Shown: piece after piece, positions 1 through 64,000 of the stretch | Layout: each line of letters starts with the position of its first letter | How positions within the stretch are numbered: position 1 is the stretch's first letter | DNA from: Alphaproteobacteria bacterium | Lineage (GTDB): Bacteria > Pseudomonadota > Alphaproteobacteria > JAAEOK01 | Length of the DNA: 64,000 nt | Reading direction: 5' to 3' | NCBI GenBank assembly: GCA_024244705.1 | Contig: JAAEOK010000037.1 | Coordinates: 1 to 64,000, forward strand | The notes under the pieces: generated by a model | What the model was told of the DNA's origin: nothing | What the model saw: the letters and a program-made list of their open reading frames with translations, nothing else | The model's database searches: none | Program-made: the position numbers and the translations under genes

Positions 1-377
1 AAATCTCACCTGGATGGGAAAACGAAACAACTCTATCTTCGTACATGGCGTATCCTTCCTTCTTGGAAATCGGCGACCTCAACATCGCCAGGATACGCCG
101 CCTCTACATCACGCCATCACCAAGATTCGGTTATAGCTCGACACGCGTCGGAATGACCGCGTGTTTTCCGCGTGCAGCGATGGACCGCCCGGATTTCGAA
201 CAGCGCGCGCACCATTACTATGCGCGCCTTGACACCGCCATCGAGGAAGACATTCCCGCGCTCGCACGGCAACACCGAGGGCTGAACTCGCCATACGCTC
301 GGCCGGGACGATTTTCTTCGCTTGAGCCGAGTGTCGCCGAATTTGCTTTCTGGTATGCCCGGGCGATGACCGCATGA
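1..377 (+). CDS. Rieske-type ring-hydroxylating oxygenase alpha subunit, C-terminal fragment (5' end outside window)
   Basis: The frame is open from base 3 to the TGA at 375-377, so the gene enters from the left edge and only about 124 residues are visible. The visible part looks like the end of the catalytic domain of Rieske non-haem iron oxygenases: an acidic EEDIPALARQHRGL segment, then SPYARPGRFSSLEP and a closing FAFWYARAM. These enzymes dihydroxylate or demethylate aromatic or quaternary-ammonium substrates using electrons from a reductase. The Rieske cluster ligands and the mononuclear iron site would lie upstream and cannot be checked. The ATG at 45 is internal and is not taken as the start. 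The next gene is convergent on the other strand. Confidence 0.72.
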   Translation, partial: ISPGWENETTLSSYMAYPSFLEIGDLNIARIRRLYITPSPRFGYSSTRVGMTACFPRAAMDRPDFEQRAHHYYARLDTAIEEDIPALARQHRGLNSPYARPGRFSSLEPSVAEFAFWYARAMTA

Positions 378-448
378 CGCTCTCTTTGTGCTGCGGCTCG
401 GTCGAGCATGGCACCCTAATCAGTACGCGCGTCCGCGTCGGTCACCAA

Positions 449-1672
449 TCAGGCTTCGTTCGGAATCGAGGTAAGCGCTGTCTCGATCCGCTCCAACGCC
501 CAGTCGACCTGGTCCCGGGTAATGACCAATGGGGGCGCGAAACGTATCGTGTTTTCATGTGTTTCCTTGCACAGCAGACCGGCAGCCATCAGCGCTTCAC
601 AATAGGCCCGGGCGCCACCCGCCTCAGGGTGAAATTCGACCGCAAGCATGAGGCCGCGACCGCGAACGTCCTTTATTAGGTTGGTCCGCAGATTCTCCAA
701 CTCGCCGAGAAAATATTCCCCCTGTTCGGCGGCATTCTCGATCATGCCCTCTTCGACCAGCACCCGAAGCGAAGCGCGGGCAACTGCGCATGCAAGCGGA
801 TTTCCGCCGAATGTGCTGCCGTGCTCCCCGGGTCTCAAAATTCCCAAAACTTCGCCGTTCGACAGCACCGCCGAGACCGGATAATAACCGCCGGAGAGCG
901 CCTTTCCGACCAGCGTGAGATCGGCCTCGACGCGCTCATGCTCTTCGGCCAGAAGTTTACCGGTGCGCCCAAGCCCGGTCTGGATTTCGTCAAGAACTAG
1001 CATGACGTTGTGGCGCGAACAGAGGTCGCGGACTTCCGACAGATAGCCGTCCGGCGGAATGATAACACCCGCCTCACCCTGGATCGGTTCGATCAAGACG
1101 CCGACCGTATGCGCCCCGATTGCCGCATCGATCGCCGCGGCGTCGCCGAACGGCACGATTTTGAAACCGGGGGCAAAGGGTCCAAACCCTTCGCGGGCGA
1201 CGGGATCGGTGCTGAAACCGACGATTGCGATCGTGCGTCCGTGGAAACCATTCGCACAGACCACGATCTCGGCTCGATCATGCGGCACCCCCTTGACCTC
1301 GTATCCCCACTTTCGAACGGCTTTGATTGCGGTCTCCACCGCTTCCGCGCCACTATTCATCGGAAGCACCTTGTGGGAGTTGGTCAGAGTGCAAATCTCC
1401 TCATAAAAGGGGGCCAGTTGATCGTTCCGAAAGGCTCGGGATGTCAGCGATAATTTGCTTGCCTGCTCAATCAGAGCCTCCCGAATTCGGGGGTGACAGT
1501 GGCCCTGGTTGACCGCGGAATAGGCGGATAGGCAATCGAGATAGCGATTACCGTCTACGTCCCATACCCAGACGCCCTCGCCGCGCGCCAGCATGACGTC
1601 AAGAGGTTTGTAGTTGTGGGCCCCGAGCTCGGCCTCGATGGCAAGGAAATTCTTTTCTTTGGCTGACGTCAT
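449..1672 (-). CDS. rocD: Ornithine--oxo-acid aminotransferase
   Basis: PLP-dependent class III aminotransferase that moves the delta-amino group of ornithine to 2-oxoglutarate, giving glutamate semialdehyde/pyrroline-5-carboxylate and glutamate in the cytoplasm. Seen: [10 protein letters not shown] near residue 106, GFHGRT near 142, the aspartate motif LVLDEIQTG near 225 and the PLP lysine in [11 protein letters not shown] near residue 257; [10 protein letters not shown] follows. The length of 407 residues is usual for RocD. I chose the ATG at 1672 rather than the TTG at 1684 because GGAG lies 6 bases upstream of that ATG. The neighbouring glutamine-synthetase-like and N-formylglutamate genes suggest a glutamate/ornithine context. 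Another class III omega-aminotransferase specificity is possible, but the [11 protein letters not shown] stretch is typical of OAT. Confidence 0.9.
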
Positions 1673-1836
1673 CTCAGTCTCCAATCAAGGCCAGCGAAGC
1701 GACTGTCCAACATTGCCCTTGGTCATTCCAACCTTATGAAAGCCCCGCCTCAATCGAACCGGCGCCTGCCGGTCATAGCCGGCCGAATGTCACCGCAGCT
1801 TCCTCGACCGGCTAGATCCAGTGCCAACCCCTTCGA

Positions 1837-3150
1837 TTAGTACGCTCGTTCATAAGCCGCGAAAACTTCCTCTTCGGACAAATCTTTTAAATAGTTCATC
1901 TCCCCCCGCTTGTGCTTGAGGTACACGTCGATGAACAGTTCATCGAACCAAGATCGAACTGTTTCGTCCTGTTCCAAGCGTGCCAGCGCCTCATCGAGCG
2001 ATCGGGGCAGCCGTTCGAATCCGCGCGCGGCCAACGTCTCGGCATTCAAGAGCGAAAGGTCTTCCTCGGTTGGCGGTGGCGGCGCCAGACCGTCGCGAAT
2101 CCCTTGCAGGCCCGCTTTCACGATGGCTGCGAGCTGCAGATATGGACTCGCCGCCGCGTCACCAGCGCGAAACTCCACGTTGAACTGCGAGGCTACATCG
2201 TAGCCGGGAATTTCCGCCACCGGGCAGATTCGCATCGATGCTTCACGGTCACGATAGCCTAGGTTGTTGAACGGTGCACTCCATCGATGCGGGGTCAGCC
2301 GCGTGTAGGAAACAACGCTTGGGGCAGTGAACGCAACGATCGACGGCAAATACTTGAGCACCCCTGCAACGAATGCGCCGGGCGTTGCCGCCAGACCGCC
2401 AGGCCCATTGGGATCATGGGTCGCCGGCCGGCCATCAGCGTCGCTGAAACTCATGTGAATGTGGACCCCGTTCCCCACCCCGGACGGCGTGCGTACCGGC
2501 GTAAAGCTTACTCGCCGCCCGCTGCGGAGCGCCGTCGCCCGGGCCAGCTCACGGACGATGAGCGCCTGATCGGCGGCCTTCACGCCGGGTTGCGGGGCGA
2601 CGGTCACCTCATATTGATCTTTGCCATATTCGCGCAAAAATGAATCCGGCTCGGCGCCCGCAGCACGGAGTGCACTGAGCAATGTTTCACCGAACGCCTG
2701 ACCTGCACGGAAGCCGCCCAACGAATAGGCAGTTTCGGTTTCGACCTCGTCATCGACGAATTGAAACTCGTGCTCAAACGCGCTCAATAATGTCAGCCCG
2801 GTCTCCGAATTCATCGACTCCAGCGCATTCGCCAACATGGTTCTCAGGCAACACTCCCATGGCTGCCCGTCGGTGTATGTGATGTCGCCAAGGATGAAAT
2901 TTTCTCTTGGTGACCCGTCGCCGAAATCGACGACGACCTCGGTCTTGTTGTCCGGAACCAGCAATAGGTCACCCAGCGCACCAAATGGGGTCTCCGCTAT
3001 GGCATCGAAGGCGGTAATCTGCATGTTGGTTGGACACCAACCCACGCCGCGGATCCTTCGATCCAGTATGTCGGTGCTCGGGAACCCCTTGCCGCGCACC
3101 TGCCCCGCAATATCGCTGCAACAAATAAACGCGATTTCCTCTCTGATCAC
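1837..3150 (-). CDS. Glutamine-synthetase family protein (gamma-glutamyl ligase, not housekeeping GlnA)
   Basis: ATP-dependent ligase of the glutamine synthetase superfamily, joining glutamate through its gamma-carboxyl to ammonia or an amine. Seen over 437 residues: an N-terminal beta-grasp stretch with DIAGQVRGKGFP (13-24), metal site EHEFQF (126-131), EYGKDQYEVT (174-183), substrate/metal motif NGVHIHMSF (227-235), ATP/phosphate motif TPHRWSAPFNN (286-296) and EFRAGDAAASPY (326-337). Divergence from classical GlnA and the catabolic setting suggest a gamma-glutamyl-amine or glutamate-analogue ligase (PuuA- or GMAS-like); the acceptor amine is unknown. The start is GTG, with GGGAGG 9-10 bases upstream. 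It is divergent from the N-formylglutamate amidohydrolase gene across 227 bp that must hold both promoters. Confidence 0.85.
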   Translation of the reverse strand: MIREEIAFICCSDIAGQVRGKGFPSTDILDRRIRGVGWCPTNMQITAFDAIAETPFGALGDLLLVPDNKTEVVVDFGDGSPRENFILGDITYTDGQPWECCLRTMLANALESMNSETGLTLLSAFEHEFQFVDDEVETETAYSLGGFRAGQAFGETLLSALRAAGAEPDSFLREYGKDQYEVTVAPQPGVKAADQALIVRELARATALRSGRRVSFTPVRTPSGVGNGVHIHMSFSDADGRPATHDPNGPGGLAATPGAFVAGVLKYLPSIVAFTAPSVVSYTRLTPHRWSAPFNNLGYRDREASMRICPVAEIPGYDVASQFNVEFRAGDAAASPYLQLAAIVKAGLQGIRDGLAPPPPTEEDLSLLNAETLAARGFERLPRSLDEALARLEQDETVRSWFDELFIDVYLKHKRGEMNYLKDLSEEEVFAAYERAY

Positions 3151-3377
3151 GTAACTCGCCTCCCGTTTCTAGGTCACTGCGGAATATCGTCATTCTTGGG
3201 CCAGAACGGCGCCGCCTGGTTTGGACATCCGGCAAGATCGCACGCTGGAATGTTTTGTATCAATATTCTAATGCTGGAACTTGCCGCATAATTTGCCAAT
3301 ATCAGGCGTGGCCGCAAAAAGTCGCTTGCCGATGCTAAATCCATCATCGCGGCGCGCTCGAGGATTGGTGTGAAACC

Positions 3378-4175
3378 ATGGATCAGTTTGGTGGTGATAC
3401 GCAGGCGAGCCTTCGTCCGTTATTGAGCGACGACGATATGGTGCCGGTCGATGTTCTCAATCAGCACGGCACGTCACGAATCGTACTCACTTGTGAACAT
3501 GCGGGACAGGCGATTCCGCGATCGCTGGGCGACTTGGGTTTGAGCAGAGAGAATATGGAGCGTCACATCGCCTGGGATATTGGCGCCGCCGGCTTGGCGC
3601 TCTTGATGTCGGAAATGCTCGACGCCGTCTTGGTGCTGCAAAACTTCTCGCGTCTTGTCATTGATTGCAATCGCCCTCCCGACTCGCCGGAATTCATTCC
3701 CGCGGCAAGTGACGGCACGATCGTTCCGAGAAATTCGGACCTTAGCGAATTCGACAGGCAGAACCGCCACAGGGAGATACACCACCCTTACCACGACTGT
3801 ATTTCTGGGATCTTGGACCGTCGCTCGGCGGAACCGAATTTGCCCCTACTGGTGTCCGTCCACAGCTTTACGCCGCGGTTCGATGGTTTCGACCGCCCCT
3901 GGGACCTCGGCCTGCTCTACAACCGAGACAACCGACTCGCTCAGGCAACAAAGCGAAGTCTCGACCTGCTCGACCAATCGGTCCACGTCGCCTTCAATGA
4001 GCCCTATGCGGTGTCCGATATTTCCGATTACACGATACCAATACACGGCGAACGGAGAGGTATCGCTCACTTGCTTATTGAAGTCCGCAACGATCATTTG
4101 GGGTCAACGAGCGGCCAGCAAGCATGGGCAGAGCGCTTGTGTTCGGCACTTTCATTGACGAGCGAAATCGGCTAA
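3378..4175 (+). CDS. N-formylglutamate amidohydrolase family protein
   Basis: Hydrolyses the formamide bond of N-formylglutamate, the last step of one histidine-degradation route, or a related N-acyl amino acid. Seen in 265 residues: CEHAGQ (39-44), DCNRPPDS (96-103), the QNRHREIHHPYH metal/catalytic region (128-139) and VSVHSFTPRF (159-168), the usual landmark motifs of the family. No other hut genes (urocanase, histidase) are present, so a role on another N-formyl or N-acyl amino acid released by the nearby pathways is as likely. The next gene starts 40 bases downstream and is probably co-transcribed. Confidence 0.85.
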   Translation: MDQFGGDTQASLRPLLSDDDMVPVDVLNQHGTSRIVLTCEHAGQAIPRSLGDLGLSRENMERHIAWDIGAAGLALLMSEMLDAVLVLQNFSRLVIDCNRPPDSPEFIPAASDGTIVPRNSDLSEFDRQNRHREIHHPYHDCISGILDRRSAEPNLPLLVSVHSFTPRFDGFDRPWDLGLLYNRDNRLAQATKRSLDLLDQSVHVAFNEPYAVSDISDYTIPIHGERRGIAHLLIEVRNDHLGSTSGQQAWAERLCSALSLTSEIG

Positions 4176-4215
4176 TCGAAGCGCGAACATTGGAATGCCT
4201 GGTGGGGAGGAATTG

Positions 4216-4863
4216 ATGAACGGGTCTCAACCATCTAGCCGCGAGGTTGCACTCGAACCCAGTCAGTCCGCCCTGTTGATCATCGACGTACAAAATTTCT
4301 GCGCCCATCGAAATGGCGGTGAATTCGCCGATCTGTCCGAGGACCAAATCGAAGAACGGTTTGGTTACTATTTCTTGCGCCTCAAGGAATTGGCCATCCC
4401 TAACATGCAGCGCCTTCAGAATGGATTTCGGGACGCCCGAATCGAAGTTATTTTCACGACTATTGAAAGCTTAACCAGAGACGGCCGCGATCGAAGCCTC
4501 GACTACAAGATCACAGGATACAATGTGCCCAAGGGCTCCTGGGATGGAAAAGTCATCGATGAGCTCGCCCCGATTGACGACGAAATCTGGTTGCCCAAAA
4601 CCTCGTCCAGCGTATTTGTGTCCACTCACATCGACTACATACTCCGCAATCTCGGCATGCGGCAGCTGGTCATATGCGGCGTCGTGACGGACCAATGCGT
4701 CGAATCGGCCGTACGTGATGCCTGCGACTTGGGCTACCTTGTCACCCTACCTATCGATGCCTGTGCGACCTACTCCCAGGAACGGCACGACCGCTCGCTG
4801 ACGGCCATAAAGGGGTATTGTCGCCAGCGCACCACCGATGAAATCCTGGCTGAGATCGCATAG
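4216..4863 (+). CDS. Isochorismatase-family cysteine hydrolase (first of three)
   Basis: Cysteine hydrolase of the isochorismatase superfamily, whose members hydrolyse vinyl ethers or amides such as nicotinamide, N-carbamoylsarcosine and maleamate. The catalytic triad is visible: Asp in LLIIDVQNF, Lys in LPKTSSS and Cys in VVTDQCVESAVRDA. The start at 4216 is set by GGGGAGG at 4204-4210, 5 bases upstream; an in-frame ATG at 4195 precedes this Shine-Dalgarno sequence and is rejected. The protein is 215 residues, normal for the family. It follows the N-formylglutamate amidohydrolase gene in the same direction, so an amidase role is the simplest guess. The exact substrate cannot be read from the sequence. 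Confidence 0.82.
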   Translation: MNGSQPSSREVALEPSQSALLIIDVQNFCAHRNGGEFADLSEDQIEERFGYYFLRLKELAIPNMQRLQNGFRDARIEVIFTTIESLTRDGRDRSLDYKITGYNVPKGSWDGKVIDELAPIDDEIWLPKTSSSVFVSTHIDYILRNLGMRQLVICGVVTDQCVESAVRDACDLGYLVTLPIDACATYSQERHDRSLTAIKGYCRQRTTDEILAEIA

Positions 4864-4934
4864 TCGATCGGCGATCGCGATTCGCCAAGGCCGTCAACTC
4901 GGGTGCAGGCCGGCCATTCTTCATCGACGGTTTT

Positions 4935-6059
4935 TCAGTCCATAATTGATTTCACGGTATCCATGGTCCAAGGGTCCGGCGGCACGTCCTGATCGATTCG
5001 CCAGCCATAATTGGGTACACGAGCAAGGCACCTCGTCACCTCTGGCACCCCTCGCCAAGGATCGACACCATGCGGCGCGATCACATCCGCGAATACCCCT
5101 TGTTCAGCCTGAACCGGAAACAGGCCATCGACAATTCGACGATCAATATCCTCGGCGGACAATCGATTTATCCGGCGGTCGTCGCGGGCGGCGCTGATCT
5201 GGGGCCAAACAATCGCCGCTACATCCCCTTCCGCAATCGCCTCGCGGCCAAGCGCGGCACAGAACTGCGCCGGGCTGACGTCGATGTGTCGGCCGTCGCT
5301 GACACCATTGGCTCCCGGGCGTTCTTGGCATTCCGCTATGGTGAATGTGTGGTCAAATCGCCGCTCTGTGACCGCCCTATCGAGATGCGCGTTCATCTCC
5401 ACGGTCCGTGGCTTGACGGAAACGACGGTTGGCATGCCGGTGGCGCGCAAGTTGGCGGCCCTGCTCGACAAGAAGACCCTATCATTCGATAGTAATCTGG
5501 ATTGCGGCAGACGAAGCGCGCTCAGCAAGAGCGTCGTTTTGCCCGCGCCCTTGTGTCCGACAAACAGAACCACACGACCGGAAATTTCGACGGCTGCGGC
5601 ATGATGCAGGACGGCCCCCGTTTGCCATCCACGAAGCGTGGCCAGCTCGCGGATGACACGCATCGCGGCCACCCGCGCACATCCGCGCGAACCTGAACCG
5701 ATGATCTGAATTTCTGACTTGCCGGCCAAAACGTAGAACGCGCGCAATTGGTCGTCCCTGACGATGAGTTCACCGGCGCCTCGTTTCAGCACCGGATAGT
5801 CGGCGGCGTTCGCGCTATCGAGCGTGAAGCACCGAGCACCTGGAGCACCCATCCAATTCCGTTGATCAAGAAGCTGCTGGAAACGACCGATATCGATTCG
5901 CGCGCTGACTTTCAGAGCCGCGGCCCTGCCGCCGGATTGGAACCAAGGCGAAAGAAATTCGCCTAGCCACAGAAGGTCGGAGGCGTCGTCGGCGGAGACG
6001 GTAATCCTTAACCCTAAATACTCAAACGTCAGACGGTGCGATTCAATGCGGCGGCTCAA
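4935..6059 (-). CDS. HPr-kinase-like P-loop protein of the glycan island
   Basis: 374-residue protein with a single P-loop, GHKGAGKTT (168-176), preceded by HHAAAVEI as in the C-terminal kinase fold of HPr kinase/phosphorylase, and followed by LLSNDRVFL (189-197). HPr kinases usually have a DD pair at that last position; here it is ND. The N-terminal 160 residues are not recognised. HprK-like proteins of this kind occur beside nucleotidyltransferases and in peptide- or envelope-modification clusters, where they phosphorylate small substrates or peptides rather than HPr. The start is TTG overlapping the TGA of the upstream kinase gene (TTGA), implying translational coupling. The actual phosphoacceptor is unknown. 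Confidence 0.65.
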   Translation of the reverse strand: MSRRIESHRLTFEYLGLRITVSADDASDLLWLGEFLSPWFQSGGRAAALKVSARIDIGRFQQLLDQRNWMGAPGARCFTLDSANAADYPVLKRGAGELIVRDDQLRAFYVLAGKSEIQIIGSGSRGCARVAAMRVIRELATLRGWQTGAVLHHAAAVEISGRVVLFVGHKGAGKTTLLLSALRLPQSRLLSNDRVFLSSRAANLRATGMPTVVSVKPRTVEMNAHLDRAVTERRFDHTFTIAECQERPGANGVSDGRHIDVSPAQFCAALGREAIAEGDVAAIVWPQISAARDDRRINRLSAEDIDRRIVDGLFPVQAEQGVFADVIAPHGVDPWRGVPEVTRCLARVPNYGWRIDQDVPPDPWTMDTVKSIMD

Positions 6060-6994
6060 TTAGCCCTCCGCTGTGCTCGAATTCTCTGCTGCCCGCCATT
6101 TTCGCGGGCTTCCATCGTCGTTAGGATGGCGTGCAATTTGGTGAGCGGCAATTCGCTATTTTCAGTTTGCCAATAGGCACGGAAATGGGCTGCTTCAGCC
6201 AAAGCGAACACTCTCCAGAACTCTCGATTGTTCCCATAGTCGGCGCAATCGGAGGCACTTGCATAGCCGTCAAGAAAATGTGCTTCGGATTGACCGTCAA
6301 GCGGCCATCGATACCAAACACGAGCCAAGTCTAGGGCGAGCATACCCACCCGGATGGAACCATTGTCTACCACAACAGGATAGCCGTTTTCGTTTATGAC
6401 GATATTCTCCGGCGCGTAGTCTCCGTGAAGCAAACCACATGAAATCGAGGTCGGGCACTTTGTTCGGGCAATTTTTCGTACGAATTCATGCTGGACCTGG
6501 GTCAAATTCCCCATTTCGAACAATTCGGCACTCAACCGCTCTAGAGGGTCTCTCAAGGCGCGCGCAGTTTGCCGACCTTGCCCATATCTCTGTTCAACCT
6601 GCGGCGGCAGGATTGTCGCATGGACTTTGCCGAGTCTCGCCCCCAAGAAACGAAGCAAACGCGGTTGACGACAAATCGTGTCGTCGACCTTCCCGTCAAC
6701 CCATTCCTCGATCGTGGCACAGCCGCGCCAAGCCAGGACCCGCGAAAAATCATCCGCCGCCAGAAGTCCACTCAAGGCTCGTACCCGCTCGGCGATGTCG
6801 GCATTGTCGAACCGGCGCCCCTTCACTGTCACGCCGTCCTTGAATGCCAAACGAAACGAAGCGCGCGACGAACCGGCCGCCGGCAGCCCGGTGATCACCT
6901 CCGCCTCGATCAACGGAGTCGCGACCTCATCTATCAGAGCGATAAGATCGGGGCCCAATAGGTCAGGCTCGATGTGGCGCATCGTCAACTTCAT
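6056..6994 (-). CDS. Aminoglycoside-phosphotransferase-like kinase
   Basis: Small-molecule kinase of the APH/choline kinase fold, predicted to phosphorylate a sugar, amino alcohol or glycan precursor. Seen: catalytic loop HGDYAPENIVIN near residues 190-201, with the Asp and Asn typical of the family, and the metal-binding Asp in VVVDNGSI near 207-214 (DN where many members have DW or DF). The start is uncertain. An ATG at 7030 lies deep within the preceding glycosyltransferase gene; the ATG at 6994 (or 6982) shortens the overlap to about 30 bases and is preferred, though no clear Shine-Dalgarno sequence is visible. It is coupled to the HPr-kinase-like gene downstream. Two different kinase folds side by side suggest phosphorylated glycan components. 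Confidence 0.7.
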   Translation of the reverse strand: MKLTMRHIEPDLLGPDLIALIDEVATPLIEAEVITGLPAAGSSRASFRLAFKDGVTVKGRRFDNADIAERVRALSGLLAADDFSRVLAWRGCATIEEWVDGKVDDTICRQPRLLRFLGARLGKVHATILPPQVEQRYGQGRQTARALRDPLERLSAELFEMGNLTQVQHEFVRKIARTKCPTSISCGLLHGDYAPENIVINENGYPVVVDNGSIRVGMLALDLARVWYRWPLDGQSEAHFLDGYASASDCADYGNNREFWRVFALAEAAHFRAYWQTENSELPLTKLHAILTTMEARENGGQQRIRAQRRAN

Positions 6995-9113
6995 CGCTCG
7001 TGGCGGCAATGGGGCGACCGGACAACCCATCGCTCATACGGGCGCGAGCCCCGATATCCGGTGATTCGTCTCTCGCCTTTGCACTGTCACTGCCGCTGAC
7101 GGCTGTAGCAGCGCGAAGATCGATGTAGAGTTGCCGAATCCGGGCATAGCCCGGCAGATTGTCATAGTTTCGAAAATCCTTCTGACGAACAGAGCTTTTC
7201 GCCCCTACCAGTGCGCCCGCAATCAGCCCCATCAAACTGAAAAAGTTGTCTTCATTTTGATCTTCAAGGCACCGCGTCAGGAATTGCGTCTCATGGTCGT
7301 CGATCCAGTCCAGGTGCTGCCACACGTTGCGCCATTTTCGCAATGTGAAATAGCGCTCGTAGGCGAGCTGCGGTGTCCATTCGGTACCATGTAGACCGAA
7401 TGTTCCCTCGGCATCGGGAGTTGCGGCGTCATACCGCCCCGATTCAATCCGATATCCGTCATCCTGAATCGCTCGATTTCGAGAAAATACCGTTGTTTCG
7501 CGGGTCCATGGATAGTTTCGAACGATATCCCGGCGGCATATCTTAATGCCTTGGATGGTTCGACCGAGATGGACGTCAAAAAGATTGCCGACATAAATCG
7601 CGACCTTTTCGTCGGTCGCCGAAATTTTCTTGTACAACTCTTGAATGGAATCCGGATAGAGCAGCATGTCTTCGTCGAGCTGAACGAAGTACGGCGTTTC
7701 GCAGGAGTCCAACATGTGCTGGAGGGCATCGGTCAGCGGCGCGACATTTTCAATGATCACGAGCCGGAACACGCTGTCCTGGACGGCGACTCGCTCGATA
7801 CACTCCCTATAGGTGGGCGCGCCGACAGTCGTCACAAAAACGGTAACCTCGTTCGAAAGATCGACCGGACGTGAATTTATGGGCTCAGCGACGGAGCGGC
7901 CTTTGTCGATGATCACATTCCGAAAAATATCAAAGAACTCAGGGGCGCGCCGCTCCCAAAGCCAGGGCTTCATATCCCCCAGCAGTCTTTCCGACAGACG
8001 GTCATAATTCTCGATCGCCTTGACAACGCCGTGTTCGATGGCGTCGAGCGTGCCGTCCACCAAATAGCCATTGAGATCATCTTCGATGAGTTCCGTCATA
8101 TTGCTAACGGCGGTGCTCACGATCGTGCAACCGCAGGCTGCCGCCTCCAAAGGTGGATTGGGTGCGCCCTCGGATTCGCTTGCGCAGACGATGACGGTTG
8201 CACTGTTGTACCACTCTGCCATTTGCTCAGAGATGAAGCCGCCGTGACCGTATGATTCGACAAAGCGCGCTTCGAAATCGATCCCCTGCGCATTCATCCG
8301 CTCCCGCAACGGAGCTATGAAGCCGTCATACCCATCCGCAATCGGGCCGTCTTGCGAGCCGACCCAAATCACTTTCTGGTTCCTTTCCATTCGCGGAACG
8401 CTGACGTGGAAAAGCTCGTGATCCACACCGTAGGGAATCGTAAACGTGTTGGGGATCGGGCCCAACTTCCGCCAATATTCCCGGTCCGAAATCAATAGTG
8501 CATCGGATGAGCGATATACGCGCAAAATATCAGGGGATCTTTCGGCCCATCCGGAATTGACCGCCCCGACAAGCGGAACATCCCAACCGCGAGCGTCGAG
8601 TTCGTGCCGAACGCCGCAGACCGACGCCGCGTCCAGAACGAAAAATAGATCGGGGCAATTGTCTCCCACGATGGCGGCGATCGGGAGCCTATCCTTTCCG
8701 ATCATGGCCGGAGCCAATTCTACGGCAAAATCGCCGGGCGCGTTTTTCGACAGCCCGGCCGCGTAACCGCGGCAAGCCGATTCTTCGACGTCAAAGATGA
8801 TCCTGAGGACAGGCACCGGGCTTACCAATTGGCCTGTTCGACAAAGCTCGTCGATATCGCCTGTGAGTTCCGCCAAAGTCCCGTGATCGGCTTTCGGTGA
8901 ACGCTTCCGCGTTTCGACACAGTGGCACTCGACGTCATTCGTCGTGGTCGCGACAGGATTTCCCAAACAAATGTCATATCGATAACCTCGCCGGCCCCGC
9001 CATTGGCGTGCGCCGGTCATACTACACCGGCGTCGCTGGGTGAACGACTGTATCCAACGATTTCGCCAAATCAAATTGCTTCGACAGAATGCCGTCCGTG
9101 CGGTATTGAGCAT
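6963..9113 (-). CDS. Two-domain glycosyltransferase (GT4-like plus GT-A domain)
   Basis: Predicted cytoplasmic glycosyltransferase of up to 716 residues. The first half has a GT-B/GT4 pattern: IWVGSQDG, then ASESEGAPNPPLEAAACG (the E-x7-E donor-binding motif) followed by TELIEDDLNGYLV. The second half starts with EVTVFVTTVGAPTYRECI and has a GT-A type acidic motif, FVQLDEDMLLYPDSI, so the protein probably adds two sugars or acts processively. The N-terminus up to about residue 60 is arginine-rich and unconserved-looking; ATG at 9020 is an alternative start and neither has a strong Shine-Dalgarno sequence. The gene overlaps the APH-like kinase gene downstream. It belongs to the surface-glycan set with the Wzm/Wzt exporter. 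Confidence 0.78.
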   Translation of the reverse strand: MLNTARTAFCRSNLIWRNRWIQSFTQRRRCSMTGARQWRGRRGYRYDICLGNPVATTTNDVECHCVETRKRSPKADHGTLAELTGDIDELCRTGQLVSPVPVLRIIFDVEESACRGYAAGLSKNAPGDFAVELAPAMIGKDRLPIAAIVGDNCPDLFFVLDAASVCGVRHELDARGWDVPLVGAVNSGWAERSPDILRVYRSSDALLISDREYWRKLGPIPNTFTIPYGVDHELFHVSVPRMERNQKVIWVGSQDGPIADGYDGFIAPLRERMNAQGIDFEARFVESYGHGGFISEQMAEWYNSATVIVCASESEGAPNPPLEAAACGCTIVSTAVSNMTELIEDDLNGYLVDGTLDAIEHGVVKAIENYDRLSERLLGDMKPWLWERRAPEFFDIFRNVIIDKGRSVAEPINSRPVDLSNEVTVFVTTVGAPTYRECIERVAVQDSVFRLVIIENVAPLTDALQHMLDSCETPYFVQLDEDMLLYPDSIQELYKKISATDEKVAIYVGNLFDVHLGRTIQGIKICRRDIVRNYPWTRETTVFSRNRAIQDDGYRIESGRYDAATPDAEGTFGLHGTEWTPQLAYERYFTLRKWRNVWQHLDWIDDHETQFLTRCLEDQNEDNFFSLMGLIAGALVGAKSSVRQKDFRNYDNLPGYARIRQLYIDLRAATAVSGSDSAKARDESPDIGARARMSDGLSGRPIAATSDEVDDAPHRA

Positions 9114-9249
9114 GGACGCGACACCAATTGCCGATTAGCGGGTAAATCGGTCATTTCTCCGACACCGCGATTCGGCCTTATGCAGGTTAGTCTGCGCCGG
9201 CGCGTTGTCAGATCGTTCTAATTTCAGCGGATCCCAAATCATTCCTGCG

Positions 9250-10353
9250 ATGGATTTCAAAAGCAAAGTCCTACTCTGCAAGAAGCTTTGTGTTGGCGGA
9301 TTTGAGGCTGGCGAATTGCGACGCTTCGCCGGCGAATCTGACGAGTTGGCCGAGTTCGCCGAGTTTGCGCTGCGCAATCAACAACGCCTGCCGCTAATCC
9401 GGGCCTTGGAGAAAACGGACCTCATTTCGCGGCTTCCCGAAAGTGTGATCGGCCCGCTGCAACGTTACAGCCGATCGCAAGCGGCAAGGCATGACGTGCT
9501 GTGCGGGATTCTTTTGGAAATCGATACGATGCTGCGGTCCCATCGAATCGATTACATTCTCCTCAAGGGGCCGGCCTACGCGGAGCATTTGTACGGTGAT
9601 CGTGATGGGCGCCATTTCGACGATATCGATATTCTAGTCCGGCTGGACGACCACAACCGCGCCGAATCCCTGCTATCGGAAATCGGTTTCAAGCCGGACG
9701 AGGCGCCGCGCCCTTGGGATGCTTTGCTGCGAAATTTCGAGCATGCAATCACACTCTCTCGTGATGGCTACAAGGTGGATCTGCATAGGCAATTGCGCAG
9801 GCGGCCGGCCTATCGGATCAATGACGCAGAAATATGGTCCACGCGGCAAGAACGCAAAGTCGCCGGTGTCGAGGTCGGCCTGTTGTCTCCTGAATACGAA
9901 CTGGCGGCGACGGCCTTGGAAATCGCGCACGACCTTGAACGCAATGCCTGTACCGTCAAAACGGCGCTCGACCTCTACCTACTGATTCGCAGGGCCGAAG
10001 GTCAAATCGAGTGGTCCCGTTTCTTTGCCGATCGCGAACTCGAAAACATTGAACCTCTCGTAACCAATGTATTCGCCCTCGTTCTTGGTCTCACGGGCTC
10101 ATGGGACGAATTTCCGACTCTGTCGGCCTACCTGCGACCAATGGAAAAGGGCTTTCCGATCAAAGATCCGGTGTCGGTCGCCGCGCTTTTCGATCGGGAG
10201 GTCGATGACGGGCGGAACCGTGTCTGGTTCCGCAAAGTCTATCCCGGCAACTCGATAATCTATTGGTCTTGGCTGGGTATGGCCTTTCTTTGCTCACGGA
10301 GGCCGCCACGTTTCCTGAGCGCGATGCAACAGCAAGCCGCCAAACGCCAGTAG
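9250..10353 (+). CDS. Stand-alone nucleotidyltransferase-fold protein (NTP_transf_5 type)
   Basis: 367-residue protein resembling the uncharacterised nucleotidyltransferase family found with HprK-like kinases. Seen: ILLKGPAYAEHLYGD near residues 103-117 and the acidic DDIDILV at 124-130, which matches the metal-binding DxD of the pol-beta nucleotidyltransferase fold; the rest is helical. I prefer the ATG at 9250 over an upstream TTG at 9205, since the family's N-terminal helix begins soon after it. It is divergent from the glycosyltransferase and convergent with the Wzt gene. Family precedent links such proteins to lasso-peptide and envelope-glycan clusters, but the reaction is not established. 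Confidence 0.72.
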   Translation: MDFKSKVLLCKKLCVGGFEAGELRRFAGESDELAEFAEFALRNQQRLPLIRALEKTDLISRLPESVIGPLQRYSRSQAARHDVLCGILLEIDTMLRSHRIDYILLKGPAYAEHLYGDRDGRHFDDIDILVRLDDHNRAESLLSEIGFKPDEAPRPWDALLRNFEHAITLSRDGYKVDLHRQLRRRPAYRINDAEIWSTRQERKVAGVEVGLLSPEYELAATALEIAHDLERNACTVKTALDLYLLIRRAEGQIEWSRFFADRELENIEPLVTNVFALVLGLTGSWDEFPTLSAYLRPMEKGFPIKDPVSVAALFDREVDDGRNRVWFRKVYPGNSIIYWSWLGMAFLCSRRPPRFLSAMQQQAAKRQ

Positions 10354-10414
10354 AACTAGTCTTAGGGAGAGTAGGACGGGAGAGCCATCAACCTTCCGAT
10401 CCAGCCCGTCGAGA

Positions 10415-11191
10415 TTATCGATCTTGCAGCTTGGGCTTTCCCGTGAACTGGCCAGCATATTGGTCGGCAACCTCGTCGACATCGCCAATGGCTTTGATTT
10501 CCCCCCGTTCCAACAGAAGTGCCTTCGTACAGACCGCCTTCACCAAAGCCATTCGATGGCTGGCGAGCACGAGAATATTTGTGCGATCGATCAGATTCAT
10601 CATGCGCCGCTCGGCCTTCTCGATGAAACTGTCATCGCCGGCGCCAATCCATTCGTCGAGCAGAAGGACGTCCGGTTCGATCGAGGTCGAAATCGCGAAC
10701 GCGAGGCGCAAGACCATTCCGCTCGAATAGGTTCGCAATGGCATAGACAGGTATTCGCCGAGTTCGCTGAATTGGGCGATGTCTTCGATTTTTTCATCGA
10801 TCTCTCTTGGATGCATGCCAAGGAGGATGCCTCGAAGAGCGATATTCTCGATCCCGCTGGCGTCCATATCGAAACCGAGACCGGCATTGAACACAGCGGA
10901 AATACGACCGTCTATTTGCACCGAGCCCTTGACCGGCGCATAGACCCCGGACAAGACACGAAGTAATGTCGATTTGCCCGCGCCGTTGCGACCGATCAAC
11001 GCGAGTCGTTCGCCGTCTCGAATCTGAAGGTCAATTTCGCGCAGCGCGGTAACCCGTGTTCCCTGGCGTTTCTCCTGATGAATCCTTCCCCCGATCGGAA
11101 GCCCGCCCAATATTTGGTGGCGCAGGGATCGCCGCTCGGGACGCACATGATCGAATTCGATCCACACATTTTTCAGGTCGATAGATGCCAA
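10415..11191 (-). CDS. Polysaccharide ABC exporter, ATP-binding subunit (Wzt/TagH/RfbE type)
   Basis: ATPase that drives export of undecaprenol-linked O-antigen, capsule or teichoic-type polymer across the inner membrane. Seen in 258 residues: an N-terminal extension typical of RfbE/Wzt, Walker A GRNGAGKST near residue 87, signature YSSGM near 158 and Walker B VLLLDEW near 178, followed by the D-loop and H-loop (ASHRM). It ends soon after the nucleotide-binding domain, so it lacks the C-terminal carbohydrate-binding domain that reads the polymer end in long Wzt proteins; substrate choice is presumably set elsewhere. It is the partner of the permease gene 9 bases upstream. Confidence 0.9.
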   Translation of the reverse strand: MASIDLKNVWIEFDHVRPERRSLRHQILGGLPIGGRIHQEKRQGTRVTALREIDLQIRDGERLALIGRNGAGKSTLLRVLSGVYAPVKGSVQIDGRISAVFNAGLGFDMDASGIENIALRGILLGMHPREIDEKIEDIAQFSELGEYLSMPLRTYSSGMVLRLAFAISTSIEPDVLLLDEWIGAGDDSFIEKAERRMMNLIDRTNILVLASHRMALVKAVCTKALLLERGEIKAIGDVDEVADQYAGQFTGKPKLQDR

Positions 11192-11200
11192 CTCGGCCCT

Positions 11201-11986
11201 CTATAGCCAGAACGGGATTCGGTTACGAAGCCGCTTAAAGACCGCGATCGTAATCGGCCATCCGATAGCAAGTGCGGCGACGGCGACAAGCCAGTGTGTC
11301 GCCTTGGGAACAACATTCAGGAGCGGGCTACGCACCAATTCGATGAAATGATAAAAGGGATTCAGTTCAAGAAACTCGGCCCGAATACCAATCATGTCTG
11401 GCATCCATATGATTGGTGTCATGAAAAAAACGATGCGCAGCACGCTCGTCGCAATCTCGGCGAGGTCGCGGAACCGGGTCGCGAAGATGCCCATAAGCAG
11501 CGCAACCCAAACGGCGTTGAGCAAGATAAGAGCAAAGCCCGGAATGAAAAGCAGCGCCGTCAATCCGACTCTGAGATCGAAAATGATCGCAACGGCGACG
11601 AAGACCGAAAGCTGATAACCGAAAATGATGACATGCTGCCAGACGGTCTTGAGAATGAACGTCGAAAGCGGGATATAGATTTCAAGAATGAACCGCTGAG
11701 ATTGAATGAACGCGCGGCATCCACTGGTAACCACACTCGACAGCAAGGTCCAAGTAATGAAGCCGAGCGCAAGGTGGGGGATATATGCGGCCGGGTCGCG
11801 GCCAAAAAGAATCGAATAGAGCGTGCCCAACGAGCCGACGAATATCCCCGTCGTGAGCGCGATCCATATCAGTCCCATGTGGGATCTACGATACCGACTG
11901 CGCAGATCATACCACCCAAGACGACTCCACAACCGCCATCTTAGTGCGCCCGCGACAATGTCATTGATCGCAGAGACCGCTGCCAC
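11201..11986 (-). CDS. Polysaccharide ABC exporter, permease subunit (Wzm type)
   Basis: ABC-2 family integral membrane protein forming the channel for the Wzt ATPase. Seen: the cytoplasmic interface helix WYDLRSRYRRSHMGLIW near the N-terminus, then about six hydrophobic segments, with FFMTPIIWMP and LNPFYHFIELVRSP near the C-terminal third, as in the Wzm/KpsM group. The 261-residue form starts at GTG 11986, placed by AAAGGAG at 11992-11998 with a 5-base spacer; the longer open frame from TTG 12016 would put that Shine-Dalgarno sequence inside the coding region. The 5' side faces a long AT-rich gap. Confidence 0.88.
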   Translation of the reverse strand: MAAVSAINDIVAGALRWRLWSRLGWYDLRSRYRRSHMGLIWIALTTGIFVGSLGTLYSILFGRDPAAYIPHLALGFITWTLLSSVVTSGCRAFIQSQRFILEIYIPLSTFILKTVWQHVIIFGYQLSVFVAVAIIFDLRVGLTALLFIPGFALILLNAVWVALLMGIFATRFRDLAEIATSVLRIVFFMTPIIWMPDMIGIRAEFLELNPFYHFIELVRSPLLNVVPKATHWLVAVAALAIGWPITIAVFKRLRNRIPFWL

Positions 11987-11991
11987 CTCGT

Positions 11992-11998
11992 CTCCTTT
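11992..11998 (-). promoter_or_regulatory. Ribosome binding site of the Wzm permease gene
   Basis: Minus-strand AAAGGAG lies 5 bases before the GTG at 11986 and decides that start over the upstream TTG at 12016. Confidence 0.6.
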
Positions 11999-12453
11999 CA
12001 GATCGAATCGGTCCAACGGTCACACGCCGAACCCGGTTGGTTGCTATGTCTATCACGCAAATCGGATCATGCAATGCCGATGACAAAGGGCGCCGCCGCG
12101 CTCATCGACGACGAGTCTGCAACCACGCGCGATCGGTAACCGATGGGAGCGGTCGTCTCCCGATGAATCAGGGGATAGGCATTTCCGCCGTTTCGGTCGG
12201 AAATGATTGAGGCCCCGTGCCTCCGCCGGCCAGACGAGCCGCACGCGTGTCCAAATCTGGCGGCATGAATCGATTCCACCGGGCGGGCATGTAATAGGGG
12301 CCTCTGCATAAGAATGTAGAATGTATATTACTTATTTTCACTTAAAGATTTATATCCTTACACTTTATATCAGACTCTAAATCTCAGGAATACTATGCAT
12401 TACTAATTGCCGAATCGCGTAGACTATGATAACCAGCCACCAAGTAAATTTCT
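11999..12453. other. Non-coding gap with AT-rich block between divergent genes
   Basis: About 450 bases separate the Wzm gene (minus) from the oxygenase gene (plus). The half next to Wzm has ordinary base composition and no credible gene. Bases about 12300-12445 are strikingly AT-rich compared with the rest of the window, with several TATA-like strings, and lie directly upstream of the oxygenase gene. I read this as a promoter/regulatory block, but no clean -35/-10 pair with 17-base spacing stands out. Confidence 0.5.
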
Positions 12454-13266
12454 TTGAAAATCGGTCAATTTTCCGTGAGTGAACAGATCCATGTGCCGGC
12501 AAGATCACCCGGGGAATTCACCCCCACCACGGCGAAAGACGGGTGGCTAAGCGGTGCGCCATTGGAAATGCTCAGTCCGAACGTCGCTCGCATCCACATA
12601 AACGAATTCGAACAAGTCCTGGACCTCGCCGAAGAGACATTGGCCAACGCCAGGCCGGACCAATCGGGCGTTATCGAAGACCGGACAGGACTGGGCAAAC
12701 TCATTAAACGGAACAGCATCAAGTCAGGGAAAATGGCGTTTTTCCCGGAGCGCCCTTGCGAAACCCGAGTTCTCGGCCTCTACGAATTCATACTGCAGAC
12801 TTGCCGCGACTACCTGAAATGCTCGGCGATCGGACACATTCTACGGCAAAGGGCGGCGCAAGACGAGGACGTAACGAACATAAGAATGGAGCGGTGTTGG
12901 GCCATCGACCAACGCCAGAACGATTATCAGATCCTGCACGCCCATATACCGAATCTATTGTCGGGAATTGTCTACCTCCAAATCCCGCCGAGCATGGAAG
13001 TCTCGACATATCCTGACGGCATCTTGACGTTGATCGAAACCAATCCGTTCGTCATCCTTCCATCGCCGGGCGACATGTACATATGGCCTTCTTATATGCT
13101 GCACAACGTCTACCCGTTCCGGGGAGACGGCCGGCGCGTCGCGATCTCTTTCAATATCCGACGTAGCGGTCCCGGCAGCGACGACTGTGTTTACTACCGG
13201 CCGACCTATGTTGAAGTCAGTCGGGACCAGTATTACGACCGCGCCAATCCCGCTCAGCCAGATTGA
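12454..13266 (+). CDS. Putative 2-oxoglutarate/Fe(II)-dependent oxygenase
   Basis: About 270 residues ending in the double-stranded beta-helix core of the putative 2OG-Fe(II) oxygenase family. Seen: proximal metal-site region ILHAHIPNLLSGIVYLQIP near residues 151-169, then PSPGDMYIWPSYMLHNVYPF near 202-221 with the distal His, and RRVAISFNIRR with the 2-oxoglutarate-binding Arg. The start is uncertain: TTG 12454, GTG 12475 and ATG 12568 are all in frame and none has a good Shine-Dalgarno sequence. It follows an AT-rich block and sits at the edge of the glycan-export island. Hydroxylation of a cell-surface or small-molecule substrate is possible, but the target is unknown. Confidence 0.68.
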   Translation: MKIGQFSVSEQIHVPARSPGEFTPTTAKDGWLSGAPLEMLSPNVARIHINEFEQVLDLAEETLANARPDQSGVIEDRTGLGKLIKRNSIKSGKMAFFPERPCETRVLGLYEFILQTCRDYLKCSAIGHILRQRAAQDEDVTNIRMERCWAIDQRQNDYQILHAHIPNLLSGIVYLQIPPSMEVSTYPDGILTLIETNPFVILPSPGDMYIWPSYMLHNVYPFRGDGRRVAISFNIRRSGPGSDDCVYYRPTYVEVSRDQYYDRANPAQPD

Positions 13267-13961
13267 GCTGCGCTTTCCCCGGCCGCAGTGGGGCCAAGCG
13301 CGTCGAGTATCGCTCGACCCTCCGCAATCCAGCCAAACAAGAAATTCTCTCCGCGAATGGTCGCCAAGGCCGCGTCATGGAGATTTCGATCGAAGGCGGC
13401 GCAGCCGTCAGCGATTGTGAGGCAATAGAATCCGCGATCGACAGCCTCACGTATCGACGAAAGAACGCAGCATTGCGTGGTTACGCCGGTCACGATGAGG
13501 TGGCTGATTCCGGCGTCGTGCAAATCCTTCTCGAGGTTTGTACGATAGAACGCTCCGAAGCCAGGCTTGTCGATCACCCATTCACCTTTGATCGGTGACA
13601 TTTCGTCGATGAAACCGTGTCCGGGTTCGCCGCGAATTAGGAAGCGCCCAAGTGGGCCTAGCTTTCCAATCGTGTCCCGCTCCGCCTTCACGCGATGGAC
13701 ATCCGAGAGGTCCGGCGCGTAGCCCTCTCGCGTGTGGATAACCAACAATCCTACGCGTCGCGCCGCCTCGAGTATCTGACGCAGAATGGGGACAATCGAT
13801 CGAAGTGCATCAATATTCTCGCCCGAGTTTGCGCTCATACCGCCGGGATCGAGGAAATCCCGCTGCATATCGATCACCATCAACGCGGTTGTCACCCTGT
13901 CGACCGGAAAAGAGCGGCGATCCCAGCAAGCAACAGTCGCAATAGGGTTGGTCGGCTCCAT
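13254..13961 (-). CDS. Isochorismatase-family cysteine hydrolase, N-carbamoyl amidase-like (second of three)
   Basis: 235-residue cysteine hydrolase. The triad is visible: Asp in LMVIDMQRDF, Lys in WVIDKPGFGAF and Cys in GVTTQCCVLSSIREA. The GVTTQCCV pattern is typical of amidases such as N-carbamoylsarcosine amidohydrolase, ureidoacrylate amidase and biuret hydrolase. The start at ATG 13961 leaves out an arginine-rich upstream stretch; the Shine-Dalgarno sequence is weak. It is the last gene of the minus-strand run HyuA-HyuB-transporter-PuuE-PuuE, where removal of a carbamoyl group after ring opening would complete the pathway; that role is inference. Its 3' end overlaps the convergent oxygenase gene by 13 bases. 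Confidence 0.82.
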   Translation of the reverse strand: MEPTNPIATVACWDRRSFPVDRVTTALMVIDMQRDFLDPGGMSANSGENIDALRSIVPILRQILEAARRVGLLVIHTREGYAPDLSDVHRVKAERDTIGKLGPLGRFLIRGEPGHGFIDEMSPIKGEWVIDKPGFGAFYRTNLEKDLHDAGISHLIVTGVTTQCCVLSSIREAVDRGFYCLTIADGCAAFDRNLHDAALATIRGENFLFGWIAEGRAILDALGPTAAGESAAQSG

Positions 13962-14179
13962 GCCATTATGCCATCTGGCAGGAATGAGAACGCCAATCGC
14001 AATCACGATCCGGCGACATGATCGGGGGCCTCGTGATATCGAGCGCCTGTCCGGTTGGCGCAATAGGGCGCGTGAACCGATCGATCATCTGTCGCCTCCA
14101 ATTGAAGGCGGCACCAATTTCTGTCGCCTCGCAAACCGGCCATGAAATAACGAACACGAAAACTTGTAGGGGCGCCGCC

Positions 14180-15097
14180 TCACTCATAGGGGTGATGTTT
14201 TCGCCAATGCTCGGCAATATCGACGCCCCGGGCGAACCAGACCTTGTCGTGCCCGAGCACATAGTCGAGAAACCGCTCGAGTCCGGCCGCCCGCGCGGGC
14301 CTGCCGACTATTCGATCATGCACCGCGAGCATCATCATCTTGGGCTCGCCTTGCTCGCCTTCCCTATACAATGTGTCGAAGGCGTCTTTCAAGTAAGTGA
14401 AGAAGTGATCGGCGGTGACGAACCCCATGTGTTCATTAGACCGGTTGTCGTTGGTCTCATAAGAGATGGGGATCACCAAATGCGGCTTGCCGGTCACCGT
14501 GACCCAATAGGGGAGCTCGTCGCCGAGGGAATCTCTGTCGTACAGAAATCCGCCCTCCTCGACCAGAAGCCGTCGCGTATTGGGGCTCGGCCTACCGGTC
14601 ATCCAGCCCACCGGCCGCTGTCCGGTCAGTGCCGTGATTCCTGCGACGGCAAGATCGACATGCGCGCGCTCTTCTTCCTCCGGAACGCTTTGATAATCGA
14701 TCCATCGCCAGCCGTGGCTGACAATTTCGTGCCCCGCCTCGGCCGCCGCTTCGGCGACCTCCGGATTGCGCTGCAATCCCATAACAACGGCCCACAAACT
14801 GGCTTTGATCTGGCGCTCTGCCAAAATGCGCAAGATCCGCCAGATGCCGCGCCGGCCGCCATATTCAAAGGCGGATTCGACGATCATATTTCGCTGCCCG
14901 TCATAGGCCGGAAAGCCTGTGTCCGTCAGCATGTTCTCTGAGTGGGTGTCGCCGTGCAGAATATTGTATTCGCCGCCGACCTCGTAGTTGACCGCGATCG
15001 TCAGGCAAATATTGGCACGATTGGGCCAATTCGGGTTCGGGAGCGTGCGGCCGTAGCCGACCATATCGCGGGGGTACTTGGCTCCGTCTGCCACCAT
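14180..15097 (-). CDS. PuuE-type polysaccharide-deacetylase-fold amidohydrolase, copy 1
   Basis: Member of the NodB-fold family that includes the cofactor-free allantoinase PuuE. Seen in 305 residues: YPRDMVGYG near the start, VNYEVGGEYNILHGD, ESAFEYGGRRGIWR, GHEIVSHGWRWIDYQ near 120-135, PVGWMTGRPSPNTRRLLVEE and GGFLYDRDSLGDELPYW, ending in AVHDRIVGRPARAAGLERFL. These are the family's landmark stretches. The ATG at 15097 has AAGGAG upstream. It lies 33 bases after the second copy and shares its architecture. Likely hydrolysis of a cyclic amide or ureide C-N bond; allantoin itself is not proven, as no other allantoin genes are seen. Confidence 0.85.
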   Translation of the reverse strand: MVADGAKYPRDMVGYGRTLPNPNWPNRANICLTIAVNYEVGGEYNILHGDTHSENMLTDTGFPAYDGQRNMIVESAFEYGGRRGIWRILRILAERQIKASLWAVVMGLQRNPEVAEAAAEAGHEIVSHGWRWIDYQSVPEEEERAHVDLAVAGITALTGQRPVGWMTGRPSPNTRRLLVEEGGFLYDRDSLGDELPYWVTVTGKPHLVIPISYETNDNRSNEHMGFVTADHFFTYLKDAFDTLYREGEQGEPKMMMLAVHDRIVGRPARAAGLERFLDYVLGHDKVWFARGVDIAEHWRKHHPYE

Positions 15098-15130
15098 CTC
15101 CTGCTCCTTTGCCTTTCCAAATTTCCCCGC

Positions 15131-16054
15131 CTAGGGCGTTCCACCATAGGGATGCGCCGCCATCCAATGGCGGGCGATTTCCTCGCCCGTGCAAATCCAC
15201 ACCAGATCGTGGTCGAGTACGTAGTCCAAGAATCGGGCGAGGCCTACCGCGCGCCCGGGTCGACCGATCAACCTGTCGTGAAGCCCCACCGACATCATCT
15301 TCGGCTCGGTCTGGCCTTCCGCGTAGAGCAGGTCGAAGGTGTCCTTCATATAGATGAAGAAGTCATCGGCCGTGCTGAACCCGCTGTTCCCATCGAACCG
15401 ATTGTCATTCGTTTCCAACGAATATGGGATGACCAGATGCGGCTTGCCCGTCACCGTCACCCAATACGGCAATTCGTCGTTAAACGCGTCACGATCATAG
15501 ATGAATCCCCCCTCTTCGACCAACAGCCGTCGCGTATTGGGGCTGCACCGTCCGGTCATGCACCCGACCGGGCGATTGCCGGTCAGCACCCGAAGATCCT
15601 CGACGGCTCGCCGAATATGCTCGCGTTCGACGTCTTCCGGCACGTGCTGGTAATCGATCCATCGCCAGCCGTGGCTGACCATTTCATGGCCCGCCTCGGT
15701 CATCGCCGTGGCAACCTCCGGATTGCGCTCGAGCCCCATGACTACGGCAAACACGCTCATTCGGACTTGGCGCGCGGCGAACATCTCGAGGAGGCGCCAG
15801 ACACCCCGTCGGCTTCCATATTCGAACGCCGATTCGGTGACCATGCTGCGCGCGCCCGGGACAGCCGGTAGACCGAAATCGGTCATCAAGTACTCGGATG
15901 TGTCATCGCCGTGGAGAATATTGAGCTCCCCACCGGCTTCATAATTTGGCGCAAAATTCACCGCGATCCGCGCGCCACCCGGCCATTGGGGGTCGGGCAA
16001 GTTGGCACCGTAGCCAACCATATCCCTGGGGTACGAGTGGTTCGATGTCGACAT
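15131..16054 (-). CDS. PuuE-type polysaccharide-deacetylase-fold amidohydrolase, copy 2
   Basis: Tandem paralogue of the gene immediately downstream, 307 residues. Seen: YPRDMVGYGANLPDPQWPG, NYEAGGELNILHGDD, ESAFEYGSRRGVWRLLEMF, GHEMVSHGWRWIDYQHVPED, PVGCMTGRCSPNTRRLL and a GLHDRLIGRPGRAVGLARFL C-terminal block. The two copies keep the same order of blocks but differ in many positions (for example PVGCMTGR here against PVGWMTGR), so they may act on different intermediates. The ATG at 16054 with GAGG upstream is preferred to GTG 16057. It follows the permease-ATPase gene by 30 bases in the same direction. Confidence 0.85.
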   Translation of the reverse strand: MSTSNHSYPRDMVGYGANLPDPQWPGGARIAVNFAPNYEAGGELNILHGDDTSEYLMTDFGLPAVPGARSMVTESAFEYGSRRGVWRLLEMFAARQVRMSVFAVVMGLERNPEVATAMTEAGHEMVSHGWRWIDYQHVPEDVEREHIRRAVEDLRVLTGNRPVGCMTGRCSPNTRRLLVEEGGFIYDRDAFNDELPYWVTVTGKPHLVIPYSLETNDNRFDGNSGFSTADDFFIYMKDTFDLLYAEGQTEPKMMSVGLHDRLIGRPGRAVGLARFLDYVLDHDLVWICTGEEIARHWMAAHPYGGTP

Positions 16055-16084
16055 CACGACCTCAATCGGCTGACCTTGATTCCC

Positions 16085-17869
16085 TTAGAATGTATCGGCG
16101 TCACGCTCGACCAACCGCAGGAAACGCCGCGTACGTTCCTCCTTGGGATCGCTCAGCACCTGATCCGGCGGCCCTTCCTCGACGATGACACCTTCGTCCA
16201 TGAAGATCACGCGGTCGGCGACTTCTTGGGCGAATCGAACTTCGTGGGTCACCACGATCATCGTCATACCGGCTTCTGCCAAATGCCGAATTACGGACAA
16301 CACCTCGGAGACCAATTCGGGATCGAGTGCCGATGTTGGCTCGTCGAACAACATCAGGCGTGGAGAGATCGCCAACGCGCGTGCGATCGCCACACGCTGT
16401 TGCTGGCCTCCCGAAAGCCGGTGCGGCAAGTGGCTCTGATGGTCGCCCAAACCAACATCGGTGAGAAGACGTTTCGCCAAATTTTCCGCCTCTTCCGCCG
16501 GCTCGCCATAGACATAGATCGGCGCCGTTGTAACATTGGCCATCGCCGTAAAGTGACTAAACAGATTGAAGTGCTGAAACACCATGCCAATGCGAGCCTC
16601 GGCTCGGGCCTTCGCAAGGTGCCGTATCGGGCGCAACTTGTCCTTCACCCGCTCATAGCCGACATATTTGCCGTCGACGGTAATTTCACCGTCGTCGACA
16701 TGTTCGAGGTGGTTGACGAGGCGAAGCAAGGTACTCTTGCCGGAACCGCTGGGGCCCATGATCGTGACGACTTCGCCGCGACCCACGGTCATATCAATTC
16801 CGCGCAGCACATGGTTCTTGCCATAGGATTTGTGCACATTACTGCAGACCACGAACGGTTCGCCGGAACGCGACTCGTCAATCGCATCGGTTGCGGTCAA
16901 CAGGTCCATCCATTCCGACCGATCGGGAATCAAAGGCCTGGCCGCCGTCGCCGAAGAAATTGGCAGTGACTGCGGTTGCGCCGATATTGGCGGAGTCGCC
17001 GCGCGGAATCCGAACATCCGGCCCAACGCACCCTCGCCCGGCGCCGTCGGTTCCTTTTCCACGTTGAAATGGTGCTCGAGCAAGGCTTGAGCGATCGAAA
17101 TCGCGCTCGTCATCACGAGATAAATCACAGCCGCGGCGGCGAAAACGGTAAAGAATTTGAAATTCTGGCCGACAATCTGTTGGGCACGGAATGTCAATTC
17201 ATTGACGAAGATGACCGAGGCAATCGACGTCAGCTTGAGCATTGAAATCGTGTCGTTGGTAATCGCCGGGAGAATCGCGCGCAGCGCCTGCGGCATGATG
17301 ATTCGGCGTAGCGTCAACGCAGGGCCCATACCCAGCGACGCTGCGGCAATTCGTTGGCTCCGGTCGACTGAGATTATACCGCCGCGAATGATCTCTCCGC
17401 TGAAAGCGGCTTCGTTGAGCGCGAATCCGATAATGGCCGTCGTGAAGGTATCGAATTTAAGGCCAACCAACGGCAGCGCATCGTAGATGAATACAAGCTG
17501 CAACAGCTGTGGCGTGCCGCGCATGAACCAAATGTAGAACCACGCGAGCGCGCTGACCGGCCATATGTTCGACAGCCGCATCAGAGCCAGCATCAGGCCG
17601 AGAAACAGGCCGATCGCCATCGACAGGACGGTGATCTGAACCGCCAAAATCGCACCGTCGATCAGGAACTGCGATGTCGTGTAGGAAAGGAATTCGTTGA
17701 ACCAGGCGAGGAATGTGCCGGTTTCCGCTTCGACGCGCTTTCCCCCGCTGGCAAGCTCCTCCAGTGAGATGCCCCAAACATTCTCTATGGGACCATAGAA
17801 GACGATCAGTAGGACCCCGACCCCAAACGACAGGGTCAGGGTCCGGCCGACTCGCTTGAGCACAACCAT
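16085..17869 (-). CDS. Fused polar amino acid ABC transporter, permease plus ATPase in one chain
   Basis: 594-residue fusion. Residues about 1-270 form a HisM/GlnP-type permease with several membrane helices and the EAA loop [20 protein letters not shown] near 175-195. After a linker of about 60 residues, residues about 330-594 form a GlnQ-type ATPase: Walker [10 protein letters not shown] near 374, Q-loop VFQHFNLF, signature LSGGQQQR near 485 and Walker B LMLFDEP near 510, then THEVRFA. These two activities are normally separate genes, so the importer probably works as a homodimer of this chain with the binding protein encoded just upstream. The operon context suggests uptake of a polar cyclic amide or amino acid. 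Confidence 0.9.
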
Positions 17870-17914
17870 CCGCTGTTAACGCAGTGTCATGCGTTCAATG
17901 ATTTATCACGCCGC

Positions 17915-18790
17915 CTAATCGCGCAGTATTTCCGTCGGCAACGTCAGATCCGGATCCATTTGGTATTTGATGAAAAGCTCATGCTTGGTGCCGTTGGCTT
18001 CCATGATTTCGAGACCGTCACTAACCGCCGCGAGCAAATCGTTGGCGTCGTTGACAACAGCGACGCCGATCTTGAATCCGGTCAGGATCTTGAACGCGAT
18101 CTCATAGACGCCCGGATTGTCCAGCGAATGCTTGGTCAGCAGGCTAAGGTCCGACAACATGATGTCGGCGCGTTCGTTTTGAACCTGACGAAAGCCCGCC
18201 GCGACATCAGGATAGGTCATGATCTCGACTGGGTCTTTATTGAGGTCCGTGCATTCCTTGCTCTGGTCGCGCATGGCAGCTTCTTCGACCGTACCGAGAC
18301 CAACGCTGAAAACGCTCCCACAGGCATCTTCCAGGCTCATGATGTTTTTCGGGTTGCCCTTTTGGGTCATCGCCCCGGTCCCGGCCTGCATGTAGACGAC
18401 GTAGTCGACTTCCGCAGCGCGCTCAGCCGTGTAGTAGAGGGTATCCCACATCACGTCGATCTGGCCGGCGACTAACGCCGGCAACAGGCCGGACCAGCCG
18501 CCGAGCTGGAACTCGACCTCAACCCCCGCACATTCGAACACGGCCCGGGCAAGATCGGCATCGTAGCCGATGATCTTGTTGAAATCGTCGCCATCGCGAA
18601 AGACATACGGGGGCGTTGTCGGGTCGGCGCCAATTTTCAGCAATTTACCTGCAATGGCAGGGTACTTCTCGGCGACCTTGTCCGGCTCGCACTTTTTGTC
18701 CTGCGCTTGGGCCGACATACTCATTCCAAAAACAACGCCGAAAGAGATCGCGGCACCCGCGGTGATGTTAAGCCATTTCATGGTAGTCAT
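17915..18790 (-). CDS. Polar amino acid-type ABC transporter substrate-binding protein
   Basis: Periplasmic solute-binding protein of family 3, 291 residues. Seen: a signal peptide with a hydrophobic core and cleavage after SAQA near residue 29, then DPTTPPYVFRDGDDFNKIIG, GYDADLARAVFECAGVEVEF and ADIMLSDLSLL. GGGAGG lies 8 bases upstream of the ATG at 18790. It delivers the ligand to the fused permease-ATPase encoded 45 bases downstream. About 170 bases separate it from hyuB upstream, so it may have its own promoter. Confidence 0.9.
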   Translation of the reverse strand: MTTMKWLNITAGAAISFGVVFGMSMSAQAQDKKCEPDKVAEKYPAIAGKLLKIGADPTTPPYVFRDGDDFNKIIGYDADLARAVFECAGVEVEFQLGGWSGLLPALVAGQIDVMWDTLYYTAERAAEVDYVVYMQAGTGAMTQKGNPKNIMSLEDACGSVFSVGLGTVEEAAMRDQSKECTDLNKDPVEIMTYPDVAAGFRQVQNERADIMLSDLSLLTKHSLDNPGVYEIAFKILTGFKIGVAVVNDANDLLAAVSDGLEIMEANGTKHELFIKYQMDPDLTLPTEILRD

Positions 18791-18962
18791 TCCATTTCCT
18801 CCCAGTTCCAGATTTAACCTAGACCGTTACGACGGCCTCTTTCCTCGCATCTAATAGCTGTATCGCCGGGTGGCCCATGGGACGATCCGGCCTGTGTCAG
18901 TTTACCCGTTCACCTACCACTTCAGATCAAAGCAACCAGACTTTCCTCGCCAACCTTCGCCA

Positions 18963-20750
18963 TCATGCCGCAAGCCCGTCTCCCACGAGCCTGGCACGCT
19001 GCCGGGCCGTCGCCTCGTCATCGACCTGCCCATCATCGCCGAATTTGACACCGTACACTGATCCCGCCCTCTCGACCGAGATCCATCCCTCTTCGACGTC
19101 CTTGCGCACTTGTTCGGGATCGCGCTCCACCGGCATGCCGTATCCGCCGCCGCCCGGTGTATAGGCGATAACCGACTCTCCGCTTTCGAGCACGTACTGT
19201 GCGCTCGAGTCCGGAACCTCGATCAATTCGCCATCTACCGTCCGCCTATAGTGCCGGGCTGGGCAGCCACCGAGCCCGCCGCGGGCGCCCTGCGCCGGAT
19301 TAAGACTGCCGTCACAGACGTAGCCGAGTTCCATGTCGCAATTCACCGGGCCATATTCCACCCGGAAACCGGGGCCGCCGCGGAATCGACCAGCGCCTTC
19401 ACTGTCCGGGATCAGGCGGCGCTCATGGATCAGCATCGGGTGGTGAATCTCGTCTACTTCTATGCTGTCGACCAGAGGCATTCCGGCATTCCCCATCGTC
19501 AGCATTGTTAGCCATCCATCGGTGTACGGCGTCCCGGGACCGCTCCCGCCAAGGAGGATCACCTCATTGCAGAATGGCTGGTTGCCGTGGCGAGGATCCA
19601 AACCGGATATGACCGCTCCGGTCGCCGGAATCGCGGCGCCGCAATCGGCCATACCGATACCGTCACCGATTTCTGCGAGCGCTCGTTGCACCGCACAAGT
19701 CACCCGATCGCCGAGATTTGTTGTCGCGACGGATGTGCTTGTCGGGTGGCGCGGAATACCGCAAACGGTGCCCTCTCCCAGTCTGACGTCAATACGCCGG
19801 TAACTGCCGGCATTCGGCAGCACTTTGTGCCCAACCGAATTGAACACTCCAACCATGCACGCCGACAGCGCGCAGGCCTGAGAAAGGTTGAGACCGCAGG
19901 GATAGGCCTGCGGATTGTCGGTAAGATCGACTGTGATCCTGGCCGCCGCACTGTCGACTTCGACCTCCGCCTTGACGGTGATACCGTCGGGTGGGGTTCC
20001 CGGCACGGGATCATGGGTTGCGGTGGCGTTCGCCTTACCGCTCGGCATCTCACGGACGGCCTGGATCATGAGATCTTCCGAATAGTCGAACATTTCCTCG
20101 GTATACGCGGCCAGGGTATCCCAACCCACGTCGCGGCCCATTTCGAGCATGGCGCGCTCCCCGATACGGGCCGCGCCCAGCATCGCAAGATAATCGCCGT
20201 ACCATTGCCCTGGAACGCGGATACGCATTTGACACATGCGGATGATGTCATCGATATCCTGGTAGTCGGACTGTATCTTGACCGCCGGGAAAATCAGTGC
20301 GCCCTCCTCATAAACGTCGCGAGCGGCACCCATGTAGGTCGTCGCCAGCGAATTTCCGCAATCCGCTTGATGCGCCTTGGCGAACACCGTGAACCGATGT
20401 ACGCCGTCGTCGTCGATCACCGGAACCAGGAGGACGTGATCCGCAGCATGCGAGTTGCCGTGATATGGAGAGTTGTGAAGGTAGGCGTCGCCGCGTTTGA
20501 GGTCTGGATGGAACTCCTTCATCGCCTTCGTCATGATATCCGGACCGCGCAAGACATGTATCGGGTAGCATTCCGCAGCGCCTATGAGTTCGCATTTCGC
20601 CGTCACAACGCAGCACGAAAAATCGCGCGCCATATTCAGCACGCCGGAGCGCCCCGTTCGCAGGAGCGTGTTCGCCATTTTTGAGGCAACGCTTTCGAAT
20701 CTCTTCGAGAGAACTGCGAGCCTCACCCCATCATAACTTCGCTCTGCCAT
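18963..20750 (-). CDS. hyuB: Hydantoinase B / 5-oxoprolinase beta-like subunit
   Basis: B subunit of the ATP-dependent N-methylhydantoinase/acetone carboxylase/5-oxoprolinase superfamily, 595 residues. Seen: RFESVASKMANTLLRT and RTGRSGVLNMARDFSC near the start, GDAYLHNSPYHGNSHAADH near 97-115, DLTDNPQAYPCGLNLSQA, NAGSYRRIDV, and a glycine-rich C-terminal stretch GAGRFRGGPGFRVEYGP followed by YTPGGGGYG. It works with HyuA encoded 53 bases upstream. The pair opens a cyclic amide (5-oxoproline, hydantoin or similar) using ATP. Substrate cannot be told from motifs alone. Confidence 0.9.
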   Translation of the reverse strand: MAERSYDGVRLAVLSKRFESVASKMANTLLRTGRSGVLNMARDFSCCVVTAKCELIGAAECYPIHVLRGPDIMTKAMKEFHPDLKRGDAYLHNSPYHGNSHAADHVLLVPVIDDDGVHRFTVFAKAHQADCGNSLATTYMGAARDVYEEGALIFPAVKIQSDYQDIDDIIRMCQMRIRVPGQWYGDYLAMLGAARIGERAMLEMGRDVGWDTLAAYTEEMFDYSEDLMIQAVREMPSGKANATATHDPVPGTPPDGITVKAEVEVDSAAARITVDLTDNPQAYPCGLNLSQACALSACMVGVFNSVGHKVLPNAGSYRRIDVRLGEGTVCGIPRHPTSTSVATTNLGDRVTCAVQRALAEIGDGIGMADCGAAIPATGAVISGLDPRHGNQPFCNEVILLGGSGPGTPYTDGWLTMLTMGNAGMPLVDSIEVDEIHHPMLIHERRLIPDSEGAGRFRGGPGFRVEYGPVNCDMELGYVCDGSLNPAQGARGGLGGCPARHYRRTVDGELIEVPDSSAQYVLESGESVIAYTPGGGGYGMPVERDPEQVRKDVEEGWISVERAGSVYGVKFGDDGQVDDEATARQRARLVGDGLAA

Positions 20751-20803
20751 CGCGCCTGCCTCGTTTACGATCGCGTCGTCAGTCGTGAGCTATATGGCTC
20801 GAC

Positions 20804-22873
20804 TTAGCCATCCAAACTGATCGCCAGGTTCCCGTCCGCGGACCGCAAGGCGGACGTGCTTGGATCTATGACCACCGTCGTGAAATCCGACTCGACGATT
20901 GCCGGTCCGTCGAGACGTTCGCCCGGCACCATGGCCTGCAATCTCAATACGGATGTATCGACACTCCCAACGTCGGAAAAATAGGCCATCCGGGACCAGC
21001 GATCCTTGCCTTCGACTTCGCGTTCCAAAACTGTAGCACCGTTTGCACGAGGCAGCGCAGCCCGCGCCTTGGCCCGCCAGGTCACCGCTTCGACATGCGA
21101 TTTGCGGTCGGCGACCGCAAACATTTCCTCATGGAGATCGTGAAAATCGGCGACCAATCGATCGACATCGGCGGGACCGTCGAAACTTCCTTTGGCGAGC
21201 GGCACCTCGATTTCCCACACCTGATGTGGATAGCGGCCCTCGACCGAAAAGCCGATTGTTTGTTCAAGTGTACCCGTGCCTCGGCCATCGAGAAATGCCC
21301 GACATTTTTCCTCAAGATCGGCAAGGGTCGTATTCACTCCGGCAAAATCGAAGGCATCGCTGGTGGTGAATGTGGTTCGGCTGAACTCGGTGCTCAGGTC
21401 CGACATCAGGGCACCAGCCGCACTCAGAGTTGCACCGGCCGCCGGGAATATTATTTGTTTGCATCCGAGACGCCGCGCGATTTGAACTGAATTGAGCCCG
21501 GCAGCGCCACCGCCACCGATTAGAGTCGCGTTACGTGGATCGATCCCCTGATTGATCGTTATATCCTCGATGGCCTGAACCATGTTCTCGCTGACGACAT
21601 TGAGTATCGCCGCTGCCGCCTCGCTCGTCTCGAGGCCCAAGAGGTCGCCGATTTTTTCCTTCATCGCAGCGTGCGCACGCTCGACATCGAGGCGAATGGC
21701 GCCGCCAAGGAATAATTCGGGGTCGATGTATCCAAGCACGAGGGCGGCGTCGGTCACCGTCGGCTCCGTGCCGCCTTGGCCGTAGCAGACCGGGCCAGGC
21801 ACGGAACCCGCGCTCTGTGGGCCGACATGAAGCATTCCACCCGCGTCAACCCACGCGATCGAGCCGCCACCGGCGCCAATGCTGCGCACGTCAACCGATG
21901 GGAAACCTGTGATGTGGCCACGGATTCGCTGTCCGATCCAAGTTTCCCGTGTCCACGGAATGCGCCCTTTTCGCACCAAACTGACATCGTAGCTGGTGCC
22001 CCCGGTGTCAGCGACGATCGCGTTTTCGGCAGCGATCTCCGCACGGGCAAAGTATTGTCCGGCCACCGGCGCCATAGACGGACCGGAATTCAACGAGTGA
22101 ACCGGTGCGGCCGCGAGATCGGCCGCGTCGACGACGCTACCCTGAGAGGTTACCGTCAGCAGCCGACCGCCAAATCCGTTGGCACGCAGGCGACTCTCGA
22201 GCGACTCCAGATATTCCGACATGACTGGCTTGAGAGACGCGTCGATACAGGCACTCGAGGCGCGCCGGTATTCGCGCATAGACGGATTCAAGCGATGCGA
22301 CAATGTTACTGGAATCGATGGAAGATGCTCGGATAACAGTTCCCCGACCCGTTCCTCGTGCGAAGGATTGACAATCGACCACAACAGGCAAACGGCGACG
22401 GCTTCGACCCCCTCGTCCCGAACTCGGTCGATGACTTTCCGTGTTTCGACCTCGTCGAGGGGCTTGTGAACGACGCCGTCGGCACGCATGCGCTCGGGGA
22501 CTTCAAACGTTAGGTGCCGGGGCACCAGCGGTCCCGGGAAAGGCACGGTATTGTCGAATGGATCGATTCTGCCACCTTCGCGAAGGAGCAGTATATCGGG
22601 GTGTCCCTCGGTAGTTAGGAACGCCGTACGCGCCACTTTCCCCGTCAACATCGCGTTGGTGGCCCGAGTCGTCGCATGCATGAACAGCTCGCACCCGCCC
22701 AACAACTCGCTTCGCGTTTCGCCGATGTCGGCGGCGGCGACTTCAAGGACATCGAGCACGCCCTGAACCGGATCATTAGGCGTCGTCGGCGACTTGAAGA
22801 GGCGAAATCGACCGTCGCCACTCTCAACCACCAAGTCGGTGAATGTCCCACCTACATCTGCCGACATTCGCAT
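20804..22873 (-). CDS. hyuA: Hydantoinase A / 5-oxoprolinase alpha-like subunit
   Basis: ATP-binding A subunit that phosphorylates the cyclic amide before hydrolysis. Seen in about 689 residues: N-terminal actin-like phosphate loop DVGGTFTDLVV, TTRATNAML near 70, LSHRLNPSMREYRRASSACI near 187-206, AENAIVADTGGTSYDVSLV near 280-298 and GGGGAAGLNSVQIARRLG in the C-terminal half. Start options are TTG 22885, GTG 22882, ATG 22873 and ATG 22867; none has a strong Shine-Dalgarno sequence, and ATG 22873 is used here. It heads the minus-strand run that continues through HyuB, the ABC importer, the PuuE pair and the amidase. Confidence 0.9.
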   Translation of the reverse strand: MRMSADVGGTFTDLVVESGDGRFRLFKSPTTPNDPVQGVLDVLEVAAADIGETRSELLGGCELFMHATTRATNAMLTGKVARTAFLTTEGHPDILLLREGGRIDPFDNTVPFPGPLVPRHLTFEVPERMRADGVVHKPLDEVETRKVIDRVRDEGVEAVAVCLLWSIVNPSHEERVGELLSEHLPSIPVTLSHRLNPSMREYRRASSACIDASLKPVMSEYLESLESRLRANGFGGRLLTVTSQGSVVDAADLAAAPVHSLNSGPSMAPVAGQYFARAEIAAENAIVADTGGTSYDVSLVRKGRIPWTRETWIGQRIRGHITGFPSVDVRSIGAGGGSIAWVDAGGMLHVGPQSAGSVPGPVCYGQGGTEPTVTDAALVLGYIDPELFLGGAIRLDVERAHAAMKEKIGDLLGLETSEAAAAILNVVSENMVQAIEDITINQGIDPRNATLIGGGGAAGLNSVQIARRLGCKQIIFPAAGATLSAAGALMSDLSTEFSRTTFTTSDAFDFAGVNTTLADLEEKCRAFLDGRGTGTLEQTIGFSVEGRYPHQVWEIEVPLAKGSFDGPADVDRLVADFHDLHEEMFAVADRKSHVEAVTWRAKARAALPRANGATVLEREVEGKDRWSRMAYFSDVGSVDTSVLRLQAMVPGERLDGPAIVESDFTTVVIDPSTSALRSADGNLAISLDG

Positions 22874-23110
22874 CGCAGGCACCAAATCCGCATTAGTTTG
22901 AACGCCTAGTCAATTTCTTAGGATTTCACATCATTTAATCCTATTCAATGGACTTGATCGCGCCAAGACTCACGTTATGGGTCCGGCAAGCGCCAAACAC
23001 TGCCGGTTTTTCTTGATCTAGCCTGAGCAAATCGGGGACTATGATGCCTCGTAGTAAAATGGTTAATCTAGCGGACCGCGTTCACAAATAGGTTGGGAGG
23101 CCACGAAACC

Positions 23111-23770
23111 ATGGGCGAAATGATTACGTTCTCATGCCCGGACGGGAGTACCGCCGAAGGCTACCTTGCCGCCGCACCAAATGCGCGCTCCGGCATTGTT
23201 GTCTTGCAGGAATGGTGGGGCCTCAACGTGCAGATCAAGGGCGTCGCGGACCGTTTCGCGGAGGCCGGTTTCACCGCATTGGCGCCGGACCTATACCACG
23301 GCCGCGTGACCCAGGTGCCGGATGAGGCCAACCACATGATGGAAGGTCTCGACTGGGTCGGCGCGACGGAGGTTGAAGTACGCGGCGCCTGTCAAAAATT
23401 GAAGGAGTCGGTCGACAAGGTTGGAGTCGTCGGTTACTGCATGGGCGGTGCTCTGACGATCATCGCCTGTGTGAAATTGCCCGAGGTGAGCGCCGGCGTC
23501 TCGTATTACGGCATTCCACCCAAGGAGCAAGCCGACCCGGCGGCGATCGCCGTTCCGTTTCAAGGTCACTTCGCCAATACCGATTGGTGGTGCACGCCGG
23601 AACTGGTCAACGATTTGGAAAAAGTCCTTGGCGGCTCATCCAATCCGGTCGAGCTGCACCGCTACGATGCCGAGCACGCGTTTGCCAATGAGCAGGACGA
23701 CGCCCATCATCCGGAATCAGCGGCTGCGTCTTGGGATCGCACCGTCGCGTTTCTTAAAGAGCACCTCTGA
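23111..23770 (+). CDS. Dienelactone hydrolase family protein
   Basis: 219-residue alpha/beta hydrolase resembling carboxymethylenebutenolidase. Seen: LQEWWGL near 36-42 with the Glu that gates the nucleophile, APDLYHGRV, nucleophile motif GYCMGG near 113-118 (Cys in place of Ser), the likely catalytic Asp in NTDWW and His in DAEHAFAN. The start at ATG 23111 is set by GGGAGG at 23095-23100. It may hydrolyse a lactone from aromatic ring cleavage, but no ortho-cleavage genes adjoin it. It stands alone on the plus strand, convergent with the HpaB-type gene. Confidence 0.87.
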   Translation: MGEMITFSCPDGSTAEGYLAAAPNARSGIVVLQEWWGLNVQIKGVADRFAEAGFTALAPDLYHGRVTQVPDEANHMMEGLDWVGATEVEVRGACQKLKESVDKVGVVGYCMGGALTIIACVKLPEVSAGVSYYGIPPKEQADPAAIAVPFQGHFANTDWWCTPELVNDLEKVLGGSSNPVELHRYDAEHAFANEQDDAHHPESAAASWDRTVAFLKEHL

Positions 23771-23829
23771 GCAGTGCGAAAGATCGGCGCAAATCTGATC
23801 GGTTGGCGCCTTCGGCCAGTCTTCGTTTT

Positions 23830-25308
23830 TTAGTTCGCGAGTCCACGGTCAAGGACGGGACCCGGCTCGTAACTGCCGAGCAGCTCGTCAACGTAGTCGA
23901 GTACTTCTTGCCAGGCGCATTCCCGGTTGTTGTGGCCGCGAACCACGAATGCTGGGCCCATGTAGAATCGCTCGTACTGGAGGTGACGCCCGCCGAAATC
24001 GCTGCCGACGAGGTCCCACGCCAGCTTGTAGAGTTTGTACCGATCGAGCGCGGAGTGCTCGGATGTTTGCCAGTATTCCTCGAAGAGCCGCCGTGTCTCC
24101 GGATTTTCCATCACCGAAATATCCGCCGGCATCTGGAGTACGCTGCCGCCGGAGAGTTCTCTGACTTTCATGCAGATCTGGTCGTAGTTCTGCGTGCACC
24201 AATAGATCGTCGCATACATCATGTGCCGGTTGTAATTGACGTAACCATTGCCGAGGTCTTCGTGGTCCTGGATTTGACCTTGAATGAGCCCTGATATCAT
24301 GCCGTAGAGGGCGGCGAGATGGCCGATCTCGTCCGCAACCGCCGGAACCTTGATGATCCCCGACGATTCCGTGATTCGGCGCGCAAGGCCGACGAGAAGC
24401 CGAAGCTTGGCGCGGAAACGGACGCACGCCTGGTGGTTCGATAGCGTATGCGCTGGTGTGTCGAAGTAGATCTGTCGCGACAACCCGATGTCGTCATGGG
24501 TGAAGACGTTTTCCCAGGGAATGGCGACATCCTCGCAAACGACGATACAATCGCTTTCGTCGAAGCGATAGCTGACCGGATTGTCGAATTCGCTGACGGC
24601 GTACCGTTCATAGGGCTTCCGCGACCAAAGGCTCAGCCCCGGCGTGTTGATCGGCATGACGCAGGTGATCGATTCCTTTTCGTGGCCTTGGGCGAGCGGC
24701 TGGATGTTGCCGATCCAGACGTGGTCGCTAAACACCGCGCTGGTCGCCAGCATTTTCAAGCCGCTTACCACGGCGCCGGAATCGGTTTCTCGGGTGACCG
24801 ACAAGCTCGGTACGCGTTGCGCCTTTCGGCCGGCGAAACTCTCGTCCTTGCTGCCCTGCGGCGGAGTCACCGCATGGGACAGGAACAGGTCCTCGCGTAG
24901 ACACCGGTCATAGTAGGCGACAACGTTTTGTGAAAACTTGTGGGCGCCCCGATCGAAGACCTCGGGCTGCATGGCCGCCCCCGAAACGTAACCTCCGATA
25001 AAATCGGGTGAACGGCCCATCATACCGTAGGTCAAATCGGCGATGACTTCGCAGGACCGCGTGCGGCGTTCGAGATCGGCGCGGCTTCGGGGCCGCAGAT
25101 AGTACATGGGAAAACGCTCGCCGCCCTCTTCGAAGCTCAGTATGTCGCGATATGTGTCATCGAACCGCGCATCGAAGATGCGGGCATAGGATTTGGCGGC
25201 ATTCCGGAACGCCGGGTGGGTAGTTACGTCTCTGACCGCCTCACCGCCGATATATACGACCCGGCCGTCGCGCAGACTTTCGAGGTACTCGTCGCCAGTA
25301 CGGATCAT
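23830..25308 (-). CDS. 4-hydroxyphenylacetate 3-monooxygenase (HpaB) family oxygenase
   Basis: 492-residue FAD-dependent monooxygenase of the HpaB/PvcC group, related in fold to acyl-CoA dehydrogenases. Seen: an N-terminal TGDEYLESLRDGRVVYIGGE, DLTYGMMGRSPDFIGGYVSG near 92-111, the flavin-site region with HAVTPPQGSK near 145 and SLSVTRETDSGAVVSG, and a helical C-terminal domain with LSGGSVLQMPADISVM near 400. Such enzymes hydroxylate phenols ortho to the hydroxyl or hydroxylate heteroaromatics, and need a separate flavin reductase; none is encoded nearby. It is divergent from the cysteine hydrolase gene. Confidence 0.88.
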   Translation of the reverse strand: MIRTGDEYLESLRDGRVVYIGGEAVRDVTTHPAFRNAAKSYARIFDARFDDTYRDILSFEEGGERFPMYYLRPRSRADLERRTRSCEVIADLTYGMMGRSPDFIGGYVSGAAMQPEVFDRGAHKFSQNVVAYYDRCLREDLFLSHAVTPPQGSKDESFAGRKAQRVPSLSVTRETDSGAVVSGLKMLATSAVFSDHVWIGNIQPLAQGHEKESITCVMPINTPGLSLWSRKPYERYAVSEFDNPVSYRFDESDCIVVCEDVAIPWENVFTHDDIGLSRQIYFDTPAHTLSNHQACVRFRAKLRLLVGLARRITESSGIIKVPAVADEIGHLAALYGMISGLIQGQIQDHEDLGNGYVNYNRHMMYATIYWCTQNYDQICMKVRELSGGSVLQMPADISVMENPETRRLFEEYWQTSEHSALDRYKLYKLAWDLVGSDFGGRHLQYERFYMGPAFVVRGHNNRECAWQEVLDYVDELLGSYEPGPVLDRGLAN

Positions 25309-25359
25309 GGCTTCCCCTGCCGCTTTTCATGTTTCGTCCACTACCGGATTAGCGATAGC

Positions 25360-26073
25360 ATGGGTCCGGCAATTCGGAAAAGCTCGATGGAAGCAAGTCG
25401 TTACCCCAGGGATGTCGTCGAACGTGTGATGCGCCGCCGCGGAAGGCTGCACGCATACGAAGCAGTCGACCCGCGCAAAACCGTACTTCTCGCGGTCGAC
25501 CTGCAAATCCACTTCATGCGCGAGGGTAGCGCTGCGGAAATCGCCGCGGCCCGCGCGGTCGTCCCCAACGTGAATCGGCTGGCGGCCGAGTTACGGGCAC
25601 GCGGTAGCCACGTGGTCTGGGTTATTTCGACCTATGGCCCCGATCCGAAAGACCGGTGGTCGAACTTTTTCGATAATGTCGCTGGTCCGGAGACCGGGGA
25701 GCATTTCCGCCGTGAACTCAGTGAAGGGTCGGATGGCCATGCGATTTGGCCGGACCTCGACGTTTTGGCCGCGGACCCTATTATCAGCAAGAATAGGTTC
25801 GGCGGATTTACCGGCAGCGGCGGCGTCCTCGAACAGACACTTCGCGATCTCGGTGCCGACACCGTTCTCGTCGTCGGCACCGTGACCAACGTATGCTGCG
25901 AGGATACGGCCCGCGAGGCCGCAACGCGCGATTTCAAGACGATCATGGTTTCCGATGCTATCGGCGGCCGTTCGAACGAAGAGGACATTGAAACTTATTC
26001 GGTATTCATTGCGGCCTATGGTGATGTCATGTCGACCGATGATGTGATCGGCCGATTGACCGATCACGCTTAG
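25360..26073 (+). CDS. Isochorismatase-family cysteine hydrolase (third of three)
   Basis: Cysteine hydrolase with Asp in VLLAVDLQIHFM, Lys in IISKNRFGGF and Cys in VTNVCCEDTAREA, so the triad is complete. The open frame extends upstream to 25216, but that part overlaps the divergent HpaB-type gene; ATG 25360 (or 25387) removes the overlap and gives about 237 residues, normal for the family. It is followed 50 bases later by a class III aminotransferase on the same strand. A role in amide hydrolysis releasing ammonia or an amine is plausible; the substrate is unknown. Confidence 0.82.
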   Translation: MGPAIRKSSMEASRYPRDVVERVMRRRGRLHAYEAVDPRKTVLLAVDLQIHFMREGSAAEIAAARAVVPNVNRLAAELRARGSHVVWVISTYGPDPKDRWSNFFDNVAGPETGEHFRRELSEGSDGHAIWPDLDVLAADPIISKNRFGGFTGSGGVLEQTLRDLGADTVLVVGTVTNVCCEDTAREAATRDFKTIMVSDAIGGRSNEEDIETYSVFIAAYGDVMSTDDVIGRLTDHA

Positions 26074-26123
26074 GCCGGAGCAACCGAGGATCGAAGGCGC
26101 TGCCAGGACACAACAGGGATGCC

Positions 26124-27515
26124 ATGACGGCTCACGTTCCGAATTCGGTGGAAGCTCGAGATATGAAGAGCTTCCTGCATGGATTCTCCCATCTCGGCAC
26201 TCTCGAGGAGGATGGTCCACACATCATCAGTCGAGGCGAAGGCATTTATGTCGAGGACATCCACGGGCGTCGATTTCTGGAAGGCAATTCGGGCCTGTGG
26301 AATATCGTTGCCGGCTTTGACAACAAGGACCTGATCGAAGCCGGCTGCGATCAGTTGCGCCGCTTGGGCGCCTATCATGCCTTCTTCGGTCGCAATTCCG
26401 AACCGGCGGTCGCGCTGGCCGAAAGATTGCTTGAAATCGCTCCGGTTCCAATGAGCAAGGTCTTCTTCGCGAATTCCGGATCCGAGGCAAACGATACCGC
26501 GGTCAAGATTCTTTGGATGATCAATCATGGTCGGGGTAGACCGGAGCGCCGCAAGATCATCTCTCGCGAACTCGCCTATCACGGCGTAACGACGCTAACT
26601 GCGAGCCTGACCGGAAAGGACTACAACAGGGTATTCGGGTTGCCGATCGCGGATATCCTGTTCACTGACTGCCCCCATCACTGGCGTGACGCCGAGGCCG
26701 GCGAATCCGAAGAAGATTACTCCCGTCGCCTGGCCGGCAATCTCGAGCGGCTTGTTCAGATCGAGGACCCGTCGACGATCGCCGGATTCATCGCCGAGCC
26801 GGTTATGGGTGCCGGCGGCGTCATCCCGCCACCTGCCGGTTACTTCGCGGCGATCCAGTCGGTACTTCGAAAGTACGATATACCGTTGATCGCCGATGAG
26901 GTCGTCTGCGGTTTGGGCCGTACCGGACAGCTCTGGGGAAGCACCACCTATGGCATCAAGCCCGACATCATCGTCACCTCGAAATGCCTGACGGCCGGTT
27001 ATTTCCCGCTCTCGGCGGTGATCATATCGCAGGAAATAGAGGCCGGGCTCATAGAGGCGGCGACGGAGGTCGAGGAGTTTCCCCACGGCTTCACCACCGG
27101 AGCGCATCCGGTCGGATGCGCCATCGCGCTCAAGGCTGTCGAGCTGATCACAGAGGGCGGGCTTTTCGACAACGTCGTCAAAGTCGCGCCGCATTTCCAA
27201 TCACGCCTTCGCGCGTTGTCCGACCACCCAATGATCGGCGAAGCCCGTGGCATTGGCCTGATGGGTGCGCTTGAAATCGTCGCGGACAAGATCCGAAAGA
27301 CACCTTTCCCGGCCGAACTCGACATCACCGAGCGGATCGCGCGGCGTGCGCTCGAGCACGGCCTCATTATCCGGCCGCTCGCCCAGGCGGTTATCTTCGC
27401 TCCGCCGTTCGTAATCACACGTGAGGAAATCGACGCGCTGTTCGATCGGGTTACGCTGACACTCGACGACATCCAATCGGAATTCGCTTCCCGCTCCGCG
27501 GCGTCGATCGCTTAG
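26124..27515 (+). CDS. Class III omega-aminotransferase (aspartate aminotransferase family)
   Basis: 463-residue PLP enzyme of the beta-alanine/taurine:pyruvate aminotransferase type. Seen: FFANSGSEANDTAVKI near 112-127, SRELAYHGVTT, the cofactor Asp in LIADEVVCGLGRTG near 255-268 and the PLP lysine in VTSKCLTAGYFP near 283-294, then FTTGAHPVGCAIAL. Unlike the ornithine aminotransferase at the left edge it has the AYHAFFGRN region typical of omega-amine transaminases. Encoded directly after the cysteine hydrolase, it may deaminate the amine that hydrolase releases. Confidence 0.88.
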   Translation: MTAHVPNSVEARDMKSFLHGFSHLGTLEEDGPHIISRGEGIYVEDIHGRRFLEGNSGLWNIVAGFDNKDLIEAGCDQLRRLGAYHAFFGRNSEPAVALAERLLEIAPVPMSKVFFANSGSEANDTAVKILWMINHGRGRPERRKIISRELAYHGVTTLTASLTGKDYNRVFGLPIADILFTDCPHHWRDAEAGESEEDYSRRLAGNLERLVQIEDPSTIAGFIAEPVMGAGGVIPPPAGYFAAIQSVLRKYDIPLIADEVVCGLGRTGQLWGSTTYGIKPDIIVTSKCLTAGYFPLSAVIISQEIEAGLIEAATEVEEFPHGFTTGAHPVGCAIALKAVELITEGGLFDNVVKVAPHFQSRLRALSDHPMIGEARGIGLMGALEIVADKIRKTPFPAELDITERIARRALEHGLIIRPLAQAVIFAPPFVITREEIDALFDRVTLTLDDIQSEFASRSAASIA

Positions 27516-27542
27516 CTGACCCTGAGGTTTCAGACCGGCATA

Positions 27543-28307
27543 TCACCAAGCGTGGAAGCCGCCGTCGACGGTGACTGTCGTGCCATGCAAGGGTTCCGAA
27601 TCGGCGGTGGCAAGAAACACGGCCGTGCCGACAATGTCTTCGGGTTCATAGAACCCGACCCCGGTCGGCGTCAGCGACGCCATGCGTGCCGTCCAGGCCT
27701 CGCCGGCTTGACCGGCACGAAGATGGGCATTCATTGGTGAACGCACATTGCCGGGCGCGATCCCGTTGACATTGATCCCAAACGAGGCGAGCTCACAGGC
27801 CAGGGCACGGGTGAGGTTAACCACACCGCCCTTCGATGCGCAGTATGCGGCGGAGTTTGGAAAAGCGAGCAATCCCGCCACCGAACTGATGTTGATGATG
27901 CGGCCGCTGCCCTTTTGCTTCATCGTCGGAACCACGGCTCGAGTGCAGAAGAATGTCGCCTTCAGGTTGACGTCAACCTGGGCGTCCCAAAGCGCCTCGT
28001 CGGTCTCCTCGATCGGCGCCAGAAGAAATATTCCGGCGCTATTGACCAAGATATCGATGCCGTCTTCGTGCGCCACGATGCGCTCGAAAGCCTTGTCGAT
28101 CTCTTCGACCGAGCCGAGTTCGACACCGAAACCGCGCGCGCTTCCGTCCCGTTCGGCGATCTCATCGCACACCTTGTTCGCACCTTCGATGTCGCGATCC
28201 AAGATGCAGATGCGGGCGCCTTCGTCGGCATATCCAAGTGCTATGGCGCGGCCAATTCCCGACGCGCCCCCCGTTATGACAGCGACCTTCCCGTCCAATT
28301 TCTTCAT
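27543..28307 (-). CDS. Short-chain dehydrogenase/reductase
   Basis: 254-residue classical SDR. Seen: NAD(P)-binding TGGASGIGRA at 12-21, acidic residue after the second strand (ILDRD, favouring NAD), NSAGIF near 88-93, catalytic Ser in NISSVAG near 138-144 and YCASK near 153-157, closing with TVDGGFHAW. It is the last gene of the minus-strand run M20, PhyH, gamma-glutamyltransferase, formamidase, SDR. Likely oxidises an alcohol intermediate; substrate not readable. Confidence 0.88.
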   Translation of the reverse strand: MKKLDGKVAVITGGASGIGRAIALGYADEGARICILDRDIEGANKVCDEIAERDGSARGFGVELGSVEEIDKAFERIVAHEDGIDILVNSAGIFLLAPIEETDEALWDAQVDVNLKATFFCTRAVVPTMKQKGSGRIINISSVAGLLAFPNSAAYCASKGGVVNLTRALACELASFGINVNGIAPGNVRSPMNAHLRAGQAGEAWTARMASLTPTGVGFYEPEDIVGTAVFLATADSEPLHGTTVTVDGGFHAW

Positions 28308-28355
28308 TCGCAGGTTCCTTCACACCCGAGGCGACGCTTGGCGCGAAATACGCAC

Positions 28356-29483
28356 TCATCGATCGGAAAAAATGTCGGTCGGCAAAAAAGCCGAAACCAA
28401 ATAGTTCGGCATGTTCACCGCTTGGCTGATGCGCAGATCGACGGCCACGCTGCATATTACAAGCGCCTGCTGGCGGGTCATGCCATAGGCATCGATGAGA
28501 TAGTCGATCATGTGGATCAGCGCGTTTCGGGCCGAGAGATTAAGATCTTCGGACCGGTTCTCGCCGTCGCGTGAAATCGGCAATCCCGTCGTTGCATAGA
28601 AGCGGCGCGGTGCCGCCAGCTCCGCGGTGGTGTGGTAGTCCTCGCGCGTGAATTCAACATGGTCGATACCGCGCCGTCGGGCCTCGCCCTTAATGACCCG
28701 GAATGAGCAGAAAAGTGTCGCCGCCATCTCCACCGCGGTGCAACATTCATTGTCTCCTTGTGCAAAATGTCCGTCGCCGGTGGAAAAAAGCGCGCCCGGA
28801 ACGTAGACCGGAATTCTTACCCTAGCGCCGGCAGACAGCTGTTTGATGTCCATGTTACCGGCGAATTCTCGTGGCGGCATCGAGATCAAACCATCACGCG
28901 CGATATCGCCGGCGCCCGGCACGGCGGCGTCCGCATTGGGCAACGAAACCGATCCGCCGCAGCGCTTTAGCTCAGCTTCACGGCGGTGAATGATATTCAT
29001 AAGGTCATGGGATGGTGCGACCCCCATCACCCCCATGAAGGGCGCCCCGGGGATTCGGATGCCGGGAAGATCTTCGGAAGTGGCGACGCCGTCATTGATC
29101 TTCCAATGCACGACAAAGTCATCGGAATAGATATCGCGCAAGAAGCCGAATTTCGGCCCCTGGATCGTAAATCCGCTCGACCCCGGCTCGACCGCCGTAA
29201 CATGGACCTCGAGAATATCACCGGGTTCAGCGCCGTTGACCCACACCGGGCCGGTCATCGGGTGGATACGATTGACATTGAAACCGGCAGCATCGCGGGC
29301 ATGCATGCCGGGCTTGATTTGGCCGTCGAAAGCGTCTCGAGCTTCCAGGGCGACGACTTCACCTTCATCGACGGTCAAGATTGGCGGAATAGCTGGATGC
29401 CAACGGTTGTGGCCGGTCCCGGGATCTTCAGCGAGGCGCTTCGATCGGTCGATCGCGATATAATAGTCGGCATTGGGTGTCAT
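28356..29483 (-). CDS. Acetamidase/formamidase family protein
   Basis: 375-residue amidase of the FmdA_AmdA family, which releases ammonia from formamide or short amides. Seen: VDEGEVVALEARDAFDGQI near 35-53, MTGPVWVNGAEPGDILEVHV near 77-96, the GFLRD region, a long central stretch with GAPFMGVMGVAP near 146-157, and CCTAVEMAATLF followed by HVEFTREDYHTT. AAGGA lies about 7 bases before the ATG at 29483. It sits between the frameshifted gamma-glutamyltransferase and an SDR gene, all in the same direction. Confidence 0.87.
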   Translation of the reverse strand: MTPNADYYIAIDRSKRLAEDPGTGHNRWHPAIPPILTVDEGEVVALEARDAFDGQIKPGMHARDAAGFNVNRIHPMTGPVWVNGAEPGDILEVHVTAVEPGSSGFTIQGPKFGFLRDIYSDDFVVHWKINDGVATSEDLPGIRIPGAPFMGVMGVAPSHDLMNIIHRREAELKRCGGSVSLPNADAAVPGAGDIARDGLISMPPREFAGNMDIKQLSAGARVRIPVYVPGALFSTGDGHFAQGDNECCTAVEMAATLFCSFRVIKGEARRRGIDHVEFTREDYHTTAELAAPRRFYATTGLPISRDGENRSEDLNLSARNALIHMIDYLIDAYGMTRQQALVICSVAVDLRISQAVNMPNYLVSAFLPTDIFSDR

Positions 29484-29540
29484 TCCGCTTTCCTTCCCGC
29501 CATCTCGTCACCTGATCGTGCACCGACAGGTTTGCGATCG

Positions 29541-31020
29541 TCAAATAACGCCGGAGCACACCTGACGACGCCAATCGGAAACGGCGAAAGGCCCCGTATC
29601 CGAGCGCCCCGCGCAGACAACGCCGCCAAATCTCTTGTCTCCATCGTCCAACAAGACAAGATCGTGACCAAGTTCCCGCAATGTTTCGGCCTGCTCGTGG
29701 GACCGGTCGATCAGCAGCCTGCCCTGTTCGCTCCGCCACCTTGGTCGATCGATGACCGCATCCAACTCGAGCCCTTCGCGCGCAAGACCGACCAGAATCT
29801 GGAGCAGGGTCTGGACCTGACCGTCCGCGCCCGGTGTCGCCAATGCCATGACACCATGGTCACTCTCGACAAGGGCCGGCGCGAGGGTATGAACCGGCCG
29901 CTTGCCTGGCGCCGGATCATTCGGCGGGTTCGTAAAGCCCTCAGCTCTGTTGTTGAGGACGAAACCCCCTTCGGGGACGTAAATCGCCGATCCGAAGTCG
30001 TCGAAAACGCTGGCCAAAGAAGAGACCACGAGCCCGTCGGCATCCGCAACCGCTACGCCGGCAGTATGAAGGTATGATCGTGGTCCGCCGCGTCGCGATG
30101 CGCGGTCTAGATTTATGTCAAGCTTTTTGCCAAGAAGCCCTGTGCCATCACCGACGCGATCGCGAAATTCGAACGCCGCCTCCGTCAACTCAATGCAGGC
30201 GTGGTCCAGGAGGGACTGGGGTATCTCGGCTTGAGTTTCGAACCCCTGCAGCATCATCGCCAAGAGCACCCCCGTCGACATCGGCGGCTGCACCAAGACG
30301 CGACCGCCTCGCCAATCGACACCGATGGATGCGGTCACCACACTTTCGTGGCGGGCGAAATCCTCGTCCGTAAGAAAACCCCCGGCCTCTCGGCAACGGT
30401 GTGAAATTGCCGCCGCGATAGCGCCCTCATAGAAGGCGGAAGTTCCGTTGTCTCCGATGCGATTTAGCAGATCGGCGAGGACGGGTTGCACGATGGTTTG
30501 GCCCAAATCCGTTGTCACCATCGACCATTTTTCGGCCCCGCCGGAGATCAAGCGCTCACGCTGGGCAGCCACCGATTTGGCAACGTTGTTCCCCAACTGA
30601 AAGCCACCGCGCGCCAGCTCTATGGCCGGGGCGAGCACGGCACCAAGGGACAAATTCCCCCACCGCTCGTTCAGCAATGCCCATGCGGCGACGACACCCG
30701 GAACCGTGACGCTGCTGCCGTCGGCTCGAACGGCCGTCGCCTGTTTGGACGCAGCGGCAGCACCCGCGCCGTTCACGGCCGTAACTATCCCCCTCTGGAT
30801 CGCGGATCAGGAACAAGCCGTCGCCACCCAAGCCGCAAGCTTCCGGCGTGACAACAGACAGGACCGCCTGAGCGGCGACGGTCGCGTCAATCGCATTGCC
30901 CTCGAACCCAAGGATTTCTTGGGCGGCGGTGGTCGCCAACGGATGGGCCGTCGATATCGCGCCGCGCCGACCGCGTACGATCGGGCGCGGTCGGTCGGAG
31001 CGAAACTCGCTCCGCGCCAT
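29541..31020 (-). pseudogene. Gamma-glutamyltransferase, split by a one-base frameshift
   Basis: Two reading frames together make one gamma-glutamyltransferase-like Ntn hydrolase. The N-terminal part (31020 down to about 30790) reads PLATTAAQEILGFEGNAIDATV and PEACGLGGDGLFLIRDPEG; the C-terminal part (open frame up to 30776) begins NGAGAAAASKQAT and carries VTVPGVVAAWALL, the probable catalytic Thr in LHTAGVAVADADG (codon at 30063-30065) and FDDFGSAIY with LNNRAEGF. They are out of frame by one base at a run of five G on the coding strand (C at 30789-30793); removing one G gives a seamless DPEGIVTAVNGAG. The frame-corrected product is about 492 residues, near family length. It is either a sequencing error or a real phase-variable or dead gene. 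The ATG follows the PhyH stop by 2 bases. Confidence 0.85.
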
Positions 31021-31022
31021 GG

Positions 31023-31964
31023 CTAAGCGATCAAGGACAGGGACGCCGCCGAGCCCTGGCTCATGTAGTCGTTAAGCCATTCTGTCCGATAGCCATCCTG
31101 GCGCCACAGAATGGGGAAAAACGCCTCATCGAGGTTGGGATCGCCGAATTTTCGGTAGCGGCATTGGATATGGTCCGTGATCGTGGGATGGAACACGGTC
31201 TCGGGTCGGAGACCATGGACGCTGATCGCCTTGCGGTGGCGACGACTGTCGTTGGGATCGGCCCCGTGCCAGATATGATCGTTGAAGAAGACACCGCCCC
31301 CGACCGGCACCTCGATATGGGCAAAGTCCGGCACCTGGTCCGCCGCGGCGCCAGCGCGTTCGACATCCGCTCTGTATCCGTCCGGATTTAGGAAGCCTTC
31401 GAGGCCGCGCGCGGCGATCTTGTTTTCATATTCCGTGCTGCTGACGACCGGCCATTTGTGACTGCCACGGGCGAGGCAGAGCGTGCCCCCTTCAGCCGTC
31501 GTATCGCCAAGTGCCACCCACGCCGAGGCGAGACGATTCGGAACCGCCCAGCGGTGATAACTGAAATCCCGATGAAAATGGCCGCCCGGCGCACCCGGCG
31601 GCTTCCAATGAAGATTGTCCTGCAACAGGCGTGTCCCCGGCCACTCGTTGAGATCGGCGATCATTCGCGCAAGTCCCGCATCGAGAGTAACGTTGGCGAC
31701 CGTGTGATCGCAGCGCCAGGGATTGACCATGATCAGCCCCGAGCTAGGGGTGGTGTTTCCGTCAATGAAGACCGGGCACATTTCGGGCTCGATTCCGGTC
31801 TCGAAGTTCCCGGCGAAGAGATATTCGAACCGTTCGGCAAGGTGCCGGCTGAAATCGGCATCCATGAGGTCTTCAACGGTCACGAATCCGTCACGGCGGT
31901 AGGTCTCGCGCTCGGCGTCCGTCCATTCATGCTCGCGCATGTATGAAGGCCCCTTCACCATCAT
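31023..31964 (-). CDS. Phytanoyl-CoA dioxygenase (PhyH) family oxygenase
   Basis: 313-residue Fe(II)/2-oxoglutarate dioxygenase. Seen: TYRRDGFVTVEDLMD near 21-35 as in PhyH proteins, the metal pair in HFHRDFSYHRW near 137-147, the distal His in FFNDHIWHGADPN near 228-240 and a following Arg-rich RRHRKAISVHG with the 2-oxoglutarate-binding Arg. Its ATG overlaps the TGA of the upstream M20 gene (ATGA) and the gamma-glutamyltransferase gene starts 2 bases after its stop, so the three are probably co-translated. The substrate is unknown; the family covers fatty acyl-CoA, ectoine and small-molecule hydroxylases. Confidence 0.87.
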   Translation of the reverse strand: MMVKGPSYMREHEWTDAERETYRRDGFVTVEDLMDADFSRHLAERFEYLFAGNFETGIEPEMCPVFIDGNTTPSSGLIMVNPWRCDHTVANVTLDAGLARMIADLNEWPGTRLLQDNLHWKPPGAPGGHFHRDFSYHRWAVPNRLASAWVALGDTTAEGGTLCLARGSHKWPVVSSTEYENKIAARGLEGFLNPDGYRADVERAGAAADQVPDFAHIEVPVGGGVFFNDHIWHGADPNDSRRHRKAISVHGLRPETVFHPTITDHIQCRYRKFGDPNLDEAFFPILWRQDGYRTEWLNDYMSQGSAASLSLIA

Positions 31965-33202
31965 GCGTGAGTATCAAAAAACGCAAGCGCGGCCAAGGCG
32001 TACACCTTCACGCAATCCAAGAGATCCTGGACCTCCACATAGTCGTTCACACCCGACGCCAATGTCGGCTGGGGCCCATAGCAAACGGCGGGGACGCCGC
32101 GGGCGCGCCAGCGGCTTGCATCGCTTGCCGGCAACCGCACAACCGGATTCGACGGCCGACTACGAACGGCCTCCGAAGCTTTCGCGACGGACGCGGCGAT
32201 CGGGCTGGCCGGTGCGGTCCAATTCGGATCCCACGCCTTGATCCGCCGCCAACTCACGTCCGAGTGTCGCTTCGCGATGGCCGCCACGTGCGCCTCAACA
32301 TCAGCCACCGTCATGCCTGGAGGAATACGAAAATCGATTTCGCAAACGGCCCGACTTGCGACCTGACTTACAAAATGCCCACCGCCGATGGTGCCGACAT
32401 TCGCCGATAATCGCAGACCGTGTTCGCCGGCGTGATCGACGAGGCATTCGAGCCCCTCTGGCGGCGTCGCGGTCTCGTCGTTCAAAGCGTCGACTTCCGT
32501 GATGGCCTCCGCGAGCCGGGCGATCGCGGAGGTGCCGCGGTGGGACAGCATCCCCTGCCCCGGCTCTGCTTTGGCTTTGACTTCGATCCAGCATACGCCT
32601 TTCTCCGCGATCGCCAGGTTCATCTGTCCCGGACCCTCGCCGCAAATTAGCGCATCGCTATACAGGTCCGGCCGCATTTCGAGCAGGTAACCAGCCCCAT
32701 CGGGACCAAAGACGGTTTCGTCCGCAACCGCCGTCATGGACAGCTGGCCATGCCAGAGATCGCGATTTTGGGACAAGAAGACGAACGCCGATGACAGCGC
32801 GGCGACGGCAGCCTTCATGTTACCGATACCCAAGCCATACAGCCTGCCGTCCCGACACGAGAGCTCGTAAACCGGGACCTGCCAGGCGGCCTCATCGCCA
32901 GGCTGCAGCGTGTCGAGGTGACCATTGAATACGAGATGGTTACCATCTTCGCCGCTGTGGCAGGTGGAAACCAAATTCGGTTTGGAATCGACCCTAGCCA
33001 CAATCTCCGATGTCATGTCATGGGCCGAGAGAAAGTCGCCGATAACCGATGCCGGGCCGGTGGTGTCCCCCGGTGGGTTGGGGCTACGGGCAGCAACCAA
33101 CCGGTGGCATAGGGCAACGAGGTCATCGGCCGACTCGTCGACAAACCGATCGATGCGCGCTCGCCCCTCAACGAACGAAGACCCTTCGAACCACGCTGTC
33201 AT
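31961..33202 (-). CDS. M20/ArgE-DapE family peptidase homologue with altered metal site
   Basis: About 413-residue member of the M20 zinc aminoacylase/deacetylase family. Seen: FNGHLDTLQPGD near 91-102 with the first His and assisting Asp; then GLGIGNMKAAVAA, where the bridging metal Asp of the family (GxxxxDMKG) is Asn; ADETVFGPDG, where the usual DEE reads DET, keeping the base Glu but losing the next metal Glu; ICGEGPGQ with the third acidic ligand present; and near the C-terminus ASGVNDYVEV, where the usual AHxxNEY His appears to be Ser. Three of five expected ligands therefore differ, so activity may be changed or lost. The start at ATG 33202 is preferred to TTG 33217. It overlaps PhyH by 4 bases. 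Confidence 0.82.
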   Translation of the reverse strand: MTAWFEGSSFVEGRARIDRFVDESADDLVALCHRLVAARSPNPPGDTTGPASVIGDFLSAHDMTSEIVARVDSKPNLVSTCHSGEDGNHLVFNGHLDTLQPGDEAAWQVPVYELSCRDGRLYGLGIGNMKAAVAALSSAFVFLSQNRDLWHGQLSMTAVADETVFGPDGAGYLLEMRPDLYSDALICGEGPGQMNLAIAEKGVCWIEVKAKAEPGQGMLSHRGTSAIARLAEAITEVDALNDETATPPEGLECLVDHAGEHGLRLSANVGTIGGGHFVSQVASRAVCEIDFRIPPGMTVADVEAHVAAIAKRHSDVSWRRIKAWDPNWTAPASPIAASVAKASEAVRSRPSNPVVRLPASDASRWRARGVPAVCYGPQPTLASGVNDYVEVQDLLDCVKVYALAALAFFDTHA

Positions 33203-33368
33203 GGCCGCTCGCTCCAATCCTATGCACCGGTCGCTTGGATTTGAAAACCTAGCCTACTCACCGTCGATCCAGCAATAATCGCTGCACGCGCCTTGGGCGT
33301 CATCGCCTCGGCTTGACCACGCGATAGCGGCAGCCAATAGTGGCTGACCATCGGAATGGGAGATCGCG

Positions 33369-34163
33369 ATGACCGAGGACGCGCCTGGCGCCCTGCTGAA
33401 AGGAAAGGTCGGTTTTATAACCGGCGCCGCAAGGGGGATAGGATTGGCCGTCGCTCGCGCCTTTACCGACCATGGCGCCTCGGTGGTAATTGCCGATATC
33501 GCCACCGACGAAGCGCGGCAGTCGGCGTCCTCACTTGGCGATGACCAAGCCATGGCCGTCTCGCTCGACGTTACCGATGAGGCATCGACCGAACGCGCAG
33601 TCGAATCCGCGATGAAGCGTTTCGGGCGGATCGATTGCGTCGTCGCCAATGCGGGGATCCTAATGCTGAAGCATGCCGTCCAGTTTGACACCGACGACTG
33701 GCGCAGGGTCGTCGACGTTAATCTCACAGGCGCCTTCATCACGACGAAGGTGGTGGCGAAACAGATGATTGAACAGGACGAAGGCGGACGGATTATCCTG
33801 ACGTCGTCCCTTTTCGGTCTTCGCGGCGGGGTCGAGAATGCGGCCTATTCGGCGTCGAAATTCGGCATGATCGGACTGGCACAGAGCCTCGCGGCAGAGT
33901 TGGCTCCACACGATATCCTGGTCAATTCGGTCTGCCCCGGCCAGATGGACACCGATATGATCAGGCAGCTGTTCCGCGACCGCGCGCAATTGAGGGGAAC
34001 CACCGAGGAAGAAGTGCGCGGCGCGTTGGAAGGCCGTATTCCGCTCGGCCATCTCGGCCCCTTGGATCACCTCGCCGGCACCTACGTCTATCTCGCGTCC
34101 GATCTCAGCCGCTACGTTACCGGTCAGGCGATTGTTGTCGATGGCGGGTGGCAGATCGGTTAG
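33369..34163 (+). CDS. Short-chain dehydrogenase/reductase
   Basis: 264-residue classical SDR: TGAARGIGLA near 17-26, acidic VIADIA after beta-2 suggesting NAD, VANAGIL near 94-100, Ser in TSSLFG near 145-150, and YSASK near 160-164, with PGQMDTDM and a closing VDGGWQIG. GGGAG lies 6 bases before the ATG. It is a single plus-strand gene divergent from the M20/PhyH run and convergent with the VOC gene that ends the large catabolic run. Substrate unknown. Confidence 0.88.
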   Translation: MTEDAPGALLKGKVGFITGAARGIGLAVARAFTDHGASVVIADIATDEARQSASSLGDDQAMAVSLDVTDEASTERAVESAMKRFGRIDCVVANAGILMLKHAVQFDTDDWRRVVDVNLTGAFITTKVVAKQMIEQDEGGRIILTSSLFGLRGGVENAAYSASKFGMIGLAQSLAAELAPHDILVNSVCPGQMDTDMIRQLFRDRAQLRGTTEEEVRGALEGRIPLGHLGPLDHLAGTYVYLASDLSRYVTGQAIVVDGGWQIG

Positions 34164-34189
34164 CCCGAATCCCGAATCATTTTTCGGGC
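34163..34189. terminator. Possible hairpin between convergent genes
   Basis: GCCCGAA at 34163-34169 and a repeated CCCGAA at 34171-34176 can each pair with TTCGGG(C) at 34183-34189. The inner version has a 6-base stem and 6-base loop. It lies exactly between two convergent genes. No strong T-tract follows, so terminator function is tentative. Confidence 0.35.
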
Positions 34190-34203
34190 ACTTGGTGTCC
34201 CAA

Positions 34204-34743
34204 TCAGCGTGTCGGGTATTTAGGGTGCCACAGTAGTAGGTCCGCGGTTTCCTCGTAGGCTTTGCCGTTTGGGTAGCTGACGAGTTCGAGCTGCAATCCC
34301 CAAGGGCTCATGAAATAGACCCAGGCCCCACCGGCCGCCGGGCCCTCTTTGATATGAATGGGATCGCCGAGCACCTTTACGCCATGGGATAGCAGATGAT
34401 CGACGGCGGCGTCGATGTCGTCGACGTAGAACGCGAGGTGATGGCCGCCGATATCGCTGTTTCGCGGTGGAGCCGCGTTTTGATCCGGAGCCTCGTATTC
34501 GAACAATTCGAGATTCAACCCATTTCGGCAGCGCATGAAACAATAGCGCAGCGACGAGTTCGGATGGACGTTGAGACGCGACGACATGAACTCGGGATCT
34601 TCGCCAAATCTCCCGCCATCGAAGACATAAATACACCCGATCACCTGCGCGAAAAATTCGACTGCCTGCTCGAGATCCGGCACGGTAAGACCGACATGGT
34701 CGCCGCCCTGCAAACCCGGTAATCCGCAATAGTTCGTGGTCAT
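34204..34743 (-). CDS. VOC (glyoxalase/extradiol-fold) protein, single domain pair
   Basis: 179-residue vicinal-oxygen-chelate fold protein. Seen: GGDHVGLTVPDLEQAVEFF near 13-31 with the first metal His, and GGHHLAFYVDDIDAAVDHLL near 104-123 with the second, followed by PWGLQLELVSYP with the acidic ligand. The start at ATG 34743 is supported by GAGAGG upstream; an in-frame ATG at 34827 lies inside the preceding E2 gene. It ends the 17-gene minus-strand run. It may be an isomerase, lyase or dioxygenase acting on a pathway intermediate. Confidence 0.83.
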   Translation of the reverse strand: MTTNYCGLPGLQGGDHVGLTVPDLEQAVEFFAQVIGCIYVFDGGRFGEDPEFMSSRLNVHPNSSLRYCFMRCRNGLNLELFEYEAPDQNAAPPRNSDIGGHHLAFYVDDIDAAVDHLLSHGVKVLGDPIHIKEGPAAGGAWVYFMSPWGLQLELVSYPNGKAYEETADLLLWHPKYPTR

Positions 34744-34756
34744 CGCGACTGACCTC

Positions 34757-35869
34757 TCATGTCGTGAACTCCGCGATGATCCTGTTGACCATGGCTGCCT
34801 GCTCCATATGCGCCATATGCCCGGCATCGTCGATCATGTGGACCCTGATTTGGGCAGGCAAACCATCTGCCTGGGATGCGGGTATGATTCCGTCACGGCG
34901 GCCCCAAATCAATTGTACCGGGCATTCGATATCGCCGATGCGACCGCGCAAGACGTGGCTCTGGCGGCCGTCTGGAAAATTGTCGTCGGCGATGGCTCGC
35001 AATGCCGCGGGAACCCCATCCATACGCTTAAAGCGAAGCACGTCCTGCACCATATCGCGCCGCACCGCACCCGGATCGGCGAACAACAGACTTAGGACTT
35101 CCTTCATCTGCGGACGTCGCTCCGCGGCAATGAACCCCTCAATATAATCTCTATTGATATCGGGCCCCAACGCGGCGGGCGAGATCAAGCTCAGCGACGC
35201 AACTCGGGACGGTGAATCGAGCGCCAAGGACAACCCGACGGCACCGCCGAGGGAGTGCCCGACCAAATGGGCGCTAGCGACCTCCAACGCATTCATCGCT
35301 GCGGTCACCGCGGCGACGAGCGCGGCCAGTGTCGATTCGCCTCTGAATTCCGATCCGCCATGGGCGGGCAGATCGAGCGCATGGACGGGTCGGTCACCGG
35401 CAAGGGCTTCCTGATTGAACATCCAACTCGACAAATCACCACCAAAGCCGTGGACCAGAACCATCGGCGTGTTATCGTTTTCGCCCATAGTCAAAACGTT
35501 GATGCGGCTGTTTCCCGCCTCGACCACATGTGGGGCCCGGGCGGATTCCGCCATCGCCTCAGATTCGGCCGCGCGCGTCTGATAGGAGGCGACGAACTGG
35601 TCGATCGCGTCGTCGTCGACGTCCGCCGGGGCGACGACCGCAATCAGCGCGCCGACCGGCGCCGTCTGTCCGGCCCCGACGATCACGCGTCGCAACACTC
35701 CCGCCTCCGAAGTTTCAACCACGTTCGTGATCTTGGTGGTCTCGATTTCGACGACCTCATCGCCGGCCGATACTGTACCACCTTCCTCGATCAGCCATGT
35801 CACGATCTGACCTTCGGTCATCGTCATACCCCAGCGCGGCATGGTTATTGCATGCAACGCGGTGGTCAT
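34757..35869 (-). CDS. acoC: AcoC-like dihydrolipoamide acyltransferase: lipoyl domain fused to alpha/beta hydrolase
   Basis: 370 residues. Residues 1-80 form a lipoyl domain (ITMPRWGMTMTEGQI, lipoyl Lys in EIETTKITN near 45-53). After a linker, residues about 130-370 form an alpha/beta hydrolase with VLVHGFGGDLSSW, nucleophile elbow GHSLGG near 204-209 and a C-terminal IDDAGHMAHME with the catalytic His. This is the architecture of the E2 of the acetoin dehydrogenase complex, which transfers the acyl group from E1 to CoA. It overlaps the E1-beta gene by 4 bases. No E3 gene is present in the window. Confidence 0.88.
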   Translation of the reverse strand: MTTALHAITMPRWGMTMTEGQIVTWLIEEGGTVSAGDEVVEIETTKITNVVETSEAGVLRRVIVGAGQTAPVGALIAVVAPADVDDDAIDQFVASYQTRAAESEAMAESARAPHVVEAGNSRINVLTMGENDNTPMVLVHGFGGDLSSWMFNQEALAGDRPVHALDLPAHGGSEFRGESTLAALVAAVTAAMNALEVASAHLVGHSLGGAVGLSLALDSPSRVASLSLISPAALGPDINRDYIEGFIAAERRPQMKEVLSLLFADPGAVRRDMVQDVLRFKRMDGVPAALRAIADDNFPDGRQSHVLRGRIGDIECPVQLIWGRRDGIIPASQADGLPAQIRVHMIDDAGHMAHMEQAAMVNRIIAEFTT

Positions 35870-36879
35870 CGCCCGTGCCCGTAGACCTTCCGGACTGCGT
35901 CCTCGATGCGCTCGACACTGGGCAGAAACGCGGCTTCCAACTCCGGCGCGTAGGGGACCGGTGCGTGCGGCGGCGTGACCTTGATGATCGGCGCCTGCAA
36001 TGCATCAAATGCCTTTTCTGCAATCAGCGCCGCAATATCGGCGGCCATCCCACATCGCGGATAGGCCTCATCGACCACAACCACCCGGCCCGTTTCCTCG
36101 GCAAACTCGAGGATCGTATCCTCGTCCAACGGTGAGGTGGTGCGCGGATCGAGGAGGCTGCACTCGATACCCTGATCGGCCAGCGTGGCTGCCGCCTGCG
36201 CTGCCAGTTTGGTCATCCTGCCCAGCGCAATGATCGTCACGTCTGTGCCCTCTCGCAAGATGTTCGCTTCGCCGAACGGTACGATATAGGCGTTGTCCGG
36301 CACCTCTCCCAAGTCGTCGTAGATGATCTTGTTCTCGAGAAAGATTACAGGGTCGTCGTCGCGGATTGCCTCGATGAGCAAACCCTTTGCGTCATACGGG
36401 TTGGACGGCACCACCACCTTGAGCCCCGGTATGTGCGTGAATATCGGGTAGAGGGTTTGGCTGTGCTGGCTGGCAGACCCGCTGCCGGCTCCGAAGGTAG
36501 TCCGGATAACCATCGGGGTCACCGCCTTGCCGCCAAACATATAGCGGAACTTAGCTGCCTGATTGAAGATTTGGTCGAAACAAACGCCGAGAAAATCGAC
36601 GAACATGATCTCGACCACCGGCCGTAGACCAGTCATGGCGGCGCCCGCCGCCGCACCGACGAAGGCGCTCTCGGTGATCGGGGTGTCCATGACCCGTTCC
36701 GATCCGAACTCACCGAGCAGGCCCTTGGTGACTCCGAACGCGCCGCCCCAGGCATCCTGCTCGCCCTGTGCGCCCTTCCCGCCGGCAACGTCCTCGCCAA
36801 GGACAATGACGTTGGCGTCACGCTGCATCTCGTGACGCAACGCTTCGTTCAAGGCCTGACGTGTCGACTTTTGGGGAAT
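35866..36879 (-). CDS. acoB: AcoB-like E1 beta subunit, probable AUU start
   Basis: Transketolase-type beta subunit of a 2-oxoacid/acetoin dehydrogenase E1. Seen: EALRHEMQRD, VIVLGEDVAGG, DTPITESAFVGAAAGAAMTG with the catalytic-site Glu, GSGSASQHSQTLYP near 131-144, FLENK, and SLLDPRTTSPLDEDTI in the C-terminal transketolase domain. The first ATG-like codon in frame is TTG 36852, but it cuts the conserved STRQALNEALRHEM block and is 32 bases from the only Shine-Dalgarno sequence. GAGGAGG at 36885-36891 sits 5 bases before an ATT at 36879 that gives the complete N-terminus, and an in-frame TAA lies just upstream. I therefore infer AUU initiation or an ATG-to-ATT change. It overlaps the E2 gene by 4 bases. 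Confidence 0.87.
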   Translation of the reverse strand: MPQKSTRQALNEALRHEMQRDANVIVLGEDVAGGKGAQGEQDAWGGAFGVTKGLLGEFGSERVMDTPITESAFVGAAAGAAMTGLRPVVEIMFVDFLGVCFDQIFNQAAKFRYMFGGKAVTPMVIRTTFGAGSGSASQHSQTLYPIFTHIPGLKVVVPSNPYDAKGLLIEAIRDDDPVIFLENKIIYDDLGEVPDNAYIVPFGEANILREGTDVTIIALGRMTKLAAQAAATLADQGIECSLLDPRTTSPLDEDTILEFAEETGRVVVVDEAYPRCGMAADIAALIAEKAFDALQAPIIKVTPPHAPVPYAPELEAAFLPSVERIEDAVRKVYGHGR

Positions 36880-36884
36880 GGGAG

Positions 36885-36891
36885 CCTCCTC
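36885..36891 (-). promoter_or_regulatory. Strong ribosome binding site pointing to an ATT start codon
   Basis: Minus-strand GAGGAGG, 5 bases from ATT 36879 and 32 bases from the next candidate TTG 36852. It lies between the stop of the E1 alpha gene (36914) and the start of E1 beta. Confidence 0.7.
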
Positions 36892-36913
36892 AGATTACCG
36901 AACGACCGCGCCG

Positions 36914-37882
36914 TCAGATATAACGAACGTATACATCGGTCGCCACTTGCTCGGGCACAGGTCGCGGGGCGGCACGAGCCGCCTGAACCGCCTCATCGAT
37001 GAGACGGTCGACCGTGGCGTCGATTTCATCGAGCTGAGCGGGTTCGAGCAGTGCGGCATCGATCACGCGCGCGCGGAACACCGTCAAGCAATCCTGTTCC
37101 TTGCGCATCGCCTCTTTTTCCTCGGCGGTGCGATAGGTATCCGCATCGCCGCTGAAGTGTCCGTAATAACGCGGCAACACAATCTGAAGCAAAGTGGGTC
37201 CCGCGCCATCGCGCGCACGGGAAATCGCACGCCGGCCGGCTTCGTGGACCGCGAAAAAATCCAGGCCGTCGACACGCTCGGCAGGAATTCCATAACCCTC
37301 GGCTCTTTTGAGAATGTCGCCGGCGACCGCCCACGAACTGCTGGTCGCTTCGGCAAAACCGTTGTCTTCAACCACAAAAATAACCGGCAGGTCCCATACG
37401 CGCGCCAAATTTAGAGACTCGGCCGTGGTCCCTTGGTTGATGCCGCCGTCACCGGTAAATGCAACCGCCACGCCGTGGGTCTTGCGGCATTTGGCGGCCA
37501 ATGCGGCGCCACAGGCAATCGGCGGCGCACCGCCGACAATCCCATTGGCGCCAAGCATGCCCTTGTCGAGGTCGGCAATGTGCATCGAGCCGCCTTTGCC
37601 GCGGCAGGTGCCCGTCGCGCGTCCAAAAATTTCCGCCATCATGCCTTCGGGATCGCATCCCTTTGCGATGCTATGACCATGGCCGCGATGGGTCGATGCG
37701 ATGCGGTCCTGGTCGTCGAGGTGCAGGCAAATTCCGACAGCCGATGCCTCTTGCCCGGCATAGAGATGAACGGCGCCCGGGATGTCTCCGGTCGCCATTT
37801 CCAGGTTCACACGTTCTTCAAAAACCCGGATCGTCTTCATCAGACGATAGGCCGCAAGCAGTTCATCCCGCGCCAACTGCAT
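36914..37882 (-). CDS. acoA: AcoA-like E1 alpha subunit (thiamine-diphosphate dependent)
   Basis: 322-residue alpha subunit of an acetoin/2-oxoacid dehydrogenase E1. Seen: RVFEERVNLEMATGDIPGAVHLYAGQ in pieces (RVFEERV near 19, GAVHLYAGQEA near 36-46), STHRGHGHSIAKG near 63-75, RGKGGSMHI near 94-102, the ThDP-binding motif GDGGINQGT near 142-150 with VEDNGFAEAT further on. AAGGAGAT lies 6 bases before the ATG at 37882. With E1 beta and E2 it makes a complex that converts acetoin or a 2-oxoacid to an acyl-CoA and, for acetoin, acetaldehyde. The exact substrate depends on the upstream pathway. Confidence 0.88.
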   Translation of the reverse strand: MQLARDELLAAYRLMKTIRVFEERVNLEMATGDIPGAVHLYAGQEASAVGICLHLDDQDRIASTHRGHGHSIAKGCDPEGMMAEIFGRATGTCRGKGGSMHIADLDKGMLGANGIVGGAPPIACGAALAAKCRKTHGVAVAFTGDGGINQGTTAESLNLARVWDLPVIFVVEDNGFAEATSSSWAVAGDILKRAEGYGIPAERVDGLDFFAVHEAGRRAISRARDGAGPTLLQIVLPRYYGHFSGDADTYRTAEEKEAMRKEQDCLTVFRARVIDAALLEPAQLDEIDATVDRLIDEAVQAARAAPRPVPEQVATDVYVRYI

Positions 37883-37996
37883 CCGTATCTCCTTGTCCAG
37901 TCAGCGGGCTGAACCCGCCAGATTCGATTGCTAAATCCCGATCGACGATCTAGCCCAACAAGTATCGCCTCAGTCAAGCCGTCGAGGCTCTTGCGG

Positions 37997-38926
37997 CTAG
38001 TCGCCCGGTCCGCTGACCTGTCTTCGTGTCGTGCCATCAAGCCCGCCGACGATCGCCCACTCGGCGAAATTCTCCGGCGTGCGTTCCCAAGCCTCGGCCC
38101 GCCACGCTGCCGTGCAGTAATCCTCATCGGCATAATACTCGGCTAATCCTCCGGCGGGATTATGCACATACCAGAAATAGGCCGAAGAGACGGGATGACG
38201 ACCCGGTCCGATCTGGGTCTTCCAGCCGCACCGATTGACGTGCATGCCACCGCCAAACACCTCATGGACGTCGCGCACTGTAAACGCCACATGATTGAGC
38301 CCCCGCTTGCGGTCCGGCGTCTGAAGCAGGAAGAGATTGTGGTGCCCGCCGTCTGCGGTGCAGCGCAGGAAAAAGCCCGCTTCGGGGTAATAGTCCGACA
38401 GAACGAAGCCTAAGGAATCCTGATAAAACCGCACCGCGGCCATGACGTCCGGCGTGAACAGGACCACATGTCCGATATTCAGCGGATTTGCCCGCTCATA
38501 TACAGGTGCCCGTTGGTCGATCCGAAGAACGCTGCCGGCCATGTTCATGCCGGGTTCGCCGTTGTCAAATGCGCGCCGACGCGACACACGAAAGCTCAGA
38601 CTCAAGCCATCGATATCCGAACAGGCCGGTCCGTCCTCACCTTCGGCAACTTTGAAATTTTCGGATAGGCGCCCGACTACATCGTCGAGAGCGCGCCCGT
38701 CCTCGACCCCCCACACCACGCGGCGCAAGGTGGACCCATGTTCGAAGGCGGGCGGCAGCGCGGGGTCGTTGGTGGGGCGCAGAACCACCTCGGCACCGTC
38801 GCGGGTCTCGAAGCGAGCGCCAGCGGCATCGCGCTCGACAAGGGCGAGCCCCCAGTCATCGAAGAACTTTACGCATTTATCTAGATCCTCGACGCCATAT
38901 ACCACCTTGTCGATTCCGGTGATCAT
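37997..38926 (-). CDS. Two-module VOC protein, extradiol-dioxygenase-like
   Basis: 309 residues with two vicinal-oxygen-chelate modules. N-terminal module: GIDKVVYGVEDLDKCVKFF near 4-22. C-terminal module: metal His in NIGHVVLFTPDVMAAVRFY near 150-168, second His in GLNHVAFTVRDVHEVF near 208-223 and acidic ligand in LAEYYADED near 259-267. This is the layout of type I extradiol dioxygenases that open catechols between ring carbons. In the run it lies between the acetoin-dehydrogenase-like genes and aspartate dehydrogenase. Hydrolase partners for a meta-cleavage product are encoded upstream, consistent with ring opening, though a non-dioxygenase VOC role cannot be excluded. Confidence 0.8.
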   Translation of the reverse strand: MITGIDKVVYGVEDLDKCVKFFDDWGLALVERDAAGARFETRDGAEVVLRPTNDPALPPAFEHGSTLRRVVWGVEDGRALDDVVGRLSENFKVAEGEDGPACSDIDGLSLSFRVSRRRAFDNGEPGMNMAGSVLRIDQRAPVYERANPLNIGHVVLFTPDVMAAVRFYQDSLGFVLSDYYPEAGFFLRCTADGGHHNLFLLQTPDRKRGLNHVAFTVRDVHEVFGGGMHVNRCGWKTQIGPGRHPVSSAYFWYVHNPAGGLAEYYADEDYCTAAWRAEAWERTPENFAEWAIVGGLDGTTRRQVSGPGD

Positions 38927-39013
38927 CGCGGAAAACCTCCCTTCGAATGGAACCCACCGATTGATTTGCTTTGCGATTTCATGACTTCCCGATCTAGGCC
39001 ATCCAGGAATGCG

Positions 39014-39814
39014 TCAAATGCGGACTTGCCGAACCTTGTTACGTAAATAGCGAACGACGCTCATTGCGGTCAGCGCCGAGGATTTCGGATTATCGGGAAG
39101 CGGTCGCCCCGCGACGGTAACGTCCAGCAGACCAAAAGCGCCTTCAGCGATCAGATTGTGCGTATTGCCATTCATCGCGGGGTCGGCGACCAGCCTCACA
39201 TCGGTCGCGTCGAAGCCGAGTCCTGCCAAGGCAACTGTCGCCGCCACGTTCGCATTCTTGGGATAGCGTTGCGCCGCATCCCGCGCGGATCCCTGATAAA
39301 ACGCAAATTCTTCGGTTAGCGCGTGAAGATCGCAGGCGTTCTCCGCCGGAGTACCAAGCCAGCTCAGCGGTGGCTTGCGCGCGGTGTAGGCAACCCGGTC
39401 TAAGCCGCCTTCACGCGCCGCCGCCAACGCATCGATAGCGGCCACGGCGCCGGAAAGCAGATCGAGTTTTCCGCCGCCTTGCGCCGCCGCGGATTCTAGA
39501 TCTCGATTTAGGGCGGAATCCGCCAGAGCGCCAACCGACACGATGCCGAGCGGAATGCCGCGTTCTAGAACCGCCGGTCCATGTGCGGCCACTGCGGCAT
39601 GTCCGGCGCATTCGATCGCCAAATCGGGATTGCCCTCGAGTTGCTCGACCGAGGTTATGACATTCGACCCGCGACCGGCGCAGGCTTGCGCCGCCGCCTC
39701 ACGGCCTGGGCGCGCCATGATCCATGACACATCAAGGTTCGGATCTTTGGCGATCGAACCGGTGACGTAATCGGCGATCGCGCCATAGCCAATCATCAAT
39801 ATCGACAGCGCCAA
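39014..39814 (-). CDS. L-aspartate dehydrogenase family protein
   Basis: 266-residue NAD(P)-dependent enzyme related to NadX, which interconverts aspartate and iminoaspartate/oxaloacetate with ammonia. Seen: Rossmann motif MIGYGAIADY near 7-16, ECAGHAAVAAHG near 68-79, SVGALAD near 93-99, LSGAVAAIDALAAA near 119-132, RKPPLSWLGTPAE near 145-157 and the typical RYPKNANVAATVALAGLG near 183-200 with the active-site Lys-Asn pair. No nadA or nadC is nearby, so it more likely serves catabolism, for example reductive amination or release of ammonia from a pathway imine. It starts 4 bases after the ThDP gene ends. Confidence 0.87.
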   Translation of the reverse strand: MALSILMIGYGAIADYVTGSIAKDPNLDVSWIMARPGREAAAQACAGRGSNVITSVEQLEGNPDLAIECAGHAAVAAHGPAVLERGIPLGIVSVGALADSALNRDLESAAAQGGGKLDLLSGAVAAIDALAAAREGGLDRVAYTARKPPLSWLGTPAENACDLHALTEEFAFYQGSARDAAQRYPKNANVAATVALAGLGFDATDVRLVADPAMNGNTHNLIAEGAFGLLDVTVAGRPLPDNPKSSALTAMSVVRYLRNKVRQVRI

Positions 39815-39817
39815 AGC

Positions 39818-41476
39818 TCAGACCCCTACTCTTTCAGCAATCCGCACCGCTGGGCCCGCGAATGGCTGGGCGAAATCACCAATCGCCGCCATGTCGATTT
39901 CCACCATCCGGGGCCCTTTCGAATTCAAGGCCCCGCCTAAGGACTCCTCCACCCTTTCCAGACTTTCCAGGCGATCATGTTTCATGCCGATTGCGTGGCA
40001 GATTTGGGAGAAATCCGGCGTCAAGAGATCGGTGTAGTAGTGGCGCCCGCCAAAATGGGCATCCTGAATGTTCTTGATGACTCCATAACCGCGGCTGTTC
40101 ATGACAACGATTACAAGATCGATCTGTTCTTGGACCGCAGTCGCCAACTCACCAAGACAGAGTTGCAATCCGCCATCCCCAAGCAGAGCCAATGTCGGCT
40201 GGCCTTCCGCGGCCAAAGACGCGCCAATCGCCATCGGCAAACCTTGCCCGATGCCGCCGCCGACGGCGTGGACGCCATGGCGCGGGTCGGTCAACGACGG
40301 CGCGCGATTTCCCCAGGAACTGTTCAAAATGGTGACGTCGCGTACCCAAATCGTATCGTGGCCGGCCGCCGCCCGGATTCCGTCGGCAATGCGGACGTAC
40401 GGCCCCAATCCGGCCTCGACCATGTTCTCGGCGGCTCCACGCGCCGCACTGAGATCGGCGGCAAATCCTGGATCGACGTTGATGCGGCCCTCGAGCCTAT
40501 CGGCCAAGCCGGATAGCACCAGGTGCGCGTCGCCCTGGAGAAATGCATCGCAGGGATAGGCTCGGTCCTTTGCCCCGGGTTCCACATCCACCTGATAGAG
40601 CGGCCGTGGCAGTTTGAGGCCGTATTTGAGCGTCTCGTTGCTGCGAAGATGAGATCCAACGACGAGCACGGCATCGCAGGTTTGATAGAAATCCTCGACC
40701 GGTCGATGCATGGTGAAAGCGCCAAGCGACATCGGATCGGTCTCCGGCAGAATGCCCCTACCCTGTGTGCTCGTGACGACCCCGAAACCGATTTCGACGA
40801 GGCGAGCGACCGCCGCCGCTGCGCCGCGTGCTCCACCACCTAGCCAGAGTAAAGGTCGCCTGGCCCCGCCTAATTCCTCGGCAAGGCGATCCAGGGCACC
40901 CTCCGCCGGTTCCTGAATGTCGACGAGGTCCGGCACGAGATCGACAGAACCCACCGCCAATGCCCCCTGGATATCAATCGGGATCTCGATGCTGACCGGA
41001 CCGGTCGGTGCGGTCAGCGCGATTTTCGCGGCGCGCCTAAGCGTCGAACATGCGGCCTCGGCGCTCGAAATCCGAAACGCAGCCTTGGAAACTGCCTTCA
41101 ACATCGTCAATTGGTCGCGCGCCTCATGGATGAATCCCTTCCCGCGATCGAGGTGGGGCGAATCGATCTGACCGGTGATGTGAAGCAGAGGTGTCCCGGC
41201 CGTCTGCGCCTCGACCAACGCGCCGGCCGCGTTCCCAGCCGCGGTCCCGGTACTGGTAATGGCGACCCCCAGCCGGCCGGAAACTCGGGCATAGGCATCG
41301 GCCATATTGACGGCACCCGCCTCTCCCCGGGTCGGAACAAATCGCAGCCGATTACGAGAGCCGATCGCATCGAGGATCGGCATGTTGTGAATCGAGATGA
41401 CGCCAAACGCAGTCCTGACGTCACACGCCTCCAAAAACGACGCGACGACCGTGCCAACCGATACGCCCTTAGACAT
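39818..41476 (-). CDS. Thiamine-diphosphate enzyme of the acetolactate synthase/benzoylformate decarboxylase type
   Basis: 552-residue three-domain ThDP enzyme. Seen: catalytic Glu in PTRGEAGAVNMADAYAR near 48-64, central domain with LLWLGGGARGAAA, and C-terminal ThDP motif LALLGDGGLQLCLGEL near 428-443 running to VVMNSRGYG. It probably decarboxylates or carboligates a 2-oxoacid. No FAD-motif or small-subunit gene supports a biosynthetic acetolactate synthase. ATG 41476 overlaps the stop of the SDR gene by 8 bases (ATGTCTAA), so ATG 41500 in the track of the same frame is not used. A product such as acetoin or an aldehyde would fit the acetoin-dehydrogenase-like genes downstream; this link is inference. 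Confidence 0.85.
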   Translation of the reverse strand: MSKGVSVGTVVASFLEACDVRTAFGVISIHNMPILDAIGSRNRLRFVPTRGEAGAVNMADAYARVSGRLGVAITSTGTAAGNAAGALVEAQTAGTPLLHITGQIDSPHLDRGKGFIHEARDQLTMLKAVSKAAFRISSAEAACSTLRRAAKIALTAPTGPVSIEIPIDIQGALAVGSVDLVPDLVDIQEPAEGALDRLAEELGGARRPLLWLGGGARGAAAAVARLVEIGFGVVTSTQGRGILPETDPMSLGAFTMHRPVEDFYQTCDAVLVVGSHLRSNETLKYGLKLPRPLYQVDVEPGAKDRAYPCDAFLQGDAHLVLSGLADRLEGRINVDPGFAADLSAARGAAENMVEAGLGPYVRIADGIRAAAGHDTIWVRDVTILNSSWGNRAPSLTDPRHGVHAVGGGIGQGLPMAIGASLAAEGQPTLALLGDGGLQLCLGELATAVQEQIDLVIVVMNSRGYGVIKNIQDAHFGGRHYYTDLLTPDFSQICHAIGMKHDRLESLERVEESLGGALNSKGPRMVEIDMAAIGDFAQPFAGPAVRIAERVGV

Positions 41477-42260
41477 GGCGCGACAGCCCCCCTGAAACAT
41501 CGATCGCGGTCCCGGTCGAATAGGAGGCCCAGGGAGACGCGAGATAAGCGATCGCGCGCGCTACCTCCTGTGGATTGCCGAGGCGTCCGGCCGGGATGCC
41601 GCGGCGTGCGGCGAGGTCGGCCGCCCACGAATCCCAACTCTGGTCGCCGCCCGACTCGGCAAATCGTCGGCGCCATTGACCCGAATCGACAACACCGACA
41701 AGAACCGAATTGACCCTAATTCCCTTCGGCGCGAATTCCTGGGCCATCGAGTAGACCATGTTGAGAGCGCCTGCCCGTGCCGCCGAAGTCGCCACCATAT
41801 GCGGCTCGGGCTGGCGAGCAAGCAACGAGCTTACGCACACAATCGCCGCATTCGACGATCTTTCGAGCAGCGGTAGGAATGCGCGAGTCGGATGGATGAT
41901 CGAAAAGAACTTGAGGTCGAGTTCGGCGCGCCACGCATCATCGTCCGTATCTTCGAAGGTCGACACGCGGCCATGGCCCGCATTGTTCACGAGAATATCC
42001 AGCCGTTCGAACCGAGCCTCGACCGCCGCGGCGAATGCGGACACTTGCGCCGGATCCCGCACATCGCATCGTTCGGCGACGATACGATCGTTGTCGGCTA
42101 CACCGCGAAGTTCGTCTTCCGCGGCGCCAAGACGATCTCCATCACGGCCGCAAATCGCGACCGACGCCCCGGCGGACAGAAAGAGCCGCGCCGTCTCGAG
42201 GCCGATCCCAGAAGACCCTCCGGTGACCACGCTGGCAAAACCATCCAATTCAAGTTGCAT
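41469..42260 (-). CDS. SDR-fold protein lacking the YxxxK catalytic pair
   Basis: 263-residue short-chain dehydrogenase fold: TGGSSGIGLE near 14-23, ICGRDGD after beta-2, NNAGHG near 91-96, and Ser in VCVSSLLA near 142-149. At the position of the catalytic YxxxK the sequence reads PHMVATSAARAGALN, with no Tyr and Arg in place of Lys, and the remainder (SMAQEFAPKGIRVNSV) is normal. I recall that some atypical SDR families have SxxAR here, so it is probably a distinct subfamily rather than a damaged gene, but the usual proton-transfer mechanism cannot operate. It overlaps the ThDP gene and starts 12 bases after the IclR gene. Confidence 0.85.
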   Translation of the reverse strand: MQLELDGFASVVTGGSSGIGLETARLFLSAGASVAICGRDGDRLGAAEDELRGVADNDRIVAERCDVRDPAQVSAFAAAVEARFERLDILVNNAGHGRVSTFEDTDDDAWRAELDLKFFSIIHPTRAFLPLLERSSNAAIVCVSSLLARQPEPHMVATSAARAGALNMVYSMAQEFAPKGIRVNSVLVGVVDSGQWRRRFAESGGDQSWDSWAADLAARRGIPAGRLGNPQEVARAIAYLASPWASYSTGTAIDVSGGLSRHV

Positions 42261-42272
42261 TCTTGACGCGCC

Positions 42273-43082
42273 TCAAAAATTTACAGCGAGATCTCCATGC
42301 GGCCGGTAATTCAAGGCGCCCGAAATTTCATCCGCCGTCTCGCGAACCCTTGCGACCAAATCGTCGGTAATACTCGCGGCCGACGGGACGGTGAGGTTGA
42401 TCGCCGCGACAACCCCTCCCCTTTCATCGCGCACCGGCGCGGCGACGGCGGAGATCCCGGATTCGAAGAACGACTCGCTAACGGCATAGCCTCGCGTCCG
42501 GTCCTCAGCCAGAACTGCCTCGAGCTCCTCTACGGTGTGTGGCGTCTGCTTGGTGTAGACCGGGAGCCTCTCGACACGATCCCCATACAAGACACGGAGG
42601 TCCTCCGGTTCGAGATCGGCGAGCAGAACCCTCCCGAGCACGGTGGCATGGGCGGGCAGCCGGGCGCCGACATTGAGACTTCCGGAAAACGCGGACATTC
42701 CTACCGCTTTCAGGACGACCACGACTTCATCACCATCGCGTACCACAAGGTGCGCCGACAATCCGGTTGCGTCTCGTAAACTCTCGAGAAATGGGCGCGC
42801 GATTTCCGTCAGATCGAGGGACGCCAAATACTCGAAACCAATGCGAAGAACGCCAATGCCGAGTCGATAAGCATGCCCGCCTTTTTCGCGCTCAAGAATA
42901 CCGAGCGACTCAAGGGTCTGGGCGAGTCGGAACACGGTAGACCGCGGGATATCGAGCTCCTGCGCCATCTCGGGCGCGGTGACAAGGCGCCGATCGGCCG
43001 AAAACAACCGTAAGATCTCAACCGCCCGAACCACCGCTGGTATGACGTAGCGCCCACTTTGCACATTTTCCCCCGCGGTCAT
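42273..43082 (-). CDS. IclR-family transcriptional regulator
   Basis: 269-residue regulator. Seen: winged helix-turn-helix with AVVRAVEILRLFS near 16-28, TAPEMAQELDIPRSTVFRLAQTL in pieces (recognition helix IPRSTVFRLAQ near 43-53) and LGILEREKGGHAYRLG; the C-terminal effector domain has ATVLGRVLLADL near 137-148, GYAVSESFFESGISAVAAPV and a closing REAA-like region. The start at ATG 43082 overlaps the stop of the hydrolase gene (ATGA); the open frame to 43181 inside that gene is not used. IclR proteins bind an aromatic or small-acid effector and commonly control their own catabolic operon, which fits its position within this run. Confidence 0.9.
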   Translation of the reverse strand: MTAGENVQSGRYVIPAVVRAVEILRLFSADRRLVTAPEMAQELDIPRSTVFRLAQTLESLGILEREKGGHAYRLGIGVLRIGFEYLASLDLTEIARPFLESLRDATGLSAHLVVRDGDEVVVVLKAVGMSAFSGSLNVGARLPAHATVLGRVLLADLEPEDLRVLYGDRVERLPVYTKQTPHTVEELEAVLAEDRTRGYAVSESFFESGISAVAAPVRDERGGVVAAINLTVPSAASITDDLVARVRETADEISGALNYRPHGDLAVNF

Positions 43083-43933
43083 CGAACGACTCCAGAGAAT
43101 TCGCGAACAATGCGGTCGAAACGCTCGGGTGCCTCGATGTAGCTGGCATGGCCCGCTCCTTCGATCTCGACTAAGCCGCATTTGTCGCCGATCGCGTCGG
43201 CGATACGACGGCAGTCCGCGGGCGGCGTGATTCGGTCGGACTCTCCGCAGACAACGAGGCAGCGCGATTTGAGGTGCGGCAAGTCATCGTAGATATCTGC
43301 CTGAGACAGCATGCGCGCCGCCTTCAAATAGCCCCCAGAGTCTAGTCGCGAGAGATTGAAACGGACCAGGGCACTGTGTGCGGCGCATGGATTTGCAGAC
43401 AAAAGGGCCGGTGTTCGGTCAATGGCGTAGGCCTCGTTCCCGAGATGCTCGAACCGATCGATACGATCCTTGAGCCTCTTTGCGCTTTCTGCCGCCGGCA
43501 GGCGACCATGGCCGCTCGCCGGATCGGCTAGGATTAGGGCACGAACGAGGGCAGGCCATTTTGCGGCAAAACGCGTGGCGACCAGCGCACCCAGTGAGTG
43601 CCCGATCAATATGCAGTTTTCGATCGCACGACATTCGACGAGATCGGCGAGTGATCGCGCATAATCTTCGACCGTTGGCCAATCGGCGCTGATCGGCGAA
43701 CTGGCGCCATAACCTGGCGCGTCCCATGCCGTGACCGAGAACGAACCCGACAGCGAATCCAGCAAATAGACCCATGAGGCGGAACCCGACCCAATTCCGT
43801 GGAGCAAAACGATATCGGGGCCCCGCCCGGAGCATCGAAAGGCCAGCGACCCCGAAGGCGTCTTGCACATACGATCGGGGATCCGGTCGAGAATCGCCGA
43901 CCAGTTCGACGATATTTGGTCACCGGCCAGCAC
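43079..43933 (-). CDS. Alpha/beta hydrolase, possible meta-cleavage product hydrolase
   Basis: About 284-residue alpha/beta hydrolase. Seen: oxyanion motif LLHGIGSGSASW near 43-54, WDAPGYGAS, nucleophile elbow GHSLGA near 112-117, catalytic Asp region VVCGESDRITPP and His in EGAGHASYIEAPE near the end. Start placement is uncertain: GTG 43933 follows the cupin gene stop by 5 bases, whereas the longer frame to 44020 would overlap that gene by 82 bases and ATG 43870 is also possible. With an extradiol-like VOC protein in the same run, hydrolysis of a ring-cleavage product is a reasonable but unproven role. Coupled to iclR by ATGA. Confidence 0.85.
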   Translation of the reverse strand: MLAGDQISSNWSAILDRIPDRMCKTPSGSLAFRCSGRGPDIVLLHGIGSGSASWVYLLDSLSGSFSVTAWDAPGYGASSPISADWPTVEDYARSLADLVECRAIENCILIGHSLGALVATRFAAKWPALVRALILADPASGHGRLPAAESAKRLKDRIDRFEHLGNEAYAIDRTPALLSANPCAAHSALVRFNLSRLDSGGYLKAARMLSQADIYDDLPHLKSRCLVVCGESDRITPPADCRRIADAIGDKCGLVEIEGAGHASYIEAPERFDRIVREFSGVVR

Positions 43934-43938
43934 GATTC

Positions 43939-44484
43939 TCAGTCCCGCTTCAACTTGGCGAGGGGGTGGTTCGGCGGATAAGTCGGCAATACGGGACGGG
44001 GCGTCCCCAACATGACGCACATCAGCGCTTCCTCCTGACCGATATTGAGAAGCCCGCGATAGATCCGCGGCGGCACCGATACGACATCGCGTTCATTGAG
44101 AACCGTCTCGGCTTGCTCCCCGTCTTGCTCGAGAAAGAGGCGGATTTTCCCGCGCAACATGAAGAATACTTCTTCCACGTCGTCGTGGACGTGCATCGGC
44201 CCCTCGCAGCCCGCCGGCAGGGCCATGGTCGAGAATGTGAAATGTTCGGACGGAATGACCGCGGCGTCGGATTTCGCACCCGCAGCCCCGAGCCCGATGT
44301 AACGCATCTGAGCTCGCCGGTACTTTGGATCGTAATCGGCCTGGAACTTGAGTGCGTTCCAGTCATAGGTACGGTTTTCGAACCGCGCAATTCGAGTTTG
44401 TTCGAACCAAGCACCTAGGGCCATGCCGTCGGGCTTGTGCCAGCTTGGCAAGTCCTCTCCGGTATCACGGATGTCGTCTGCCAT
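43939..44484 (-). CDS. Cupin-domain protein
   Basis: 181-residue single-cupin protein. The first cupin motif reads GPMHVHDDVEEVFFMLRG near 97-114, with the two His and Glu that bind metal; the second is weaker around PPRIYRGLLNIGQEEA, where the usual His is replaced (YRG). This may mean a partial metal site. The N-terminal 70 residues contain a conserved-looking LPSWHKPDGMALGAWFEQ segment in pieces. It lies between an SDR and a hydrolase gene in the catabolic run and could be a small dioxygenase, isomerase or sensor. Confidence 0.78.
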   Translation of the reverse strand: MADDIRDTGEDLPSWHKPDGMALGAWFEQTRIARFENRTYDWNALKFQADYDPKYRRAQMRYIGLGAAGAKSDAAVIPSEHFTFSTMALPAGCEGPMHVHDDVEEVFFMLRGKIRLFLEQDGEQAETVLNERDVVSVPPRIYRGLLNIGQEEALMCVMLGTPRPVLPTYPPNHPLAKLKRD

Positions 44485-44514
44485 CGTCGAATTCCCTTTG
44501 GTTCCCGTTTCGTG

Positions 44515-45261
44515 TCAATTGAAAACAAAACCGCCATTGACGGCGATCAGCTGTCCGGTAACGAAATCGGCGGCCCCCGACAACAGATACAAGACCGTAC
44601 CCACCGCATCCTCCGGGTGCTGCGCGCGCGGCATCGCACGACCAGTCTCGTAGACTTGGTGGCGCTCAGGCGGCACATATTCGGTCGCCTCGCCACGCGT
44701 CAACCCAGGGGCGACCGTGTTCGCCGAAATCCCATACTCGCCTAGTTCTCGCGCCATGGCGCGACCCATCGCGATGACCGCCCCTTTGCTGGCGACGTAG
44801 TGCATCAACAGCGGCGCGCCCCACAGCGCGGTATCCGACGCAATGTTCACGACCTTGCCATTCCCGCTCTGCTTCAGATGGGGAAGCACCGCACGGGTCA
44901 TCAGCCAAGTTCCGCGAATATTGACGGTCATCACACGGTCCCAGGTCTCGATGTCGATGTCCTCCATCTTTTTGCCGCCAATACCGGTGACAATCGCGCC
45001 GTTATTGACTAGGCCATCGATACCACCCAGCGCTTCGGCAGACCCGGCGGCGCAACGGACGACCGATTCCGGATCGGCGAGGTCAAGCGGGACGAATTCG
45101 ACCCGACCGCCGCTTTTTTCGAGCCTCGCAGTCGTCTCTCGACCAACCTCATCAAGAATATCGGCAATCGCAACCCGGGCCCCGGCGGCGACGGCCGCCT
45201 CGGCGAATGCCGCGCCGAGACCTCTGGCGGCACCGGTGATCAGGACGCGTTTGCCAGACAA
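44515..45261 (-). CDS. Short-chain dehydrogenase/reductase
   Basis: 248-residue classical SDR: TGAARGLGAAF near 8-18, AIADILDE with an NAD-favouring Asp, NNGAIV near 86-91, Ser in NIASDTALWG near 136-145 and a complete YVASK near 152-156, closing VNGGFVFN. It is encoded 36 bases after the Rieske oxygenase gene. A cis-dihydrodiol or alcohol dehydrogenase role following ring oxygenation would fit, as inference. Confidence 0.87.
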   Translation of the reverse strand: MSGKRVLITGAARGLGAAFAEAAVAAGARVAIADILDEVGRETTARLEKSGGRVEFVPLDLADPESVVRCAAGSAEALGGIDGLVNNGAIVTGIGGKKMEDIDIETWDRVMTVNIRGTWLMTRAVLPHLKQSGNGKVVNIASDTALWGAPLLMHYVASKGAVIAMGRAMARELGEYGISANTVAPGLTRGEATEYVPPERHQVYETGRAMPRAQHPEDAVGTVLYLLSGAADFVTGQLIAVNGGFVFN

Positions 45262-45297
45262 ATCGATCGCTTTGGCAACCTCGGGCCGTGACTTCGG

Positions 45298-46326
45298 TCA
45301 TTCCGCAGCGGCCTCCGCACCGTCAACCTGAGCGGCGGCCCTTTTCCTCAGAAATTGGCGAACGCGCGCGAGACCGACATCGTGCTGATAGAGTGACTCA
45401 CGGTCGCGGGCGTGGGGCGCCATATCTTCGAGGATCACACGATCCTGTTCGAGCACCGCCCAGTGCAAACCTTCCAACCGGTTGCGATAGAGGAAGCGCC
45501 AGACCGATCGTTGCCACCCGGAAACCTTTCGATTGCGCCAAAAAAAGACCATCGTGTTGTTCTCATCGACCGGCGTCGCAAAGCCGACGATGCCGAATGG
45601 CCCGCCCGGACCGAATCGTTCTTGGTATGGTATGGCGAGGCGCAACCATAGACAGCCCGATTCGCCGAACTCGACCCAATCGAAATTGACGCCTTGCTGC
45701 GTCGTTTTCTCAAAGAACAGTCCCTTATCCGTCTTTCGGACCTTCATTTCCGCCGACCTGTCCCCACAAGCCATCGAATGGGATGCCGCATGAAGATAGG
45801 CGCCATGCATCGGGTCCATCACATTATCGATGGCATAGCGGTAATTGCATTTCCAATGGGCGACGCAGAGACGATGGCTAAACTCGGCCGACCACAATTC
45901 CTCGGGGAGTTCCGGCGGGCTCGGCTTCGCAGTTTCGCTGCTGCCGAAGTAGACAAAAATCGCATCAGCCTTTTCCTCGACCGGGTAGCTGCGTACGCAG
46001 TGCTTACCCTTGATCGCGCAATGGTCGGTCGCTGGCACATCGACGACCAGACCGTCGCCGGCGACTTCGACACCGTGATACCAACAGGTAATTCGATCGC
46101 CGAGATTCCAGCCAAGAGACAATCGGGCGCCACGGTGGGGGCAGCGATCCTCGAGCGCGTAAGCCCGTCCATCCTTGTCACGCCAAAGAACGATATTCTG
46201 CGAAAGCCGGGTAATACCGACCGGTGAATCCTGCAATGCCCAGCTTGGCAAAACCGGATGCCAATAGTCCAACAATCCGGAGTTGAGACGGGCCTCGATC
46301 AAGTTTTCGCGATATTCGTCAGTCAT
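45298..46326 (-). CDS. Rieske 2Fe-2S ring-hydroxylating/demethylating oxygenase
   Basis: 342-residue single-subunit type Rieske oxygenase. Rieske site: CPHRGARLSLG near 61-71 and CWYHG near 80-84 supply two Cys and two His. Mononuclear iron site: NVMDPMHGAYLH near 167-178 with the bridging Asp and two His, in the DxxHxxxxH arrangement. The start at ATG 46326 is fixed by AAGGAGGT at 46332-46339, 5 bases upstream. Electrons must come from a ferredoxin/reductase, but none is encoded nearby. Position after the ABC importer genes suggests it carries out the first oxidation of the imported compound. Length and layout resemble vanillate- or phthalate-type oxygenases. Confidence 0.9.
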   Translation of the reverse strand: MTDEYRENLIEARLNSGLLDYWHPVLPSWALQDSPVGITRLSQNIVLWRDKDGRAYALEDRCPHRGARLSLGWNLGDRITCWYHGVEVAGDGLVVDVPATDHCAIKGKHCVRSYPVEEKADAIFVYFGSSETAKPSPPELPEELWSAEFSHRLCVAHWKCNYRYAIDNVMDPMHGAYLHAASHSMACGDRSAEMKVRKTDKGLFFEKTTQQGVNFDWVEFGESGCLWLRLAIPYQERFGPGGPFGIVGFATPVDENNTMVFFWRNRKVSGWQRSVWRFLYRNRLEGLHWAVLEQDRVILEDMAPHARDRESLYQHDVGLARVRQFLRKRAAAQVDGAEAAAE

Positions 46327-46353
46327 TGAATACCTCCTTCCTGCCAAGCGCAG

Positions 46354-47145
46354 CTAGGCCTGACGCAGAGAAGAACTGGGGCGGTAGTGGAGCACTCTCC
46401 GCTCGGTAAGAATGACGGCCAGGTAGGCGGCAATACCAATGACCGTCAACATGATGATCGAGACGAAAACCATGGCGGTGTTGCCGGACCCCTCGCCGAA
46501 TACAAGCAGGTAACCGAGGCCGGTATTGCCGCCGACCAATTCGCCGACGACGACTCCGATGACGGCGAGGGTCGCGCCTATTCGCAGGCCCGAAAACAAC
46601 GGCGGCATGGCGGCATGGAACTCCATTTTTTGGAAAATCTGCCACCGGGTCGCGTTGAACGCACGGGCAAGGTTTATGAGGTCCGGGTCAACCGCCCGTA
46701 TCGCGGACAAGACATTGATCATCACGGGGAAAAAAACAATCAACACAGCGACCAGGATTTTGGGATAGATCGTGTATCCGAACCACAGCACGAACAGCGG
46801 GGCAAACGCGACTTTGGGCGCGATCTGAAGTGCCAGGATATAGGGTGAGAGCACGACTTCGGTCGATGGCGACACGCCCAGAACGTATCCGATCACCACG
46901 CCCAACACCGAGCCTAGGACAAATCCGACAACCACGGTGAGTGCCGTTATCGCGCTGTGGTAAACCAACCGTTCGCCGGCAATCATACGGACGAATTCGT
47001 CGAAGAACGCGGAGGCCGGCGGCACGATATAGGGGGGGACGCCGGTGGCCGGGATCAGCCATTCCCAGATCGCGAGGAACAGGATCAGTACGGCCACACT
47101 GGCCGACACCTCACGCAATCCAACAAATGTACCCGTACCGTTCAT
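46354..47145 (-). CDS. ABC importer permease (TauC/SsuC type)
   Basis: 263-residue inner-membrane permease with about six hydrophobic segments. Seen: LILFLAIWEWLIPATGVP near the N-terminus, the VGFVLGSVLGVVIGY segment, ALQIAPKVAFAPLFVLWFG near 107-125, the EAA loop region around ARAFNATRWQIFQKMEFH near 163-180 and IGVVVGELVGGNTGLGYLL. Works with the binding protein and ATPase encoded upstream. Family members import sulfonates, nitrate, thiamine precursors or aromatic acids; the catabolic neighbours favour an aromatic or N-containing acid. Confidence 0.9.
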   Translation of the reverse strand: MNGTGTFVGLREVSASVAVLILFLAIWEWLIPATGVPPYIVPPASAFFDEFVRMIAGERLVYHSAITALTVVVGFVLGSVLGVVIGYVLGVSPSTEVVLSPYILALQIAPKVAFAPLFVLWFGYTIYPKILVAVLIVFFPVMINVLSAIRAVDPDLINLARAFNATRWQIFQKMEFHAAMPPLFSGLRIGATLAVIGVVVGELVGGNTGLGYLLVFGEGSGNTAMVFVSIIMLTVIGIAAYLAVILTERRVLHYRPSSSLRQA

Positions 47146-47178
47146 CGCATATATGCCCCGATGCCGTATGCCAACAAC

Positions 47179-48177
47179 TCACTCAATAAACTCGTTCGTA
47201 TACAGATCACCGATTTCCGACTTTGAGCGGACGATGCCCTGGTCGAAATAGAAGTCCTGAACGGATGCCAGACGTTCGGGATCCATGGCACCCAGCTTCT
47301 CCTGACCGGGATAAACGTATTCGTTGTAAAGACGGAAAACCGCTTCCATCGCCTTCTCCTTGCCCGCGTGTTGCGGCATCGCCTTCACATAGCCCACGGC
47401 GGCCCCGGCCGGATCGTCCATGATGTCCTTCATTCCATGCAATGTCGCGCGAACTAGTTTGCCGATCAGTTCAGGCTGGTTTTGGATCGTCTCGTCAGAG
47501 GCCAGAATGGCCTGGGCCATGCTCTTGAAGTAGTCCTCGACCGGCATGATCTTGACTTTCACGCCTTGGCCCTGGGCAATCCCAATCCAATCGGGCACCG
47601 CCGACATCGCATCCGATTCGCCGGCGATGAACAATTTCCATACGCCTGCCGGCCCGGCGCCTTGAATATCAACATTGTCCTTAGTCAGACCGACGCTGGC
47701 GAGCGCGCCGAGCAGCGCATAATAGGTGGTGTCCTGATAGGACATCGTGGTTACGATTCGATCCTTCAATGCCGCCGGACCCGTGATACCGCTTCCTTCC
47801 CGCGCGACGAGCTGGGTCAGCGACCGACCGCCGAGGAGTGCGACAGACTTCACCGGAATGCCGTTGGCACGCACGATAATCGGCGTGTCCCCAATGGCGC
47901 CTCCGACGACGGCATTCCCGGCACCGACCTGCTTCGCCACGTCGACACCACCCTTGGCGGCCAGAAACTCGACCTCGAGACCCTCGTCGGCGTAGTAGCC
48001 GCGTGCTTGCGCCAGCATCCAGGGGCCGAAGGCGGGCAGAAACGGTGGCGCCGGCAGAAGATAGTTCACCTTCTGCGGCTCCTGGGCATGACCGCTTGAG
48101 GATTCCATTGCAAAGTCCGTCCATGAGCCGACGAACGCAAAGATTCCAACAATAAGAGCCGTTGAGATTCGCATCAT
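47179..48177 (-). CDS. ABC importer substrate-binding protein (SsuA/THI5-like)
   Basis: 332-residue secreted binding protein. Seen: signal peptide from MMRIST through a hydrophobic core to about SGHAQ near residue 31, then LLPAPPFLPAFGPWMLA, YYADEGLEVEFLAAKGG near 65-81 and AVVGGAIGDTPIIVRANG near 92-109, the pattern of NMT1/SsuA-like proteins. GGGAG lies about 9-10 bases before ATG 48177 (48174 is also possible); the open frame to 48231 overlaps the ATPase gene. It delivers the ligand to the TauC/SsuC-type permease. Confidence 0.88.
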   Translation of the reverse strand: MMRISTALIVGIFAFVGSWTDFAMESSSGHAQEPQKVNYLLPAPPFLPAFGPWMLAQARGYYADEGLEVEFLAAKGGVDVAKQVGAGNAVVGGAIGDTPIIVRANGIPVKSVALLGGRSLTQLVAREGSGITGPAALKDRIVTTMSYQDTTYYALLGALASVGLTKDNVDIQGAGPAGVWKLFIAGESDAMSAVPDWIGIAQGQGVKVKIMPVEDYFKSMAQAILASDETIQNQPELIGKLVRATLHGMKDIMDDPAGAAVGYVKAMPQHAGKEKAMEAVFRLYNEYVYPGQEKLGAMDPERLASVQDFYFDQGIVRSKSEIGDLYTNEFIE

Positions 48178-48227
48178 CCCGTTAATCTCCCTGGTTTTTC
48201 TCAATGAGAAGATTTCCCCGAATGTTC

Positions 48228-49046
48228 TCATATTTCCTCATCACAAGCGTGTTCCTCGATGTGAAGCAGACTCATGAGTTCGGTGACGAACTCGCCGACG
48301 CGCCTATGCTGGCGGCGCGACATCGGGTTGTCGCGATCGGGCAGATCGACGACGATTTCTTGAATGATCTTTCCGGGGCGCCGGCTCATGGCCAGGATGC
48401 GGTCTGAGAGCGCCACCGACTCCGCGAGATCGTGGGTTATGAAAATCGTTGTCTTTTGTGCATCGGCCACCGTTCGCGCGAGGTCCTGTTGCAGCACCAT
48501 TTTGGTCTGTGCGTCGAGCGCTGAGAAAGGTTCGTCGAGCAACAAAACCGACGGATCGACGGCGAGCGTTCTCGCGAGCGCCGCCCGTTGCCGCATGCCA
48601 CCGGAGAGCTGATGGGGGTAGTGGTCTACAAATTGGTCGAGGCGGCATTTCTCGAGCAGTCCGAGAGCCCGGGGGCGGCGGTCCCGGGCCGGAGTTTTCA
48701 TGATCTCAAGTCCAATCTCGACATTCTGGCGAATGGTACGCCATGGCAGTAGAAGATCCTTCTGAAGCATGAAGGCGACATGGGAGTTGGGTCGGTCGAC
48801 CGTGGTACCGTCGATCACGACCCTGCCTTCGGTCGGCTGATAGAGACCGGAACCCATATTCAACAAGGTACTCTTGCCGCAGCCGCTCGGCCCAATCAAC
48901 GACACCACCTCGCCATCCCAAACCGATAGTGTGACGTCCTCCACGGCAGTTATCACTTCATCGTTTGGAGCACCGCGCCCACGCTTGCCGAAGCGTTTGG
49001 TGACGCCCCGGAATTCGATGCGGACGCTTGGTGAGGCGCTACCCAC
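48228..49046 (-). CDS. ABC importer ATP-binding protein (TauB/SsuB type)
   Basis: 272-residue ATPase: Walker A GPSGCGKST near 52-60, Q-loop FMLQKDLLLPW, signature LSGGMRQR near 149-156, Walker B VLLLDEPFSALD near 168-179 and H-loop ITHDLAE near 201-207. GTG 49046 is the start; it overlaps the end of the small HTH-like gene by 8 bases. Energises the adjacent permease. Confidence 0.9.
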   Translation of the reverse strand: MGSASPSVRIEFRGVTKRFGKRGRGAPNDEVITAVEDVTLSVWDGEVVSLIGPSGCGKSTLLNMGSGLYQPTEGRVVIDGTTVDRPNSHVAFMLQKDLLLPWRTIRQNVEIGLEIMKTPARDRRPRALGLLEKCRLDQFVDHYPHQLSGGMRQRAALARTLAVDPSVLLLDEPFSALDAQTKMVLQQDLARTVADAQKTTIFITHDLAESVALSDRILAMSRRPGKIIQEIVVDLPDRDNPMSRRQHRRVGEFVTELMSLLHIEEHACDEEI

Positions 49047-49335
49047 CGAGGCGCTTCATTTCCGCCTCGAACGACGCGGCGGTCCAGGGGCTCCCATCGG
49101 GCGCCGGTACACCAATATCGTTGAGTCGTGCGACCAGGGGCTCAAGCTCGGTAATGCCGGCCTCGAAACATGCCTCCAAGGCATCGCCGAGCCGATTCTC
49201 GTACTCTGTCGGCGGCGCCGGTCTGGTCTGCCATACGATATTCTCGCTCCGACCCGGAGCCTCGACGCGTTCGCTCCGGCCAATACCATCGCCCTGCGTT
49301 CCATCGCGGCTCTTCAAGAATGGATTGTGGTCCAT
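49039..49335 (-). CDS. Small helix-turn-helix-like protein (recombinase-like C-terminal motif)
   Basis: 98-residue protein. GAGG lies 5-6 bases before the ATG at 49335 and the gene overlaps the ABC ATPase by 8 bases, so it looks real. The N-terminal half (DHNPFLKSRDGTQGDGIGR) is polar. The C-terminal half forms helices and ends GVPAPDGSPWTAASFEAEM, which resembles the GxxxPxGxxWTxxxVxxxL helix-turn-helix of serine-recombinase DNA-binding tails. No catalytic recombinase domain exists. I recall similar small proteins beside Rieske/ABC clusters, but their role is unknown; a DNA-binding or adaptor function is a guess. It is the first gene of the 17-gene run. Confidence 0.68.
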   Translation of the reverse strand: MDHNPFLKSRDGTQGDGIGRSERVEAPGRSENIVWQTRPAPPTEYENRLGDALEACFEAGITELEPLVARLNDIGVPAPDGSPWTAASFEAEMKRLGG

Positions 49336-49470
49336 AGCTTCCTCATCGAATGCGACAACGCCCTAAGATCGCCAGTTATCGAATTCTGGTCGTTCGGCCC
49401 GGAATGTTGGAGCCAACAAACATCAATATCTTCAAATTGTCTCATATATAAAAAATTGATTACCATATAA

Positions 49471-49499
49471 AACATAGAACAGGTTAAAATCGGTTGCAA
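49471..49499 (-). promoter_or_regulatory. Candidate sigma-70 promoter for the large catabolic run
   Basis: On the minus strand TTGCAA (49494-49499) and TATGTT (49471-49476) are separated by exactly 17 bases within a strongly AT-rich stretch, about 135 bases upstream of the first gene of the run. Each hexamer matches 4 of 6 consensus positions. Confidence 0.4.
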
Positions 49500-49543
49500 G
49501 CACAAGTCGCCACTTGCCGGTAGTTCGCCAACGGTTCATCGAA

Positions 49544-50344
49544 TCAGGCCACTGCACCGGAACTATCCAGGCCAAGTCTTTCGCGGAGGTGGTGGGCGAT
49601 TGCCTGATACGATGAATCCGAGCGGATATCCTTGTCGCTGCGGTCGACACCGAAAGGAACGCTCACCTCTTCAATGACGCGGCCTGGACGCTGCGACATG
49701 ACCAGCACCCGGTCCGAGAGCAGCACCGCCTCATCAATGCTGTGGGTGACAAAGAGAATGGTCTTTCTGGTCCGCTGCCAGATTTTCAGCAACTCCTTCT
49801 GCATGACCTCGCGGGTGATGGCATCGAGGGCGCCAAACGGCTCGTCCATGAGCAGGATTTCCGGTTCGTGGATCAAGGCACGGCAGATCGCGACCCGCTG
49901 CTGCATCCCACCGGAAAGCTCCGCCGGATAGCGTTGCTCGAACCCCTCGAGCCCGACCATGGAAATCAACTCGCGGGCGCGCTCGATGTAGGCGTCACGG
50001 CGATATCCGAGGGCCTCGATCGGGAGAAGGACATTGCGAATGATCGTCCGCCAAGGCGGCAGAGCTGGCGTTTGAAAGACCATACCGGTCTTCGTTTCCT
50101 GATCGAGATGTGGCCTTCCATCAATCGAGATATTTCCGCTCGTGGGCTGCACAACGCCCAGTATGATCTTCAAAAGCGTGCTCTTGCCGCACCCGCTGGG
50201 GCCAATAATGGTGACGAATTCGCCGCGGTTCGCCTCCAATTCAATACCCTCGAGCGCAACAACCGATCCGGTTCTCGTCTCATAGGTTTTGCTCAGTTCC
50301 GCGACCGCAACATGCACCGTCGATCCGACGTCGGCCGCCACCAT
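49544..50344 (-). CDS. ABC importer ATP-binding protein, second tau-type system
   Basis: 266-residue ATPase: Walker A GPSGCGKST near 46-54, Q-loop VFQTPALPPW, signature LSGGMQQR near 146-153, Walker B ILLMDEPFGALD near 165-176 and H-loop VTHSIDE. The start at ATG 50344 is 2 bases after the stop of the permease fragment, so the longer frame to 50395 within that gene is not used. It parallels the ATPase of the intact importer downstream but its own permease is truncated and no binding protein follows, so the system may be non-functional or rely on the other permease. Confidence 0.88.
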   Translation of the reverse strand: MVAADVGSTVHVAVAELSKTYETRTGSVVALEGIELEANRGEFVTIIGPSGCGKSTLLKIILGVVQPTSGNISIDGRPHLDQETKTGMVFQTPALPPWRTIIRNVLLPIEALGYRRDAYIERARELISMVGLEGFEQRYPAELSGGMQQRVAICRALIHEPEILLMDEPFGALDAITREVMQKELLKIWQRTRKTILFVTHSIDEAVLLSDRVLVMSQRPGRVIEEVSVPFGVDRSDKDIRSDSSYQAIAHHLRERLGLDSSGAVA

Positions 50345-50346
50345 GG

Positions 50347-50721
50347 CTAGGCTTCGCCCTCGTCGCTTTCTCGGGCCCAAGGAACGAGGAGCCACCGCAA
50401 CGCGCCCACGATCCAGAACAAGCTAATGCCGATGGCCGCAAGGACGATGATGGCACCAAAGGTAAGCGCGGTATCGTTATTGGCCGTACCGCTGAAAACC
50501 ATATAGCCCAGGCCTTCATTGGCGGCGACGAACTCGCCGACAACGGCGCCGATCACGGCCAACGTGATCGAAATACGCATTCCGGCGAAAATGTAAGGCA
50601 ACGCGTTCGGAAAGCGAATCATGATGAAAATGCGCCAACGTGAAGCCCGCAGACCTCTCATCAGTTCGATCAATTCTTGTGGCACGCGCCTCGGATGGTT
50701 CCGAACGACATTGAGCGACAC
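50347..50721 (-). pseudogene. 5'-truncated ABC permease (TauC/SsuC type)
   Basis: Only 124 residues remain of a permease that normally has about 250. The fragment covers the EAA loop (LMRGLRASRWRIFIMIRFPN in pieces) and the last helices (AVIGAVVGEFVAANEGLGY, IIVLAAIGISLFWIVGAL). Coding similarity continues a few codons upstream of GTG 50721 as PVF, then meets an in-frame TAG at about 50733, and beyond that no permease-like sequence is seen. Its 3' end is 2 bases from the ATPase start. I read it as a remnant left by deletion or recombination rather than a working gene. Confidence 0.75.
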
Positions 50722-51099
50722 GAAAACAGGCTAATACTTTGTGGTGAATCCCACAGCGCTGGCCCTACCATTAGGCCACTCTGACCATGGATATCATGTT
50801 CGGTAGTGGGTGAAGGGCAATGCAGTTGGCAGATTTGGACACCGCGAGCAGAAGAAGACATAGAGATGTGATCTCCGCCTGGGCTTTCTATGCGGCATTG
50901 GTCCTCGTGAGCGCAGCGATTTCTAGCTTATGGGCGTAATCTGCTTCGACCGGATCCGCACGCTCCGAATGGACAGGCGGCCCGAGTATTATTGGTCTGA
51001 AAAGCGGCGAAATTTGAAGTCGGCTACCTAGGCGGCCTCACTGAGCGCGGCCGGCTCGATGTTGACCGCCTTGGGGGCATTCACTACCTTGCTTGGGCT
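50722..51099. other. Gene-free stretch at the break of the permease fragment
   Basis: No convincing gene on either strand. Near the break, minus-strand bases about 50740-50790 can fold into GGCC-TAATGGTAG-GGCC, like a tRNA D-arm, followed by TGTGG-GATTCA-CCACA, but a full cloverleaf cannot be drawn. It could be a degraded tRNA or chance. The remainder leads up to the SET-domain gene and presumably contains its promoter. Confidence 0.4.
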
Positions 51100-51462
51100 G
51101 TGTGTCCCCATATCAAGAGATTAGTCGACTTGAGCCGAAATCGTGCACCATCCAAGCCCCAGCTTGTCACAGTCGAATCCAGCCCCATTCACGGGAAAGG
51201 TTTATTCGCCACCCGGCGCATCACGAAGGGCGAGTTGATCGGAGCCTATGAAGGGAAGCCGACACGCCGCAGCGGGCGTTATGTCTTGTGGGTCGAAGGC
51301 GACGACGGCAGCTACAGGGGCGTCCGCGGCACCAACGAGCTTCGATACCTGAACCACCGGTCGAGGCCGAACGCCAGATTTGAGGATGACAGGCTCTATG
51401 CTATTCGCAGCATTCCTGCTGGCACGGAAATCACGATTCACTACGGCGAGGATTGGAAATAG
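51100..51462 (+). CDS. Small SET-domain protein (putative lysine methyltransferase)
   Basis: 120-residue protein made almost wholly of a SET domain. Seen: ESSPIHGKGLFATRRITKGE near 26-45 (cofactor-binding GxGL motif), GAYEGKPTRR, the RYLNHRSRPNARFED stretch near 82-96 matching the RxxNHSxxPN motif, and a C-terminal ITIHYGEDW near 110-118 matching the conserved Tyr motif. No pre-SET or other domain is present. Start GTG 51100 or TTG 51130; the domain itself begins near residue 22. Bacterial single-domain SET proteins may methylate ribosomal or nucleoid proteins. It is an isolated plus-strand gene, not co-transcribed with neighbours. Confidence 0.82.
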   Translation: MCPHIKRLVDLSRNRAPSKPQLVTVESSPIHGKGLFATRRITKGELIGAYEGKPTRRSGRYVLWVEGDDGSYRGVRGTNELRYLNHRSRPNARFEDDRLYAIRSIPAGTEITIHYGEDWK

Positions 51463-51540
51463 GGCGGTCGACCTGGTGATTGCCCGCGTGTGTCGCATGA
51501 CCCCATGGTGAATGCGCGAAATCGTCGATTCGCAACCTCA

Positions 51541-52938
51541 TCAATATGGAAACAGCTGCTGGCGAAGTTGTTCCGCGCTATGAAATGGGCGATGGGGACA
51601 TTTGGCGGTCGTTGTTGTTAACGTAGCCTCGTCCGAAATTGGCTCCGTCACGATTTCATGATAGACGCCGCGGCCAAAGACATATTTGTCAAATTCTGCA
51701 TCCAAGCGATTTCCAAAAAAACCCTCAAGCATCGCCTTGAACTCGTTCACGCTGATCGACTGGTATCTCTTTCGTTCGAAATACATGCGTAAAAAGGCTT
51801 CAAGGCCGCCCTCGTTGGTGGTTCGATTGTCGAGAAACGTCAAGAATTCACGGCCACTACTATACGCTGCCACTTTTGTAATGCGCGCATAGGGCGAATC
51901 GAATGCTAATCCCGAGAGTGCGGGTTTCGGTTCATCGGCTGAACGCGAATAACCTTCGTCGCCCCAACTCGCGATCGCTTCATCGATCCAGCCCGCGCTG
52001 CCCGATGCGGGCGCAATACACCTGGCAAAATAGCAGTGATCGAGTTCGTGTCGTATCGAGGCAAAGTCGGTTGCCGTCGCTCCGGCATGCTCCATTCCGC
52101 CCCATCCGTCTGGCATGGTCAATATCGTGACCGCCGGGTATGGAAAAGGCCCAAATCTAACTTCCAACTCCTTCAGGCTTCTCTTCGCTCCATCGAAGAA
52201 ATCCTCCAGGCGATCACCGAACGATCCCTTTTCCCCGTATATGTAAATGGGGAACTGGCGCCCCCCCTCGGTTTCATACAAGCCGTTCAGAAACTTGTAA
52301 GGTTCCGCCGGCAACAGATGGAACCAGGGGAAAGAGGTCGTAAAATGGGCGGGATATTCGAAATCCCAGACATCTGGTGAAGACGCCGATACCTTGCCCG
52401 TGTTCGATATTAATGTGTGTTCACGCGATCCACCGAACACCTCTACATGCATCGAAATCTTGAAGTGATCGAACTCGAAATTGGACGGCAGGTATGACCC
52501 GAGGAATCGGTTCGTCGCCTCTTCCTCGAAGATATCCGACATATGAAATATGCAGCCGACCGATTTTTCGTCCCAGCGGATGGGATGGGGCTTCGTTTCA
52601 ACGTCCTCAAGTTGGTGCCGAACGGTCAGGCGATGGAGGCCAGGTGATATTTCCTGCTTGAGCACCATTAGCGGCGCCTTGGTTCCGGGGGCCCAATCGG
52701 AATCGCAAGTGACTTTCTCGCCATTGAGGTGCGCCGACACTTTGTGTGGACGAATATTTAGCTCGAAAGCCGGCCAACCGGTGTCTTCGGATCTAAATAC
52801 AATTTCCGAGCGTACCGCGGCCGTCTTGGTGGATGTGTGGAATGTGATGTCGTAGTGAGCGCTGAGAAAATCCACGAAGATAATTCGTGTTCCCTCGCTG
52901 CCGTCGAAGGGCGGGGGCGCATATAAGAGATCAGACAT
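51541..52938 (-). CDS. M1-type (gluzincin) metallopeptidase-like protein
   Basis: 465 residues. The zinc site is complete: HELDH near 306-310 and a Glu in GWIDEAIASW 19 positions after the last His, the HExxH-x18-E spacing of M1 aminopeptidases and leukotriene A4 hydrolase. Before it GGMEHAGA replaces the usual GAMEN exopeptidase motif. The N-terminal 200 residues are beta-rich, as in M1 proteins, but no signal peptide is seen, and total length is about half that of a typical M1 enzyme since the C-terminal helical domain is short. AAGGAGA lies 7 bases before ATG 52938. Substrate and localisation unknown; a compact or specialised aminopeptidase is likely. Confidence 0.83.
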   Translation of the reverse strand: MSDLLYAPPPFDGSEGTRIIFVDFLSAHYDITFHTSTKTAAVRSEIVFRSEDTGWPAFELNIRPHKVSAHLNGEKVTCDSDWAPGTKAPLMVLKQEISPGLHRLTVRHQLEDVETKPHPIRWDEKSVGCIFHMSDIFEEEATNRFLGSYLPSNFEFDHFKISMHVEVFGGSREHTLISNTGKVSASSPDVWDFEYPAHFTTSFPWFHLLPAEPYKFLNGLYETEGGRQFPIYIYGEKGSFGDRLEDFFDGAKRSLKELEVRFGPFPYPAVTILTMPDGWGGMEHAGATATDFASIRHELDHCYFARCIAPASGSAGWIDEAIASWGDEGYSRSADEPKPALSGLAFDSPYARITKVAAYSSGREFLTFLDNRTTNEGGLEAFLRMYFERKRYQSISVNEFKAMLEGFFGNRLDAEFDKYVFGRGVYHEIVTEPISDEATLTTTTAKCPHRPFHSAEQLRQQLFPY

Positions 52939-53112
52939 CAGTAGGTCTCCTTGGCGATGGAGCATAACCTGGGCTCAACCATTGTCACTGTGACTATCCC
53001 CACAATTGCATTTCGCAACGTTGCGTCGATGCGCGCCGGCTACGGCACTCCCCAAGCCGACCGGAGAATCGCTCTCGCAGTTATGAAACTACTGATGTGC
53101 CGTTCCCGGTGG

Positions 53113-56082
53113 CTAAAGCGTCTCCGTGGGGCGCCACGCCACCGCGCCTTGCCTGTCCGCGATGGAGGTCGCCAATCCTATGAGACGATCGACTTCCGTC
53201 TTATCCGCCGGGCACGCCAATCGTTCCAGGCAACGGGCCTTTAGAACGCAGAGCGGAGCCTCAAAAAATCGCTCATCGCACCGCTTCACGATGTCGAAGC
53301 CAAGCTCGACCATACGAAGCCCTTGCTCGGCATGGCCCAAAGCAAGATACCTCTCCGCCATGATTCCAAAGAAAAAACTTTGTTCGATCAATTCCTCGGC
53401 CCGCCGGAATCTCGCCATTGCCTCTTCCATCATCGCGAGGCCGCTTTCATCCCCTTCCTTGGCCCGCACCCACCCAAGAAAGAACCGCCCTTGATAATAC
53501 CACATCTTGAACCCCTTACGCTCGGTGAGGTCCATCAATTCCTGGCACACCGCCGTGGCACGATCGACACGGTTTTGCATGCGATGCAAATATAACGAAT
53601 TGCCGAGCGCGGCGGACAGGTCGATCGCACGCTGCTCACGTGCCGCATCGACCCCTTGACCACATAATGCCACCGCCTCTTCCGGGCTACCGAAAATGTG
53701 CCGAATGAGTGACAGGTAGATAAACGCTTTGCTTGGATAGCCGGTGGCGGTCTTCAGGTCGCTTTCCAGATAGCCAAGCGAAGCTTCGAGTCGCTGCTGT
53801 GCCTCGACAAAATTACCCATCGCGAAGCGGCACATACCCGACCCCAAAAGACCGATTGCTGTCGTTCGATCGTCATCACTGCTGCGCCCTCGTTCAACCA
53901 ACTTCGTCGCGACGGCCTCGGCATCCGGTAATGCGCCTAGCACATACTCCAACGTAAACAATGAGGTCTGGGCGGCGACCGTCGATTCCGTATCGCCGAT
54001 CTCTTCACCAATGCGAGCCGACTCGCGTAACGCTTCATGGGCGCCGGCCATCGCCGGACCGTATTGTGCATTGATCACCTCGCCCCGGGCGAGCTGGAGC
54101 TTCATTCTCAGGGCGCGTGTGGCACGGCTCTGCTTTAGCCGATCGAGGGCAGCGAGTCCCTGCTCCAAGCGGTTCTTCGCCTCTACGTTCGATCCGACAT
54201 CTCTCGCGGCCAGTCCGGCACGAAGCCAAAACTTGGCGGCGGCCGCCCATAGCTCCGACATCGTATAGTGATAGGCTAGTATTTCCGGATGCATATCTTT
54301 CATATCCGGAAAATCATCCTCATAAATTCGAGCAAGTCGTTTGTGAAAGACAATCGCGTCTCGTCTAAGCAAGCTCTGATAGGCTGCCTCGCGGATCAGA
54401 GTATGCTTGAACGACAACATCCTACGCGTTGAATCATAGCGCCGGTAGAATACGCCGCTTTCGGTCAACGTATCCAAGTCGCGATCAACCGATCGGTCAT
54501 CTCGATCTGCCAGTTTCGCAAGAACCTCACAATCGAATTCCCGTCCGATGACGGCGGCGATCTGCGCGAGCTCGCGCGTATCGCCGAGCTGATCGAGGCG
54601 CGACAACAAGGAGCCTTGGAGAGAATCGGGAATCGGCAGCGAATGAGGCCGTGACTTGGCATCCGCCGGTTCGATTGAATCCTGGCCGGTCTGGTTGCCT
54701 ATGTTGTCCGCAACACTTTGCGCAATTTCCTCCACGTAAAGAGGGATGCCATCTGAGCGGGTGACAATTTCGTCAACGAGCCCATTCGAAATATCGCTCC
54801 CTTTCATGACGGTCTTCGCCAATGTCCTGACCTCGCCCTTGGTCAGGCGGTCGAGGGACACTTGCGTCAAATTTTGACAATCGCGGGCAACGAATTCCCC
54901 CGATCGAACCGTGATTAGAACGAGAATTCGTGCTCCCTCGATCCGTTCAATGAGAAGGTCCAACAGCGTCTTCGATGTCGGATCGATCCACTGTGCATCC
55001 TCGACGATGACAACAAGTGGCCGATCCATTGCAATCTGGATGGCCAATTCAATGATCGCGTCGTAGAGCGCCTGAAGTTTCCTTTCTGGCGTCGAGTCGT
55101 CATCGAGGACACCATCTTCGACGGGATAGGCCATAAGGGAAAGCACGACCGTTCGAAGATCCTCAGTCAGTGCCATATAGGAACCGAGGATCGCGTTCAT
55201 CTTTTCCCGGCGAACCGAAATCGCATCTCTCGATCCGATTCCGGACATTCGTTCCAATTGCTGAAGCAAGGGGTGAAATGGCGTGTTCTCGAATGTCTCC
55301 TGACATTGGAATACAACGATTCGAGCGCCAGATTCTTCCAAATGCCGGCCGGCCTCGAAAACCACCCGCGACTTGCCAATCCCCGGTTCGCCTTGAAGTA
55401 CGACGGCCTGGCCATCGCCGGCTTTCGACCAGTGCCAGCGTTCGAACACCAGATTCAATTCGTTACCCCGGCCGACCAAAGGCGACAGCCGCGTAAGCCG
55501 TTCCTCGAATCGGAGCTGCAAATCACGCCGACCCTCGACCCGCCAAACCCTACTCGGCTTCTCGAAGCCTTTCAGCGAATGCTCTCCCACATCGGAAAAC
55601 ACAAAATTCTGCATCGCGAGAGCATGAGAACTATCGTCGACAAAGACACTGTTGGGATCGGCAATAGATTGCAGTCGGGCTGCAAGGTGAGCGGTCTTTC
55701 CAAAAGCCACCGCTTGCCCATCGCCACTCTGGCCTTTTATGTTGCTAAGTATGACGTGGCCGGTTGCGATTCCTATTCGAACGCGAAGTCGCCTTGGATC
55801 ATCAGGCTCGAGCGATTCGAGCCACCCAACAATTTCGAGCCCGCAATCGATTGCATGCTGGACATCAATTCCATCGGCACGGGGAAAACCAAAATAGGCG
55901 ACAAAGCCGTCTCCGATATGATTCGCGATCGAGCCGTTATTTCGAGTGACAAGATCGGAAGATGAATCGAAGAAATTCTGAAGCAACAGTTCAAAATCCT
56001 CGGGATCGAGAGTCTCGGCATACGCCGTCGACCCGACAATATCGCAAACAAAAATGCTCAGCAGGCGTTGCTCAGCAGGCAT
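53113..56082 (-). CDS. Class III adenylate/guanylate cyclase fused to AAA ATPase and TPR-like repeats
   Basis: 989-residue multidomain signalling protein. Residues 1-180: cyclase homology domain with metal Asp in FVCDIVGST (11-19) and HIGDGFVAYFGFP near 54-66; at the transition-state Asn position the sequence reads AHLAARLQ, so His replaces Asn and activity may be reduced. Residues about 190-560: STAND-type ATPase, Walker A LQGEPGIGKSR near 238-248 and Walker B VVIVEDAQWIDPT near 352-364. The rest is helical with TPR-like repeats. Such proteins are common regulators in alphaproteobacteria, sensing unknown ligands through the helical repeats. It is a single gene with a long AT-rich leader upstream. 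Confidence 0.88.
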   Translation of the reverse strand: MPAEQRLLSIFVCDIVGSTAYAETLDPEDFELLLQNFFDSSSDLVTRNNGSIANHIGDGFVAYFGFPRADGIDVQHAIDCGLEIVGWLESLEPDDPRRLRVRIGIATGHVILSNIKGQSGDGQAVAFGKTAHLAARLQSIADPNSVFVDDSSHALAMQNFVFSDVGEHSLKGFEKPSRVWRVEGRRDLQLRFEERLTRLSPLVGRGNELNLVFERWHWSKAGDGQAVVLQGEPGIGKSRVVFEAGRHLEESGARIVVFQCQETFENTPFHPLLQQLERMSGIGSRDAISVRREKMNAILGSYMALTEDLRTVVLSLMAYPVEDGVLDDDSTPERKLQALYDAIIELAIQIAMDRPLVVIVEDAQWIDPTSKTLLDLLIERIEGARILVLITVRSGEFVARDCQNLTQVSLDRLTKGEVRTLAKTVMKGSDISNGLVDEIVTRSDGIPLYVEEIAQSVADNIGNQTGQDSIEPADAKSRPHSLPIPDSLQGSLLSRLDQLGDTRELAQIAAVIGREFDCEVLAKLADRDDRSVDRDLDTLTESGVFYRRYDSTRRMLSFKHTLIREAAYQSLLRRDAIVFHKRLARIYEDDFPDMKDMHPEILAYHYTMSELWAAAAKFWLRAGLAARDVGSNVEAKNRLEQGLAALDRLKQSRATRALRMKLQLARGEVINAQYGPAMAGAHEALRESARIGEEIGDTESTVAAQTSLFTLEYVLGALPDAEAVATKLVERGRSSDDDRTTAIGLLGSGMCRFAMGNFVEAQQRLEASLGYLESDLKTATGYPSKAFIYLSLIRHIFGSPEEAVALCGQGVDAAREQRAIDLSAALGNSLYLHRMQNRVDRATAVCQELMDLTERKGFKMWYYQGRFFLGWVRAKEGDESGLAMMEEAMARFRRAEELIEQSFFFGIMAERYLALGHAEQGLRMVELGFDIVKRCDERFFEAPLCVLKARCLERLACPADKTEVDRLIGLATSIADRQGAVAWRPTETL

Positions 56083-56581
56083 GGTCTAAGCCGTCGCCGA
56101 ATTCTTGCAGCTCAGGGGCCCGAGCGGTGGCACGATAGTGAAATGCTCCCACAATGTGTCGGCGCGGCTCGCGACTATCCCGGCGAAATCAGCAATACGT
56201 CCATACGATGCCGGAATATTCACAAATCATAGAAACGCAAAACGATGCATTCCTCGGAAATATTCACCAATTGATCTGTTTTGACCGCGCAAACTCCGAT
56301 CGACCAAACGCATTTCTCCATCGCCACGAACCACGCCCCGACCGAGTGATTCGACGGGCGGACAAATGCCGTAATTTTTTCATATGTTATAATGAATTCA
56401 CCAACAAGTCGATAACGCGCCCGCCAATCCTTGCATGTTCGTTTGTAGAAACACCCGCAAAACAAGCTATATATCGCACTCGATGATACTGGCTTCTTGG
56501 CTGCCCATATCTTCGCGTCGGACAGGTCTCCGGGAGCGTCGGCAGGATTCAAGATTTCAATTGGACCGGCAAGAATCGAGA
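56083..56581. other. AT-rich non-coding gap
   Basis: About 500 bases between the end of the oxygenase-like gene and the start of the cyclase gene. The middle (about 56360-56480) is AT-rich with a TATAAT string near 56390. No gene is supported on either strand; the stretch presumably holds the cyclase promoter. Confidence 0.5.
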
Positions 56582-57670
56582 TCAGGTTTCCAGGGTATTA
56601 GCGAATTTCCTAAAGGATTCGATCTGGAATAGTTTCTCGATCTGGTCTTTCCCGTATTCACGACGGAAGGAATTGTCTGATATAGGAAGATATTCCACAC
56701 CCCAGTTCTCGCGTGCCCGATCGCTAGAGCGGCGGAGGCGCCTTACCCTATCGCATGCGGTGGTAGAAATATCCGCAAGCACATTTCTATTTCGATGCCT
56801 CGTCGCCGGTGATAACCAGAGCGGGGAGTGAATGTGCCAGCGTGCCAGGGAACGAAGGCAATTCGGCAACGAAACATAAAATCCGCCAACACCAAGGTAC
56901 TTTTCCAAGGTTATGACCTTGTGGGTGTAGTGGCCCGGCAGGAATAGGGTCTGTCCGCTTTCCACGACGCCCCACCGAGAACTTTCGAGCGCGACAAAAC
57001 TTCGCATATCAAACTTGGCCGTGCCATAGACCGGGCATCTTTCGACGTCCTCGAGACCCGCATCTAGCCCCTCGAACGTGTCCCACATCAGCCAGAGTTT
57101 CCGGCCGGTAAAGCAATAGTTGCTGCTATCGGGATCGTCCGAATGCGAATCCGTGACGTGCCCGCGCGTGCTGATCACGAAGCTGAACATTTCTTGCTCA
57201 TAGGCTTCTACGGTACTTAGGCGGAGGAGGTTAAAATAACTGAGAATATCCGGGTCAATTACCGTTTCCATTTTGCTGTCACGAATGTGGAGATCGGTCA
57301 CTCCGAATATCGACCGCCCTCTATCCCAACGTTCGATTATGTTCGCCAACGTCGCGCGATGGGCCCTTCCGGTCCGGCCGGTAAATACGCGGTACTTCGC
57401 CCGAGTTGAAACCGAAATCAGCGCCGCTTTCAGTTCCTCTATTCGATCGACTTGTGGCGCCGCAATTCGGTTCTTTCTCATGGGACAGGGATAACCTCTA
57501 CAGATTATCGGTTGAGCTCTCGCCATGCTGGTAAAGAGTTTGTGCCGAGAGTACTTGGTGGGAACAACTCGACGGCACAATAAGTCGGAAATCTGGCGCT
57601 GCGATGCCTTCACGGTCGGATCGTAAAGCGATGCCGCTGCAAAGAGCTCCGATGCTTCCATTTTCGTCAT
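56582..57670 (-). CDS. JmjC/cupin-8-like Fe(II)/2-oxoglutarate oxygenase
   Basis: 362-residue protein with a JmjC-type core. Seen: facial-triad His and Asp in HVTDSHSDDPDSSNYCF near 170-186, FTGRKLWLMWDTFEG near 186-200 (the GxKxW motif), then VVESGQTLFLPGHYTHKVI near 235-253 with the distal His and VGGFYVSLPN. These proteins hydroxylate or demethylate proteins, or serve natural-product pathways. The N-terminal 60 residues are basic and uncertain; ATG 57481 is an alternative start. It stands between the cyclase gene and the aldehyde dehydrogenase gene with 216 bases of gap on its 5' side. No partner gene indicates its target. Confidence 0.72.
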   Translation of the reverse strand: MTKMEASELFAAASLYDPTVKASQRQISDLLCRRVVPTKYSRHKLFTSMARAQPIICRGYPCPMRKNRIAAPQVDRIEELKAALISVSTRAKYRVFTGRTGRAHRATLANIIERWDRGRSIFGVTDLHIRDSKMETVIDPDILSYFNLLRLSTVEAYEQEMFSFVISTRGHVTDSHSDDPDSSNYCFTGRKLWLMWDTFEGLDAGLEDVERCPVYGTAKFDMRSFVALESSRWGVVESGQTLFLPGHYTHKVITLEKYLGVGGFYVSLPNCLRSLARWHIHSPLWLSPATRHRNRNVLADISTTACDRVRRLRRSSDRARENWGVEYLPISDNSFRREYGKDQIEKLFQIESFRKFANTLET

Positions 57671-57886
57671 GCGATGGTCCAGTATTTAGCAACCAGAGAT
57701 TCCGCAAGCGATCGTTGACTTGGCGACTCCGACCGGGCAGAGACGTCGGTTGCCTCTTGACCCGCAGAGTACGATCAGGACATGGCGAGATACAACAAAA
57801 TCCCGCCTCCTGGTCGATCTAGAACACCATGACCGTGCGAAACCACCTTGGGCTCGGCGACCAACCGCACGCGCCAAAAACCGCGC

Positions 57887-59371
57887 CTAGCGCATGACGA
57901 AGGGATTGGCGATCGGGTCCGGCGAGGTGTTGATCCAAACCGTTTTCGGCCGCGTATAATCGTAGATTGCCTGGAACCCGCTTTCCCGGCCATAGCCGCT
58001 GTCCTTGAAGCCGCCAAACTCGGCGATCGGCGACACGACCCGGTAGGTGTTGATCCATACGATGCCGGCGCGCGTCGCCTTGGCGACCCGCAGCGCACGC
58101 CCGACGTCGCGGGTGAAGACACCGCAGGCAAGGCCGTATTTGGTGTCGTTGGCCAAGCCGACGACTTCCTCTTCGGTCTTGAACCGCAGCGCGCTCAACA
58201 CGGGCCCGAACAGTTCGGTGTCCACGATCCGAAGGTGTTGGTCGGGGCAGTCGACGATGGTCGGCTCATAAAACCAGCCGGATGTGAGGTGCGACGGCTT
58301 TCGGCCACCGTGAATAATCGTGGCTCCCTCACCGCGCGCGCCTTCGACCTCGGCTTCGATGCGCATCAGTTGCCCTTCTGTTGCCAAGGGTCCCATTTGG
58401 GTCTCGTCGGCGAGCGGGTCGCCGATAGTGATCTGCCCCGCACGGTCAGCGAGCATCGACAAGAATTCGTCGGCGATGCTCTCGTGGAGATAGATCCGTG
58501 AGCCGGCGACGCAACTCTGGCCGCTCGCCCCGAAGATGCCGGCGACGCTGCCATTGACCGCGCTTTCGAGGTCGGCGTCTTCGAACACCATCACCGGCGA
58601 CTTTCCGCCCAGCTCGAGCGAAACGTCGGCGAAGTTCTCAGCGGTATTGCGTACGATATGGCGCGCCGTCTCGGGTCCGCCGGTAAAGCTGACGCGCGAG
58701 ACCAGCGGATGCGAGGTGAGCGTCCGACCGCAGGGGTCGCCGAACCCGGTCACGATATTGACCACGCCGTCGGGAAATCCCGCTTCAACAATCAACTTAC
58801 CAAATTCCAGCATCGCCGCCGAGGCGTGCTCGGAGGCTTTGAGCACGACCGTATTGCCGGCAGCCAGCGCGGGTCCAAGCTTTACCGCGACAAGAAACAG
58901 CTGCGAGTTCCACGGAACGATCGCCGCCACCACGCCAAGTGGTTCACGCAGGGTGAAGACGCAGAGATCCGGTTTGTCGATCGGCATTGTGTCGCCGTGG
59001 ATCTTGTCGGCAAGGCCGGCGTAATAGTGGAAGAAATCGGCAATGTATTTCGCCTGCCACCGCGTCTCCTTGAGCAACTTGCCGGTATCGATGGTCTCCG
59101 TCTTGCCGAGATCCTCCGATCGATCGGCCAACAGATCGGCAAGCCTGCGCAACAGCTTCCCACGCTCGGTGGGCGTCATCTTCGACCATGGGCCCTCTGT
59201 GAAGGCGCGGTGGGCAGCGGCAACCGCGCGATCGACATCGGCCGCGCTGGCTTCGGGAATTACCGTCCATGTCGCTCCGGTCGCCGGGTTGATGCTGTCG
59301 AAGGTCTTTCCGCCCTCGGCGTCGACCCATTGGCCGTCGATAAGCATCTGGTGCTGTTGAACGTCCGACAT
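57887..59371 (-). CDS. NAD(P)-dependent aldehyde dehydrogenase
   Basis: 494-residue ALDH superfamily enzyme that oxidises an aldehyde to the acid. Seen: PWNSQLFLVAVKLGPALAAG in pieces (VPWNSQLF near 160-167), VNIVTGFGDPCG near 213-224, catalytic Glu in SLELGGKSPVMVFED near 257-271 and nucleophile Cys in ASGQSCVAGSRI near 288-299, closing with FGGFKDSGYGRE near 455. The start at ATG 59371 is set by GGGGAAGG upstream; the open frame to 59536 overlaps the divergent RidA gene. Layout resembles betaine/gamma-glutamyl-aminobutyraldehyde dehydrogenases, but the substrate is not certain. Divergent from ridA. Confidence 0.9.
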   Translation of the reverse strand: MSDVQQHQMLIDGQWVDAEGGKTFDSINPATGATWTVIPEASAADVDRAVAAAHRAFTEGPWSKMTPTERGKLLRRLADLLADRSEDLGKTETIDTGKLLKETRWQAKYIADFFHYYAGLADKIHGDTMPIDKPDLCVFTLREPLGVVAAIVPWNSQLFLVAVKLGPALAAGNTVVLKASEHASAAMLEFGKLIVEAGFPDGVVNIVTGFGDPCGRTLTSHPLVSRVSFTGGPETARHIVRNTAENFADVSLELGGKSPVMVFEDADLESAVNGSVAGIFGASGQSCVAGSRIYLHESIADEFLSMLADRAGQITIGDPLADETQMGPLATEGQLMRIEAEVEGARGEGATIIHGGRKPSHLTSGWFYEPTIVDCPDQHLRIVDTELFGPVLSALRFKTEEEVVGLANDTKYGLACGVFTRDVGRALRVAKATRAGIVWINTYRVVSPIAEFGGFKDSGYGRESGFQAIYDYTRPKTVWINTSPDPIANPFVMR

Positions 59372-59553
59372 ATCACCTTCCCCGTTCATGATTGCGCTTC
59401 GTCGCTCGGGCTTCGGACCTGAGACAATACCGACACCGCCTGCGGCGCAACAGAGATATCTGATCTTGTGGCCGATGGGCATGCTTGACCGACGCCGGCA
59501 AGACCGGCAAAAGAGCCTATTGCGTAGGCGGGCCAAATTTGGAGAGCAGGACG

Positions 59554-59949
59554 ATGGCGGACAGCCAAAAGAAAGTTATCGGCGGGCCTCTTGTCATTGA
59601 CGGCCGCAAGCTATCGTTGTCGAAAGCAATTCGCGCCGGCGACATGGTGTATCTTACCGGCCAGATCCCGATCAGCGACGGCGCGCCGATGACGATAGGC
59701 ACGATCGAGGATCAGACCCGGGTCACCCTAGACCTCATCAAGGCCACATTGGATGATGCCGGTTGCGCATTGTCCGATGTCGTCAAGGCGATGGTCTGGC
59801 TCAGGGACAAGGAAGACTTCGCGGGATTCAACGAAGTCTACGCAGAGTATTTTCCCGACGATCCTCCGGCACGGTCGGCGGTCGTCAGCGCCTTGCTGGT
59901 CGATGTCCGGATCGAGATCGAGGTGGTGGCCTACAAGCCGTCATCTTGA
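59554..59949 (+). CDS. RidA family enamine/imine deaminase
   Basis: 131-residue RidA/YjgF protein. These trimers hydrolyse reactive enamine or imine intermediates, releasing ammonia. Seen: VYLTGQIPISDG near 34-45, ALSDVVKAMVWLRDKEDFAGFNEVY in pieces, the substrate-carboxylate Arg in PARSAVVSALL near 107-117 and the Glu in IEIEVVAYKP near 121-130. The start at ATG 59554 has GGAGAG about 7-8 bases upstream; the open frame upstream to 59485 overlaps the divergent aldehyde dehydrogenase leader. The pairing with an aldehyde dehydrogenase suggests handling of amine-derived aldehydes. Confidence 0.88.
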   Translation: MADSQKKVIGGPLVIDGRKLSLSKAIRAGDMVYLTGQIPISDGAPMTIGTIEDQTRVTLDLIKATLDDAGCALSDVVKAMVWLRDKEDFAGFNEVYAEYFPDDPPARSAVVSALLVDVRIEIEVVAYKPSS

Positions 59950-60140
59950 ACGTCCAAAAGCAGCATTCTGGCAACGATCTCGCATCGGGTCGCCCCTCCT
60001 CCAGTGACCCGTCGCCGTGCCACCGCCGACCAATAATCGTCAAAATAGTGGATCACGTCCGGGCTGTAGAATTCCCCGTCGGCCACGTCGTCGACGGCAA
60101 AGAAAGAGCACCGAGTGTGGCCCTTGGTTCAGTTCCGATT
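59934..60140 (-). pseudogene. Possible remnant of a minus-strand gene (no start codon)
   Basis: A minus-strand frame runs from a TGA near 60143 to a TAG near 59934 and reads like protein: FFAVDDVADGEFYSPDV then IHYFDDYWSAVARRR and IVARMLLLDV. It has no ATG or TTG near its 5' end and only a GTG inside, and a different frame upstream (CAGGRLHQIGTEPRATLG) looks as if it could continue the same protein, implying a frameshift. It is not recognised. It overlaps the 3' end of ridA by about 16 bases. This is a low-confidence call from protein-like composition only. Confidence 0.3.
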
Positions 60141-60342
60141 TGGTGCAATCTGCCGCCGGCGCAGTCAACGCATTGTTGCCACGCGAGCGGCGCCAACTCC
60201 CGCGGCGATAGCCGCGGTCGGGCCAGCCGCCGCTTCAGGCGCCTTTCCCTGATCTTAAAGTGGTGTTGAAGAAGCGCCGACTAAAGGCAAGACTGCGACA
60301 CAAGGGTCATCGGGGCGAATGACTCGCTACTTGGGTGTAAAA
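60141..60342. other. Non-coding leader before the phosphodiesterase-like gene
   Basis: About 200 bases with no convincing gene. Together with the possible remnant just before it, 390 bases separate ridA from the next plus-strand gene, so the latter probably has its own promoter here, though no clear elements stand out. Confidence 0.4.
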
Positions 60343-61881
60343 ATGTCTGCACGCGTGCTGTTCGTCGGCCTCGATGCCGTCGACGCCGGGTTGGTCGAGG
60401 AATGGAGTTCCGCGGGCCGCCTGCCAACGCTTGGCCGGATGGCACGGCACGGACATTACGGGCGCATCGCAACCTGCGTCGGGCACTTGCCCGGCGCCGT
60501 CTGGTTCGAGTTGGCAACCGGAAGATCGGTCGGCCGCACGGGGTGCTTCTTCGAATCACACGCGATCCGAACCGGCGAGGCCAGGATGCGCCGGCTGACG
60601 GCCGAGGAATGCGGCCGGGACGAGACCTTCTGGCGCACCGCGAGTGACGAGGGCAACCGCGTCGGTGTGGTCGATCTGCCGCACGCTCCCTTCGATCCCA
60701 GGATCAACGGTATTCAAATTGCCGAATGGGGCGTCCACGATCGTCTCGACGACGTGCGCGTCCATCCTGACGCGCTTGAGCGGGAAATACTCTCGTCCCA
60801 CGGCTGTCACCCGGTGCACGATTGCAACCTTTACGCCGATGACGATAGCGGTTATCGCACGCTCATCGCGGATCTGAAAACGGGGATCGAGAAGAAGAGG
60901 AAACTCATACTCGACGTGCTGTGTCGCGAAACATGGGACTTGTTTGCCTGCGCATTTGCCGAGGGCCACTGCGCCGGCCACCATTTGTGGCACTTGCATG
61001 AGCTGACCGGCGCCCGAGACCCGTCCCTGCCTGCCAATGACCTCGCGCGCGGGCTTCTCGAAGTCTACCGATCCTTGGACGAGGCGCTCGCCGAGGTCGT
61101 GGCCGCCGCAGGAGATGAATGCGACGTTATCGTCATGGCAAGCCATGGCATGAGCCGTAGTTCGGGAGGACCGCAGTTGCTCCCTGAAATCCTTGCGCGG
61201 CTGCAACTGGCGGGCACGCGCGATGGCGCACCCGAGCAAGCAATTCGGCGTTTGCAGGCGAGCTTGAAGTACCGGGTGCCGCGCCGTTACGCGGCTATGG
61301 CACGACAGGTCGGTCGGCTGCCCTTGATTCGGCAGCTTCAATCAAACGCGGGATGCGCGCTCGATCCGTTCGAGAACCCGCGTATAAAGGCAGCGTCGAT
61401 TCCTAACAATCGTGTCGGCGCCATCCGTTTCAACGTCCGCGGCCGCGAGCCCTCCGGATCTGTCGAGCGCGGCTCCGAGCTCGACGATATGACGGATGAG
61501 CTGCGCGCGGCGCTATTGGCCCTGCGCGATCCTACGAGCACCGAGCCGATTATCGACGATGCCCTGACCATCAACGAGGTCGTCGGTGCAGACGCTCATC
61601 CCGATTTGCCGGACCTCCTGGTGGTCTTTCGCTCCGACTTGGGACCCATTGAAAGCTGCGTTTCAGAACGTGTCGGGCGTGTCGACGCGCCGATCAACAA
61701 ACCGCGAAACCCGCGAAGCGGAGACCATAGGCCGGTCTCGGGAGTATGGCTGACGGCACCAAGCAGACGCGACAAGCTCAATTTCGAGGGCGGCAAATCG
61801 GTCGATCTCGCACCGACGATACTTACCCTTATGGGTCTCGAGCCGCCGGCCTGGATCGATGGTAAATCATGGGTGGCCTAG
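60343..61881 (+). CDS. Alkaline-phosphatase-superfamily hydrolase (phosphodiesterase/pyrophosphatase-like)
   Basis: 512-residue protein of the type I phosphodiesterase/nucleotide pyrophosphatase group. Seen: RVLFVGLDAVDAGLVEEW near 4-21 with the first metal Asp, PGAVWFELATGRS near 51-63, EGHCAGHHLWHLHELTG near 207-223 with metal ligands in the EtHxxGHxxWH pattern, and VIVMASHGMSRSSGG near 263-277, where ASHGM takes the place of the usual DHG as in this subfamily. The C-terminal half has GDHRPVSGVWLTAP near 461-474, typical of the fold. ATG 60343 is preferred, as the domain starts at once; ATG 60319 is possible. No signal peptide, so cytoplasmic. Substrate unknown. Confidence 0.83.
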   Translation: MSARVLFVGLDAVDAGLVEEWSSAGRLPTLGRMARHGHYGRIATCVGHLPGAVWFELATGRSVGRTGCFFESHAIRTGEARMRRLTAEECGRDETFWRTASDEGNRVGVVDLPHAPFDPRINGIQIAEWGVHDRLDDVRVHPDALEREILSSHGCHPVHDCNLYADDDSGYRTLIADLKTGIEKKRKLILDVLCRETWDLFACAFAEGHCAGHHLWHLHELTGARDPSLPANDLARGLLEVYRSLDEALAEVVAAAGDECDVIVMASHGMSRSSGGPQLLPEILARLQLAGTRDGAPEQAIRRLQASLKYRVPRRYAAMARQVGRLPLIRQLQSNAGCALDPFENPRIKAASIPNNRVGAIRFNVRGREPSGSVERGSELDDMTDELRAALLALRDPTSTEPIIDDALTINEVVGADAHPDLPDLLVVFRSDLGPIESCVSERVGRVDAPINKPRNPRSGDHRPVSGVWLTAPSRRDKLNFEGGKSVDLAPTILTLMGLEPPAWIDGKSWVA

Positions 61882-61935
61882 ACCGCACGCCGACCGGCTC
61901 GGGCTAATTGCGACCGAAAATCCTCTACAAAGCCG

Positions 61936-62736
61936 TTACTTGGGATCGAAATTCGGCGCCCGCTTCTCACGCAGGGCCGTATAGCCCTCCCGCACCTCCG
62001 GCCCGGAAAAGCCGACGAACTCCAACGCCAGCGAGGCGTCGAAACTCGGCCCGGCCATGCGCAACCAATTGTTCAGTGCGTATTTCGTCCAGCGGATGGC
62101 GACCGGCGCACCCTTGACGAGTTTCTCGCAGACCGCCATGGCGGTGTCGATGACTTTATCGTCGTCGGCGCACAGCGAAACCAGCCCGATTCGTTCGGCT
62201 TCCTCGCCGGTCACCGTTTCGCAGAGCAGCAGGTAGTATTTGGCCTTGGCCATGCCGCAGAGCAACGGCCAGATAATCGCCGCATGGTCGCCCGCCGCGA
62301 CGCCGAGCCGCGTATGGCCATCGATAATCCGTGCCGTGCGCCCGGCGACGCTGATATCGGCCATCATCGCCGCCGCCAGACCGGCGCCGACCGCCGGACC
62401 CTCGATCGCCGACACCACCGGTTTGCTGCAATTGATCACGTTGTAGACGATGTCGCGCGCCTCCTGCCAGGCACGAAGCCGCGTATCCCAATCGTTCGCC
62501 ATATCCTCAACGAGGGCAAGATCGCCGCCCGCGGAATAGACGCCCCCGTCGCCACGTAAGAGCACGCACGAAATTTCGGGATCCTTGTCGATGTCTCGCC
62601 ACACCTCGGCGAGCTCGCGATGGCCGTCCGCATCGAGTGCGTTCAGCTTTCCCGGTGCCGACAGGATCACTTCGAGAATGCGCGGGGCTGGCTTGTTGAA
62701 CTTCAGCGCCTTGTAGTTATCGTAACGGGCCGACAT
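61936..62736 (-). CDS. Enoyl-CoA hydratase/isomerase family protein
   Basis: 266-residue crotonase-fold enzyme. Seen: [16 protein letters not shown] near 33-48, oxyanion-hole motif [11 protein letters not shown] near 70-80, and the second motif [20 protein letters not shown] near 110-129. The start ATG 62736 has GGGAGG 8 bases upstream; the open frame extends to 63465 on this strand but that part is antisense to the next gene and is ignored. Acts on an acyl-CoA in beta-oxidation-like catabolism. It is divergent from a second crotonase gene, 160 bases away. Confidence 0.88.
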
Positions 62737-62895
62737 AGCGTTTCCTCCCGGTTTGTGCTTTGGATCGCGGCGTGGCAAAACCTGACTGCGCGTGAATGAT
62801 TTCAATATGCGAAACTCTCGTTTGCATTTCAAATTCAACCGCCGCACACCATTTCGCACCGCCGTGACGGCGTCAATCGAGGGACGAGCCAACGT

Positions 62896-63708
62896 ATGAT
62901 GACGGATACAGATGCCGAGATGCCGGGCGAGGTGATTGTCGACGTCGCGGGCGACGGTCGGCGAGCATTGATCGAGTTCCGAAATCAAGCTCGGAACAAC
63001 GCCCTCAGTATCGCCATGTGGGGCCAATTGAAGGAGATCCTTGAGCGGCTGACGCCGATGCCTGACCTGCGGGTCGTTGTCCTGCGTGGGGCCGGCCGGA
63101 GAGCGTTCTGCGCCGGCGCCGACATCCGCGATTTTGACGACAAGCGTTCCGGGGACGCTGCCCCTGCCTACGACACGCTGGTCGAGGATACCTGCCGTCT
63201 TCTCGATGAATTTCCCGTGCCGTCCGTGGCCATGATCCACGGATTTTGCATGGGTGCCGGGCTCTCGATCGCGAGTTGCTGCGATCTGCGTTTCTGTGAC
63301 CCGTCGGCGATTTTTGCCCTCCCCGCGGCCCGCCTCGGTCTCGGCTACACGCGCCACGGCATCGAGCGGCTGATTAGGGTCGTCGGCCTGCCGCAGACCA
63401 AGCGCATTCTTTTTACCGCTGGACGGATCGACTCGGACCGTGCCCAGTCGATCGGCCTTACTCATGACATCGTCGACGCCGATATATTGGAAAGCACGGT
63501 CGCGGCGCTAGTCGACGACATTTGCCGCAACGCCCCACTGACAATGAGAGCGATGAAGCTTTGCATGACAGAGATGGCGAAGGACCCGACGGCGCGTGAT
63601 ATCGATGCCTGTCTCGCCGCCATTCGGCGCTGCAACGAGAGCCACGACTATGCCGAGGGCCGTCGTGCTTTCGCCGAGAAGCGTCCACCGGTCTTCAAGG
63701 GTTATTAG
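62896..63708 (+). CDS. Enoyl-CoA hydratase/isomerase family protein
   Basis: 270-residue crotonase-fold enzyme. Seen: [13 protein letters not shown] near 35-47, first oxyanion motif [13 protein letters not shown] near 72-84 (the AGAD block) and [20 protein letters not shown] near 114-133, the second oxyanion block with CD before the beta strand. The closing [14 protein letters not shown] is typical of the family. It differs from the divergent copy in keeping canonical AGAD rather than AGGD. Acts on an acyl-CoA; the substrate is unknown. The end lies about 290 bases from the right edge. Confidence 0.9.
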
Positions 63709-64000
63709 CGCGGCACACGGACCGATATCCTCGCCGCGGCGGGTCGGCGCGATCCCAATATTCGGATCACTCCCGCGGCCTCCGTACTTTGCGCCTGCGG
63801 CATCCACGCCGTTCATCGCGATGGCCTCGAGCCGATACAGCTTGACATTTCGGCAAAACACGCCCATTTGCTGTCCAGATTACTCGCGACCGCGCGAGGG
63901 GCTCTCGGCTAACCGATGGCTCTTGTTCTCGAAGTGATTTCCCTAATAACGTCCGTTTGCTCCAGGTGCGCGTGGAAGACGGTAAAGCGCGCTTAGCCGT
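63709..64000. other. Right-edge stretch without a supported gene
   Basis: About 290 bases after the second enoyl-CoA hydratase. A minus-strand open frame (63508-63867) runs antisense into that gene and shows no recognisable motif. I see nothing else that can be supported before the window ends. Confidence 0.4.

Follow-up and report, generated by a model that had tools for sequence, protein, structure and literature searches.

Organization of the gene island

The window, i.e., the whole 64,000-nucleotide stretch of alphaproteobacterial DNA that was analysed, carries at positions 4935-13266 a gene island with a GC content of 56.2%, compared to 59.1% in the remainder. The flanks are composed of nitrogen-catabolism genes encoding an aminotransferase, a glutamine synthetase, an N-formylglutamate amidohydrolase, isochorismatase-like hydrolases, and hydantoinase B. 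Three genes on the minus strand overlap end to end and encode an HprK-like P-loop protein (4935..6059), an APH-fold kinase (6056..7030; PF01636, E 1.6e-11), and a two-domain glycosyltransferase (GT; 6963..8816; Glyco_trans_1_4, E 1.8e-14), which combines a GT4-like domain and a GT2-like domain with the motif DEDMLLYP. The overlap amounts to 4 nt between the APH and HprK-like genes and to 68 nt between the GT and APH genes. A divergent gene on the plus strand (9205..10353) encodes a nucleotidyltransferase-fold protein of the NTP_transf_5 family (E 1.7e-38), which forms, together with the two kinase-fold proteins, what we refer to as the trio. The genes for a Wzt-like exporter ABC ATPase (10415..11191) and a Wzm-like ABC2 permease (11201..12016), both on the minus strand and both assigned with Pfam and NCBIfam, stand apart and are followed, after a gap of 437 bp, by a 2OG-Fe(II) oxygenase gene (2OG-FeII_Oxy_5; 12454..13266, plus strand; E 7.9e-17), the window genes being split over three transcription units. 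All the genes listed in the original prediction were present, with one boundary revised: the GT very likely starts at the GTG at 8816 and not at 9113, because MPVLRIIFDVEE matches the relative in locus L119, MPRLRIIYDVVGW.

The exporter proteins scored 279 bits (Wzt; NF050108, cut-off 400) and 253 bits (Wzm; NF050109, cut-off 380) against the models of the mycobacterial galactan exporter, and are of the same general type without being its equivalogs. The 258-aa Wzt contains no Wzt_C, and it is indeed a short form without the carbohydrate-binding domain (CBD), as had been predicted. A comparison with an anti-phage library gave no meaningful match.

Features of the trio proteins

For the HprK-like protein, motif, Pfam/NCBIfam, and AlphaFold/Foldseek analyses place it within the HPr kinase/HprK-related superfamily, with conserved H153, a Walker A motif GxKxxGKT, and D193. 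The best NCBIfam model was HprK_rel_B (TIGR04355; E 4.6e-10), where its 39 bits fell far short of the cut-off of 200; the relatives tested reached 31-54 bits, with the P-loop region alone being matched, and the protein does not belong to this family. Nor is it a member of HprK_rel_A (TIGR04352), where it scored 29 bits against a curated cut-off of 200. The AlphaFold model (pLDDT 81) had its best Foldseek matches in PEPCK (E 1e-9). In a tree, the HprK-like proteins of the trio loci formed one distinct clade, supported at 100/100 against HprK_rel_B. N192-D193-R194 is conserved in this family, and the alignment revealed Asn in place of the first acid of the HPr-kinase acidic pair in all seven trio proteins, giving N-D-R compared to D-D-R in HPr kinase. 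A wider alignment indicated that HprK_rel_B-type proteins share N-D-R, which on its own is therefore no signature of the trio. Judging from the residues, the Asn-for-Asp change could weaken or alter catalysis, and kinase activity of the HprK-like protein is therefore not a given.

The APH protein belongs to PF01636 (44.9 bits; gathering threshold 23.2), and K70, H202-x-D204, N209, and D222 were invariant among five aligned members; the best PDB match of its profile was choline kinase, a weak one (E 5.6e-4). Membership in NTP_transf_5 (PF14907), a family that to our knowledge still bears the label 'uncharacterised' in Pfam, was likewise clear for the third protein (133 bits; gathering threshold 31.2). 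Its motifs comprise K121-G122, D140-x-D142, and an acidic residue at 192 (numbering from 9205), and across the seven loci D128-x-D130 was invariant, with an acid at 180 in every sequence (A9 numbering). The closest folds to its AlphaFold model (pLDDT 83) were ANT(2'')-Ia and MenT1, which are nucleotide-transferring enzymes, LnuA, and FKRP, a ribitol-phosphate transferase, the last being a weak match (E about 0.01). Nucleotide-binding and catalytic motifs are thus kept in all three proteins and the ATP sites look intact, with N-D-R instead of D-D-R in the HprK-like protein.

Recurrence of the trio in other phyla

Besides the window protein, the HprK clade has six members, found in Gemmatimonadota and Acidobacteriota. 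An NTP_transf_5 gene was nearby in all seven loci and an APH kinase gene in six, the two kinase genes being adjacent in five. In L120 (Gemmatimonadota), the genes are arranged in a single direction as Wzm, Wzt, NTP_transf_5, APH, HprK, and GT; the order is the same in L132, the GTs of whose genome are situated in L119. L134 contains APH, an MsbA-like ABC transporter, NTP_transf_5, GTs, and HprK, with the APH gene on the opposite strand at a distance of 6 kb. Among the Acidobacteriota, L142 and L143 bear overlapping HprK and APH genes with NTP_transf_5 and a UDPGT-like GT, while L141 shows NTP_transf_5 followed by HprK, with no APH nearby. L134 and L141-L143 were found by HprK alone; NTP_transf_5 was present in all four and APH in three. 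Neither gene was detected in any of ten control loci of related HprKs (L144-L153). The NTP_transf_5 proteins of the window, L134, L141, L142, and L143 group in one clade (100/99) that spans three phyla and sits apart from the NTP_transf_5 proteins of the window's own class, while those of L120 and L132 belong to another clade. Conservation of the trio is strong, and the HprK-like/APH/NTP_transf_5 set of the original prediction was confirmed, with glycosyltransferases alongside it in other phyla. Since the trio recurs and its motifs are kept, the set withstands both objections foreseen in the original prediction, namely confinement to this genome and defective ATP-binding sites.

The association with Wzm/Wzt was confirmed in part: these genes were present in three of the seven loci (two beyond the window), with Wzt_C in L120 and L132, and absent from four. 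Of these, L134 has the MsbA-like ABC transporter and L142 an MFS gene, and L141 and L143 show no exporter within view. Within the class, the picture was different. The 79 NTP_transf_5 neighbourhoods surveyed often adjoin exopolysaccharide genes and lack APH and Wzm; neither a trio APH nor a trio-type HprK (at least 100 bits) lay beside any of them, and the class sample therefore holds no such cassette. Searches of 142 class genomes and plasmids with the HprK-like protein gave matches confined for the most part to the P-loop, none of them a full-length ortholog, and among 379 Pseudomonadota the only genome with a full-length ortholog was that of the window. Similarly, the GT retrieved only its own genome's three copies from 385 class genomes at 1e-20, and the L120 APH had no plasmid match at 1e-6. 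The 2OG oxygenase, included in the set originally, was absent from all six related loci and probably lies outside the cassette.

Proposed function of the trio

The trio is probably a mobile cassette, previously undescribed, that adds phosphate or phosphodiester groups to an exported sugar compound, given that in this genome and in two further phyla the same three genes accompany genes for sugar building and export. In the more specific form of this reading, to which we give roughly even chances and which draws on the analogy with PsmK/PsmN of pseudomycoidin, the three transferable enzymes would decorate a glycoside or lipid-linked glycan, itself the product of the neighbouring GTs, with phosphate and with groups attached through a phosphodiester. 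For the APH protein, Klebsiella O7 provides a precedent of an APH-like kinase acting on a glycan (PMC11231755). One kinase would phosphorylate a hydroxyl of the acceptor or of a sugar, after which the nucleotidyltransferase-fold enzyme would form a phosphodiester from this phosphate or from a hydroxyl. The group so attached might be a sugar, as seems to be the case with PsmN in pseudomycoidin, or a nucleotidyl, as with ANT(2''), and the product would leave through the exporter of each locus, which in the window is Wzm and the short Wzt. A polymer, the product first envisaged, is not what all the loci suggest, since in two Acidobacteriota members the trio is accompanied by a UDPGT-like GT. We consider it possible, though with less confidence, that the cassette moves horizontally and builds a new class of exported glycoconjugate containing phosphodiesters, with the Asn-Asp HprK subfamily being a kinase of new specificity.

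Alternatively, the enzymes could make a donor, with APH phosphorylating a free sugar or a choline- or alditol-like compound, NTP_transf_5 activating or transferring it (as in LicA/LicC/LicD or FKRP-type systems), and HprK serving as a second kinase or a regulator. The choline kinase and FKRP matches point this way, but both are weak and at the level of the fold; moreover, the loci showed no cytidylyltransferase of the LicC type (GT-A fold), and the top folds of NTP_transf_5 include the nucleotide-transferring ANT(2'')-Ia and MenT1, which makes this reading unlikely.

Somewhat more doubtful is the chain termination proposed originally, in which APH and/or HprK would stop the elongation of a polysaccharide exported by Wzm/Wzt by phosphorylating its non-reducing end, like WbdD or ORF6 of Klebsiella O7. 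In Klebsiella O7, an APH-like kinase that acts on the glycan has been proven to terminate the chain (PMC11231755), a kinase is part of WbdD in E. coli O9a (PMC3482155), and Wzm/Wzt and Wzt_C do occur in some of the trio loci. However, known terminators join a kinase to a methyltransferase and possess a coiled-coil ruler, the window kinases have no methyltransferase domain, four of the seven loci are without Wzm/Wzt (two having the UDPGT-like enzyme), and NTP_transf_5 would be left unexplained. In known cases, the CBD recognises the modified chain end (PMC9445017), and the window Wzt lacks the domain that reads such caps. Capping had been deduced from this very lack, a deduction that finds no support given that the L120 and L132 Wzt proteins have the CBD and other loci differ in exporter; with exporters of such different types, a chain cap read by the exporter is probably not what the modification provides.

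It is improbable that the substrate of HprK and NTP_transf_5 is a ribosomal peptide, which the GTs and exporter would then decorate and export. The sole experimentally studied HprK/nucleotidyltransferase pair that we found does act on lasso peptides (PMC9266682, PMC8498205), and L137 has both families inside a lasso-type cluster, but the L137 HprK falls outside the trio clade, and the scanned window genes (0-20 kb) include no asparagine-synthetase-like cyclase, B1/B2 proteins, PqqD/RRE, or transglutaminase-like protease. Finally, an accidental neighbourhood with no joint function, to which the three transcription units, the lack of synteny in the class (0/79 NTP_transf_5 neighbourhoods), and the single genome with a full-length HprK ortholog might point, is very improbable and already contradicted by the presence of the set in six further genomes from two additional phyla, some of whose loci were retrieved via HprK alone, and by the gene overlaps and clade structure; it would stand for the oxygenase only.

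If phosphodiester-linked sugars are made by the cassette, HprK/nucleotidyltransferase pairs would constitute a general toolkit for phospho-decoration and not only a lasso-peptide oddity. HprK-related kinases beyond sugar regulation have hardly been studied, the lasso-peptide pairs being the best experimental example found, and the trio offers a tractable handle, with small enzymes that are probably soluble, a well-delimited set of genes, and a clear readout by 31P NMR or mass shift of an envelope extract.

Comparison with known systems

We found no literature joining HprK-like, APH, and NTP_transf_5 proteins, in a search that covered few subscription papers and hence does not prove absence. 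HprK-related kinase A (TIGR04352) with NTP_transf_5, as in L028 of the window's own genome, has an HprK-like/NTP_transf_5 pair in common with the trio; however, both proteins are of other types there, the HprK being a fusion with a PqqD-like domain (read from the sequence), and APH was not found on the 6.7-kb contig. The closest curated family is HprK-related kinase B (TIGR04355), which forms the neighbouring clade and shares Asn-Asp-Arg with the trio. The eight B-like loci examined (L144-L150 and L152, two of which were scored directly against TIGR04355 at 323 and 348 bits) contained neither NTP_transf_5 nor a trio-type APH over about 10 kb or up to the contig end. The WbdD and Klebsiella O7 ORF6 systems resemble the window in having Wzm/Wzt, GTs, and a kinase of eukaryotic/APH-like fold, whereas the trio unites NTP_transf_5 with two kinases whose folds are unrelated, with no methyltransferase domain seen, beside a CBD-less Wzt in the window and with an exporter type that is not conserved.

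In pseudomycoidin biosynthesis, PsmK is the kinase that acts on Ser, and attachment of hexoses to the resulting phosphate depends on PsmN (PMC9266682, PMC8498205), a direct glycosyltransferase role of PsmN being unproven (PMC9266682). As in the window, an HprK-like kinase adjoins a nucleotidyltransferase-fold protein beside an exporter. In contrast, the window shows no lasso cyclase or protease among its scanned genes (0-20 kb) and bears an additional APH kinase and several GTs, and its HprK belongs to a distinct clade with N-D-R, compared to E-D in the lasso-type HprK of L137.

Organization of the island and of related loci in the host genome

All the genes named in the original prediction, which described a glycan-export island, are present in the window as open reading frames supported by Pfam or NCBIfam. 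On the minus strand, a two-domain (GT4-like and GT2-like) glycosyltransferase gene (GT, 8816-6963) is followed first by the gene of an APH-fold kinase (7030-6056) and then by that of a divergent P-loop protein related to HprK (6059-4935); owing to overlaps of 68 and 4 nt, these three genes look like a single operon. The minus strand also carries Wzm at 12016-11201 and, at 11191-10415, a short Wzt, and the NTP_transf_5 (9205-10353) and 2OG oxygenase (12454-13266) genes are on the plus strand. A mechanical ORF list starts the GT at 9113, very probably mistakenly; begun at GTG 8816, the protein reads MPVLRIIFDVEE, in agreement with the beginning of its relative in locus L119. The island is flanked by nitrogen-catabolism genes and has a slightly lower GC content (56.2% vs. 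59.1%). A pair of adjoining paralogous polysaccharide-deacetylase-like genes lies inside the nitrogen-catabolism region (14180-16057).

Two GT relatives were found elsewhere in the same genome, on contigs C33 (39% identity) and C61. The C33 locus L024 (9263-13860) combines a GT4-GT2 paralog with two GT2b genes and one GT2c gene, and since the GT2b and GT2c genes match counterparts in the Gemmatimonadota locus L120, the pathway may be split between the window island and L024. A second HprK/NTP_transf_5 pair, in locus L028 of contig C4 (L028 positions 1340-5310), consists of an HprK_rel_A-type PqqD-HprK fusion (53 bits) and an NTP_transf_5 protein of a different clade from that of the window. 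Elsewhere, with no tie to the island, the genome carries initiating sugar-phosphate transferases and a Wzy_C/ligase-type protein, which makes lipid-linked glycans possible.

Conservation of the trio

The HprK-like, APH and NTP_transf_5 genes (the trio) are not conserved within the organism's own class. NTP_transf_5 occurred in 76 of 385 class genomes, often near exopolysaccharide genes as read from sequence, and in 79 such neighbourhoods Wzm and the trio APH were absent throughout and no HprK of the trio type reached 100 bits. The HprK searches covered about 1,200 genomes from three phyla, with few candidates per genome scored in the large searches, so that absence counts are not firm.

Outside this genome the set is kept in Gemmatimonadota and Acidobacteriota. 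A scan with the GT alignment returned relatives in these two phyla, Planctomycetota and others, including L120 (Gemmatimonadota bin1194), where genes for a glycosyltransferase-like protein, Wzm, Wzt, NTP_transf_5, APH, HprK, GT2b, and GT2c share one direction and GT2 lies on the opposite strand. HprK-profile searches yielded L132, ordered as L120 until the contig ends; L134, whose APH gene is on the opposite strand, 6 kb from HprK; and the Acidobacteriota loci L141, L142, and L143. Counting the window, NTP_transf_5 was close to the trio-type HprK in seven of seven loci and APH in six (in L143 confirmed by Pfam, E 3e-14), and HprK and NTP_transf_5 members were only 18-32% identical to the window proteins. 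Four loci (L134 and L141-L143) were found by HprK alone, hence without selection for partner genes; NTP_transf_5 was present in all four and APH in three. The same fetch and search at ten control loci of other HprK relatives (L144-L153) found neither gene. A conserved glycosyltransferase-like protein, "GTup", recurs next to the trio in L120 (18236-19348), L132 (6274-7365), and L141 (7938-8912); the L120 copy had no Pfam or NCBIfam match. Separately, Gemmatimonadota locus L137 (3318-12739) is a cluster of the lasso-peptide type in which HprK and two NTP_transf_5 genes accompany asparagine-synthetase-like, PqqD-like, and transglutaminase-like genes.

Active sites and phylogeny

The HprK-like protein retains H153, Walker A, and D193, and all seven trio HprKs have Asn at the first position of the acidic pair of HPr kinase (1jb1 alignment: ADDRV vs. 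SNDRV). HprK_rel_B-type proteins also have this Asn; among the other HprK-like proteins examined, Asp or Glu predominates at this position. The HprK-like model (pLDDT 81) best matched PEPCK, a fold cousin of HPr kinase. In APH, K70, H202-x-D204, N209, and D222 are invariant among five members, and the K-G, D-x-D, and third acid of NTP_transf_5 are conserved among seven; the structures that the NTP_transf_5 model (pLDDT 83) matched best include ANT(2'')-Ia, MenT1, and LnuA, and FKRP ranked lower. All three proteins look able to act on nucleotides, and the Asn of the HprK-like protein may or may not permit kinase activity. Among other HprK-like genes, two in tandem in L135 (8853-11278) have the acidic pair replaced by ANDN and SCDT, with no trio partners found nearby, and the neighbours of an uncharacterised one on an Agrobacterium Ti plasmid (L023, 7941-9071) include cysC, a sulfatase-like gene, and an MFS transporter.

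The seven trio members formed one clade in the HprK tree (support 88/77 against everything and 100/100 against HprK_rel_B), which grouped with HprK_rel_B (95/95); with scores of at most 54 bits against NCBIfam cut-offs of 200, they fall outside every curated family. The window NTP_transf_5 grouped with those of L134, L141, L142, and L143 (100/99), separate from own-class proteins, and those of L120 and L132 belong to a second type. Transfer of the trio between phyla is the simplest reading of these trees. Mis-binning of the window contig is conceivable given the stated assembly contamination of 4.4%, but three contigs of the assembly bear related GT genes.

Export and proposed function

The loci share the trio and glycosyltransferases (UDPGT-like in L142 and L143), while the exporter differs: a short Wzt in the window, a Wzt with a C-terminal carbohydrate-binding domain (Pfam Wzt_C) in L120 and L132, an MsbA-like ABC transporter in L134, an MFS gene in L142, and none in view in L141 and L143. 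From this pattern, the trio probably decorates the product independently of any single export route. The lack of this domain in the window Wzt had been taken to suggest that the kinases cap chain ends; known caps are recognised through it (PMC9445017), so its absence speaks against capping.

Two precedents lead us to infer, with even odds, a phosphate/phosphodiester cassette that would add phosphate or a phosphodiester to a glycoside or a lipid-linked glycan. In Klebsiella O7, the action of an APH-like kinase on a glycan has been proven (PMC11231755). The nearest experimental precedent for the trio is PsmK/PsmN of pseudomycoidin, in which PsmK phosphorylates Ser and the one or two hexoses on the phosphate require PsmN, though reviewers do not commit to PsmN as the actual glycosyltransferase (PMC9266682, PMC8498205).
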